Source: Pirellulales bacterium (GTDB lineage Bacteria; Planctomycetota; Planctomycetia; Pirellulales; JADZDJ01). Taken from it: 38,165 bases of DNA. Shown one piece after another: positions 1 through 38,165 of this stretch (within the stretch, counting starts at the first letter, position 1; each line of letters starts with the position of its first letter). Location of the stretch: contig DASRSD010000160.1 of NCBI GenBank assembly GCA_035656635.1, positions 1-38,165 of the forward strand, in the 5' to 3' direction. The notes under the pieces are model-generated. The model saw nothing but the letters and a program-made list of their open reading frames with translations. It searched no databases and had not been told where the DNA came from. The translations under genes were made by a program, and so were the position numbers.

Positions 1-186
1 CGTTTGAATCTCGGTTGCCGCCGCAGTAATTGCACCGAGTTGCTTCGCTTGTTCCAGATTGGCAGCCGACTGGATTCGGCCAATGCCGACAATTTCTTTC
101 GCTAGCCCTCGCTTGCGCAAGGCCAATCCGATCGAGCCACCGATCAATCCGACGCCGATAATCGCTACTTTATTCCAGTGATGCAT
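1..186 (-). CDS. Prephenate/arogenate dehydrogenase-like protein, N-terminal part (runs off the window)
   Basis: Only the first 62 codons are present, reading leftward from an ATG at 186. The translation opens with MHHWNKVAIIGVGLIGGSIG, a dinucleotide-binding Rossmann start (GxGxxG: G-V-G-L-I-G at about residues 11-16) followed by SIGLALRKRG and a second strand ending in VGIGR. The GVGLIGGSIGLAL pattern is characteristic of TyrA-type prephenate dehydrogenases, which make 4-hydroxyphenylpyruvate from prephenate with NAD(P)+ in tyrosine synthesis. Other NAD(P)-binding 6-phosphogluconate-dehydrogenase-like folds could share this start, and the catalytic domain lies outside the window, so the substrate is inferred from the N-terminus only. 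It is divergent from the toxin-antitoxin pair to its right. Confidence 0.7.
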   Translation of the reverse strand, partial: MHHWNKVAIIGVGLIGGSIGLALRKRGLAKEIVGIGRIQSAANLEQAKQLGAITAAATEIQT

Positions 187-252
187 GGTCACTATCCTGC
201 CATAATGGCGACGCCTCTTCCAACCCCGGAGTTCGGTAGTGTTCGGCCGCAG

Positions 253-282
253 TGGCGATTTGGCGGCCAGCGGTGGTATAAT
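253..282 (+). promoter_or_regulatory. Candidate sigma-70 promoter for the toxin-antitoxin pair
   Basis: A perfect TATAAT lies at 277-282 and is preceded by TG one base upstream (TGGTATAAT), an extended -10 element. A weak -35 match (TGGCGA, 253-258) sits 18 bases upstream. The start codon of the first gene is about 48 bases downstream. The match to the E. coli-type consensus is seen; use by this organism's sigma factor is inferred. Confidence 0.4.
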
Positions 283-329
283 TTGGGCAGACAATTCTCT
301 GGAAAGCTTGTTCTCCGCAGGTGTTCCCT

Positions 330-551
330 ATGACACGTGTCACGATCGACAGTTCGCTGCAAGCGAAATTGACCGGCACCGATCCCCTGATCTTGTGCAC
401 CGAGACGGGGCAAGTCCTCGGATATTTTCATCCCGTGCCCCCGCCGGGAACGATCAAATCGCCGATTTCCGATGAGGAGCTTGAGGAACTCCGCAAACAA
501 CGCACCGGTACTCCGTTGGCCGATGTGTTGAAGCGGATCGGGGCGACATGA
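330..551 (+). CDS. Small putative antitoxin
   Basis: A 73-residue protein starting MTRVTIDSSLQAKL. I favour the ATG at 330 over the in-frame GTG at 321. The N-terminus reads like the short beta-strand opening of antitoxins that bind DNA or fold against a toxin. The C-terminal half (ISDEELEELRKQRTGTPLAD) is a charged helix of the kind that wraps around ParE/RelE toxins. No family could be named from memory with certainty. The stop codon overlaps the next start in an ATGA arrangement, which implies translational coupling, and the neighbour is a toxin-like protein; together these support an antitoxin role. An autoregulated promoter probably lies at 253-282. Confidence 0.6.
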   Translation: MTRVTIDSSLQAKLTGTDPLILCTETGQVLGYFHPVPPPGTIKSPISDEELEELRKQRTGTPLADVLKRIGAT

Positions 552-808
552 AGTATACCGTGCTGTGGACGCCAGCAGCTGAAGAGCGCTTAGCGAACAT
601 TTGGATGAGCGCGCCTAATCGGAAGGCAGTCCTGGACGCTACGAATGAAATCGATTTGCAATTGAAGTCGAATCCACTTGCGTACGGCGAATCTCGGACA
701 GCAAACTCAAGGGTGGGATTTGTTTACCCGCTGGGGATCGACTTCGAAGTAATTGTCGATGACCGAATCGTTTTCGTATGGGCCGTGTGGCGCATTGACC
801 ACAAATAA
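548..808 (+). CDS. ParE/RelE-superfamily toxin-like protein
   Basis: An 86-residue protein, the usual size of the family. It opens MKYTVLWTPAAEERLANIW, matching the first beta strand and helix of ParE/RelE toxins (pattern: Y-x-V-x-W-x-P-x-A-x-x-x-L). It ends with strands built as FEVIVDDRIVFVWAVWRI, typical of the sheet that closes the fold. RelE members cleave ribosome-bound mRNA and ParE members poison gyrase; the sequence does not decide between the two, and key RelE catalytic residues were not identified. It overlaps its partner by four bases (ATGA). Its 3' end faces the sigma-factor gene, with 11 bases between the stop codons. Confidence 0.7.
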   Translation: MKYTVLWTPAAEERLANIWMSAPNRKAVLDATNEIDLQLKSNPLAYGESRTANSRVGFVYPLGIDFEVIVDDRIVFVWAVWRIDHK

Positions 809-819
809 ATGCGGTGTCC

Positions 820-1674
820 CTACACTTCCGCTAGCTGCACATCGCCTTCCAAACCGGCGGCCAGCTTGTGCAAAGCTTCGGTTTCGATTTGACGCACTCG
901 TTCGCGGGTCAGACCCAGCGCTTCGCCAATTTCTTTCAGAGTACGGGGCTCGTTGTCTTCCAGACCAAAACGCATTCGCAGGACCGTGGCCTCGCGGGCA
1001 TCCATGGTTTGCAGCATGCGCATCACATGATGCAAATTGTCGCTGGTCAGCAACATTTCCTCGGGGGGCTTGGTGGTGTCGTCGGTGACCATTTCGCCCA
1101 ACGACCAGCCAGCCTCCGGCTGATCGGTTTGTGGCGTGCTGTTGTAAATGCGGATGGCCTTTTTGATGATGGAAAGTTTTTTCCGCGGCAGCCCCAGGAC
1201 GCGGCCCACTTCTTCCGGAGTTGGTGAGCGGCCAAGCTCTTCGGTTAGCCGCGCGCTGGCTCGACGCCATTTAGAAAGCAGCTCCACCATGTATGCGGGA
1301 ATGCGGATGGTTTTAGCGGAGTTGATGAGGGCCCGCTTAATCGACTGCTTAATCCAGTAGCTGGCATACGTGCTGAAGCGTGTGCCCATGGCCGGATCGA
1401 AGCCTTCGACTGCCCGCAACAGACCGAGATTGCCCTCTTCAATTAAATCTTGCAGCCCGAGGCCTTTGCCGGTGTATCCCCGAGCAATATTTACGACCAG
1501 CCGCAAATTGGCACGGACCATGCGGTCGCGGGCCTGCACATCGCCGTTGCCAATGGCAACGGCCAATTCCCGTTCCTGCGGCCCATTCAACAGCGCGGTT
1601 TCGTTGATTTCGCGGAGGTAGGTTTCCAGCGGCGTTTGAACGGCCGCGGAAGGCCGGCGACGAGTGGTTGGCAT
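820..1674 (-). CDS. RNA polymerase sigma-70 family factor (RpoD/SigA-like, short form)
   Basis: The 284-residue product has the sigma-70 layout without the acidic region 1.1. Region 1.2 is around LETYLREIN (16-24), and region 2 runs from about 54 to 117 with RANLRLVV, DLIEEGNLGLLRAVEGFDP and the -10-recognising STYASYWIKQSIKRAL. Region 3 spans about 120-185, and region 4 runs about 215-275 with the helix-turn-helix TLKEIGEALGLTRERVRQIE. The frame stays open far upstream, but homology begins at MPTTRRR, so I place the start at 1674. The retained region 1.2 and strong region 2/4 motifs make this a group 1/2 sigma rather than an ECF factor. Whether it is the principal sigma or an RpoS/SigB-like alternative cannot be told here. 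The gene stands alone. Confidence 0.9.
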   Translation of the reverse strand: MPTTRRRPSAAVQTPLETYLREINETALLNGPQERELAVAIGNGDVQARDRMVRANLRLVVNIARGYTGKGLGLQDLIEEGNLGLLRAVEGFDPAMGTRFSTYASYWIKQSIKRALINSAKTIRIPAYMVELLSKWRRASARLTEELGRSPTPEEVGRVLGLPRKKLSIIKKAIRIYNSTPQTDQPEAGWSLGEMVTDDTTKPPEEMLLTSDNLHHVMRMLQTMDAREATVLRMRFGLEDNEPRTLKEIGEALGLTRERVRQIETEALHKLAAGLEGDVQLAEV

Positions 1675-2312
1675 ATCGGGTGCTATTCTCTGGTGTTCAT
1701 AGTGGGTTATCGCGACGCAGCCCCCATAGAGACAATGCATGCCATCCGTGGGTTCCGTCTGCACAAACGTAGCTATCGACGTAGTTTTCTGATCTTCTCC
1801 AATCGCCTGCCGGCTCGACGATGTGAGCGGAATGTAGCCGGAATGCAATCGGTAGCGAAAAACACTACCAGTGCGGATTGGCGCGAATCGCCGATTGCGC
1901 CCGGGGCTGACGATTTTCTCCTGTTCAATTACACAATTGGTCGCATTGCATGGGTTCGGTCGATCGCTTGGGCCGCGCCAGGAACGGCTTGTGCATCCTG
2001 TACCGGTTGTATGCGAAAGGCGGCGGCGTGCAGCATCCCGTCCTGAGTGGGCGTTGGGCATCGAACTTGAGCCCACAGCAACAGAAAGCGTTATTTTGCA
2101 GGGGTCTGGAGAATCGCAGATTTATTTGCTCGGTTCCGAAGACTCGGCACAATCCCGTTTCTGCGTCGAACGCCACCTTTGCGTGCTAAATTCTCGTAGG
2201 CCATCAGGTTGAAGGCACGGTGGCCTACGATACCGGTCCGAATTAAATTCGATTTTCAACGAGCGATCGTCGGGGCAGCGCGATTGCATTAACCACTGCG
2301 CGCAGATTCCCC
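1675..2312. other. Intergenic region between the sigma gene and motA, no gene seen
   Basis: About 640 bases separate the divergent sigma gene and motA. Open frames exist on both strands, but none looks like protein by composition or family. The only clear structure is the inverted repeat at 2194-2230. The region must hold both promoters; no convincing -10/-35 pair was identified. Confidence 0.5.
2194..2230. repeat. 10-bp perfect inverted repeat upstream of motA
   Basis: TCGTAGGCCA at 2194-2203 is the exact reverse complement of TGGCCTACGA at 2221-2230, with a 17-base loop. There is no T-run on either side, so it does not look like an intrinsic terminator. It lies about 80 bases before the motA start and could be an operator or a leader hairpin. 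Confidence 0.6.
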
Positions 2313-3173
2313 ATGATCGTCATTCTCGGCGGCGTTATTGTATTAGGCTGCGTCATGGCTGGCTTTATAATGGCCGGCGGCACGATTGGCGCACTCATTC
2401 ACCCGTCAGAATTCGTCACGATTGGGGGGGCCGCGATCGGCGCGCTCGTGCTGATGACGCCGATCAAAGTACTGAAAGATTTGTTCAAGGGGATGCTGGG
2501 CTGCGTCAAAGGCTCCCCCTTCAATAAGCAAATGTACAACGACATGTTTAAGTTGCTGTATGATTTGCTCCGCACGGCACGACGCGATGGCTTGCTGGCA
2601 CTCGATTCGCACGTTTCCAATCCGCACGAGAGCGAGATTTTTAATAAGTATCCCAAGATTGCCGCCAATCATCACGTCGTGGAATTTATTTGCGGCGCGC
2701 TAGTTCCAGTGCTCGACGGAACCGCCAAGCCAGAACAATTGGCGGCCCTGCTGGAGGCAGAATTGCGAGTGATTGAAGAAGAACATCACGCTCCGATTTC
2801 GGCCTTGGCAAAAACCGCCGACGCCATGCCGGGCTTTGGCATCGTGGCGGCTGTGCTAGGCATTGTGGTGACCATGGGCGCCATCAACGGACCGGCCGAA
2901 GAAATTGGCGAAAAAGTGGGCGCCGCGCTCGTCGGAACGTTCTTGGGAATTTTGATTTCCTACGGTTTTTTGGCCCCCATGTGCGGACGCATGGAATTCC
3001 TGGGCAAGTCCGAACTCGATTTTTTCAAAACGATCGCTTGCGTCATTTTGGCGTTCTTCAACGATTTACCCCCCAAGGTGGCCATCGAACAAGGCCGCCG
3101 CGGCGTGGCCAGCGAATCGCGCCCCAATCGAGAAGAGTTGGAAGCGCTATTTAAGGAAGCGGAAGCAGGATAA
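2313..3173 (+). CDS. motA: Flagellar motor stator protein MotA
   Basis: The 286-residue product matches MotA in length and plan. Two N-terminal membrane segments (MIVILGGVIVLGCVMAGFIM and a second around FVTIGGAAIGALVLM) are followed by a long cytoplasmic loop and then two more membrane segments (MPGFGIVAAVLGIVVTMGAI and VGAALVGTFLGILISYGFLAP). MotA forms the ring around MotB in the ion-driven stator that powers flagellar rotation. The start at 2313 gives the expected N-terminus directly at the first membrane segment. motB follows 6 bases after the stop, so the two are co-transcribed. The H+ versus Na+ preference is not decided here. Confidence 0.93.
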   Translation: MIVILGGVIVLGCVMAGFIMAGGTIGALIHPSEFVTIGGAAIGALVLMTPIKVLKDLFKGMLGCVKGSPFNKQMYNDMFKLLYDLLRTARRDGLLALDSHVSNPHESEIFNKYPKIAANHHVVEFICGALVPVLDGTAKPEQLAALLEAELRVIEEEHHAPISALAKTADAMPGFGIVAAVLGIVVTMGAINGPAEEIGEKVGAALVGTFLGILISYGFLAPMCGRMEFLGKSELDFFKTIACVILAFFNDLPPKVAIEQGRRGVASESRPNREELEALFKEAEAG

Positions 3174-3179
3174 GCAAAC

Positions 3180-4022
3180 ATGGCAGGCAAAGGCGGCGGC
3201 GCTTGGAAAGTGGCTTACGCGGACTTTGTGACCGCGATGATGGCGTTTTTTTTGGTGATGTGGATCACGGCCCAAAGCAATTCCGTCAAGCAAGCCATTG
3301 CCAAGTACTTTGAGCATCCTTACGATGCCGCTTCGCGCTCGCCGGTGGAATCCAAAGGCAGCTCCGGCGCGTCGCTCATTCCGTTGCATCGCGAAATGGA
3401 TGGCGTGCCGCCGCGCAGCAACGCCAAAGGAAAATCGGCGCTTGGCGGAGGGATGATGACCGACGATCAGCCGCCTGACCCGGCCAGCGCGCCGAAATCC
3501 GGCGGCGTGAAAAAACGGAGCGGCTTCATGCTCCGCAGCTCCGATCAATCAGGAATGGGCAATGTCATTGCGTTTCCCGGCGACTCGGCGGAATTGGACG
3601 CCCGAGCGAAACAAGCCATCAACGAAATGTTTCCTGTGTTTTTGGGAAAGCTGAACAAAATTGAAATCCGCGGGCACACCAACGAAGTTCCAGGAACCGA
3701 TCCAGCTGCCAGCGCTAAGATGTGGCAGCTTTCCTATGAGCGGTGCGTGGCGATCATGCGATATTTTGTGCTACACGGCATCGAGCCCAAACGCATTCGC
3801 CTGAGTCAGACCGGGCCTGACGAATCGCGGGCCGACGACGATGACTTCCGCGACCCCTCGCAAATGGCGCGGGTTGAAGTATATATGTTGCCGGAGTACG
3901 TCGACAATTTTATCGCTCAGACAAGGCCCGATGAGAATAAAACCGAATCGAAAGCGGATTCTTCGGCCGATCGTCCAATTGCAAACCCCACCGCTGATCA
4001 GCCCGCTTGCAAGAAAAATTGA
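3180..4022 (+). CDS. motB: Flagellar motor protein MotB
   Basis: The 280-residue protein begins with the MotB signature WKVAYADFVTAMMAFFLVMW, a single membrane helix. Asp15 sits in the position of the essential proton-binding aspartate. A flexible linker (about 50-125) is followed by an OmpA-like peptidoglycan-binding domain (about 128-245) with the motif KIEIRGHTNE, RIRLSQTGPDESRA and a final VEVY strand. This domain anchors the stator to the cell wall. The C-terminal 35 residues are polar and not conserved. It is encoded 6 bases after motA as a two-gene operon. A hairpin 38 bases downstream may also end this transcript. Confidence 0.92.
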   Translation: MAGKGGGAWKVAYADFVTAMMAFFLVMWITAQSNSVKQAIAKYFEHPYDAASRSPVESKGSSGASLIPLHREMDGVPPRSNAKGKSALGGGMMTDDQPPDPASAPKSGGVKKRSGFMLRSSDQSGMGNVIAFPGDSAELDARAKQAINEMFPVFLGKLNKIEIRGHTNEVPGTDPAASAKMWQLSYERCVAIMRYFVLHGIEPKRIRLSQTGPDESRADDDDFRDPSQMARVEVYMLPEYVDNFIAQTRPDENKTESKADSSADRPIANPTADQPACKKN

Positions 4023-4046
4023 TCGCGTGCAGGCGGTCCTCATCGC

Positions 4047-4090
4047 GAAAATATAAAAAATAAGCCCGTAGTTGCCATCTCCGGGCTTAT
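4047..4090 (-). terminator. Intrinsic terminator between motB and rpsA, possibly bidirectional
   Basis: ATAAGCCCG (4060-4068) pairs perfectly with CGGGCTTAT (4082-4090) over a 13-base loop. On the minus strand the hairpin is followed by a T-rich tract (complement of AAATATAAAAA), so it is a good terminator for rpsA, whose stop is 53 bases upstream. On the plus strand the tail is GCATTTTCTAT, weaker but possibly able to end motAB transcripts. Confidence 0.75.
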
Positions 4091-4142
4091 GCATTTTCTA
4101 TAGAAATTAATATCGCCACATCGAGCAAGCAAACCCGCGGTC

Positions 4143-5933
4143 CTACTCTCCTGCGGGTTGAATTAGCGGACCGCTTTTGCCGACGCCGCCTTTGAGTTCA
4201 GTTGCCGGAGTGCCTGTTCCGCCGCTCTTTTCACCGTTTTCGGCGGCGGCTTCATTTTCCGCTTCCGCGGCTTCGTGCTCTTCGGTCCATTGCACCCGCT
4301 TGCGCGACAAGCCGATTTTGCGTTCTTCGGTGTCGACCCGCAAAATTTTCACTTCAATTTCGTCACCGACTTTGACAATTTCCTCCGGGTTTTCCACCTT
4401 GTGATCGGCCAACTCGGAAATATGGAGCAAGCCTTCCAGGCCATTTTCCAGCCCCACGAACACGCCGAAGTTGGTGAGCTTGGTAACGGTGCCCTTGACG
4501 ATTTGACCCGATTGGTAACGGCTGGGAATATCGGTCGCCCAAGGATCGTCTTCCAGCTGCTTAAGGCCCAAGGCGATGCGGCGGCGCTGTTGATCGACCG
4601 AAAGCACCTTGCATTTGATTTTTTGCCCTTTCTCGACCACCTCGCTAGGATGGCTGATTTTGCGGGTCCACGACATGTCGCTGACGTGGAGCAAGCCGTC
4701 GATGCCTTCTTCGATTTCGATGAAGGCGCCGTAATTCGTAAGATTCCGCACGGTGCCTTCCACCAAGGTGCCAATGGGGTAGCGGTCGGCGACTTTGTCC
4801 CAGGGGTTATCTTGCGTTTGCTTCATGCCCAGTGAAATTTCGTGCTTTTCTTTGTCGATTTTAAGCACGACTACTTGCACTTCGTCGTCGATGTGCACCA
4901 ATTCGTTGGGATGGCTGATGCGCTTGGTCCAGGACATTTCGCTAATGTGCACCAATCCTTCGATGCCTTCTTCTAACTTCACAAAAGCGCCGTAGCTCAT
5001 GACGTTGACCACGGTGCCCTTGTGGACCGAGCCGACCGCGTACTTTTCTTCCACGTTGTCCCACGGGCTGGCGGTTTTTTGCTTCAGGCCCAGGGCGATT
5101 TTTTCCCGTTCCCGATCGATGTGCAAGATTTGGACTTCGACTTCCTGGTCGATCGCCACCATTTCTGACGGATGGCCAATGCGACCCCAGCTCATGTCGG
5201 TAATATGCAACAGGCCGTCGATGCCGCCCAAATCGACGAAGGCGCCGAACTCGGCAATGTTTTTCACGACGCCGGTGCGCAGTTGACCTTCCTGAAGCGT
5301 TTCCAGGAGCTGTTTTTTCTTTTCGGTTCGTTCTTGTTCGATCAGGGCGCGGCGGCTGACAACGATGTTGCGGCGCGATTCGTCAATTTTGAGCACTAAG
5401 CACTGAATGGTGCGGCCCACGTAGTCGCCAATGTCGGACGGGCGGCGAATATCGACCTGGCTGGCGGGCAAGAATACGTTCACGCCGCTGACATCGACCA
5501 GCAAACCGCCTTTGATTTTGCGTGTGACCGCGCCCGTCACCACGTCCCCCTCCTTGACCGAATCCATCACCTTGTTCCATTCCTCAATCTTGCGTGCTTT
5601 GCGCTTGGACAAGGCAATCAGGCCGCGGGTTTCCAAATCGGTGCTTTCGTCAACCTCCTCAATCAGCACTTTCAGTTGCTGGCCAATTTGCGGCGGGTCT
5701 TCCGTTTCATCCCATTCGTGGCGCGGAATTTGACCTTCGCTTTTGAAACCGACGTCGACCAGCACAAACTCATCGTCGACTCGAATTATGCGCCCCTCGA
5801 CAATGGAATTTTCATTGGGCTCGATGGTGGCCACGGCCACTTCGTTTTCGACGGCATCGGCCATGGCGGCCGCCACCTCTTGATCCAAATCTTCAACGTC
5901 GTACAAATCGCGAATTAAATTTCGATTAACCAT
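4143..5933 (-). CDS. rpsA: 30S ribosomal protein S1
   Basis: A 596-residue protein with six S1 RNA-binding (OB-fold) repeats, from about residue 40 to 545. Repeats 3-6 carry the very regular core seen as GAFVDLGGIDGLLHITDMSW, GAFVKLEEGIEGLVHISEMSW, GAFIEIEEGIDGLLHVSDMSW and GVFVGLENGLEGLLHISELA. Each ends in a strand such as KIALGLKQ followed by a DNPWD-type linker. S1 binds the 5' leader of mRNA and brings it to the ribosome, which matters where Shine-Dalgarno sequences are weak, as in many genes of this window. The C-terminal 55 residues are Glu/Ala/Gly-rich and disordered. No clear Shine-Dalgarno precedes the ATG at 5933. The gene is transcribed alone and ends at the hairpin at 4060-4090. 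Confidence 0.95.
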   Translation of the reverse strand: MVNRNLIRDLYDVEDLDQEVAAAMADAVENEVAVATIEPNENSIVEGRIIRVDDEFVLVDVGFKSEGQIPRHEWDETEDPPQIGQQLKVLIEEVDESTDLETRGLIALSKRKARKIEEWNKVMDSVKEGDVVTGAVTRKIKGGLLVDVSGVNVFLPASQVDIRRPSDIGDYVGRTIQCLVLKIDESRRNIVVSRRALIEQERTEKKKQLLETLQEGQLRTGVVKNIAEFGAFVDLGGIDGLLHITDMSWGRIGHPSEMVAIDQEVEVQILHIDREREKIALGLKQKTASPWDNVEEKYAVGSVHKGTVVNVMSYGAFVKLEEGIEGLVHISEMSWTKRISHPNELVHIDDEVQVVVLKIDKEKHEISLGMKQTQDNPWDKVADRYPIGTLVEGTVRNLTNYGAFIEIEEGIDGLLHVSDMSWTRKISHPSEVVEKGQKIKCKVLSVDQQRRRIALGLKQLEDDPWATDIPSRYQSGQIVKGTVTKLTNFGVFVGLENGLEGLLHISELADHKVENPEEIVKVGDEIEVKILRVDTEERKIGLSRKRVQWTEEHEAAEAENEAAAENGEKSGGTGTPATELKGGVGKSGPLIQPAGE

Positions 5934-6338
5934 GAATGTTCTTTGCTGACGGATCCGGGCGTCTGATCACGAAAATATCCGGCCTAAGATCGGCATCGCC
6001 GTTTTCCAGCTTCGGCGCAACAGATCAGGAAACCCCGCGGTTGGGGGAAGATTGTTGCACGGCCTGCTTGCTCCACGAAAAGCGAAATTCGTGGAAGCCG
6101 TGCCGCCGAAATCAAAAGAAACCAGTCCCGGGTAAGTGCCCCCTTTAAGCCCGACGCCGTACGTAGGCGTCGCAAACAGGCCGCCGAGGGTAGCCCAACA
6201 ATATATCAGGCTTTTGGCGGGCCGACAATCGCGGGAAACACGGAAATCTTACACCTGCTTCAACTTCCGACTCATCCTACAAGCTAGACTTGCTGAGCAA
6301 CAGAAGACCTAAAAAACCGAACCGCCGCAGCGACCCCC
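5934..6338. promoter_or_regulatory. Divergent intergenic region between rpsA and the HDOD gene, with a small hairpin
   Basis: About 400 bases with no supported gene. It must carry the rpsA promoter (minus) and that of the HDOD gene (plus); no clear promoter motif was picked out. A 7-bp inverted repeat, CGACGCC (6152-6158) with GGCGTCG (6166-6172), surrounds the palindromic TACGTA and has no T-run. Confidence 0.4.
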
Positions 6339-8129
6339 ATGCCCGAGAACATAGTCGAACTGGAACGTTTTGTCGACCGAGCCGGGCCGCTTTACAGTTT
6401 GCCCACGGTGGCGGTGGAGATTTTGCAACTCACCGCGCAGCCGAAAGTCGATTTGTCGGAGCTGAAAAAATGCCTGATGCGCGATCCGGCGCTGGTCAGC
6501 AAAATGCTGCGGGTTGTGAATAGTTCGCTGTTTGGGCTCAGCCGAGGCGTTTCCGATTTGAATCAGGCGCTGGCGTTGTTGGGAACCAAATCGGTGCGGC
6601 TCTTGGTTTTAGGCTTCTCGCTGCCTGAAGAATTATTTGCAGGATTGACCGGCGACATTTTGCGCCGGTACTGGCACCACACCGCGATTAAGGCAACTGC
6701 GGCCCGCGAAATCAGCGAGTCGATTTACCGCATGCCGGGGGAAGAGCCGTTTATTGCGGGCCTGTTGCAAGACTTGGGCATGCTGGTGCTGATCCAGCAA
6801 CTGGGCGAGCCTTACGTACGGTTTTTGGAACGGGCCTTTGCGAAGGCCGTTGATGTCAGCGCGGCTGAGACCGTTACGCTGGGCTTCGATCATGTGCAAC
6901 TTAGCGCGCGGCTGCTTCAGCGATGGTCGCTGCCGGAAAACCTGGTGGCCGCTATCGGGGTGGGAAATTCGACGGAACGGATGGAAAAAATTCCCGATTC
7001 GCAAAAGGCGTTGCCGCAAATTTTGCACTTGGCCGATCTGCTGTCTGGCATGCTTGCCGAGGGGCGCACCGATTGGCTAGGCGGCCTGCTAGGCGTTGGC
7101 CAGCACTACCATCAGCTCAGCGGAACGCAACTCACGGCGTTGGTAAGCCGGCTGCGCGCAAAAGTCGATCAATTTAGCAACGTGCTGTCCGTGGAATTGC
7201 CGGCAGATATAAATTACGAGAGCATTCTGGCCGAAGCTTATCGCCGCTTGACAACCGAGGCCGATTCGGCCGCCACAGATTTATCGGCGATGCAGCAATT
7301 TGAGACGGCGGGGATTCCAGTCGTTGCAGCGGCGAACCTCGCGACCAACGATGCTCGTGAAGAAAGCGCCGTCCTAGGCGATGCGGCCGCGCTCAGCGAA
7401 GCCGTTCGCCGCTTTTCGCAACAGGCTGCTAAAAAAATGCCGGGCAAATCGCTTTTATTTGCTCGCACGCCAGCCAAGGCAGCTTTGCAGGCAATGCCAA
7501 AACATGCCGGCGCACCCTCGCCTGCGATGGCGACCACGGTTTCGCAGGACTCGAACGGCAGCAGCACGCTGCCCAGCGTTGCACTGTCGGGAACGGCTAC
7601 GCAGTCTGCGGCGTCCTTGAAAAACGTCGCGGTGACAGAAAACAAAGCGGGCATCAGCACGGAATTGCTCCGCAGCGTGGAGCAAGCCATCGCCACCTGC
7701 CGACGAACACGACAGCCGTTGAGTTTAGTTTTGGTGGAAATCGACCAGTTTGAAGAATTGTCGGCCAAATGGGGCGGGCACGAATGTCTTCGCTTGGCGA
7801 AATTGGTGTCGCTCACTTGTAGCTGCGTGGAACACGCGCACAACGTTCAATTACAAACCAATGAATGCCGCTTTGCTTTGGTGCTGCCGAATTGTGATCG
7901 GCCGGGAGCTGGAGAAATTGGCCACCAAATTCTCAGTGGCATCCGCCGCCTGAGCCAGCGTCACCGCGATGTGGCCGAGGCCAAATTGAAGATTAGCGTG
8001 GGCGTTACCACGGTGGCGATGTTGGCAAAAAATTTCTTGCCTGCCATGTTGTTGGACAGCGCCGATCGTTGCCTGCACGCCGCCCAACTTTCCGGCGGGA
8101 ACACATTGAAAAGCATCGACGTGCTGTGA
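6339..8129 (+). CDS. HDOD-domain signalling protein with C-terminal degenerate GGDEF domain
   Basis: A 596-residue cytoplasmic protein. Residues about 10-220 form an HDOD domain: LPTVAVEILQL, LKKCLMRDPALVSKMLRVVNSSLFG and the recognisable ALALLGTKSVRLLVLGF. HDOD is an HD-like fold without the catalytic metal ligands and is used in signalling. A low-complexity Ala-rich linker (about 300-430) follows. The last 155 residues have a GGDEF-like pattern (LSLVLVEIDQFEELSAKWGG, RFALVLPNCDR, LKISVGVTTV, ADRCLHAAQLSGGNTL). The signature loop reads QTNECRF instead of GGDEF/GGEEF, so diguanylate cyclase activity is unlikely; a binding or dimerisation role is inferred. It is monocistronic as far as can be seen. 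Confidence 0.85.
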   Translation: MPENIVELERFVDRAGPLYSLPTVAVEILQLTAQPKVDLSELKKCLMRDPALVSKMLRVVNSSLFGLSRGVSDLNQALALLGTKSVRLLVLGFSLPEELFAGLTGDILRRYWHHTAIKATAAREISESIYRMPGEEPFIAGLLQDLGMLVLIQQLGEPYVRFLERAFAKAVDVSAAETVTLGFDHVQLSARLLQRWSLPENLVAAIGVGNSTERMEKIPDSQKALPQILHLADLLSGMLAEGRTDWLGGLLGVGQHYHQLSGTQLTALVSRLRAKVDQFSNVLSVELPADINYESILAEAYRRLTTEADSAATDLSAMQQFETAGIPVVAAANLATNDAREESAVLGDAAALSEAVRRFSQQAAKKMPGKSLLFARTPAKAALQAMPKHAGAPSPAMATTVSQDSNGSSTLPSVALSGTATQSAASLKNVAVTENKAGISTELLRSVEQAIATCRRTRQPLSLVLVEIDQFEELSAKWGGHECLRLAKLVSLTCSCVEHAHNVQLQTNECRFALVLPNCDRPGAGEIGHQILSGIRRLSQRHRDVAEAKLKISVGVTTVAMLAKNFLPAMLLDSADRCLHAAQLSGGNTLKSIDVL

Positions 8130-8142
8130 GCCGAGGAGCATC

Positions 8143-8198
8143 GGCAGTGGCTGTGCTCAATGGAAGCGCCAATTGACGACCGATCACGGGCCACTGCC
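8143..8198. repeat. 9-bp perfect inverted repeat before the M50 protease gene
   Basis: GGCAGTGGC (8143-8151) is the exact complement of GCCACTGCC (8190-8198), separated by 38 bases. It lies in the short gap between the HDOD stop and the protease start. No T-run follows, so terminator function is doubtful. Confidence 0.45.
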
Positions 8199-8229
8199 TG
8201 GTTTCGGTGCCATTTGCTATGCTGAATAC

Positions 8230-9288
8230 ATGAATCCTCCGCCCGTTCCGCCAGAATTGCCGCCGGCTGCGGACAATCCCTCCCTTTCGCCGATGACTAC
8301 GGTTCCGCATCAGACGTTTCAAACGACGATGTCCACGGGCCCGGCCGCTTCATTTCCACCTGTGCCCATGCGGATGTTGGACGAAGTTGATTTAGGCATG
8401 CGGCCGCGCCGGCGTGTACTGCCGCTGGTGCTGTTTTTGCTCACTTGCTTTTTTACCTATGCTGCCGGCACCTATCATTGGCAGCCGGTCGCGTTTGGCC
8501 TGCAAATAGATCATCAGGGTGCAAATTGGGATTGGGACGCAACGTGGAACCAACTGAAGAATAACTGGCAAGACGGCCTGCTTTACATGAGCTGCGTGAT
8601 GGCTGTGCTGCTGGCTCATGAAATGGGACACTTTTTAATGACCGTGCGTTACCGAGTGCCGGCCAGCTATCCCATTTTTTTACCCATGCCCATGATGCTC
8701 ACCGGCACGATGGGCGCGGTCATTGGCATGGAAGGATTCCGCGCGAACCGGCGACAAATGTTCGATATTGGATTGGCTGGACCGCTGGCCGGCTTGGTGG
8801 TCACCATTCCGCTGGTATGGTTGGGCATTAAATTGGCCAATCAAAGCATTCCGCAGCACGGGGAACTGATTTTTGGCGATCCGCTGTTGGCCAAATGGCT
8901 CATCCGTTGGTTGCGGCCAGATATTGGTCCCAACGAAGTGCTGGCCCGCAATCCAATTTACATGGCTGGTTGGGTAGGCATGTTTGTCACGGGACTGAAC
9001 ATGATGCCGATCAGCCAGTTGGATGGCGGCCACGTGATTTATGCCCTGTTTTTGCGTCGTTCGCGCATTCTGGCGCGCGGCTTTTTGCTGGGAGCTATTG
9101 CGTTCATTGTTGTCACCGGCAAAGTCGAGTGGACATTAATGGTGGTCATTGTCACGTTTATTGGGGTCGATCATCCGCGGACCTCCGACGACTCGGTCCC
9201 TCTGGGCCCTTGGCGAATATTTCTCGGCATTGCATCGCTGGTGCTACCGATCCTGTGTTTCACGCCGTTTAAATTAGGAAGCGGCTAG
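8230..9288 (+). CDS. Membrane-embedded M50 family (site-2 protease-like) metalloprotease
   Basis: A 352-residue integral membrane protein. I chose ATG 8230 because the upstream extension from 8173 uses TTG and adds no family sequence. A proline-rich cytosolic stretch (1-48) leads to a first membrane helix (about 62-80). The zinc motif is HEMGH (130-134) inside LLAHEMGHFLMTVR, and the third ligand motif NMMPISQLDGGH lies near 257-268; both are hallmarks of intramembrane site-2 proteases and of plant EGY-like proteins. The YPIFLPMPMMLTGTMGAVI segment is typical of the EGY-like M50 branch. No PDZ domain is visible, unlike RseP. Substrates are unknown. Its stop codon abuts the stop codon of the convergent EamA gene with no base between. 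Confidence 0.88.
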   Translation: MNPPPVPPELPPAADNPSLSPMTTVPHQTFQTTMSTGPAASFPPVPMRMLDEVDLGMRPRRRVLPLVLFLLTCFFTYAAGTYHWQPVAFGLQIDHQGANWDWDATWNQLKNNWQDGLLYMSCVMAVLLAHEMGHFLMTVRYRVPASYPIFLPMPMMLTGTMGAVIGMEGFRANRRQMFDIGLAGPLAGLVVTIPLVWLGIKLANQSIPQHGELIFGDPLLAKWLIRWLRPDIGPNEVLARNPIYMAGWVGMFVTGLNMMPISQLDGGHVIYALFLRRSRILARGFLLGAIAFIVVTGKVEWTLMVVIVTFIGVDHPRTSDDSVPLGPWRIFLGIASLVLPILCFTPFKLGSG

Positions 9289-10206
9289 TTACCGGCCCGT
9301 TTTCGGCCACGCATAGCGCAAAACTAATCCGAGCAAAATCATTGCCGCGCCGGCAATCGTCCACCCGCCAGGTTTTTCGCCACGCACTAGAAAAGCCCAG
9401 AACGGCGAAAGAATTGGTTCTAGCAAACCAATGGCGGCGGCTTCTTGGGCAGAGATTAAGCGCAGCCCGCGCCCAAAGAGCGTATAAGGCAGCGCCATCT
9501 GGAAAAAGCCGAAGCCCGCCAGCAGCGGCCATTGCCAACCGCTAGGCCATAGTCCTCGCCACAATACAAAGGGTGCAATGACTGCCGCGGTAACTAAATG
9601 GTTGATGCTCACTAACCAAAACGTGTCTTCGCCTCGCAAGTTGCGAAAGAAGATGACGACGCCAGCGTAACTCAGCGCCGCAAGCAACCCCCACACCACG
9701 CCCCAGTGCGATTCGCTTCCCGCTTCGTGAAACAAAATCAAACCGATTCCCAAGGCGCCCGGCACCAAGGTAAATAAATCTCGACGATTCACCGGATCTC
9801 GCAGCACGAGTGTGCCAATGCCAAAAATCCACCACGGCGCCGTGTTTTGCAGCCAGATGGCATTGGCCGCAGTCGTGAGCGACATGGCCGAAAGAAATGT
9901 CACGTTCATTACGGCAAAGCAACCGGCCATCGGCAACAACTTGCCGGACCAATGCGGCCTGCGCACCGCCGGCAGAATCAGCAGCCCTGCGAATAATGCC
10001 CGCCAAAAAGCCAGCAAAACTCCGCGCTCATCGCTCGGCCAGGAATCAAAGATGGGATTCTTGGCAAAGAATCCACTGGAACTCCACATCAAGGCAGCGG
10101 CTGCCACACACAGCCGACCAGCCAGCGGATTGGGAATTGTCGCTGGAGTTGCTGAAGTGAAATCCTCTGCCGGAGGGAGCGATGGCGGCGGGCCGGCTTC
10201 ACTCAT
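9289..10206 (-). CDS. EamA/DMT-family transporter
   Basis: A 305-residue membrane protein with about ten hydrophobic segments in two EamA repeats. The first covers about 28-160 with LCVAAAALMWSSSGFFAKN and NAIWLQNTAPWWIFGIGTLV. The second covers about 168-300 with VVWGLLAALSYAGVVIFFRN and the conserved end ISAQEAAAIGLLEPILSPFW. Members export small metabolites or amino acids; the substrate here is unknown. The start at 10206 overlaps the stop of the upstream unknown gene by 8 bases, so it is the third gene of a coupled operon. The frame remains open further upstream, but only in the shadow of that gene. Confidence 0.88.
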   Translation of the reverse strand: MSEAGPPPSLPPAEDFTSATPATIPNPLAGRLCVAAAALMWSSSGFFAKNPIFDSWPSDERGVLLAFWRALFAGLLILPAVRRPHWSGKLLPMAGCFAVMNVTFLSAMSLTTAANAIWLQNTAPWWIFGIGTLVLRDPVNRRDLFTLVPGALGIGLILFHEAGSESHWGVVWGLLAALSYAGVVIFFRNLRGEDTFWLVSINHLVTAAVIAPFVLWRGLWPSGWQWPLLAGFGFFQMALPYTLFGRGLRLISAQEAAAIGLLEPILSPFWAFLVRGEKPGGWTIAGAAMILLGLVLRYAWPKTGR

Positions 10207-10798
10207 CCCGCACCTGCTCGATGGCCGCACGGTAACAAAAGTCGAACAGGAGTTCCCATTCCCGAAGTTGGATTTGCCGGCACAACTCCTCCACGGCGGA
10301 ACCTTTCTTGCTGGCCGAAACCAAGTCGACAAACGCAAATGGATTCCAATCGGTTTGCTGCAGCAGAAATTTTGTCGCCGGATCGGGCGAATCGACAGCG
10401 GCCTCCTTCGCGGCGTTGCACAATGTCGCAAATACAGGATGCCGGCCGACACGTCGAAACCAATATTTGGCGTTGTCGTAATCGGGCTCGCGCCGATGCA
10501 TCATGCCGTGCCAAAAACTGCCTGTGGCATTGTGAATTTCCTGGCTGATTGTGTGCGATTGGTCAAGAAAGTTGAATCGCAGCCACAGCCCCGCCAAACA
10601 AGCTTGCGCCAGCGACCGATCTACGATGTGATGCCCCACAAATGCAGCCTCCAGCGATTGCGTACTGGACGAAAGAGCTTCCAAGGATTTGCGCTGTACT
10701 TCCACGGGCCGACCGGGCCCTAAGGAATTTACCGGCGCTGTCTCCAACAGCGAACCCAAGACGGGGCCGTAATCGGTCGGATTGAAATGCGGTGTCAT
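10199..10798 (-). CDS. Conserved protein of unknown function
   Basis: A 199-residue soluble protein starting MTPHFNPTDYGPVLGSLLE. Its start overlaps the GspF-like stop as ATGA and its end overlaps the EamA start by 8 bases, so it is the tightly coupled middle gene of the operon. Notable motifs are the helix LWLRFNFLDQSHTISQ and a strongly conserved-looking stretch SFWHGMMHRREPDYDNAKYW (about 94-113), followed by FRRVGRHPVF. The clustered His, Arg, Glu and Asp in that stretch suggest a binding or catalytic site, but no named enzyme family is recognised. I recall similar unannotated proteins in planctomycetes; that is recollection, not a search. Confidence 0.8.
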   Translation of the reverse strand: MTPHFNPTDYGPVLGSLLETAPVNSLGPGRPVEVQRKSLEALSSSTQSLEAAFVGHHIVDRSLAQACLAGLWLRFNFLDQSHTISQEIHNATGSFWHGMMHRREPDYDNAKYWFRRVGRHPVFATLCNAAKEAAVDSPDPATKFLLQQTDWNPFAFVDLVSASKKGSAVEELCRQIQLREWELLFDFCYRAAIEQVRDE

Positions 10799-11850
10799 TT
10801 CAATCCTTTGAGCGCTTGATTGATGCTGCCGAAATAGACGCCGGCCAGGCGGAAAATGAGAACAATGATCAATCCCGCTACTAAGCACCAAACGAGCCAA
10901 CCGGCTAATTGGGATAAAATGGCGAATGCGCTCCGGCTAGCCTCCAATTGTTGCTTGGCCAAAATGGCCAAAGTTTCTGGCAATCGGCCGCTTTCTTCGC
11001 CCACTTGCACGGCATGCAACAGTTCGATGGGGAACACGCCGGCCTCGGTCAAGGCTTCGTGAATGGGATGGCCGCGCGTAATGACCGCCTCCATTTGCGG
11101 CGCCTGATCAATGAATTCTGCGTTGTGTGTGCTTTCCACGGCAAGCTGCAGTGCACGCTTTACATCCAACGCGGCATCCAGAGCAATGTGCATGGTCCAA
11201 GCGAAGCGCGCCACGGCCAAAGTCCGCAGGGCACTGCTGATGGCCGGAATGCGCATGACAAGCCGCTGAATCGGCCGTGCCCACAGTTGTCCGGTGACCA
11301 TTGCGCGATAGAGCAGAAACAAGCCGCAGCCCACGAGCCCGAGGAATACACAATACACGAACAAGCCAAGCTCGCCGGTTAAGCCCAGCCCCAGCAAATC
11401 GGTTTTCGCACCGGTCATGCGGCCGATCACCGCCGACATCCAAATCAGAAAACCAATGACGGCCAACGCGATTGCGAGCTCAGCAAGAGGCCACGCGACC
11501 GTAGCCATAAACACGCGCCGCAGGCCAACCTGCCCTTCGTAATGTTCGGCCAACTGCTTGAGCACTTCCGGCAGGTGGCCGGTTTGTTCTCCCAGCGAAA
11601 CCACTTCGCGCATCAACGGCGGAAAGTAATCGCCCGTTTCTTGCATGGCGGCGGCAAACGACGAACCCTTGTTGACCATGCCGCTCATGCGCTCCAACCG
11701 TTCGCGCAAGCCGTAGGGCGATCGCCTCGCTTCACTTTCCAGGGCGCGGCGGACATCAATGCCTGCCTCCAGCGACAGCGACAAACGGCGTAGGCATTCT
11801 GCCAGTTTTTTGGTGGCCGGACGGGGAGCAAATAAATCGGCGAATGACAT
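10795..11850 (-). CDS. Type II secretion/type IV pilus F-family inner-membrane protein (GspF/PilC-like)
   Basis: Read from ATG 11850 the protein has 351 residues and the double T2SSF layout. The first repeat has LRRLSLSLEAGIDVRRALE and SLGEQTGHLPEVLKQLAEHYE, followed by two membrane helices. The second repeat has FAWTMHIALDAALDVKRALQ and VQVGEESGRLPETLAILAKQ, with a last helix near the C-terminus. GspF proteins form the inner-membrane platform for pseudopilus or pilus assembly. An in-frame ATG at 11886 would add 12 residues. No ATPase, secretin or pseudopilin gene is next to it, which is odd for this family. It heads an operon with the unknown protein and the EamA permease. Confidence 0.85.
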   Translation of the reverse strand: MSFADLFAPRPATKKLAECLRRLSLSLEAGIDVRRALESEARRSPYGLRERLERMSGMVNKGSSFAAAMQETGDYFPPLMREVVSLGEQTGHLPEVLKQLAEHYEGQVGLRRVFMATVAWPLAELAIALAVIGFLIWMSAVIGRMTGAKTDLLGLGLTGELGLFVYCVFLGLVGCGLFLLYRAMVTGQLWARPIQRLVMRIPAISSALRTLAVARFAWTMHIALDAALDVKRALQLAVESTHNAEFIDQAPQMEAVITRGHPIHEALTEAGVFPIELLHAVQVGEESGRLPETLAILAKQQLEASRSAFAILSQLAGWLVWCLVAGLIIVLIFRLAGVYFGSINQALKGLK

Positions 11851-12006
11851 AGCGCTTACCGATGGGCGAAATGACAGACTATTCATTTCCAAGCATATCT
11901 AGCCGGTTTGGCACGGGACAGGGCGCGAATTCGTTGAAATCGGCCCGGCGGGGAAGTACCATCAAAGTGCGGGGGGCAAGTACTCCATTGCGGACCGAGT
12001 TCATCG

Positions 12007-12663
12007 ATGATCCGACGCTTTTCGTTACTTACGCTAGCCGCGCTACTCGCCGCACCATTGCTTAAGGGCCAGCTGGTTCTTGCCGATGCGCCTGCGGCGG
12101 AACCGATTGGAACCCCTGCTCCAGTCGCCACAACACAGGAGGGAATTGCCGTCGAGGAATCTTTGGATGGCACAGGCGACTATTCATCACCAGGTGGCTT
12201 TCACATATTCACTGCCGTGCTGGCCACGCGCCGCTATGGCCCCGTGGAAGAACCGCCGGATGAATTTTATACCCTCCGCAACGCCCATGAGCCGGGATTT
12301 GATTGGTCGGCGGGTTTGGCCGGCGGCTGGGGTTCGGGCTACGGTTACGGCTATCCAAATTACGGATTCGGATTGGTCGGCTATAATCGCTACGGATACC
12401 GTCCATGGTACACTTCGCCCACGCCATACGTTTGGGGAAATAAATTCCCCTGGTATTCGCCCGGTGGGTTAGGACCGAACATATATCAACCGTGGTATTT
12501 GTGGCCTAATCGCCTTCCCTGGTACACGCCTTACGGCATCGGGCCCAACATCTATCAGCCATCGTACACCTGGCGATCGTACTACCCGTGGTATTCGCCT
12601 TACGGATCAGGGCCGAATATATACACACCGTCGTGGCAATACGGCGGATGTTTCTATTGGTAG
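12007..12663 (+). CDS. Secreted Tyr/Trp/Pro-rich repeat protein, function unknown
   Basis: A 218-residue protein with a clear signal peptide (MIRRFSLLTLAALLAAPLL, cleavage probably near residue 26). The mature N-terminal part is acidic. From about residue 95 it becomes Gly/Tyr-rich (GWGSGYGYGYPNYGFG). It ends in three near-identical units of about 23 residues: PWYSPGGLGPNIYQPWYLW, PWYTPYGIGPNIYQPSYTW and PWYSPYGSGPNIYTPSWQY. Such aromatic repeats suggest an extracytoplasmic structural or surface protein, but no family is recognised. It is divergent from the GspF operon, and a second small secreted protein follows 82 bases downstream. Confidence 0.75.
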   Translation: MIRRFSLLTLAALLAAPLLKGQLVLADAPAAEPIGTPAPVATTQEGIAVEESLDGTGDYSSPGGFHIFTAVLATRRYGPVEEPPDEFYTLRNAHEPGFDWSAGLAGGWGSGYGYGYPNYGFGLVGYNRYGYRPWYTSPTPYVWGNKFPWYSPGGLGPNIYQPWYLWPNRLPWYTPYGIGPNIYQPSYTWRSYYPWYSPYGSGPNIYTPSWQYGGCFYW

Positions 12664-12745
12664 CGAAGCGGTGCATATGCAGCCGATGAATTGATAGAGA
12701 GTTGCCGCTGCCAAACTCGTTCTTTTGGACAAAAGGGAATTTGTC

Positions 12746-12994
12746 GTGCGACGATACCTCATTGCCGCGGTGCTGGGCCTCGGTTTATCGATGGGCCGGT
12801 TTGCAACCACGGCCAGTGCCGACGAATGCCCACGCTACCTAGTGCTGCAACCATTGTACGGTGGTCAAGCTACGCGCATGCCTGCCCACGCTTATGCCTA
12901 TGGATGGTTCGGCGCACCGACGTCGTCGGCCAGCACCTGGCATCGGACCTACGACGGCACCGGATTGTGGTGGACTTTTTACCCGTGCCGGTAA
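12746..12994 (+). CDS. Small secreted protein, function unknown
   Basis: An 82-residue protein with a signal peptide (RRYLIAAVLGLGLSMGRFAT, cleavage probably after TASA). I chose GTG 12746 because AAGGGA lies 8 bases upstream as a Shine-Dalgarno sequence and the signal peptide starts there; an in-frame TTG at 12725 is less likely. The mature part is Tyr/Trp-rich, with two cysteines (ADECPRY near the N-terminus and the terminal FYPCR) that could form a disulphide. It follows the other aromatic secreted protein in the same direction and may be part of the same unit. No family is recognised. Confidence 0.55.
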   Translation: MRRYLIAAVLGLGLSMGRFATTASADECPRYLVLQPLYGGQATRMPAHAYAYGWFGAPTSSASTWHRTYDGTGLWWTFYPCR

Positions 12995-13053
12995 CTTAAA
13001 TTTGCTTGCTCCTCCCTGCCCTGCTGTTTGGCCCGGAGTTTTGCAAGCGAGCA

Positions 13054-16000
13054 CTACCTGCCGAATCCGACGAAGAAGCTGAAGTTTTGCACTTCGTCGC
13101 CATTCGACTTGGAAACCGGGAATGCCACGTCCAGTGCAATCGGCGCAGGACCCATTGCCGGAACCGAAATTCGCAGCCCGAAGCCCGGCGACACGCGCAC
13201 GTTGCCCCAACGAACATCGGGCTCGACCGTGCCGAAATCGCAGAAAATGACTCCCCGCAACGCATCGTCAGCCGTAATGGGGAATAAATATTCTGCGGTG
13301 CCCAAGGCCATGAAATCGCCGCCCAAGCCCACGCCATCGGAAGCGCGCGGCGTAACTCCGCGGAATGCAAAACCGCGCAAGGTGCTGAAACCGCCGGCGT
13401 AGTAGGCGTCGTAAATCGGCGTGTCCGATCCGCTAACATCAAGCTGTGCGCCAATGCCAATGACGTGGCGGCCCGATTGATCTGCCCGTTGATGCAATAG
13501 GAAATACTGCTGCCCTTGCAAATCAACACGCGGATATTGGAAGGAGCCAATCACTTCTTCAAACGTGGCGGAAACTAAATGTCCTTGCGTGGGCAAAAAC
13601 GGACTGTCGCGGGTATCGTGCGACATGCCTAGCGAGAAGCCGTACAGGGCATTGTTGCCCAACACTTCTTGCAGTTGCGGCGGCGGGCTTGCCACGGCGT
13701 TGTAAATTTGCACTTGCTCGCCGCGGAAGCCAACCGTGCCCTTTAAGTCGGGCGTGAAGGCGTAACCTAAGCTGGTTGTGCCGCCGACGCGGCCTTCGGT
13801 CCAGCTTTCATAAATTCGGGTGAAGTAGTACGCGGAAATGCTGAACTGCACCGGCGTGTCGAAGATGTACGGATCTCGAAACGTAGCCGCATAGCGTTGG
13901 AGTTCTGTGCCGGGATCGGCCTCCAAGCGGAACTGTTGGCCACCGCCGCGCCAGGCAGTGCCGTCGGTAATTGTGTCCCAGGAGCGCGGCAAGCGGGTGA
14001 TGTCAAAGTTTTGCTCATCGAGCACAAAGTTGCCGACCAAGCCGGCATCGGAGTTAATGCCAGCGCCGATCATCAAACGGCCGGTCATCGTTTCCTGGGC
14101 AGTCACGTTCAGATCAACAGACGGATCACCTTGCGGAATGACCTGGTAGCCCACACCCTCTGCTGGAACTTGTGGTGCAGCCCCCGGCGGGGGCGCACCA
14201 TACCCTGGTGGCGGTGCGCCATATGCGGGCGGCGGTGCGCCATAAACTGGCGGCGGCACGCTGGGCGAGCCGGAATAGCCCGGTCCGAATGCATTGCCCC
14301 CGCTGGTGGCAAAACCTGGCGGATAAGTGTTAGGAGGAGGCGCAGATTGCGAATAAGCCGGCGGCGGGCTCGTGTAATTGGGCTGTGCCACAGGCGGCGA
14401 TGAATATACCGGCGGTGGCGGCGAGCTCATCGGCGGCGGGCTGGCCTGATATTGCGCATTGAATGCCGGTGTCGAGCCACCCGAATAACCAGCGTTGGAG
14501 TACGGGGTGGTTAACGGCGCGGCTGCAGTTGGCGGCGGCGCGATGGGTGACATGGCGGCACTTGGTGACAGCGGACGAGCTCCAGGCGGCAAATAATTGG
14601 TCGAAGAACTAGCCGACGGAACGTTCCACGCCGAGCCAGCCTGTTGGGCCGCCGGAGAATTCAAGCTAGACCAGTCGGAACTGGCGCCGGTTGCCTGATA
14701 TCCACCTGTGCCATAACCGGAACCGGGACTTTGAAAGCGCGCCTGTTGAATGCCGGCATCCACTTGCCGACCCGAATTCGGCTGCGAGGGGGTGAAAACT
14801 AGCAAATTGTTTCCGGCGGAATCTTTCGCCGAGGTAATGTCGATTACCACTTCGTCGTCATCGGGCGATTGTCCGCGGTAACTGTCGTAAACCCCGCCGG
14901 GGGGACCGGCCCCAGGACCGGAACCGACGCCGCTTCCATAACCGTTGCCGTATCCACTTCCAGAATTTGCGCCGCTGCCGAAGCCGTTGTAACCACCGCC
15001 GCTGGAGCGCGCGCCCCGACGGTCTGGGTTTCTGCTGTCAGGCCTTTGCGCTACGCTTTCTTCGTTGTCCTGGCTGCTGTCGGGCTTATTGAACGCGATT
15101 TTTGGCGCGCTGCCTTTGGTAGGATCTACGTTGAAGAGCGCGCTGGCGCGCAAGCGACGCTCATCTTCGCGAATTTTTTTGGTGTCGACAATGTCGCCTG
15201 GATGAAGCGACAACCGATCGTAAATCACGGTGTGCTTGGTGTGCGCGTCTTCACCGGCGATGTTCACGTTGATTTTGCCCACGCGGTAACGCTTGCCTTC
15301 GGCCACGTTATAGACCAAATCCATTTCGGGCTTATCTTCGAGCAAGCGGGTTTCGGCCTGAACGTCGGAGAAAATGTAGCCGTGCGTGCCATACACGTCG
15401 CGGATGGCCACGAGATCATGGTCGAGCGTATTTTGGTTGAAATCTTTTCCGGCGGTTTGCTCCAGGCCTTTGTTCAAGTCCGCGACTTTGAACTTTTCGT
15501 TCCCAATGAACGATACATTGCGAATTTTGAACCGCGGACCTTCGTCGACGATGTAAGTGAGCGAGAGCCAGTCTTTATCTGCGTTGTATTGCAGATCGGG
15601 GGAAATTTTTGCGCGGAAGAATCCGAGGCCGCGATAATAGGCGTACAGCTTTTGCACGTCGTCATCGATTTTTTTGCGATCAACTTTTCCGCCAAACAGC
15701 CACATTACGCCGGGCTTCACGGTAATTTGAGTTCGCAACCGGGCCGCACTGGCGATGGTGTTGCCTTGAAAGCTAACCCACAGCACGCGCTGCGATTGCC
15801 CTTCGTCCACCAGGAACACGGCGCGGCGATCGTTGGGCTTGTCGCCTTCCAGCGTGGTAAGCACTACGTGGTTGTATCCCTTTTCGTGATAGTACGATTC
15901 CACGCGGCGCCGGGCCTCTTCAATCGCATACGGATCGAGCGGTTGTCCCTTTTCCAATTCCGATTTTTTCCGCAATGTTGGCGTTCGGATATCTTGATTG

Positions 16001-16785
16001 CCCACGAACCACACCTCTTCGATCGTGGGCCGTTCCACGACCTGGAAGATTACTACAATGCCGCCGGGCACCGCCTGAAATTGCGACTTCACATCGAGAA
16101 ACTTGCGTGAACTGGCCAAGGACCTTACGTCTTCTTGCACCAAGCGTGGATCGAATGGCTGGCCCACGCGGGTGCTCAGTTTCGGCATTTTTGCCATCGG
16201 CGTGGTGTGGTTTCCTTCCACCCGCACTTCGCGAACAATGGTTTCTCCCGCCTGCGAAGTGCTTGTGGAAGACGACACGGTCGGCGCGGTCGGAGGCAAG
16301 GGATCGGGCATGGCCGGCGCCGTGTACGTGGGAAACTTGGAACTCGAGGCCGAATTGATTGGCGGCATCACTGGTCCCGCCGAGGCAGGCTCAAAACTAG
16401 GTCCAGAGAGGCTTGGTGTTGCCGCCGGATTTCTCGAGGCCATCATTGGCACGCTACCTGAAGAACCAGGCGTGGCCGGTTGCGGCATGGCGGCTGACGA
16501 GAGGGGAGCGTATGCAGGCGGCGGGGTGTATACGGTTGCGGCCCCAGCCGGCGCACCGGGAGTCATTGGAGCAGCGCCCGTCGATGCTGCCGGAACATAG
16601 GCCGTGGGTGGCGGCGTGTAAGAGGGCAACGGCGTGAGGCCGCCCGATGCCGATGCGGATGGAGGCAACGGGTATGAAGATCCGTCATAAGAGGAATTCT
16701 GCGCCGGCAACAGGCGCACGTCAACTGTTAGCCCAGCGACCAGCGCCAAGCTGCCGACAATCAGGCGGCGGCGGAGTGCGACCAT
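13054..16785 (-). CDS. BamA/Omp85-family outer membrane assembly protein with a large low-complexity insert
   Basis: A 1243-residue outer membrane protein. The start at 16785 gives a signal peptide (MVALRRRLIVGSLALVAGL) and has AGGGA 11 bases upstream. Residues 30-180 are Pro/Ala/Ser-rich. About 183-565 hold roughly five POTRA domains with typical openings (VREVRVEGN, IEEVWFVGNQDI, RVLWVSFQGNT, IRNVSFIGNEKF, YRVGKINVNI). About 566-880 is an insert rich in Gly, Ser and Pro with YGAPPP repeats. The rest is the beta-barrel with the Omp85 motif GGFSTLRGFAFRG. The last residues are FFVGFGR rather than ending in Phe. BamA folds outer-membrane beta-barrels. At about 800 residues, ordinary BamA is much shorter. 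It is last in a minus-strand row after the VWA and M28 genes. Confidence 0.9.
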   Translation of the reverse strand: MVALRRRLIVGSLALVAGLTVDVRLLPAQNSSYDGSSYPLPPSASASGGLTPLPSYTPPPTAYVPAASTGAAPMTPGAPAGAATVYTPPPAYAPLSSAAMPQPATPGSSGSVPMMASRNPAATPSLSGPSFEPASAGPVMPPINSASSSKFPTYTAPAMPDPLPPTAPTVSSSTSTSQAGETIVREVRVEGNHTTPMAKMPKLSTRVGQPFDPRLVQEDVRSLASSRKFLDVKSQFQAVPGGIVVIFQVVERPTIEEVWFVGNQDIRTPTLRKKSELEKGQPLDPYAIEEARRRVESYYHEKGYNHVVLTTLEGDKPNDRRAVFLVDEGQSQRVLWVSFQGNTIASAARLRTQITVKPGVMWLFGGKVDRKKIDDDVQKLYAYYRGLGFFRAKISPDLQYNADKDWLSLTYIVDEGPRFKIRNVSFIGNEKFKVADLNKGLEQTAGKDFNQNTLDHDLVAIRDVYGTHGYIFSDVQAETRLLEDKPEMDLVYNVAEGKRYRVGKINVNIAGEDAHTKHTVIYDRLSLHPGDIVDTKKIREDERRLRASALFNVDPTKGSAPKIAFNKPDSSQDNEESVAQRPDSRNPDRRGARSSGGGYNGFGSGANSGSGYGNGYGSGVGSGPGAGPPGGVYDSYRGQSPDDDEVVIDITSAKDSAGNNLLVFTPSQPNSGRQVDAGIQQARFQSPGSGYGTGGYQATGASSDWSSLNSPAAQQAGSAWNVPSASSSTNYLPPGARPLSPSAAMSPIAPPPTAAAPLTTPYSNAGYSGGSTPAFNAQYQASPPPMSSPPPPVYSSPPVAQPNYTSPPPAYSQSAPPPNTYPPGFATSGGNAFGPGYSGSPSVPPPVYGAPPPAYGAPPPGYGAPPPGAAPQVPAEGVGYQVIPQGDPSVDLNVTAQETMTGRLMIGAGINSDAGLVGNFVLDEQNFDITRLPRSWDTITDGTAWRGGGQQFRLEADPGTELQRYAATFRDPYIFDTPVQFSISAYYFTRIYESWTEGRVGGTTSLGYAFTPDLKGTVGFRGEQVQIYNAVASPPPQLQEVLGNNALYGFSLGMSHDTRDSPFLPTQGHLVSATFEEVIGSFQYPRVDLQGQQYFLLHQRADQSGRHVIGIGAQLDVSGSDTPIYDAYYAGGFSTLRGFAFRGVTPRASDGVGLGGDFMALGTAEYLFPITADDALRGVIFCDFGTVEPDVRWGNVRVSPGFGLRISVPAMGPAPIALDVAFPVSKSNGDEVQNFSFFVGFGR

Positions 16786-17088
16786 CAGGTTCGCTTCCCT
16801 GCGACGAGTGTCATGCACTGAAATAGAAGAACAAGACAAGTATTGCAACCAATTACTCCAACCCAGACCGGGCTGAATCAATTGCCTCGGGCGCACACGA
16901 CAAGTCCACACACCGGCCATCGATTCCAGATGGCAGCGCAGGGTCCGCCCGAAGGGTGCGGAAAAATACTGCAAACCGCAATCACCGGCAAGGCGAAGTA
17001 GCGAGAAATCTACGGTGACAAGCGAAATGGCAGCCTTGGCAAGTTGCACAACGTGCTAGCAGTCGCGGCGTGTACTATTTGCAACGGT
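16786..17088. other. Intergenic gap between the M28 and bamA genes
   Basis: About 300 bases. The bamA frame stays open leftward through this stretch, but the translation has no signal or family resemblance. Apart from the bamA ribosome binding site, nothing recognisable was seen; it probably carries a bamA promoter. Confidence 0.4.
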
Positions 17089-18693
17089 TTACTGAGCGGA
17101 AGCTGATGTCGGCGTGGTTGACCTCACGTCGCTGCTCAAAATATCGAGCCGTTCGACTTTGACCGGCCGAATTTTGCCCTGAGTTTCCGTAAGCAATTCC
17201 AGTGGATTATCCAGCGAATTCGTGAGCTCCCGGAACTCGTCGCTGGAAGAAAATCGTCGACCATTCACCTCATAAATGCGGTCATATAATTTTAGACTAG
17301 CCCGATCGGCTGGCGAACCAGGCGTAATTCCGACCAATAATACCGCATCGGGCTCGGCATCATCGACCCGCCACGCCAGGCCCAGCCGCACCGGTTCACC
17401 GGTGGGTTGAATGGTGATCGCCATCGGTTCGTCGTTTTTGGGACGCATAATTTTGATTGGCACCGCACCTCGCGTCGCCAGCACCAGTTGCCGTAGCTGC
17501 TCGACATCGTTCAGCTCATGGCCGGCGTAACTGATGAGGCGGTCGCCGGTTTTCAGCCCAGCTTTTGCCGCAGCGCTCCCCGCTGTGATGGCCGCTACTT
17601 GCACAATGCCTTGCTTGGCTTGCGCTTCGTCCCAGGCGATTCCCAATCGTCCGGAGGCGGGCGGCGATAATTGTTCTACGGTGGGTTGTGAAGCAGGCGA
17701 TTCATCGCGCGAGGCCGTGCGAAATTTGGGCCGGATGGTTTCATCGGCTACTTCCAATGCGGTGCGGAATAACAATTGGCTCACTACTTTCAGCCCTGCC
17801 GAATTGATTTTGTCCGCTTTGTCGCTGGGACGATGATAATCTTCGTGCAAGCCGGTATGCAGCATCAACACGGGCACACGGGCAGCGAAAAACGGCTGAT
17901 GATCGCTGTCAGCCTTCATCAACCAATCAAAATCGAGAACCAAGCCCGTTTCGTCATTTTCGCGGCTGAGCAGTTGTCGCCAATCGTAACTGGTGCGGCC
18001 ACCATACACGATTACGCGGTTATTGCGCAACCGGCCGATCATATCGACGTTCAGCACCGCCGCGACATCGGCCAACTTGATCGTAGGATGCTCGATCCAG
18101 TATTTTGAACCCAGCAATCCCTCCTCTTCAGCATCCCACAACGCAAACATGACGCTGCGCTTGGGAGGCTGCGGAAGCTGGTTGAAGGCGCCGGCCACTT
18201 CCAAAATGCCGGCATCGCCGCTGGCGTTGTCGTCGGCGCCGTTGTGAATTTGTCCTAGCGGCCCAAAGCTGTTCGACGCCTTGCCATAGCCGATGTGATC
18301 GTAATGGGCCGTCACCAGGACATACTGCTTTTTCAATTCCGGATCGCTGCCTTCAATCCAGCCCAGCAAATTTCGCGAGTTAGCACCAAAGGGTTGATAG
18401 TAGCCGCCGTTTACTCCGCCGCCGCGCAATTTCAGCCGTTGGAATTGCTCGCCGAGATACGTTCCTGCTGCGCGGCCGCCGCGAGTGCCGGTTTCGCGTC
18501 CTTCCAGCGAATCGTCTGCCAACACGTTGACAATGTTTTGGGCATCATCGGCGGTGATCGATTCCATCGCTGTTTTGGCTACCGCCACGTCTGCCGCCGA
18601 AGCGAGTGACAAAGAACCGCTTCCCGGCAAATTCGCGCTCGGGATCAGGACAGTCGCTGCTAAACCGACGAAAAAGGCGCGAAACTTTGCCAT
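17089..18693 (-). CDS. Secreted M28-family zinc aminopeptidase with two C-terminal PDZ domains
   Basis: A 534-residue protein with a signal peptide (MAKFRAFFVGLAATVLIPSA). The start at 18693 is chosen because it opens the signal; the upstream frame is unrelated. The M28 domain (about 45-320) shows the di-zinc ligands in order: His130 in TAHYDH, Asp154 in NGADDNASG, Glu189/Glu190 in DAEEEGLLG (general base plus ligand), Asp217 in NVDMIGR and His287 in EDYHRPSD. After a linker come PDZ domains at about 350-425 (GSAAAKAGLKTGDRLISYAG) and 440-515 (GSPADRASLKLYDRIYEVNG). M28 enzymes remove N-terminal residues from peptides; here it likely works in the periplasm on peptides or proteins held by the PDZ domains. 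Confidence 0.9.
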   Translation of the reverse strand: MAKFRAFFVGLAATVLIPSANLPGSGSLSLASAADVAVAKTAMESITADDAQNIVNVLADDSLEGRETGTRGGRAAGTYLGEQFQRLKLRGGGVNGGYYQPFGANSRNLLGWIEGSDPELKKQYVLVTAHYDHIGYGKASNSFGPLGQIHNGADDNASGDAGILEVAGAFNQLPQPPKRSVMFALWDAEEEGLLGSKYWIEHPTIKLADVAAVLNVDMIGRLRNNRVIVYGGRTSYDWRQLLSRENDETGLVLDFDWLMKADSDHQPFFAARVPVLMLHTGLHEDYHRPSDKADKINSAGLKVVSQLLFRTALEVADETIRPKFRTASRDESPASQPTVEQLSPPASGRLGIAWDEAQAKQGIVQVAAITAGSAAAKAGLKTGDRLISYAGHELNDVEQLRQLVLATRGAVPIKIMRPKNDEPMAITIQPTGEPVRLGLAWRVDDAEPDAVLLVGITPGSPADRASLKLYDRIYEVNGRRFSSSDEFRELTNSLDNPLELLTETQGKIRPVKVERLDILSSDVRSTTPTSASAQ

Positions 18694-18841
18694 GGCGGAC
18701 TCCGAGATTGCAGCGAGGCTTTTGGCGGGGAAAGAAATGGCGGCGAATTTTTGCGCGGCGGCGCGGCGTTTTAAAAATACCTTAAAAATGCGCCCGCTGC
18801 AGCCAGGGAGCCACGCTGGTCGTGCGATTTTCGCTAAATTG

Positions 18842-21800
18842 TTAGAATCCGCCGCCGCCAAGCGTCGTGCCACCGCCCGTGCCGCTGGTCGTTGTCCCGC
18901 CGCTCGTCGTTCCGCTGGTGGTGGTGCCGCCCGTGGTTGTCGTACCGCCGCCCGTTTGGCCGGACACGAAATTGAACGTGTCTACCGGGCCGATTGTCGA
19001 GAAAAACGGAAAGGGGGTAATTCTCACATAGCGACGATCGGCCGATACCACTGCCGTAGCAAACAAATTAGTGCCTTCCGGCAAAACCGTAATCACCGGT
19101 TGATAACCCACTGCTCCGGCACGGAAGAAGGGAAAATTGAAGGGTGTTACTGGCTTGTTGCCGGCGCCGCCATTGGGCAGATCTGCCGCAGACGATGATT
19201 CACTATCCAAAGTTGAAAGTTGCTCGGACAAAATTGCACGGCTCAGCATTTCCTGATTATCAACGGCTAAAGCTAGTTGTGCCTGATCCAGTGGCTCCTT
19301 GCGCCGCCCGTCGTTCAAATCAAACAGAACCAGTGCATCACGTTCGCTGACCGGAATCTGGCGGTGGATGTGCAGTACCTTCGTCGTGCCAAAATGGGTG
19401 TACACGTCGACGGTCACCTTGCCGGTTGCCACTTGCCCCCACAATCGTCGCACCAATACTTTGTACTGCCCGCTGAATCCTTGTGGCAGCACATAGGATT
19501 GGGAGTATTCAGAGGAGCCATCGCTGCCGAGCGATTTTGATTTGGCGTAGGTATCGCCCTGCATCACTCCGCCGCCGGTAGTGCGCGGATTAGTAAACTT
19601 GCAAATGGCGCCGGTCGGTTCTTCAATCGCCAAATCAATATCGGCATTTCCCGTCCAACTGACTTTCACCATGCAGTCGCGAATTTGCGCATCATCCAGC
19701 TGCTTCCGAAATTCGGCTGCTTGCTTGGCCTGCCCCGCGCTGCGCAATTTGTCCAAAAGGGCATCCGCCGCATATTGAGCCGTTTGTACAATTTCCTTTT
19801 TGTCGTTTGGCCAGGCCTGGCTCAAAACGCCCAAGCATGCCCACCGAATGCCGTCGACGTCGTTCAATCGCTGGGCGATGGTTAGGCCGTGCAGGTACGG
19901 CTCGTGACGGAACGGCTCCAAGACAGAAACCTGCCGCAGTAATTTTAGTGCGCGAGCGTCCAAGCCAATGCGGGCCATGTAAATGGCGACATTCACTAAA
20001 TCGGTCGGCGAACGAGCAAAATCAGCCGCCGACATTAGCGCCCGTTCAATTTCCTCCTTGGGCTGGTCGCAGGCTTGCAGCGACAATGCCAGGGCTTCGT
20101 ACATCCAAGGTTGTGCATAGCCATTGCGCAATGCGGCGTTAATCAAGGCCGTGACCTGATCAAACTTCCGATCGTTCATTAATTCCTTGGCTGTATCCGC
20201 AATGGCGGCATTTCGTTTGCGAGTAATTTCCACGACGTGCTGTTCATCCGGCTGCTTTAAATTAGCGAAGTATTCGTTCCAAGATTTATTTGGGTCGGAA
20301 CCTGCATTGACCGCGATTTTATCTGTTGTCGCAGGCGCGGCTGCATTGGTTACGGTGGGCGCGGTATTGGAAACTGGCCGCACGCTGGTTGAAACACGGC
20401 TGTCGGCCTGCTGCGGTTTTTGACTGGGTGCGTTTGGCGAATCGCTCACGTCCAGTGCACCGCCGGTGTCGGGTTGTGGGAGGATTGCAGTCGTAGATTC
20501 CGGCGGGAGGCTAAACGCGCCACCCGCACCGCCGCCCATTCCACCCCCTAAACCGCCGCCCAAACCACCACCAGCACCACCGCCGGCACCGCCCAAGCCG
20601 CCACCCAAACCGCCACCACCACCACCCAACCCGCCGCCGAGCTGGAACGGATTGATACCTTGCGATTGAATGGGCACCACCAAATCGCCCACGTAATACA
20701 CCTTGGTAGTGAGTGTGGTGTCAGCTTTCTCTTTCGTGGTAATCTGCAGCACTTCATCCTTGATGAGATAGCTTAAATTGAATTGCGCCAACATGAGCTT
20801 TAATGCCGACTTCAAGGAAACATCCTTGAACGTCATGGTGACTTGCATCGTGGTGGGATCCAGACCGGCATCCTTGAGCGCGGCCGGGTCGAACTGAATG
20901 GGAATATGATGCTTGTCGGCAATGAACTCCATGGCATCGCTGAGCGGAGTGCCCTGGAAGTCTAAATTTGTTTTGTCATCCAGTGCCTTAATAATTGCCA
21001 ATTCCGATGGTTTGGAGCTCAACAAATCCATGGAACTGTATTTTGTGATACGGCCGCCCGGATGATTATTTTCATCGCGGCTGATTTTTCGCCAAAATGC
21101 CGCATCGGGATACACGATCGGCGGAGAATCCGGGAATGGAATGTGCGAAATATCCACCAGGTGCAGCGTATCCATAAAACTCCGCTCCGCGGCATCTCGC
21201 ACGGCGGCATTCTCGACGCTGTATTGAGTGAATTCAGAGAATGCTGGGGCCGTGGTGGCTGCTACAGGCGCACGGCCATACGGATTGGCAGCCGCGCGGC
21301 GGAATTCATCGGCAGCATCGCGCCGAGATGCCCGCAGGGGTTCATTCGTTACCTGGTCCGCATTGGTATAGCCCTGCTCTATGAGCGCGTTAAATCGGTC
21401 GATGAGGCCTTTAAGCCGTTCCTCCTTCACCATCAAAGTATCGAGAATCCGTTTTCGATCACGCGCTTCGGCCATGTTTTGTGCGCGCTGCACGTCGGCC
21501 GCTTCCTTTTCGAAACGGCGCTGCGAGGCTTGTTCCATCAACGCAGAAAGTCGGCTACGCAGGTCGGCCCGTTGATCGCTGGATAACTCGGGCACACGAA
21601 GCACGCGGTCCATCAGCAATTTCAGATCTTCCAGGATCGCCCCTGGGTCATTGGTCATTTGATCGCGCGCACGATTGAGCGCGACAGTTGTTTCGGTCAT
21701 CACTTTTTGTTGAATGACTCGTTGCGATTGCTCGACGGAATTAAGCAAATCGCTGTCTTTGGAATTATCCGTAACGGGTGCGGCATCGTTGGGCTGAGGC

Positions 21801-23095
21801 TTGTCGGTTACAGCCGTTTGCGCAACTGTCGGCGCCGCGTCTTCCGTTTGTGACATGGCGCTGGCATGCAGCACGCCGCTTTGCATCGATTGCTTAAGCA
21901 CCAGCGCGTTGGAGTTCATCGGATCGCGCTTTAGCGCTTCGTCGACAAATTGTTGGGCTTGCTTCACGTTTCCCTCAGCGGCAGCCTGCCGGCCCAATTG
22001 CGCGAAGGTGTGAGCATTCATGTCCGACACGCGCCGGGCGGCCCACAAACCTTCGGAACCTAGTGTCGGCAGGCGACGGCCTCCGTCGTTTTTAGCGAAC
22101 TCGACCCAGGGCGCCAGATAAGCGTTGTCGTCGCTGGGCTTGGAAGCTTTCACATCCCATTTCATATCGACGGGCTGGCCGAAAGCGTCTCCTTTAATTT
22201 CGACGGCAAACGTTCCGTCCGCCGCACCGGTGCCCAATAAAACGGTGTCCCGATCGGTGCGCAACGGTGGCGTATTGGTCGGATAAACATCGGTCAGAAA
22301 AGCGGGCAATTTCCGATCGGTTGGCCAGATGATCGGTTCGTGTATCGCCTGAGCGAAATGAGCGCCCACTTCACGGCCGGCGACTTGATCACTATCTAGC
22401 AGAAGAACGCCGCCGGATTGATTGGCGAGCGCGGCCAACAAGGCGCTGTTATCGCCAGGGCCCACGACAAAGCAGTTAAAGGAAACACGGTTTTTGACCA
22501 ATTGATCCATGACTTTATTCACATCTTCGCCAATCAAGTTGGCGTTGCTTTGGCCGTCGCCGATGTATACCGCCGCATGTGATAACGCATTGGTTTGTTT
22601 AGCCGGCGCGGCATTGAAACTGCCGGCAATGCCTTTGAGCGTGGCTTCCAAATCGGTGGCCCCCAGCGGAACACGCTGCTGCAATTGCTGCAGCGCGGCT
22701 TCGATTTCGGGCCCACGGGGTGATACGAACGTTGTCGTCAGCGGTACGGCATTCAAGTCAACCGCCATCAGCTTCACGCGGTCGTTATTCCCCAGCGTGG
22801 CCAGCAAGCCGCGCAGCATTTCCAAGCCCTTCTCGCGGTAGGGTCCTACTTGCCGGGCTGAAGTATCGAATAAGATCACGACATCGCTTGACTCTGCCGC
22901 CGGCAAAGTAACTTGAGGCATCAAGCTTAGCGCATAGTAGGAAGTGCCGTCGGGCTTGGCGTAGGCATCGAAGCGAGTGGTCTCGGTAGCCGATTTTTCA
23001 GTCGATTTCGGCGGGGTGGCCGATAGCGAAATGTTCGGCGCAGCCATGGCCACCGTTAGGGCCACAAGGAGGAACCTGCCAGTGGTTCGCAACAT
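18842..23095 (-). CDS. Large envelope protein: VWA domain, TPR, STN/secretin-like short domain, Gly-rich tract, DUF2135-like domain
   Basis: A 1417-residue exported protein; ATG 23095 opens a signal peptide, and the upstream TTG at 23116 adds only seven residues. A VWA domain lies at about 70-255 (DVVILFDTSARQV), with DTSAR in place of the DxSxS metal site, so metal binding may be impaired. A short TPR-like stretch follows near 365-400. At about 708-790 sits an STN/FecR-secretin-type domain (LDFQGTPLSDAMEFIADKHH, TFKDVSLKSALKLML). A near-pure Gly/Ala tract follows (about 815-865), then helical repeats. A DUF2135-like beta domain lies at about 1145-1225 (GNADIDLAIEEPTG, VRRLWG), and the tail is Thr/Gly-rich. 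Similar multi-domain proteins are common in planctomycetes. Its role is unknown; it leads the cluster containing the M28 peptidase and BamA. Confidence 0.8.
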   Translation of the reverse strand: MLRTTGRFLLVALTVAMAAPNISLSATPPKSTEKSATETTRFDAYAKPDGTSYYALSLMPQVTLPAAESSDVVILFDTSARQVGPYREKGLEMLRGLLATLGNNDRVKLMAVDLNAVPLTTTFVSPRGPEIEAALQQLQQRVPLGATDLEATLKGIAGSFNAAPAKQTNALSHAAVYIGDGQSNANLIGEDVNKVMDQLVKNRVSFNCFVVGPGDNSALLAALANQSGGVLLLDSDQVAGREVGAHFAQAIHEPIIWPTDRKLPAFLTDVYPTNTPPLRTDRDTVLLGTGAADGTFAVEIKGDAFGQPVDMKWDVKASKPSDDNAYLAPWVEFAKNDGGRRLPTLGSEGLWAARRVSDMNAHTFAQLGRQAAAEGNVKQAQQFVDEALKRDPMNSNALVLKQSMQSGVLHASAMSQTEDAAPTVAQTAVTDKPQPNDAAPVTDNSKDSDLLNSVEQSQRVIQQKVMTETTVALNRARDQMTNDPGAILEDLKLLMDRVLRVPELSSDQRADLRSRLSALMEQASQRRFEKEAADVQRAQNMAEARDRKRILDTLMVKEERLKGLIDRFNALIEQGYTNADQVTNEPLRASRRDAADEFRRAAANPYGRAPVAATTAPAFSEFTQYSVENAAVRDAAERSFMDTLHLVDISHIPFPDSPPIVYPDAAFWRKISRDENNHPGGRITKYSSMDLLSSKPSELAIIKALDDKTNLDFQGTPLSDAMEFIADKHHIPIQFDPAALKDAGLDPTTMQVTMTFKDVSLKSALKLMLAQFNLSYLIKDEVLQITTKEKADTTLTTKVYYVGDLVVPIQSQGINPFQLGGGLGGGGGGLGGGLGGAGGGAGGGLGGGLGGGMGGGAGGAFSLPPESTTAILPQPDTGGALDVSDSPNAPSQKPQQADSRVSTSVRPVSNTAPTVTNAAAPATTDKIAVNAGSDPNKSWNEYFANLKQPDEQHVVEITRKRNAAIADTAKELMNDRKFDQVTALINAALRNGYAQPWMYEALALSLQACDQPKEEIERALMSAADFARSPTDLVNVAIYMARIGLDARALKLLRQVSVLEPFRHEPYLHGLTIAQRLNDVDGIRWACLGVLSQAWPNDKKEIVQTAQYAADALLDKLRSAGQAKQAAEFRKQLDDAQIRDCMVKVSWTGNADIDLAIEEPTGAICKFTNPRTTGGGVMQGDTYAKSKSLGSDGSSEYSQSYVLPQGFSGQYKVLVRRLWGQVATGKVTVDVYTHFGTTKVLHIHRQIPVSERDALVLFDLNDGRRKEPLDQAQLALAVDNQEMLSRAILSEQLSTLDSESSSAADLPNGGAGNKPVTPFNFPFFRAGAVGYQPVITVLPEGTNLFATAVVSADRRYVRITPFPFFSTIGPVDTFNFVSGQTGGGTTTTGGTTTSGTTSGGTTTSGTGGGTTLGGGGF

Positions 23096-23570
23096 AATTT
23101 GGGTACTCCGGCGCAAAGGCGATTGCGCAGACAGGCATTGTGTTCCGGTACGAATGCTTCAGGTCTGCGCTGAATGAACAAACAAATTGGAGAAAGTTGT
23201 CCACCTTGACCCGCCGCTGGGCCTCCAGCGGAATAATCCTATTGTATTCACTCACCTAACCTTACGCTATGAGATTTCCCATTTTTACATCTTCAACAAA
23301 TCAGGCCGCATGGGCATAAAATGCGGCTATTTTGCGGAAAGTAATGAATTCCGAGCACGCTCGAGGCTTTTCCTTCGAGCCTGATTCGCTTTTAAAGAAC
23401 TGCGTCTTGCCGGGGTGGCCGTGCGGCAAAAACCCCTACGGCGTAAAGCGTTCCGCGCCAAGTCCCACGCCTGTCACTCTCCCAATCAGCCCTATAATCA
23501 GATATTCTCGGTTTATGGGTATTCAATAAGCGGACTGTCGTTGGATCAACCATTTACTCGTGCGGTTGCC
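23096..23570. promoter_or_regulatory. Divergent intergenic region between the VWA and HtrA genes, with a candidate htrA promoter
   Basis: About 475 bases without a supported gene. TATAAT at 23493-23498 with CTGTCA at 23471-23476 (16-base spacing, 4/6 to TTGACA) is a reasonable sigma-70 promoter 73 bases before the HtrA start. The in-frame extension from 23415 lacks protease or signal features and is not taken as coding. Confidence 0.45.
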
Positions 23571-24800
23571 ATGCGAACTACACACACGTTGATTGATTGT
23601 TTGAGTTGCGCGGTCATTGGGGCTTTGGCGGCATCGATTTGGTGGAATTTGCCGAATTTGGCTCCCACCGTTAAGGCCGAAGAACCTTATCGTGCCCAAG
23701 CACCAGGACCAGCGGATTTTCCTGCCCCGCGGCCGCCTGTTGCAAACCGCTCCGGCGATGGCAACCGACCGTTGGCACTTGGTCCCGCGCCAACCTTGGA
23801 AGGCGCTGAGGAGTTGACTCCCGAGGAGCGTGTGAATGTGGCGGTCTATGAGGCCTGCAACCGCAGCGTCGTGAACATTAAAACCGAGGCCAGCGGCACG
23901 TCGATGTTTTTGCTCGACTTTGTTCAAGAAGGAACTGGCTCGGGCAGCGTGCTCGATCAGCAAGGACACATTCTGACGAACTATCATGTCGTGGAAGGCG
24001 CAAAAGAGATTGAGGCCACTTTGTACGATAGCAAGAATTATCCGGCGCGAGTCATTGCCAAAGACGCATCGACGGATGTGGCAATTTTGAAAATTGATGC
24101 ACCGGCCGATACGCTGTTTCCTGTCCGGTTCGGCGATTCCACTCGGCTGAAAGTCGGCCAACGAATTTATGCGATTGGCAATCCGTTCGGCCTGGAACGC
24201 ACGCTGACCACAGGCGTTGTGTCGAGCTTGGATCGGACGCTGCCATCGCGCACCAATCGCACAATTAAGTCCGTCATCCAAGTTGACGCCGCTATCAACC
24301 CTGGCAATTCCGGTGGTCCGCTGTTGAACAGTCACGGCCGATTAATTGGCATGAACACGGCCATCGCCAGCAAAACCGGACAAAACACCGGAGTGGGCTT
24401 TGCCATACCCTCTGCAGTGATTGCCAGGGTAGTGCCGGAATTAATCGCCACGGGCCACGTTACCCGGCCCGATACCGGCATTACGAAGGTGTACGAGACC
24501 GACAAGGGATTATTGGTGGCCGCGGTTCAGCCAGGTGGTCCGGCCGATCAGGCTGGCCTGCGCGGCTTCAAAATTGTGACCGAGAAAAAGCGGCAGGGGC
24601 CGTTTGTGTATCAGTCGCAAACGATCGATCGCAGCGCGGCCGATATCATCACTGCCGTAAACGGCAAGCCGACGCTGACAGCCGACGATTTTCTTTCTGT
24701 GATTGACAGCTTCCACCCCGGCGACGACGTGAACATTACCGTCATCCGCGACGGTCACGAATCGCAAATTCGCGTGCACCTGGTGGCAGGCGAGTCATAA
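23571..24800 (+). CDS. HtrA/DegP-family trypsin-like serine protease with one PDZ domain
   Basis: A 409-residue protein starting MRTTHTLIDC. An N-terminal hydrophobic segment (about 10-26) acts as membrane anchor or signal, followed by a Pro-rich linker. The protease domain (about 85-285) shows the full catalytic triad: His139 in LTNYHVVEG, Asp169 in STDVAILKI and Ser247 in NPGNSGGPL. A single PDZ domain fills about 300-405 (VQPGGPADQAGLRGFKI, ADIITAVNGKPTLTADDF). HtrA proteases degrade misfolded proteins in the periplasm. The single PDZ is as in DegS-type members. It is the last gene of the core segment; the accessory region begins just after it. A promoter is suggested at 23471-23498. Confidence 0.93.
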   Translation: MRTTHTLIDCLSCAVIGALAASIWWNLPNLAPTVKAEEPYRAQAPGPADFPAPRPPVANRSGDGNRPLALGPAPTLEGAEELTPEERVNVAVYEACNRSVVNIKTEASGTSMFLLDFVQEGTGSGSVLDQQGHILTNYHVVEGAKEIEATLYDSKNYPARVIAKDASTDVAILKIDAPADTLFPVRFGDSTRLKVGQRIYAIGNPFGLERTLTTGVVSSLDRTLPSRTNRTIKSVIQVDAAINPGNSGGPLLNSHGRLIGMNTAIASKTGQNTGVGFAIPSAVIARVVPELIATGHVTRPDTGITKVYETDKGLLVAAVQPGGPADQAGLRGFKIVTEKKRQGPFVYQSQTIDRSAADIITAVNGKPTLTADDFLSVIDSFHPGDDVNITVIRDGHESQIRVHLVAGES

Positions 24801-24822
24801 GATTCCGACGTTTCAACAGAGG

Positions 24823-25095
24823 TTGCTGTACCTTTCGTTCCGCGCGAGTTATATGGCGAAATGTGTATTATTCGCGGGTAACAGAGACCACGCCAGCGGA
24901 GGGCACGGGATTCGACCGCCCTCGCAAGATACGGGAAAAACAGATGTTTCGCAACAAGGCGGTGCAGAATCCGGTGCAGTTGGCGCAGACGCGGCAAAAC
25001 TTGTCGATGAATTGATAAGGATTGTAACCGCATGGCCGCTACTGCCTGCACCAATTCGCCAAGCAATCCTGACGTTGCTGGATGCAGTAGAATAG
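24823..25095 (+). pseudogene. Orphan integrase-type C-terminal tail (remnant)
   Basis: This 90-codon open frame has two recognisable parts. The middle reads GGHGIRPPSQDTGKT and GGAESGAVG; the end reads LVDELIRIVTAWPLLPAPIR and then QAILTLLDAVE. From memory, this combination (GIRTPSQ.TGKT, then a short helix pair with AWPxLPxxIRxAIL) follows tyrosine integrase genes in many planctomycete genomes. Here no integrase domain precedes it: upstream is the HtrA stop, 22 bases away. The reading is therefore a leftover of a lost integrase at the edge of the accessory region. It could instead be a small real protein translated from 24823. The homology is recalled, not searched. Confidence 0.4.
24898..24923 (-). 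repeat. tRNA-3'-end-like hairpin, possible old attachment-site fragment
   Basis: On the minus strand the sequence GGTCGAATCCCGTGCCCTCC resembles a T-loop (TTCGAAT) followed by a 3' acceptor arm. The stem GAGGGC/GCCCTC (24899-24904 with 24918-24923) is perfect, but the T-stem itself does not pair, and no anticodon or D arm is found. It is not a tRNA gene; at most it is a decayed 3' fragment. Confidence 0.3.
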
Positions 25096-25142
25096 CTTCC
25101 GTTCAAACGCCGAAGCCCGCATAGCGCTGGAGCGCCTGTAAT

Positions 25143-25808
25143 ATGAAACGCCTTTTCACCTACACAATCCCAGTTGATGACGGCGCGGCTCCCAATCCAT
25201 TCTATGGAATGTGTTCGTTGGCCATTTGCAAGCCGGGAATTCGACGAGTCGCAAAAGTTGGCGATTGGGTTGCGGGACTTGGATCAATAAATGCGCCGAG
25301 TGGCGATCTCAGTGGGCGATTGGTTTATGCGATGCGAGTCGATGAAGTTCTTACGTTAAAAGAATACGATCAAAAGGCACATTCCGATTGGCCCCATCGC
25401 ATCCCTCGAATCGACAGTGCTGACCTGTCGGAACGACTCGGTGACTGCATTTACGACTATTCAGTTAGCCTGGAATCACCGATTCAGCGACCTAGCGTGC
25501 ATGGTCCAGAAAACAGAGTAACTGATCTGCGGGGCGAAAATGTTTTGATTTCTCGTCGCTTCTACTATTTCGGCAGCAGCGCCAAACTGCTTCCTCCTGA
25601 CCTTAACCAGATATGCCACCAACAGCAGGGACACCGAAGCAACGCGAATCACCATCATGTCGAAATGTTTGAAACTTGGTTGCGCAGCCTAAACTTAATG
25701 GCAGGACAACATGGTTGGCCGGACTATGTGGTTGAGTGGGCTAAAAATCACAAATGCGATGGGTGCATCACTCGTAAACATGCCGCAGAATACGATGAGG
25801 GTTGTTAA
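25143..25808 (+). CDS. Nucleotide-modification-associated domain 2 (Nmad2)-like protein
   Basis: A 221-residue soluble protein. It opens MKRLFTYTIPVDDGAAPNPF, then YGMCSLAICKPGIRR and VGDWVAGLGS, which I recognise as the start of the Nmad2 family: Y-x-x-x-x-D-x-G-x-A-P-N-P-F, then a C-x-L-x-x-C-K-P-x-I-R pattern and a GDWV strand. Nmad domains were described in phage and bacterial gene clusters linked to DNA base modification; their chemistry is not established. Later motifs include SRRFYYFGSSA and a C-terminal CDGC cysteine pair. It lies between the integrase remnant and the convergent four-gene operon. It may belong to the same accessory module, but it is not co-transcribed with it. Confidence 0.75.
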   Translation: MKRLFTYTIPVDDGAAPNPFYGMCSLAICKPGIRRVAKVGDWVAGLGSINAPSGDLSGRLVYAMRVDEVLTLKEYDQKAHSDWPHRIPRIDSADLSERLGDCIYDYSVSLESPIQRPSVHGPENRVTDLRGENVLISRRFYYFGSSAKLLPPDLNQICHQQQGHRSNANHHHVEMFETWLRSLNLMAGQHGWPDYVVEWAKNHKCDGCITRKHAAEYDEGC

Positions 25809-25903
25809 ATGATCTAATTCTAATGCAATCAACGGTACTTTCAGTCGATCAGACGGCAACAAATGAACCAGAGACAAATGGATAGAGCGATACTTACCTA
25901 CTT
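25809..25903. other. Convergent gap between Nmad2 and the HD/GHKL gene
   Basis: Ninety-five A/T-rich bases. No hairpin with a T-run was found for either convergent transcript. Confidence 0.3.
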
Positions 25904-28786
25904 TCATTCTGGTAACATCGGTCTCGTAATCGAACCTGTCAGCGACTTAAGTCTCTCAGCAGCTTCCCGGTACAGATGGATATATGGCCGGAGTTCGGAT
26001 ATCGCATCTTTTAAGCGAGTCCGCCTTTCATTAAAACCATACGGAATCACCCCATCGCCGGTGTACCTCAACATCATCTTTTCGAGGCGGGATGGTGCGA
26101 TGTTATCGCGCTCAGACAAATAGCATTCGACAATGGAATGTCGGCTCAATCGAAGCGAACTGATCTTAATGACAGTTGGTGGACAGGCTCCCAATGTTGC
26201 CTGCCAGCCGTTTCGGAGACGCTTTGAAATTACTCTAGTGCCAGGGCGATCATCTTCGGGCACTTCCAATATTTCTTTGATCTCATTTACAAGAGTCGTG
26301 CGATGCTGGTGGGAATAGAGGCGACCAATTTGTTTTACGCTCAATTCGCTCAAATGCTCTGGCGCGTCAAAACACACGGCGACCTTGTCATTCCACTTAA
26401 TCGGCGGCATGGCCTCCTGCCAATCATACGCGCGAGATATTACGAGAGTTGATGCGCGGCAAGTCCTAAGCAACCCGGGGTCGAGAAATGTGGTGCCCGT
26501 CGAACAACACACTAGGGCGTTTTTCCAGGGCATCGGATATACGTCTCGTGATGCGATTTGTGCGATGTTTTGCGGCGCGAAAAGAATCGCAAATGCGATG
26601 AGACTCTTTAAAGTGTCGTCCGCCAATTCCTCTGCAAATGGCAACGCTGCTTCGAGGCCGTCTCGTTGGAGTGTTAGCGGCAAATGCTGCGATCCTTCGA
26701 TGACCGATAGAAAAGAGATTTCCAGTATGTTGGCACTGAGGGATAACTTCGTGTCATTGTCGTCGATTACAACAAGTCCATTGCAAGTAAGCCTCGGGGG
26801 CAATGAATGTCGTGATTTATCTCTTCTCTTTGACTCACGGGGGGAATACCGGCCATATCGGCCGGTATAAGGAAACCTGCGAAAATACCACTCCAAGAAT
26901 TCAAAACCCCAATGGACGGACGTAAATCCTTTCGCCTCCAAGTAGTGCCAGCAAATTGGATTGTTCGGCGAAAACCATTGTGATAATGAATTGGATGTGC
27001 CCGGCAGTGGTCGCTTAGTCCGCCCTTCGAGCAGTAAAGCGCTTCCATTCGTGATATGGAATCGCTCAACGACTGGATACTCAAGACAGTACCAATCCCA
27101 ACTGTCGTACTTTCTGAGGGTGTCTCGTGCCCTGTTTGACAGCCGAACACGAATTCGCGTGCCATATCCCGGTTGCTTGATCTTTTTGACTGCGATTGAT
27201 TCCTCGTTTAAGCGAGCGGTGAATTCGTATCCAATACGATGTTCAAAATGCCGCGACGACACATGTATTTGATCGCCCATGAGGAACGCTGCCAGCGCCC
27301 CTACTCCGAAACGTCCGGAACGTGGAAGAACTGGGGCACCATCATTTAGAAACAGTGACTTCCATTCACGGCTCTCGCGAAGAGATTTTCCGGCCGTCAA
27401 AAAATACTCACGGATTACAGCATCGGTCATCCCAATGCCGCGATCCTCGATAGTGAAGTATGCACCTGAATCATTGTCCTCAAATAATAAGACCACGTCC
27501 GCATTGCTCGTTGTGCCGCCGAACACGTCAATCGGCTCACGAACATAACGTGGCTTGTATACTCGTAGTTCACGAACTGCATCTACAGAGTTCTGTAAGA
27601 GTTCACGAACGCCAATCTCGGGATTGTCACCATATAGTGGCTTGACTAATTTCTTAAGCAGTTCGCCACCTTCGGCGCGGAATTGGATGTCCGCTGCCAC
27701 ATACGACACCGTGTTCCCAAATTGCCTGATGTCGTCGAGATTTGATCTTACTCGGCGAATGGTCAGTGTTAGGTCTTGCAGACCGGAATATCGGCCATTG
27801 AGTTCGTCAAGCAATTCCCAAGACGAGTCAAGTTCGTATTGAATTCCATTAAGCCATCCCTTGATCTTCAGAAATGTCTTAACGTCTTTCGGCTTTGCGT
27901 GTACAAATACTGCTTTTGGGTCTTCGTGACTTTGGCGCACGTCGCGTATGCCCTTATGGGCTATCCATTCGTCGCGCGATTTCGGATTGCGGAGCTTGTG
28001 GATTCGCAGAAATTCGCGGGGGGCACGTTCCGCTTGCAATTGCAAATAGTCGGCCACTCTCAATGCTGCCATCAAAAACACGGCATGAATATTTTGATAT
28101 TCGCGAACATCGTATTTGTTACGCAGATAGCCTAGACAGTCTCTCAACTCCATAAAATGACTGCGTGCGATAAATCCCGCGATGTCTCGCACTTCATATT
28201 TTATTCCATTGATAAGTCTAAATGGCGAACCAGTAACTTGCGGCAACCCCCAAAGCGCTATCTCATGCGCTAAGCGGCTATGATGCTTGCGAAGGAATTC
28301 TTCACCGATAATTCTCCGTTGTTGCGCAGTCCACACGTCAGGCGGCAACAGAATATCGAGTTGATCGTCCTGGAACATGCCCCTGAGCGCGTTAGACCCA
28401 TATTTTTGCTGCTCGATCAGAAATTCCTTCCAAAGTACATGCCACGGCTTATCCCCGATGCCTCTAATTCGCTTGCGCGGTTGAGTAACAAGGCTTGCAA
28501 AACAATCTTCATTCAGCAACATCGCCGAGTCGTGGAGCAAAGTAGCAAGTACAAGTGCCGCTGCGTCCTGCGCGGTGACAGACTTCCATGCTTCATCGGA
28601 AATCAATGATGTTGCCGTGACAAGCACTTGTTCCACATGAAGCGGGCCGTGGTCGGTCCAATCAGGAAAGAATGTCAGATGGGCCTTTTCCATCCATTGC
28701 TGCACGCGATCGACGGCTAAATTAACCGTGCTGAAAAGGCGAGGATGCGATAGTAGTAATTCAGCAAGGCGATCGGGTAAAGTCAT
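25904..28786 (-). CDS. HD-domain phosphohydrolase fused to a GHKL (Hsp90-like) ATPase
   Basis: A 960-residue soluble protein. Its N-terminal 260 residues form an HD-superfamily domain: His46 and His50 in DHGPLHVEQV, His85-Asp86 in ATLLHDSAML, and Asp246 in ALRVADYLQL, so a metal-binding set is present. Residues about 370-550 form a GHKL ATPase: N-box RELLQNSVDAV (394-404, catalytic Glu395, Mg-binding Asn399), G1 box DRGIGMTD (448-455) and G2 box GRFGVGALAAF (491-501). The C-terminal 400 residues resemble no named domain. The order HD plus Hsp90-like ATPase is known to me from bacterial conflict-type genes, mostly uncharacterised. It is last in the operon, 40 bases after the RelA/SpoT-like gene, with GGTAGG before its ATG. 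The HD part may hydrolyse a nucleotide made by that neighbour (inference). Confidence 0.85.
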   Translation of the reverse strand: MTLPDRLAELLLSHPRLFSTVNLAVDRVQQWMEKAHLTFFPDWTDHGPLHVEQVLVTATSLISDEAWKSVTAQDAAALVLATLLHDSAMLLNEDCFASLVTQPRKRIRGIGDKPWHVLWKEFLIEQQKYGSNALRGMFQDDQLDILLPPDVWTAQQRRIIGEEFLRKHHSRLAHEIALWGLPQVTGSPFRLINGIKYEVRDIAGFIARSHFMELRDCLGYLRNKYDVREYQNIHAVFLMAALRVADYLQLQAERAPREFLRIHKLRNPKSRDEWIAHKGIRDVRQSHEDPKAVFVHAKPKDVKTFLKIKGWLNGIQYELDSSWELLDELNGRYSGLQDLTLTIRRVRSNLDDIRQFGNTVSYVAADIQFRAEGGELLKKLVKPLYGDNPEIGVRELLQNSVDAVRELRVYKPRYVREPIDVFGGTTSNADVVLLFEDNDSGAYFTIEDRGIGMTDAVIREYFLTAGKSLRESREWKSLFLNDGAPVLPRSGRFGVGALAAFLMGDQIHVSSRHFEHRIGYEFTARLNEESIAVKKIKQPGYGTRIRVRLSNRARDTLRKYDSWDWYCLEYPVVERFHITNGSALLLEGRTKRPLPGTSNSLSQWFSPNNPICWHYLEAKGFTSVHWGFEFLEWYFRRFPYTGRYGRYSPRESKRRDKSRHSLPPRLTCNGLVVIDDNDTKLSLSANILEISFLSVIEGSQHLPLTLQRDGLEAALPFAEELADDTLKSLIAFAILFAPQNIAQIASRDVYPMPWKNALVCCSTGTTFLDPGLLRTCRASTLVISRAYDWQEAMPPIKWNDKVAVCFDAPEHLSELSVKQIGRLYSHQHRTTLVNEIKEILEVPEDDRPGTRVISKRLRNGWQATLGACPPTVIKISSLRLSRHSIVECYLSERDNIAPSRLEKMMLRYTGDGVIPYGFNERRTRLKDAISELRPYIHLYREAAERLKSLTGSITRPMLPE

Positions 28787-28826
28787 TTGGCAGCCTACCT
28801 ACCCAAATATTCGGGACACTGCACTA

Positions 28827-29537
28827 TTATTTGCAGTGATCGTCATAAGATTTGAATATGGAATCAACGAGGCGCGTTGCACTTGATGTCAAGCGTGCTA
28901 ATACCTTTAATTGTTCATTACATGCAACGCTCGTGGTCCGTTTTGGGTAATTAAGTTTGTGCGAGACTTCGCCCCATAGTTCTTCGCTCAATGTACGCAC
29001 TTGCAACTCGCACGCGGTCTCCGTCGTAGTATTCGCACGCACTACGTAATGAACACTTGTGTACATCGTATCGACGCGCACGTTGCACTTGATTCCGATC
29101 GACGAAAAGAAAGTCTCGTACTCGTGGTCCCAGAGATTCGCAATTGGGCCTTCGAGCAATTCGTATTTTTGCAGCTTAAAGAGAGCAAGCAATTGCGGAT
29201 GGATCGCACGCATCTGATCCGTATGCAGATGAAGTACGCGCACTCCAGCAAGGTCGGTTATTCGCGAGAATAAATTGGTCGCTGTGATGTCGAAGTGCTT
29301 TCCCCCTCGTTTGCATTCGATACATTTGCGACGAAGTTTTTCTCTCAGGTGGCTCGGGTCCTTAACTCGGTGTTTCGCAAATTTAATAAATGGAACTAAA
29401 CCGGGTGCAGTCGCGATGTCACCATGCAACACCTCTGCAAATCGTTCAAAGTCATGTCGTTCGCGCTTAAATAAATTAACACAGTCGCTTATTCGCTTTC
29501 GCTCGGCCACATTCGGCGTATAAGTTGTCTTCGCCAT
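28827..29537 (-). CDS. Stand-alone RelA/SpoT-domain nucleotide synthetase (small alarmone synthetase / toxSAS-like)
   Basis: A 236-residue protein made of one RelA/SpoT synthetase domain; no HD hydrolase, TGS or ACT domain is attached. The family motifs are in order: HRVKDPSHLREKLRRK (56-71, ATP site), DLAGVRV (95-101, Mg-binding Asp), YTSVHYVV (159-166, acceptor stacking Tyr) and ELQVRTLSEELWGEVSHKL (177-195, catalytic Glu). The key residues look intact, so it should transfer pyrophosphate from ATP. Known members make ppGpp, ppApp or modify tRNA 3' ends (toxSAS); which applies here is unknown. It is third in a four-gene operon, 25 bases after ParA and 40 bases before the HD/GHKL gene. No Shine-Dalgarno is visible. 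Confidence 0.85.
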   Translation of the reverse strand: MAKTTYTPNVAERKRISDCVNLFKRERHDFERFAEVLHGDIATAPGLVPFIKFAKHRVKDPSHLREKLRRKCIECKRGGKHFDITATNLFSRITDLAGVRVLHLHTDQMRAIHPQLLALFKLQKYELLEGPIANLWDHEYETFFSSIGIKCNVRVDTMYTSVHYVVRANTTTETACELQVRTLSEELWGEVSHKLNYPKRTTSVACNEQLKVLARLTSSATRLVDSIFKSYDDHCK

Positions 29538-29562
29538 AAATGATTTCGGGTGCGTGACTGGC

Positions 29563-30552
29563 TCACCGAGTCAATGTAAGAATGCGCTTCGCAATCTGGC
29601 GAAAGTCTGTTATTGCGTTCCGGCGTTTATGTTTGTCTCCTGTATTGACGAGGAACATAGGAACACCTTTAGCTTGTGATTGCTGGACGAGCGGACCGTA
29701 ATCCCTGACTTCCCCGAGTTTGTGGCCGACCTTGCCCGTTCTTCGCAATGGGGTCACCACATGCTTCAGCACCGAAACAACGTCGCGGTATATGTGACGC
29801 TCAAACAGTGAGGCGTATGTGGCGGGCGTGGATGCCATTTCTCCGCCATAGGTGCGAAACCGTTGCGGAATATATCCAAGGTACTGCGGTTGCCCCTTCA
29901 AGAGCTTGACTTTGCTCGGTGCGAGCGTTGCAATTGTTTCCCAATCGGTGATCCAATCCTTCAGTGTCTGTCCGAGCGTAATGAGCGCCCGGACCGAAAA
30001 GAAATCGCATACACTGGGAATAATGAAGTAGTCAGAGTCAAGCAGCAGGACTCGATTTAGTGGGCCAATGTTAGGGCCAGCATCGTAAAAGACATAGTCG
30101 AAACGATGAACTTTGCAAAGCGACTCCACCAATTCACTTATCGCCGTGGTCGTCCTAAACCCCGGCACCCTTCGCTTGAAGCAATCTGTCCAAGCATCAT
30201 TAAGTGCCAATTCAAATCGTGAAAGCTGAATGTCGCCGGGAAGTAAAAATGCGCGAGGTTGTCCCGGCATTTCCAGCAACTTCACAACGCGGCCTTGACC
30301 ATCACCATCACAAATCGGTTTTAGTGCCGACCAAATTGTTCTGCCGTGTGATGTTTCGGAAGTATCAAGCAGGTCATCGACAACATTATCTGGCACCAAA
30401 TATGATGTGAGATTGCATTGTGGATCGCTATCAACCAAAAGAACTCGCATGCCTTCTGCCGCGAGCGCAGCAGCGACATTCACGGTCAAAGTAGTTTTCC
30501 CTACTCCACCTTTGTGGTTATAGATCGTAATTTTTTTGGCTGGCGGCCGCAT
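29563..30552 (-). CDS. ParA/MinD-type P-loop ATPase
   Basis: A 329-residue protein with the deviant Walker A motif KGGVGKTT (14-21) that defines the ParA/MinD/Soj group. A second signature Asp lies in VLLVDSDPQCNL (39-48), and the Walker B strand is FDYVFYDAGPN. ParA proteins dimerise on ATP and bind DNA non-specifically to position plasmids or protein complexes. No parB-like gene or centromere-like repeat is adjacent, and the genes on both sides are a winged-helix-like protein and a RelA/SpoT synthetase. A partition role is therefore not supported; positioning or regulating the neighbouring enzymes is one option. The start is the ATG at 30552, 24 bases after the upstream stop, without a Shine-Dalgarno. 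Confidence 0.85.
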   Translation of the reverse strand: MRPPAKKITIYNHKGGVGKTTLTVNVAAALAAEGMRVLLVDSDPQCNLTSYLVPDNVVDDLLDTSETSHGRTIWSALKPICDGDGQGRVVKLLEMPGQPRAFLLPGDIQLSRFELALNDAWTDCFKRRVPGFRTTTAISELVESLCKVHRFDYVFYDAGPNIGPLNRVLLLDSDYFIIPSVCDFFSVRALITLGQTLKDWITDWETIATLAPSKVKLLKGQPQYLGYIPQRFRTYGGEMASTPATYASLFERHIYRDVVSVLKHVVTPLRRTGKVGHKLGEVRDYGPLVQQSQAKGVPMFLVNTGDKHKRRNAITDFRQIAKRILTLTR

Positions 30553-30576
30553 AAAGTGATCTGTGCGTTACTCGAT

Positions 30577-31146
30577 TCACGACTTTTTGGAAGTACCAGC
30601 GCGTTTTTTGCGCTTTGACCGCGCTCGGTCCATTGCATGCTTTGCCGCTTCTCGATCGGGTAACGCCATTACAAAGTTCTCGCCAGCCGCGCTTATTTGC
30701 TTGTGGCCTCTCGAACTTTCTGCGAGGTACCCCGTCCGTAGCGCATTGGATATAGCAACAGATGGATTAGAAAACTTGGGCTGTGCGGCTTCAGTATTCA
30801 ACGTACTAATATCGAGCGTCTTAAAATGTGGCAGGTTGCGATAATGCGATAGGTAGTACGCAAGGCACGCGACACGCTCAACATCGGTGGTTGGATGTTT
30901 TTCGCGAATGAACTCCTTTGGCTCCAAATCGACGTGATCTGAAAAACGAGACGGGGAATCCGCGGCGACGTGTCGCGAAGGGCTCGCAAATGCCTCGCCA
31001 GTTCGATGCGATTGTGTCAGTGAGAGGCTGTAGAATGTGGCAACTGTTTGCATCACCCGTTGGCGGCCTTCGTCAGTTAGCTTTGCCAATTTCGCGATAA
31101 AATCTTGTACGACTTTGCCCTCAGATGCTGGAGAATGTTCGGTCAC
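30577..31146 (-). CDS. Winged-helix-like accessory protein, first gene of the operon
   Basis: A 189-residue protein. The start is a GTG at 31146, with GGAG 11 bases upstream. The N-terminal third is helical (KVVQDFIAKLAKLTDEGRQR) and may dimerise. Residues about 75-165 look like a winged helix: DVERVACLAYYLSHYRNLPHF, then TLNTEAAQPKFSNPSVAISN as recognition region, and a closing strand before GENFVMALPD. The C-terminus is very basic (RSKRKKRAGTSKKS), in keeping with nucleic-acid binding. I recall related proteins in accessory regions of many bacteria without a known function. Placed first in the four-gene operon, it could be its repressor or a DNA- or RNA-binding subunit. Confidence 0.65.
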   Translation of the reverse strand: MTEHSPASEGKVVQDFIAKLAKLTDEGRQRVMQTVATFYSLSLTQSHRTGEAFASPSRHVAADSPSRFSDHVDLEPKEFIREKHPTTDVERVACLAYYLSHYRNLPHFKTLDISTLNTEAAQPKFSNPSVAISNALRTGYLAESSRGHKQISAAGENFVMALPDREAAKHAMDRARSKRKKRAGTSKKS

Positions 31147-31352
31147 GGCAGATACGCTCCAAATGAATGTGTCGGTAAATCAGGGCATTCGTACACCGAC
31201 AGCCTAACGCTCACAGAATGCCGCTGTCAAGCAAGTGAATAATAGACCTGCTCTAATCAAAGCCTATTCAATCATGTAACCAGAGCGACATTGTTGTTAT
31301 TTCTCGTGAACGCCTTTGGACTGGAAAAGCGACGTCAACTAGAATTGGGCTT
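31147..31352. promoter_or_regulatory. Divergent region upstream of the four-gene operon with interleaved inverted repeats
   Basis: GGCATTC (31184-31190) pairs with GAATGCC (31216-31222), and GACAGC (31198-31203) pairs with GCTGTC (31223-31228). The two repeats interleave, so only one can form at a time. They lie 38-82 bases upstream of the operon's first codon and are candidate operator sites. No clear -10/-35 pair was found. Confidence 0.35.
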
Positions 31353-31499
31353 ATGGACGATCAAGACGACGATTTCTGGACCACGTACATCGCATCCACG
31401 CCGGAGCAAGATCAAGACTTCGCCGGCGTCGGCCGACTGACCGCCTGGATCGTCGGCGGGCTGGTACTTTTCGGCCTAGTCGCTTGGTTGCTGCATTGA
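31353..31499 (+). CDS. Small single-pass membrane protein (48 residues)
   Basis: A short open frame coding for MDDQDDDFWTTYIASTPEQD, a short Gly-containing link, and a hydrophobic helix LTAWIVGGLVLFGLVAWLLH at the very C-terminus. The strongly acidic head and the clean membrane helix are unlikely to arise by chance, so I take it as a real tail-anchored type protein. No Shine-Dalgarno is evident. It lies between the divergent operon and the structured element. The function is unknown; small membrane proteins near mobile elements include toxins, regulators and plasmid exclusion factors. Confidence 0.5.
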   Translation: MDDQDDDFWTTYIASTPEQDQDFAGVGRLTAWIVGGLVLFGLVAWLLH

Positions 31500-31851
31500 C
31501 GCTCTGCGTTCCACGATGGCGCATGGCCGATTCTCGGCTAAAATGACGGCGACGGCGCGCCGCCCTTGGTTTTCAGAACAAAATGCTAGACTTGATTTGG
31601 TCTAACCCTTGCCCATTGGAGAAATAACGACCACAGCCCCATAGTGGCTGTCACAATTTGAAATTGATGCGAGTGCATCAATCTGTCTCCCAGAGATACC
31701 GCCAAACTGAGCCCGACGGCTCTTTCCAAACGAGACAGGCTGAGCGCTCCCCGTGGAAACGGGGAGCGCCGCCTGGCCTTCGTTTGGTCCCTTGGCGGGG
31801 ACTCTGGGAGGGTCCAGTGTGGCGCTCCCTTTTGTTTTCGGGGAAAACATC
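31500..31851 (+). ncRNA. Highly structured leader-like element, candidate attenuator or structured RNA
   Basis: No gene lies in this stretch, but from 31634 it is packed with pairings. Small hairpins are CAGCC/GGCTG (31634-31650), CAATTT/AAATTG (31654-31666) and ATTGATGC/GCATCAAT (31663-31682). A branched fold follows: outer stem CTCCCAGAG/CTCTGGGAG (31687-31695 with 31802-31810) plus CCGCCAA/TTGGCGG (31699-31705 with 31792-31798); hairpin GAGCC/GGCTC (31709-31722); stem CCAAACGA/TCGTTTGG (31726-31733 with 31780-31787); stem CAGGC/GCCTG; and an apical 11-bp hairpin GCGCTCCCCGT/ACGGGGAGCGC (31744-31769) closed by GGAA. GGGAGCGCC (31762-31770) can instead pair with GGCGCTCCC (31821-31829), which is followed by TTTTGTTTT. 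The gene at 31852 begins 13 bases later. Confidence 0.5.
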
Positions 31852-32112
31852 GTGAGTACAACTAAAAGCACGACGGCTCTTGGAATTCTGATTGTCCTGA
31901 CGTTCGGAATAATTTGGACCGTGGCAAGTCAATATCCGACAAAAGCCGAACTAGAGCAAAAAGCTCAAACCAAGATGATTGAAGATGCGGTGAATGCAGC
32001 GCAACAAAAACATCTTCACGAATGGGAAGATGAATGGCAGCGGCGATGGGGCGAACCGGCCCCAACCGTTTTATATCGACAATCGCAAGATGCGAAGAAC
32101 GGTAATCAGTGA
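31852..32112 (+). CDS. Small membrane-anchored protein
   Basis: An 86-residue protein from a GTG at 31852, supported by CGGGGA 7-8 bases upstream; the in-frame extension from 31753 runs through the hairpin element and is not taken. Residues about 8-25 (ALGILIVLTFGIIWTVAS) form one membrane helix. It is followed by a charged, probably coiled-coil region rich in Glu, Lys and Gln (KAELEQKAQTKMIEDAVNAA) and a Trp-rich segment HEWEDEWQRRWGE. No family is recognised. It follows the structured leader, which may regulate it. Confidence 0.5.
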   Translation: MSTTKSTTALGILIVLTFGIIWTVASQYPTKAELEQKAQTKMIEDAVNAAQQKHLHEWEDEWQRRWGEPAPTVLYRQSQDAKNGNQ

Positions 32113-32214
32113 CGCGGCAGCGCCGGCTGTTTTTCGGTGTTGCAATGACAATAGAGCATGGCAACTCGCGCCAGTCGGATAACCCCGTTTCAATTTCGAG
32201 AAAAAACCCTCCCT

Positions 32215-32811
32215 CTACCATCCGCCGTGAATCACGGCGTAAACTGTTGGGCGAGAAACTTGGCACGCCCGTGCAATGCTGCTGACGTTTTCACCAGCCT
32301 TGCGCAACGTGCGAATAGCTTGGACCTTTTCGGCAATGGCTTTGGTTTGCGTTCCTTCCTTGCGTCCACCCCACGTTACGCCACGTTCGCGGGCTGCCGC
32401 TTGCCCGGCTAGCACGCGCTCTGCACGGCATTCTGTTTCAAACTGAGCCACGCTCGCAAGCATGTTCGCCAGCATCCGCCCTGCCGGCGTCGAAAGATCA
32501 ATCCCTTCGCGAAGCGAAACGAGATTGATTCCACGGTGTTGAAGATCGTCAAAAAGCGCCGTCAGCCCGCGAGCAGTGCGCCCAAGCCGATCCAATCGCC
32601 AGCAAACGACTGTGGCGACTTCCCTGTGTTCAATGGCTGCCTGTAGCTTTTTCCAACCCGGCCGCTCCATTGTCTTGCCCGTGAATTTGTCACGGTAAAA
32701 CACAACTGGCCGCGATTGTGCGGCTGACCACCGCTCTAGATCGGGCAACTGGCTGCGATGATCTTGTCGGCGGGAACTAACGCGAACATACATAGCAACG
32801 TGCTTTTGCAT
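32215..32811 (-). CDS. Serine site-specific recombinase (resolvase/invertase family)
   Basis: A 198-residue protein. ATG 32811 is preceded by AGGAGAG at good spacing; an in-frame ATG at 32835 is less likely. The N-terminal catalytic domain carries YVRVSSRRQ with the nucleophile Ser12, then VVCWRLDRLGRTARGL with the conserved Arg pair, and GIDLSTPAGRMLANMLASVA. A C-terminal helix-turn-helix reads NVSSIARACQVSRPTVYAVI. Length and order match Tn3-type resolvases and DNA invertases. Such enzymes resolve multimers of plasmids or invert DNA segments. It is divergent from the NUMOD1-like gene. A perfect TTGACA and the palindrome GACAAaTTGTC (32847-32857) lie just upstream and may be its promoter and own binding site. 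Confidence 0.92.
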   Translation of the reverse strand: MQKHVAMYVRVSSRRQDHRSQLPDLERWSAAQSRPVVFYRDKFTGKTMERPGWKKLQAAIEHREVATVVCWRLDRLGRTARGLTALFDDLQHRGINLVSLREGIDLSTPAGRMLANMLASVAQFETECRAERVLAGQAAARERGVTWGGRKEGTQTKAIAEKVQAIRTLRKAGENVSSIARACQVSRPTVYAVIHGGW

Positions 32812-32846
32812 GGCTGACTCTCCTAATTCAACCATGCTTCAATTTC

Positions 32847-32859
32847 GACAAATTGTCAA
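32847..32859 (-). promoter_or_regulatory. Candidate resolvase promoter/operator
   Basis: On the minus strand a perfect TTGACA (32859-32854) overlaps the palindrome GACAA-A-TTGTC (32847-32857). A weak -10 (CATGGT) would sit at 32836-32831. This is compatible with autoregulation by the resolvase; it is a sequence match only. Confidence 0.3.
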
Positions 32860-32970
32860 ACTTGAATTAAAAACCTACCTGAACAATTTTGCATTGCCAT
32901 AAGTCGTTTGGATATTAGCAGCGGGCGGGTGTTTGGCGGTATAGACTCAAATTTTACACTTGGAGCATTC

Positions 32971-33405
32971 GTGAACCTAAATCGCTGGGGTGTTATTGAA
33001 ATGATCGACGCCACTGGTCTACCTGTGCGCGTGATACCTTGCCGTATTGATCGGATACCGGGAGCGTTTGGCGAAAAATGGCGTTGGATTGCCGGCGGTT
33101 CGCATCCAATTTGCGCCTCTGCTGCTAGGCGATTAGCTCGCGAGCGTTTGAAACAAATTACCCGCTGGGCCGGCGGCATGGCACCGTGGCTAGAATCGCA
33201 CGCGCCTGTGCCACCGGGCAAGTATCGGCGTGGAATGGGCCGCCCTCTGCTACGTTTCGGTCCTGATGGCGCTGTGAGGCTTTTTAGGTCGGTTTCTGAC
33301 GCGGCAAAGTATGCTGGCCGGAGTCGGGCGGCACTTCACAAAAGGCTTTTGGACGGTTTCCCAGACGGTCAGGGGGCTGTCTGGCAAGACTTCCGGCCAC
33401 TGTAA
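32971..33405 (+). CDS. NUMOD1-like DNA-binding protein, unknown role
   Basis: A 144-residue protein if started at GTG 32971, which has GGAG 5 bases upstream; ATG 33001 is an alternative, and the frame extends to 32908. The C-terminal 50 residues resemble the NUMOD1 helix-turn-helix found in homing endonucleases and mobile-element proteins: VRLFRSVSDAAKYAGRSRAA, then a short helix LHKRLLDG and a closing strand GAVWQDFRPL. The N-terminal part is basic and has no recognised nuclease motif. It sits divergent from the resolvase and just upstream of the origin-like repeats, so it may bind DNA there. That link is inference. Confidence 0.5.
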   Translation: MNLNRWGVIEMIDATGLPVRVIPCRIDRIPGAFGEKWRWIAGGSHPICASAARRLARERLKQITRWAGGMAPWLESHAPVPPGKYRRGMGRPLLRFGPDGAVRLFRSVSDAAKYAGRSRAALHKRLLDGFPDGQGAVWQDFRPL

Positions 33406-33467
33406 CCGTGGGGCCGATTGATAACCGTGTGGGCAGATCGCCGAGTATCCGAACTATTTTGGGAAAC

Positions 33468-33628
33468 TTTTATAAAAAAGGACCACTTCGCACTACTGTA
33501 TTGGTACAGGACGGCATTGGCGTACAGACCGTGGCATCCCAAAACCGATTCAACTGAGCCGACAGCCAAGAGCAATTTCAGTTTTTTTATAAAAACCGAC
33601 CGGAATGCGCTACTGTATTGGTACAGGA
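33468..33628 (+). repeat. Two iteron-like direct repeats, 44 bases each, 117 bases apart
   Basis: Each copy has TTTTATAAAAA, a 14-base spacer, then CTACTGTATTGGTACAGGA. Copies are at 33468-33511 and 33585-33628. The conserved half contains a dyad (CTGTA-ttgg-TACAG), as in protein binding sites. The spacer is only partly conserved (GACC and GC kept), so the two blocks appear to be selected separately. Confidence 0.8.
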
Positions 33629-33688
33629 AGGAACGGTCACATACACCTGCCCGCCGCTTGCAGCCGTGTAGCTTGGCACCTGGATGCC

Positions 33689-33818
33689 GGCAGGTCGCGG
33701 GTGAGCGGTGAGCGGTTGACAATTATTTATCTTTCTCTTCCGCGCGCACTCTCTCTCTCCAAGCGCGCGCCAATTAGAAAAGGGAAGCGGAGAATTTCCC
33801 CTCACCGCTCACCCTGCC
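33689..33818. repeat. Large inverted repeat with nested stems upstream of the primase gene
   Basis: GGGTGAGCGGTGAG (33699-33712) is the exact complement of CTCACCGCTCACCC (33801-33814), and GGCA/TGCC (33689-33692 with 33815-33818) extends it past a bulge. Inside are CTTCC/GGAAG (33737-33741 with 33783-33787) and CGCGCGC/GCGCGCG (33741-33747 with 33763-33769), sharing one base. The TTGACAATTATTTAT stretch inside is A/T-rich. Confidence 0.75.
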
Positions 33819-33922
33819 AATAGCTAATTCAAAGCGGCTGCCTGCCGCAATTGCTGCGCAACCAGCCGTCTTACTCTCCGCTGGTTTCGTGTATCCCTGA
33901 ACAAGAGAGTTTGAGGCATTGT

Positions 33923-36505
33923 ATGAACGAGTTTTCAGTGGGGCTTCCCCGATTCCTTCAAGCATCCTGTAATTCACAAAATGAAGATTTAGTGAAGCGC
34001 GTTTGGAAGAGTTGGCCAGTTGAAATACAGGTCAACATTCGGACAGACATTGGTGAACCAGTTGATGATGATAACAATCCAGCAAAAAGACGACATAACG
34101 GACGAGATTTTTACAATTTCCGCTACCCGCGCGACGCGGGAGTCAAGCCAGATTGGGCAGAGCGTTACCTGACGTATCCATTGGAAGAATACGCTAGCGA
34201 AATCGGATCGACGGGATTCGGAGCGGATGGCAGCCAGTGGGTCGGTTTCGATTTCGATACGATCTTAGGTCATGCGGAAGGGGTCGGAATTTCGGATGCC
34301 GAAATTCAAGAAATTGATATTGCCGTAGAAAGAATTGGTTACGCCGAGCTACGCCGTTCCACGGGGGGAAGAGGCAGACACATTTATGTTCATCTTTCCG
34401 ACTTCAAGAATGTTGTAAACCATACGGAGCACGCCGCTCTTGCACGAGCAATTTTGGCGAAATTGTCGCACGACCTTGGGATGGACCTGACAGCATCCGT
34501 CGATGCGTGCGGCGGCAATATGTGGTTTTGGTCCAGGCGTGCGACTGACGAAAACCGTGGTTTTGAACTTCTCAAAAAAGCAACCACTAAGCTGTCGCCA
34601 ATAGACGTGCCAAATTGGTGCGACTATTTACCTGTGGTAACGAGAAAGCGAAGCAAAATCTATGTTGAAGGATTGAATGAGGATTTTGCGGCTTCTCAAC
34701 CGAAGGTTCGTCGCGATAGACAGCATGACGCTATATTCGCGGAGTACGTTAAACACGCCACATTGATCTATCTGCCGGACCACGGCTGCTACCATTTGCA
34801 CACGGCAGAACTTGCCAAAGTTCACGAAACTTTGAGGCTTCGGGGATTTTTTGAGACGGTAAGCGAAGGAAGCGATCCTGGCAAACCGAACGCTTACGCA
34901 TACCTGCGACCCAATGGTGCGATGTTGGTTGTGCGGTTGGGGAATGCAAAGGAAACGAGCATTTGGGGTGAGACAAAATCCGGTCAAGCATGCATTCTGT
35001 TCAATCAATCTCTCGATTTGCAAAATATCTGCCGTGCCGTTGACGGAGTATGGACTGGAAAGGGTTTTACCTGCCCGACGCTTGAATCCGCGAATCGTGC
35101 TGCTGGATACTTCCGCATCAGCTTACCGCCGGTTGCGGAACGCGCGGTAAGTTTCTCAATTCAAAATGGTGGCCTCTTAGTTACATGCGATCGGATCGGC
35201 AAAGAGCAAGTGAACGGCTGGGCCGGCGAAGGACGAAAGCTCAAACGCCACTTCGCAATCGACCTGCCCTGCGATGATGAATCCAACGATAAGTATCGAC
35301 ATCTTACCACGCCAACAAACGAAGATGCTGGCTGGGCGATGGAGCGCGATGATGGAACTTGGGGGTTTGAGAGCAAATCGACGCTTGAAGACGCACTAAT
35401 CCACGATGGATGCAAGAAAGACGGTGCAAGGAGAGTTCTGGGAGCCGCCGCGAAGCATCCGTGGACTCTTGTTAATGAACCTTTTCAGCCTGAATTTCTG
35501 GCGGGGAGACGCTGGAATCGACATGGCCGAAAATTGATAGTGCCGGGTACCAAAGGAAACCATCGGCATTTCGATCTTATCTTCAAGCAATGCGGTCGAA
35601 TGCTGGACCCGGCAGTAAGCACCGATCCGTGGTGCAGACAGTATGGTGTCACGTCAGGTTCACGATACCTGTTGCTCTGGGCAGCTAGTCTCATTAAGCG
35701 GCCGAAACAACCGTTGCCGTGGTTGTTCTTATGGTCGCCGGAAAATAACACGGGCAAGTCGAGTTTGCATCGCGCCTTGGGAATGCTTTTTGACGGAGGC
35801 GCAACCGACGTTCGCGAAGCGCTGGTCGAAAAGTTCAACGGACAGTTGGCCGGCGCAGTGCTGTGTTATGTGGAAGAGGTATCATTGCCCCGCTCCGCAT
35901 ACGGGAAGATCAAATCCTGGATCGACAGTCCGACGATTTCGATTCGCGAGATGCGCACGACGTCGTACACGCTGACAAACACGGCGCACTTTATTCAAAC
36001 AGCCAATGGTCGTGATGCTTGTCCCGTTGAACAGCACGACGACCGCATCGTGGTAATCCCCGTGACTCCGATCGAAGAAAAGTTGATTCCGTGGACCGAC
36101 GAAATGGCTCCGTCGCTCCTAAGCGAAGCGCCGAATTTTCTGGCGACGTTGTTTGACACACCGTTACCCCGTTCAGCCGGCAGATTATTTTTACCCGTGC
36201 TAACTACTCCCGACAAAATTGAAATGATGCAGGGCGACAAAAAAACAGAACGCGAAACGATTGTTCAAGCTTTGATTGAAAAGATTACGCAACTTATCAA
36301 ACGGAACAACCGATGGCACGGTTTCGTCGGCGACCTGCTCAAAGCCATTGGAAAAGGCGAATGGAGCAATAGTCCGGCTACGCTTTCCAGTTACCTTGAC
36401 GACGCAGTTGGCGCACTTGCCGCCCACGGAATCGAGGTTGAAATCTCTGCCACTCAGGTACATGGCCAACGGCCAATCACAATTCAATTGGCCACGGCCG
36501 TTTAG
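33923..36505 (+). CDS. Fused AEP-type primase and SF3-type helicase, probable replication protein of the element
   Basis: An 860-residue protein. I chose ATG 33923, with GAGG 6 bases upstream, over the extension to 33851. The N-terminal part looks like an archaeo-eukaryotic primase: WVGFDFD (106-112) supplies acidic metal ligands, and RRSTGGRGRHIYVHL (144-158) matches the S-x-G-G-x-G-x-H nucleotide-binding motif. From about 560 a helicase domain follows: Walker A SPENNTGKS (605-613), Walker B VLCYVEEVSL with Glu651/Glu652, and TLTNTAHFIQTANGRDACPV, the sensor-like stretch of D5/SF3-type helicases. Such fusions start replication of plasmids, phages and integrative elements. The repeat-rich region directly upstream is its likely origin. 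The family level (AEP, SF3-like) is inferred from motifs. Confidence 0.8.
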   Translation: MNEFSVGLPRFLQASCNSQNEDLVKRVWKSWPVEIQVNIRTDIGEPVDDDNNPAKRRHNGRDFYNFRYPRDAGVKPDWAERYLTYPLEEYASEIGSTGFGADGSQWVGFDFDTILGHAEGVGISDAEIQEIDIAVERIGYAELRRSTGGRGRHIYVHLSDFKNVVNHTEHAALARAILAKLSHDLGMDLTASVDACGGNMWFWSRRATDENRGFELLKKATTKLSPIDVPNWCDYLPVVTRKRSKIYVEGLNEDFAASQPKVRRDRQHDAIFAEYVKHATLIYLPDHGCYHLHTAELAKVHETLRLRGFFETVSEGSDPGKPNAYAYLRPNGAMLVVRLGNAKETSIWGETKSGQACILFNQSLDLQNICRAVDGVWTGKGFTCPTLESANRAAGYFRISLPPVAERAVSFSIQNGGLLVTCDRIGKEQVNGWAGEGRKLKRHFAIDLPCDDESNDKYRHLTTPTNEDAGWAMERDDGTWGFESKSTLEDALIHDGCKKDGARRVLGAAAKHPWTLVNEPFQPEFLAGRRWNRHGRKLIVPGTKGNHRHFDLIFKQCGRMLDPAVSTDPWCRQYGVTSGSRYLLLWAASLIKRPKQPLPWLFLWSPENNTGKSSLHRALGMLFDGGATDVREALVEKFNGQLAGAVLCYVEEVSLPRSAYGKIKSWIDSPTISIREMRTTSYTLTNTAHFIQTANGRDACPVEQHDDRIVVIPVTPIEEKLIPWTDEMAPSLLSEAPNFLATLFDTPLPRSAGRLFLPVLTTPDKIEMMQGDKKTERETIVQALIEKITQLIKRNNRWHGFVGDLLKAIGKGEWSNSPATLSSYLDDAVGALAAHGIEVEISATQVHGQRPITIQLATAV

Positions 36506-36576
36506 TCAGTTCACGCCAATTCAAAGATGCCCGTGCAATCGTTGCGGGCCAATATCAATCGCAGGAGAAAAATCCG

Positions 36577-36837
36577 ATGCCAAATGTTTACGAACGAATT
36601 CGCGACGATCTTACGCTCACTGTTGAAGCGCAAGGCGACGGAATGCAACTCAGCTTGCTCTATTTGCTGCTGGACAAGCTCGCGCAAATGGAAGCAGCGC
36701 ACCCCACAAATGATACATACGTGAATCCAATCCAAGAATTACTAACGGTGCGACTTGGAAAATACGCCGAAACATTCGCGGTCAAGGATTTTATCGCGCC
36801 GTTGCTTGTGCCACGTTTGCCGCGATTCGGAGCTTAA
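36577..36837 (+). CDS. Small protein of unknown function
   Basis: An 86-residue acidic, mostly helical protein starting MPNVYERIRDDLTLTVEAQG, with AGGAGA 8 bases upstream of the ATG. Hydrophobic heptad-like helices (LSLLYLLLDKLAQME) suggest a dimer or a binding partner. It lies 71 bases after the primase/helicase gene and is probably in its operon. No family is recognised. Confidence 0.6.
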   Translation: MPNVYERIRDDLTLTVEAQGDGMQLSLLYLLLDKLAQMEAAHPTNDTYVNPIQELLTVRLGKYAETFAVKDFIAPLLVPRLPRFGA

Positions 36838-36889
36838 TGATCGAACCCACAACCCGCCCGACGCAATGAATCGGGCAGAGAGGAAAATA

Positions 36890-37759
36890 ATGAACGCAAG
36901 AGTTAGATATTTTGAAAAACGAGACCGCTTTATCCATTCTTTGGACGGCAAGGAATTCGGGTTCGACCCAACAAACAAGTCGAGCCGCAAAGCTGCGCTT
37001 GCCAGATTGAACGAGCATGGCACAAAGGTCATTTCGACATTGGAAAGCAATGCCGGGAGGCCACTGTCCGACCACGAACTTTCGCGCGGCGTTGAGCACT
37101 TTGACGACCGTACCCGCAACGAGCGGGTAGCTGAATTCACTGCGCAGGCAATGCGACAAGCGAAGAATGAAGTCGCTCGCGAGAATCCATATCAAAAAGC
37201 ACTTGATTCTGGATTCGTCGATCCCGAACGTAGAGAAACGCGCCGAGATATGTATGAGCGCTGCGCCCGAGAATGGGATACGAAGGCCGATGCCGAGGCA
37301 GAGCGGTTGGAATTGGAATCCGATCCGAAGCGCCAACGAGCCGTGAGCCATGCCAAGCGGGAGCTATTGGAAATGCGCTTTGATCCACACTTCACGTTTT
37401 CTGAAATCAAAGCTGCCGAGGCACGTTTAGAACTCGCGCGCAGTGGAGATTTGGCGCATTATGCGGTGCTTGACCGTGAATGGCGGGATGCCAAGCAAGC
37501 TAAGATTGACGCCAGAGTTGCGGCGGTGACGAGCAGATTAAAGCTTTGCGTGAACGCAAAACGCAAATCGAGGCCGACGCCTTCGAGCAGTTGCCGTCCT
37601 CAACAGAGCCGAGCGCCGAGCATCGAAGTCATTGATATACGGCCGCGCGCTTTTCAGGGAGGCGCACGGCTGTTTCGGGGACCCTGCGCTGGCTTCGGCC
37701 GGCGCAGGGATTTTTCAGGAGGTTTTACATGGACGTATCGGTTACGAATTACAAATTGA
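36890..37759 (+). CDS. Unknown charged, helical protein with an apparent C-terminal frameshift
   Basis: I start at ATG 36890 (AGAGAGG 6 bases upstream); ATG 36866 is also in frame. The first 210 residues are very rich in Arg, Glu, Lys and Ala and form long helices, e.g. AEAERLELESDPKRQRAVSH. After about residue 212 (position 37525) the composition changes sharply to Ser/Arg/Gly/Phe-rich. A -1 shift there continues naturally as DEQIKALRERKTQIEADAFE and stops at 37635. As read, the frame runs through the hairpin at 37682-37710 and 31 bases into the next gene, which a real C-terminus would not do. So the intact gene was probably 36890-37635, about 248 residues. No family is recognised. Confidence 0.6.
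   Translation: MNARVRYFEKRDRFIHSLDGKEFGFDPTNKSSRKAALARLNEHGTKVISTLESNAGRPLSDHELSRGVEHFDDRTRNERVAEFTAQAMRQAKNEVARENPYQKALDSGFVDPERRETRRDMYERCAREWDTKADAEAERLELESDPKRQRAVSHAKRELLEMRFDPHFTFSEIKAAEARLELARSGDLAHYAVLDREWRDAKQAKIDARVAAVTSRLKLCVNAKRKSRPTPSSSCRPQQSRAPSIEVIDIRPRAFQGGARLFRGPCAGFGRRRDFSGGFTWTYRLRITN
37682..37715 (+). terminator. Intrinsic terminator with UUCG tetraloop
   Basis: CCCTGCGCTGGC (37682-37693) pairs with GCCGGCGCAGGG (37698-37709) through 11 Watson-Crick pairs and one G-U, closed by TTCG and followed by A-TTTTT (37710-37715). AGGAGG for the next gene begins two bases later, so a released transcript would end at the doorstep of that gene. Confidence 0.8.
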
Positions 37760-38160
37760 ATGAAGCACGATTTAACGCTCGGATTGCCGAATTCAGGCAA
37801 TCCGACACCTTAACAACGCTTCGCGACGAATTGGCATTGGCCAAATCATTGATCGAAGATCGCCTGAATGCGGCTGCTACGCCTGCGGAGCGCGCCGCAT
37901 GTTTGCCAATGGTGCGCGATTTACTGAATACTGTCGGTGCGTTAGTGAAAGCACATCGCGCTTACGAGTTGCAGGCAGGCGAATTGCTTACCAAGGATGC
38001 TTTGCGTGAGTTTGCAAAAGAAACGGTCACCATTATCACTGACGAATTACGCGGAATGGCTGATTGGGAACTTATTGTGGACAAAATATGCGATCGACTT
38101 AGCAATAGTGTGGAAAATGCAAATAACGAGACGGCTGATACAAGCATTATGGGAGATTAG
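37729..38160 (+). CDS. Unknown helical protein
   Basis: A 143-residue protein starting MDVSVTNYKLNEARFNARIA. The start is well supported by a perfect AGGAGG (37717-37722) 6 bases upstream. It is almost entirely alpha-helical by composition: LRDELALAKSLIEDRLNAAA, LPMVRDLLNTVGALVKAHRA and a C-terminal acidic helix ending DKICDRLSNSVENANNETAD. This suggests an oligomeric or coiled-coil protein. Its position a few bases after a strong terminator implies that it depends on read-through or on a promoter within or after the hairpin. No family is recognised. Confidence 0.65.
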   Translation: MDVSVTNYKLNEARFNARIAEFRQSDTLTTLRDELALAKSLIEDRLNAAATPAERAACLPMVRDLLNTVGALVKAHRAYELQAGELLTKDALREFAKETVTIITDELRGMADWELIVDKICDRLSNSVENANNETADTSIMGD

Positions 38161-38165
38161 AATGG

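Follow-up and report, generated by a model that had tools for sequence, protein, structure and literature searches.

A planctomycete leader RNA family with two covarying, mutually exclusive folds, a probable transcription attenuator

A densely folded leader in a Pirellulales contig

We analysed a 38,165-nt stretch of DNA from a Pirellulales bacterium (GenBank assembly GCA_035656635.1, contig DASRSD010000160.1, positions 1–38,165), hereafter the window. Its right end is probably a mobile element, as it encodes a serine resolvase (32215–32835, minus strand) and a DUF5906 protein (33851–36505, plus strand); chromosomal genes, including that of a BamA-like protein (13054–17049), lie beside this putative mobile element. 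Encoded in a row on the minus strand (25904–30552) are an HD-CE and GHKL ATPase protein, a RelA/SpoT-domain protein and a ParA-like ATPase, possibly a defence or partition module, for which comparison with PADLOC gave no strong match. The resolvase and DUF5906 genes both come after the element described here, which is followed by a gene for an 86-aa protein that matched no Pfam family and lacks a good homolog in relatives. Automated scoring chose an overlapping frame for this gene, and the GTG at 31852 that we adopted as its start is weakly supported.

The original prediction, made from the sequence alone, had described a region of perfect or near-perfect stems, all of which were found in the sequence, and its 11-bp hairpin with a GGAA loop (P6) is indeed nested in P5, P4, P2 and P1 (Table 1). 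The exclusive pairing that it proposed for the 3' side of this hairpin was also borne out, with 31762–31770 (GGGAGCGCC) complementary to 31821–31829 (GGCGCTCCC), directly before the tail TTTTGTTTT. Two additional helices had been missed, namely alt1, which is exclusive as well, and P7. The element can accordingly be drawn as fold A, the nested helices P1-P2-P4-P5-P6, or as fold B, consisting of alt1 as a 5' helix, P7 as a local hairpin and alt2 as a long-range helix. One strand is common to P6 and alt2 and another to alt1 and P4/P5, while the loop of P7 is the 3' strand of P2. P2 might be able to form alongside P7 as a loop pairing. The RNA of 31620–31850 folds with −111.2 kcal/mol compared with −78 ± 4.9 kcal/mol for dinucleotide shuffles (z −6.8; 0 of 200 as good). 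The complementary strand likewise folds well (z −8.1), as nested inverted repeats would be expected to. A scan of Rfam 15 with the window and the family gave no match at the gathering threshold and weak, chance-level matches at relaxed thresholds, in keeping with the earlier statement that no known class was recognised. No description of this RNA was found in the literature, most subscription journals lying outside the scope of the search, and the leader RNA family is apparently undescribed so far.

Table 1. Parts of the element and the gene behind it, in window coordinates.
Feature	Position	Strand	Description	Evidence
Upstream hairpin	31629–31652	+	GC-rich (GACCACAGCC...GGCTGTC), variable among homologs	fold; upstream segments compared
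5' box	31653–31662	+	conserved, ACAATTTGA; conserved RNA begins here	upstream segments compared
P0	31663–31682	+	5' hairpin, stem 31663–31670:31675–31682, loop GAGT	covariation
alt1, 5' strand	31683–31689	+	CTGTCTC, partner 31732–31738 in fold B	sequence; alt1-core covariation
P1, 5' strand	31687–31695	+	CTCCCAGAG, partner 31802–31810 in fold A	fold; covariation
P2, 5' strand	31699–31705	+	CCGCCAA, partner 31792–31798	fold; covariation
P3	31709–31722	+	side hairpin, stem 31709–31713:31718–31722, common to both folds	fold; covariation
P4, 5' strand	31726–31733	+	partner 31780–31787	fold; covariation
alt1, 3' strand	31732–31738	+	GAGACAG, exclusive with P4/P5	covariation
P5	31736–31775	+	stem 31736–31740:31771–31775, encloses P6	fold
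P6	31744–31769	+	11-bp hairpin, stem 31744–31754:31759–31769, GGAA loop	fold; covariation
alt2, 5' strand	31762–31776	+	3' side of P6 and P5, partners 31814–31817 and 31821–31829 in fold B	sequence; covariation; wobble counts
P4, 3' strand	31780–31787	+		fold; covariation
P7	31787–31802	+	hairpin GUCCC/GGGAC, stem 31787–31791:31798–31802, loop = P2 3' strand (31792–31798)	covariation
P1, 3' strand	31802–31810	+	CTCTGGGAG	fold; covariation; energies
alt2, 3' strand	31814–31829	+	CCAG...GGCGCTCCC, 3' half of terminator stem	covariation; wobble counts
U-tract	31830–31838	+	TTTTGTTTT	sequence; T-run count in homologs
Gene behind leader	31852–32112	+	86-aa protein, GTG start, one hydrophobic segment	ORF; hydropathy

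Homologs and compensatory changes in both folds

A blastn search of 97 related genomes returned one relative, on a contig of Pirellula sp. PB1.007, with 71% identity over ~150 bases, and this relative folds with z −8.0. The two sequences were combined into a covariance model (R1) with a hand-made structure, which replaced a misaligned fold obtained by RNAalifold from the two-sequence alignment; the window row carries two inserted N and lacks one base to hold the stems in register, and R1 is a search model only. Of 396 genomes from the order, 74 contained matches to R1, more than 140 in total; these almost always covered the full length of the model and mostly had E-values from 1e-43 to 1e-8. 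Across the phylum, 28 of 392 sampled genomes were positive. An exact-pattern scan of ~85,000 species revealed 29 contigs, of which 27 had Planctomycetota labels (Pirellula, Rhodopirellula, Planctomyces, Schlesneria, Phycisphaerales and Ca. Kuenenia) and two were Verrucomicrobia metagenome-assembled genomes (MAGs); when R1 was run on 240 genomes sampled from the phylum of a Verrucomicrobia-labelled MAG, the one positive was that MAG itself. Positive genomes carry one to seven copies (three in the window's genome), and none was present in a congener of the window's genome or in another member of its family, so presence is patchy. Searches of phages, plasmids and IMG/VR gave no match except a 24-nt chance match.

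In an alignment of 44 copies fitted to R1, 98.7% of the cells pair, 33 of 36 pairs show double-sided changes, and the covariation score is 0.62, compared with less than 0.1 when the partners are slid. Since this alignment leans towards R1, 123 non-redundant copies were also aligned by sequence alone and assessed by mutual information with average-product correction together with pair counts. P0, P1, P2, P3, P4 and P6 pair in 93–98% of the cells with many double changes, and P5 in 92% with few. For the fold B helices, the double changes exceeded those of slid partners in alt2a (98% paired; 47 vs. a slid maximum of 9), alt2b (86%; 53 vs. 27), alt2c (93%; 29 vs. 14) and P7 (98%; 32 vs. a slid maximum of 11). 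The alt1 core is paired in 98% of the cells with 13 double changes, not above the slid maximum of 14, and its main support is one strongly covarying pair, 42–91. Homologs are therefore rich in compensatory changes for both folds, as the covariance check proposed with the original prediction had called for. Pair 26–105 also covaries, a possible contact of the P0 loop with a site 3' of alt1; this loop reads GYG in most homologs and covaries with a CRC site, a match that is not clear in the window copy. A weaker local terminator hairpin could alternatively be formed by the GGGAG of the P1 3' strand, and was rejected with 86% pairing and little covariation compared with alt2. Across all helices, wobble cells comprise 898 G-U and 126 A-C, and in alt2 484 G-U and 7 A-C, an excess which shows that the plus-strand RNA is the conserved molecule.

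Leader position and neighbouring genes

Behind alt2, 111 of the 123 copies (90%) have four or more consecutive T, a feature of 2% of random positions. Same-strand ORFs start at a median of 51 nt past the element, by an automatic and rough choice of start, and mostly have a Shine-Dalgarno-like motif. In one homolog group, promoter-like sequence ends directly before the conserved 5' box, as judged by inspection. A leader peptide was also considered and, by inspection, appears unlikely: GGAG occurs upstream in many copies (one group lacks it), and neither start codon nor frame is kept. Taken at the level of sequence comparison, the RNA family, its two folds, the plus strand, the U-tract and the leader position are established.

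The 106 downstream proteins fall into 77 Pfam families, none occurring more than eight times; the commonest are GYF_2 (8) and LuxR-type HTH (5), followed by kinases, dynamin-like proteins, DnaJ and zinc ribbons (3 each). An association with a pathway, usual for riboswitches and not strictly required of them, was not seen among these 106 proteins. By a crude hydropathy test on crude ORF calls, hydrophobic segments occur in 66% of the downstream proteins and 24% of control ORFs (p 3e-11), and paired CxxC motifs, on the same calls, in 18% and 5%. PADLOC gave 124 matches at 1e-20 in 125 neighbouring proteins and 35 in 125 control proteins drawn at arbitrary positions from mostly the same genomes, counts that are indicative only, the models being redundant. 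Pfam families near the element include integrases, resolvases, N6 methylase, BrxC/D, SAVED and DarT, compared with housekeeping genes in the control, and restriction-modification genes are present too. One genome holds two copies that differ at one position across most of the core and also share a promoter-side block, followed by unrelated coding regions; this near-identity indicates that the leader can spread, or can be kept identical, as a module.

A proposed attenuator and its alternatives

The copies combine a same-strand 5' leader position with two exclusive conserved helices, one of which is a terminator stem with a U-tract, and the attenuator or riboswitch option of the original prediction fits this anatomy. 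We consider it probable that the ~195-nt leader RNA is a riboswitch-like transcription attenuator in which fold A reads through and fold B terminates, its two alternative shapes probably deciding transcription of the gene behind; termination, the direction of switching and the sensing of a signal are what we infer from the aligned sequences. During transcription the 5' part (P0, alt1 and P3) would fold first. If undisturbed, the 3' strands of P4, P5, P2 and P1 would displace alt1 to give fold A, which would take up the terminator's strand and let RNA polymerase enter the gene. A signal (ligand, protein or pausing) that holds alt1 would instead leave the 3' strand of P5/P6 free to form alt2 with the last segment just before the U-tract, with P7 closing inside, and transcription would stop. 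Prefixes of increasing length were folded for the 123 copies. At column 100, where its 3' strand has emerged, alt1 was seen in about 80%; P4/P5 had replaced it at column 146, and P1/P2 had formed by column 171. For 115 of the 123 copies fold A has the lower computed energy, with a mean difference from fold B of about 14 kcal/mol, and alt2 is almost never present in unconstrained minimum-free-energy structures, so the terminated fold B would need kinetics or a bound factor. For the window copy the constrained energies were reversed, favouring fold B; the alignment-derived constraints misfit P5 and P6, and this comparison was therefore set aside.

The leader stands ahead of unrelated accessory genes, mostly for membrane or exported proteins, in mobile/defence islands, and it has apparently moved as a module at least once. 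More tentatively, the family may be a portable RNA sensor of these planctomycete islands, a module-copied switch through which one cellular or infection signal would control unrelated membrane-associated accessory proteins.

In one form of the attenuator a protein, such as an antiterminator or an autoregulator, would bind the leader in place of a small ligand, a sub-case whose probability overlaps that of the attenuator and which we regard as possible without favouring it: the anatomy would be identical, and patchy distribution with multiple copies per genome would suit it, but no single protein family recurs beside the element (the commonest cluster of neighbour proteins occurs at 11 of 134 loci). 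The other options raised by the original prediction, a stand-alone RNA and a recombination site, fit more poorly, though the element does sit in mobile/defence islands. That it is a small RNA of ~195 nt ending at the U-tract, with the gene behind a mere neighbour, is unlikely; such an RNA would account for the self-contained fold, the very stable fold A, the strong U-tract and, in one group, the promoter-like sequence of its own directly upstream, but not for the nearby same-strand ORF in most copies examined, and a covarying exclusive fold on the terminator strand is expected of a switch and not of a stable small RNA. Less probable still is a structured, integron-like recombination or cassette site that folds in single-stranded DNA and recruits diverse genes. 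Like integron attC sites, the element is folded and repeated beside diverse accessory genes, and recombinases nearby, close tandem copies on a few contigs and the module-like duplication agree with such a site; yet the large G-U excess on one strand marks a plus-strand RNA, the element ends in a U-tract in 90% of copies and has promoter-like sequences upstream, and most fetched loci hold one copy, whereas attC copies lie on both sides of a cassette gene.

Among known systems, the probable attenuator resembles riboswitches, or orphan riboswitch candidates, whose expression platform is an intrinsic terminator (e.g. the candidates in PMC11109978 and PMC2864571). It shares with them a 5' leader position, a fold that is compact and conserved, a terminator helix exclusive with an antiterminator helix, and a U-tract. 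Unlike them, it has no metabolic or transport gene association, precedes dozens of unrelated gene families, is nearly restricted to planctomycetes and matches no Rfam model. Leader-peptide attenuators of the trp and ilv type also have an exclusive terminator and antiterminator, but no conserved leader ORF was recognised here by inspection. Type III toxin-antitoxin RNAs (ToxI) similarly place a structured RNA and terminator before a gene in mobile elements; they consist of tandem RNA repeats with a conserved nuclease gene, whereas here the RNA is single and non-repeated and the genes are diverse. The RNA family is apparently new, and of a kind that is already known. It is large and strongly conserved in a phylum with few known regulatory RNAs, and offers a ready model for RNA switching, since covariation reveals the two folds together with a probable loop contact. 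If the signal were found, it would reveal what many uncharacterised membrane and defence-island genes respond to, and would make the family a case of modular spread of a regulatory RNA to positions before unrelated genes.

Several individual copies deserve mention. Loci L063 and L175, from two families, are 97% identical across a 617-base stretch that contains the RNA, a similarity suggestive of recent horizontal transfer. Tandem pairs ~0.6–1.4 kb apart occur at L065 (5588–5752 and 6283–6444), L066 and L127. The third copy of the window's own genome (L046, 104–258) and the copy at L117 (4919–5076), which lies ahead of a putative integrase, are without a clear terminator. Copies before genes for ~100-aa LuxR-type HTH proteins (L101, L102, L109, L114 and L115) mostly lack P3, and in at least three loci of this set a family of roughly 300-aa proteins, represented at L109, is encoded ~1 kb upstream.

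Follow-up and report, generated by a model that had tools for sequence, protein, structure and literature searches.

A nested dyad as the probable replication origin of a mobile element, directly before its primase-helicase gene, in a Pirellulales bacterium

Introduction

Two kinds of repeats, a pair of long direct repeats and a nested inverted repeat, lie before the primase-helicase gene of a mobile element in a Pirellulales bacterium, and the question raised by this locus is where among them the replication of the element begins. The window analysed here is a whole contig (C160, 38,165 bases) of a genome of 4.9 Mb in 190 contigs. Its left part carries chromosomal genes (a sigma-70 factor, MotA/MotB, an S1 protein, HDOD, Omp85 and HtrA-like proteins), the G+C content drops near 25 kb from ~0.55 to 0.49, and from ~28.8 kb rightwards the genes are those of a mobile element, namely a RelA/SpoT domain protein, a ParA ATPase, a serine resolvase, ORF165, a primase-helicase and small ORFs. 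As the element continues past the contig end, its right part is missing.

An earlier note on this DNA had read the interval before the primase-helicase gene as an iteron-type origin of a plasmid or integrative element. The origin itself is well supported by our analysis, through a dyad that recurs before related genes; the part of the claim that did not stand is the role given to the direct repeats, which are absent from the nearest relative. We consider it probable (roughly 0.78) that a mobile element integrated in a Planctomycetota-like chromosome has its replication origin at 33699-33814, that 33923-36505 encodes the cognate initiator and that both work by the mechanism proposed below.

Results

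The element and its replication module

The ParA-type ATPase of the element (29563-30552, minus strand) was recognized by family and profile matches. The serine resolvase (32215-32835, minus strand) is transcribed divergently from ORF165 (32908-33405, plus strand) and is 79% identical to the resolvase of a sister element on another contig, C135, of the same genome. ORF165, for which family searches assigned no confident family, is a candidate DNA-binding regulator, a role suggested by the position of its homologs upstream of the rep genes in sister elements. It is followed by the primase-helicase gene, rep (33923-36505, plus strand), and by ORF143 (37729-38160, plus strand), which belongs to the same module and is 71% identical to its counterpart in the element on contig C88, 34% on C135 and 28% in G599.

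Other parts of the window deserve a brief description. The stretch 25143-28786, at the G+C drop, is possibly cargo or a defence island; it encodes a nucleotide-modification protein (Nmad2) and a protein of 960 aa that combines HD-CE and HSP90-like ATPase domains. A minus-strand operon at 28827-31146 encodes the ParA ATPase together with a 189-aa protein of no known kind and a small protein with a RelA/SpoT domain. As an alarmone synthetase encoded beside the partition gene of a mobile element, this small protein could act as a toxin or in defence; PADLOC gave no match for it. Between the divergent resolvase and ORF165 genes lies a near-palindrome, TTCAATTTCGACAA-A-TTGTCAAACTTGAA (32838-32866), of which ATTGTCAAACTTGA and neighbouring blocks were found again at the equivalent place in the C135 element; this is likely a res site or a resolvase operator. 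Within the window, Rfam gave no match and no tRNA gene was found.

The primase-helicase protein

That a primase-helicase is encoded downstream of the repeats had been claimed before, and family, profile and fold all confirm it for 33923-36505. The 860-aa protein joins an AEP-type primase to an SF3 helicase; Pfam assigns DUF5906 and PHROGs assigns DNA primase families. In a search with a profile built from ten relatives, the helicase region of the polymerase of Nitratiruptor phage NrS-1 was matched at E 4e-15 and the SaPI5 primase-helicase at E 6e-7. Using the predicted model (mean pLDDT 83, pTM 0.49, with an uncertain domain arrangement), a fold search retrieved NrS-1 (2e-14) and SaPI5 structures, then poxvirus D5/E5-type and ASFV primase-helicases. 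Residues D110, D112 and D194, which we take to be the AEP catalytic residues, are invariant in 38 sequences. At its C-terminal end the model has helices at 763-834 followed by two strands, with low confidence at the end, and a C-terminal winged helix was not identified in it. When searched with the protein, a plasmid collection gave no match and a phage collection gave only distant helicase matches below 30%.

The dyad and its nested hairpin

A repeat search of the interval between ORF165 and rep located the left arm of the dyad, GGGTGAGCGGTGAGCGG, at 33699-33715 (plus strand) and the right arm at 33798-33814 (minus strand), each with two GGTGAG units on its own strand. The 14-bp perfect inverted repeat described in the earlier note is present at 33699-33712/33801-33814, extends to 17 nt at 94%, and is rare by chance, an exact inverted repeat of at least 14 appearing in 1 of 1000 dinucleotide shuffles. 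GGTGAG occurs in only four copies in 33406-33922, all of them within the dyad arms. The enclosed stretch had been called A/T-rich, which holds for its left part (33716-33741, 73% A+T), a proposed melting region, and not for the spacer overall, which has 50% A+T vs 47% for 33406-33922. The further stems and the CT tract were also recovered, as an inner GC hairpin at 33741-33769 whose arms, CGCGCGC (33741-33747) and GCGCGCG (33763-33769), enclose a CT-rich loop. No DnaA box was found in 33406-33922 and no inverted repeat downstream in 36400-38165. The cumulative GC skew has its minimum near 32-33 kb and rises afterwards, a course confounded by the strand of the rep gene.

The closest related initiator, 51% identical, is that of G061, from another family of the same order, and a nested dyad precedes its rep gene as well. 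On the left both loci have CGGGTGAGCGGTG without a change, the right arms correspond, and the remainder of the region has diverged; the inner hairpin of G061, GCGCGCACA/TGTGCGCGC, has a pyrimidine-rich loop as in the window. Compared with shuffles, the DNA folds of the window and of G061 reach z scores of -4.3 and -4.0, which 0 of 200 shuffles equal. Moreover, the dyad pattern GGTGAGCGGTG-N80-110-CACNRCTCACC is found in 2 of 396 genomes of the order, our own and G061, in both cases before this rep gene. The G061 region that has the dyad contains no such direct repeats. The feature conserved between the two loci is the dyad and not the direct repeats.

The two long direct repeats

The direct repeats, both on the plus strand, lie at 33468-33514 and 33585-33631; they are 47 nt long, 81% identical and 117 bases apart. 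The first copy has a TTTTATAAAAA block followed by the palindrome CTGTA-TTGG-TACAG (33496-33509), and in the second the palindrome is at 33613-33626. From TTTTATAAAA to CTACTG the distance is 25 bases in both copies, in agreement with the identical internal spacing reported before, and the similarity goes beyond all shuffles: the longest exact word common to both is 19 nt, a length that 0 of 1000 dinucleotide shuffles reach (maximum 14). The pair is also the strongest spaced direct repeat among the 73 window blocks of 520 bases. An occurrence at unrelated promoters genome-wide, which the earlier note had named as refuting its reading, was looked for and did not refute it; at up to 3 mismatches the 19-mer has two sites in the genome, both here, and the direct repeat is therefore not a genome-wide operator, such as a host regulator with sites at other promoters would have. 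Allowing one mismatch, an 18-mer has matches in 2 of the 392 phylum genomes searched, namely twice in our own and as a lone one-mismatch match in the other, which we estimate to be at chance level for that much DNA; an exact scan of IMG/VR with the 18-mer gave no match. A promoter scan of 32700-33960 detected no sigma-70-like promoter.

Some further likenesses were considered and dropped. The 117-base spacing corresponds to 39 codons, and a reading frame runs open across the two copies; a coding explanation was nevertheless rejected by judgement, as synonymous positions fall within the exact block. The NrS-1 word TTTGGTTA and the direct-repeat core TATTGGTACA look only loosely alike to the eye, and this was not used. 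The 10-mer CGCCAATTAG, which also occurs in the C135 region, is at chance level for the lengths compared.

Sister modules with other site words

At least two sister modules (locus L148, 5582-13408, on C135; locus L025, 6715-12866, on C88) are present in the same genome, where rep genes and site words differ. In the C135 element, the resolvase and an ORF165 homolog (46%) are followed by four 40-base direct repeats at 6867, 6993, 7166 and 7237, with a fifth, partial one near 7097 seen by eye, then by a 30-nt inverted repeat of GGTACC words and a different Prim-Pol/D5/DUF5906 gene. On C88, an ORF165 homolog (40%) is accompanied by a rep relative, ORF143 and six copies of the word TAGGAC. G480 encodes a resolvase, an ORF165-like protein and a rep relative, and its nested inverted repeats contain five GAGGGTTT words, which the remainder of that 10 kb lacks. 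G599 carries this gene set too, its inverted repeat being weaker. The copies on C63, also of our genome, and C88 carry short arms or scattered repeats only. Long direct repeats are found in 2 of the 5 modules, with unrelated sequences. A different rep gene thus comes with different site words, which would be expected if every initiator recognized a site of its own.

Dyads across the primase-helicase family

Relatives of the initiator are encoded in 25 of 396 genomes of the order, ours included, and in many viral contigs; in one scan of such contigs, 196 of 206 candidate stretches encode a relative. Inverted repeats were counted in 76 loci. From the viral loci, 67 of 80 entered and 13 were left out, either because we judged them to be near-duplicates (L038, L043, L046, L048, L070, L081, L090) or because little sequence lay upstream of the gene (L077, L079, L102, L107, L108, L115); genome loci L023, L026 and L027 were left out for a contig start or partial genes, L017 and the window complete the 76, and order-genome loci L116-L135 were not added. 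The ATG closest to the start of the match was guessed to be the start codon, which makes the distances to rep approximate. As controls we used the other 480-base blocks of these loci, without excluding coding sequence.

A spaced inverted repeat (arms of at least 14, gap of at least 20) is present in the 480 bases before rep in 38/76 loci, a count that includes related loci, vs 8/1529 control blocks; after dereplication, which corrects for close relatives only, the numbers are 22/58 loci vs 7/1211 blocks (Fisher p 5e-26). The longest spaced inverted repeat of the whole locus falls within 520 bases before rep in 33 of the 58. With arms of at least 12, an inverted repeat is found upstream in 44 of 73 loci and downstream in one (L022, which has none upstream). 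By ungapped scoring, the inverted repeat beats all 15 shuffles in 55/76 loci and fails to do so in 21/76. In 33 of the 35 arm clusters the A/T content of the spacer exceeds that of the flanks (means of 0.62 and 0.50), and arms within the family reach 40-60 nt, with nested hairpins.

RNA stems usually evolve via G-U pairs. In a clade of 14 loci, aligned by sequence and with the structure predicted on that alignment, RNAalifold gave two stems, the outer with 20 pairs and the inner with 7; pair-keeping changes on both sides were seen in 18 of the 27 pairs and a one-sided change in 4 cells only. Since compensatory changes come with almost no one-sided (G-T) cells, we infer that the dyad symmetry in this clade is kept in the DNA rather than in an RNA. 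The L051-L096 clade (for example L051 3825-3921) has perfect outer stems of 20-28 bp and inner hairpins, ~80-170 bases before rep and strongly covarying, and it could seed a search model for such origins.

Since the arms in the window contain GTGA words, which the NrS-1 polymerase favours in its template (PMC8718748), a GTG priming motif was tried as a general rule; it was rejected. GTG, GTGR and their complements are not enriched over the 35 arm clusters, GTG occurring 7 times in 899 bases of arms vs a shuffled mean of 6.2, and the two GTGA words per arm in the window may be coincidence.

Discussion

We propose that the dyad at 33699-33814 acts as the origin in the following manner. The initiator, an AEP primase joined to an SF3 hexameric helicase, would bind both mirror-image arms, each with its two GGTGAG units, as two facing complexes. 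The A/T-rich part and the inner hairpin region would then melt and the primase part would start DNA chains on both exposed strands, after which host enzymes may take over, giving bidirectional replication. Weighing against an origin at the dyad are the 21 of 76 loci where no inverted repeat beats the shuffles and the short arms or scattered repeats of the C63 and C88 copies, together with the spacer of the window, which overall is not A/T-rich, the lack of a DnaA box in 33406-33922 and the absence of GTG enrichment in the arms.

The dyad could instead be an autoregulatory operator or an RNA attenuator of rep, with the true origin elsewhere in the element, an explanation that we regard as quite unlikely. 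It would suit the position directly before rep, where such sites usually lie, and the high stability of the folded strand. Nevertheless, arms of 40-60 nt with nested hairpins far exceed common operators, and so few one-sided cells (4 among 27 pairs in 14 sequences) are unlike an RNA stem. In NrS-1 and in L022 the repeats sit after the gene, where an operator of rep is not expected, and the pRN1 stem-loop is reported to be needed for replication even when moved (PMC4234260, in the part of the text available). Furthermore, an origin may be an operator too.

The direct repeats, for their part, are a feature separate from the dyad within the same module. They are probably operators or promoters controlling rep or ORF165, or accessory initiator sites; most likely they bind a regulator, ORF165 being a guess from its position, and accessory binding of the initiator is the main alternative. 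To the specific proposal that they are operators or tandem promoters for a regulator of the element, perhaps the ORF165 product, controlling rep or copy number, we give an even chance. In each copy an A/T block (TTTTATAAAA) is followed by a 5-4-5 palindrome, their centres being 30 bases apart; the two copies point the same way in the interval from ORF165 to rep, the ORF165 homolog of C135 is followed by direct repeats of another kind, and the pRN1 replication operon includes a repressor gene, according to the portion of PMC4234260 at hand. Against it stand the missing family assignment of ORF165, the missing sigma-70-like promoter and the lack of any common sequence between the direct repeats of the window and those of C135. 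That the pair are iterons bound by the initiator and form the origin core is unlikely. They are strong repeats in one orientation less than 500 bases from rep, C135 has its four 40-base repeats in the same interval, and Cch2 of SCCmec is described as binding direct and not inverted repeats (PMC7581432, available in part); yet two copies are few, G061 keeps the dyad without them, the 18-mer is confined, among the 392 genomes of the phylum, to our genome and one chance-level match, and C88, G480 and other cassettes examined have no long direct repeats while keeping dyads or short repeat words. A role as res subsites of the serine resolvase, encoded 0.6 kb upstream, is very improbable: the resolvase of C135 is 79% identical and the direct repeats there are unrelated, and the res-like stretch common to both elements sits between resolvase and ORF165 instead.

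With the dyad preferred as the origin, a wider reading may be offered tentatively, at somewhat less than even odds. Hundreds of uncultivated phages and integrated elements might have one origin class, a DNA dyad with a nested hairpin just before the primase/SF3-helicase gene, its sequence rewritten lineage by lineage with the initiator, within an exchangeable module of resolvase, ORF165, control repeats, dyad, rep and ORF143. If this is true, the presence of several modules with different site words in one genome would give the dyads the role of compatibility tags, with the long direct repeats as a second, element-specific control locus. Even without this wider reading, the dyad of the window, if it is indeed an origin, would give a concrete, testable origin to a family of primase-helicases that many uncultivated viral contigs encode and for which we found no description of an origin in the open-access literature. 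It would extend the pRN1 stem-loop model by statistics and covariation, with symmetry kept as DNA rather than RNA, and make the origin location of such phages predictable from sequence alone. It could also serve as a small replicon in a phylum for which genetic tools are scarce.

Comparison with known systems

In a classical iteron plasmid origin, Rep binds several tandem direct repeats of 17-22 bp and DnaA boxes are present; the two 47-nt repeats set 117 bases apart, in an interval (33406-33922) devoid of DnaA boxes, do not have this form. With SaPI5 PriRep1 and the SaPI Rep/ori system (PDB 7ola, 7om0, 7pds) the locus shares a mobile-element primase-helicase and an adjacent origin of short repeats. 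However, SaPI/PICI-type origins are short iterons directly downstream of rep, whereas the dyad lies upstream and 36400-38165 has no inverted repeat; the sequence match to SaPI5 is restricted to the helicase region. In SCCmec, likewise, an element helicase (Cch2, with CCPol-MP) acts at repeats beside its operon and priming maps to repeats, but Cch2 binding needs direct, not inverted, repeats and the SCCmec primase is of another type (PMC7581432, as far as its available text goes).

NrS-1 offers the closest solved helicase region (PDB 6k9c, 6k9e, 6lrb) and, like the window, two-stranded repeat words beside the gene. In its sequence (AB746912.1), examined as a positive control, we found GTTACACTTT ten times, five per strand, within ~330 bases starting ten bases after the primase-polymerase gene (L144 4053-4460), a cluster for which the accessible parts of the NrS-1 literature gave us no description. 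According to the available parts of two papers, its polymerase starts DNA chains at TTTGGTTA and GTG-type words (PMC8718748), and two copies of TTTGGTTA lie on opposite strands at the genome centre (PMC7102993). One of them lies, on the minus strand, among the GTTACACTTT words, the second being outside the 10.5 kb examined; thus, in the one relative with biochemistry, two-stranded repeats beside the gene hold a known start site. Unlike the single dyad before the gene in the window, those of NrS-1 are many short iterons after it, of unrelated sequence.

For the crenarchaeal plasmid pRN1, the primase/SF3-helicase/winged-helix protein ORF904 is reported to need a stem-loop of ~100 nt beside its gene, which functions when moved and whose sequence varies while its structure is kept; phage BIP-1 has a similar stem-loop beside its gene, to which the authors extend the model (PMC4234260, available in part). 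As in pRN1, the initiator gene of the window is a primase-SF3-helicase gene adjoined by a stem-loop or dyad, its structure kept more than its sequence. Unlike pRN1, which has no iterons, each arm here has two GGTGAG units and the dyad holds an inner hairpin; and the stem-loops of pRN1 and BIP-1 are 3' of the gene, whereas the dyad is 5'. The 3' position is the usual one in pRN plasmids, but as the pRN1 stem-loop works when moved, we do not treat it as defining such an origin. An AEP and SF3 gene and a large, structure-conserved stem-loop adjoin each other at this locus, and a dyad origin would therefore fit the stem-loop origin that the available text of PMC4234260 proposes for pRN1-type primase/SF3-helicase proteins, placed here upstream of the gene.
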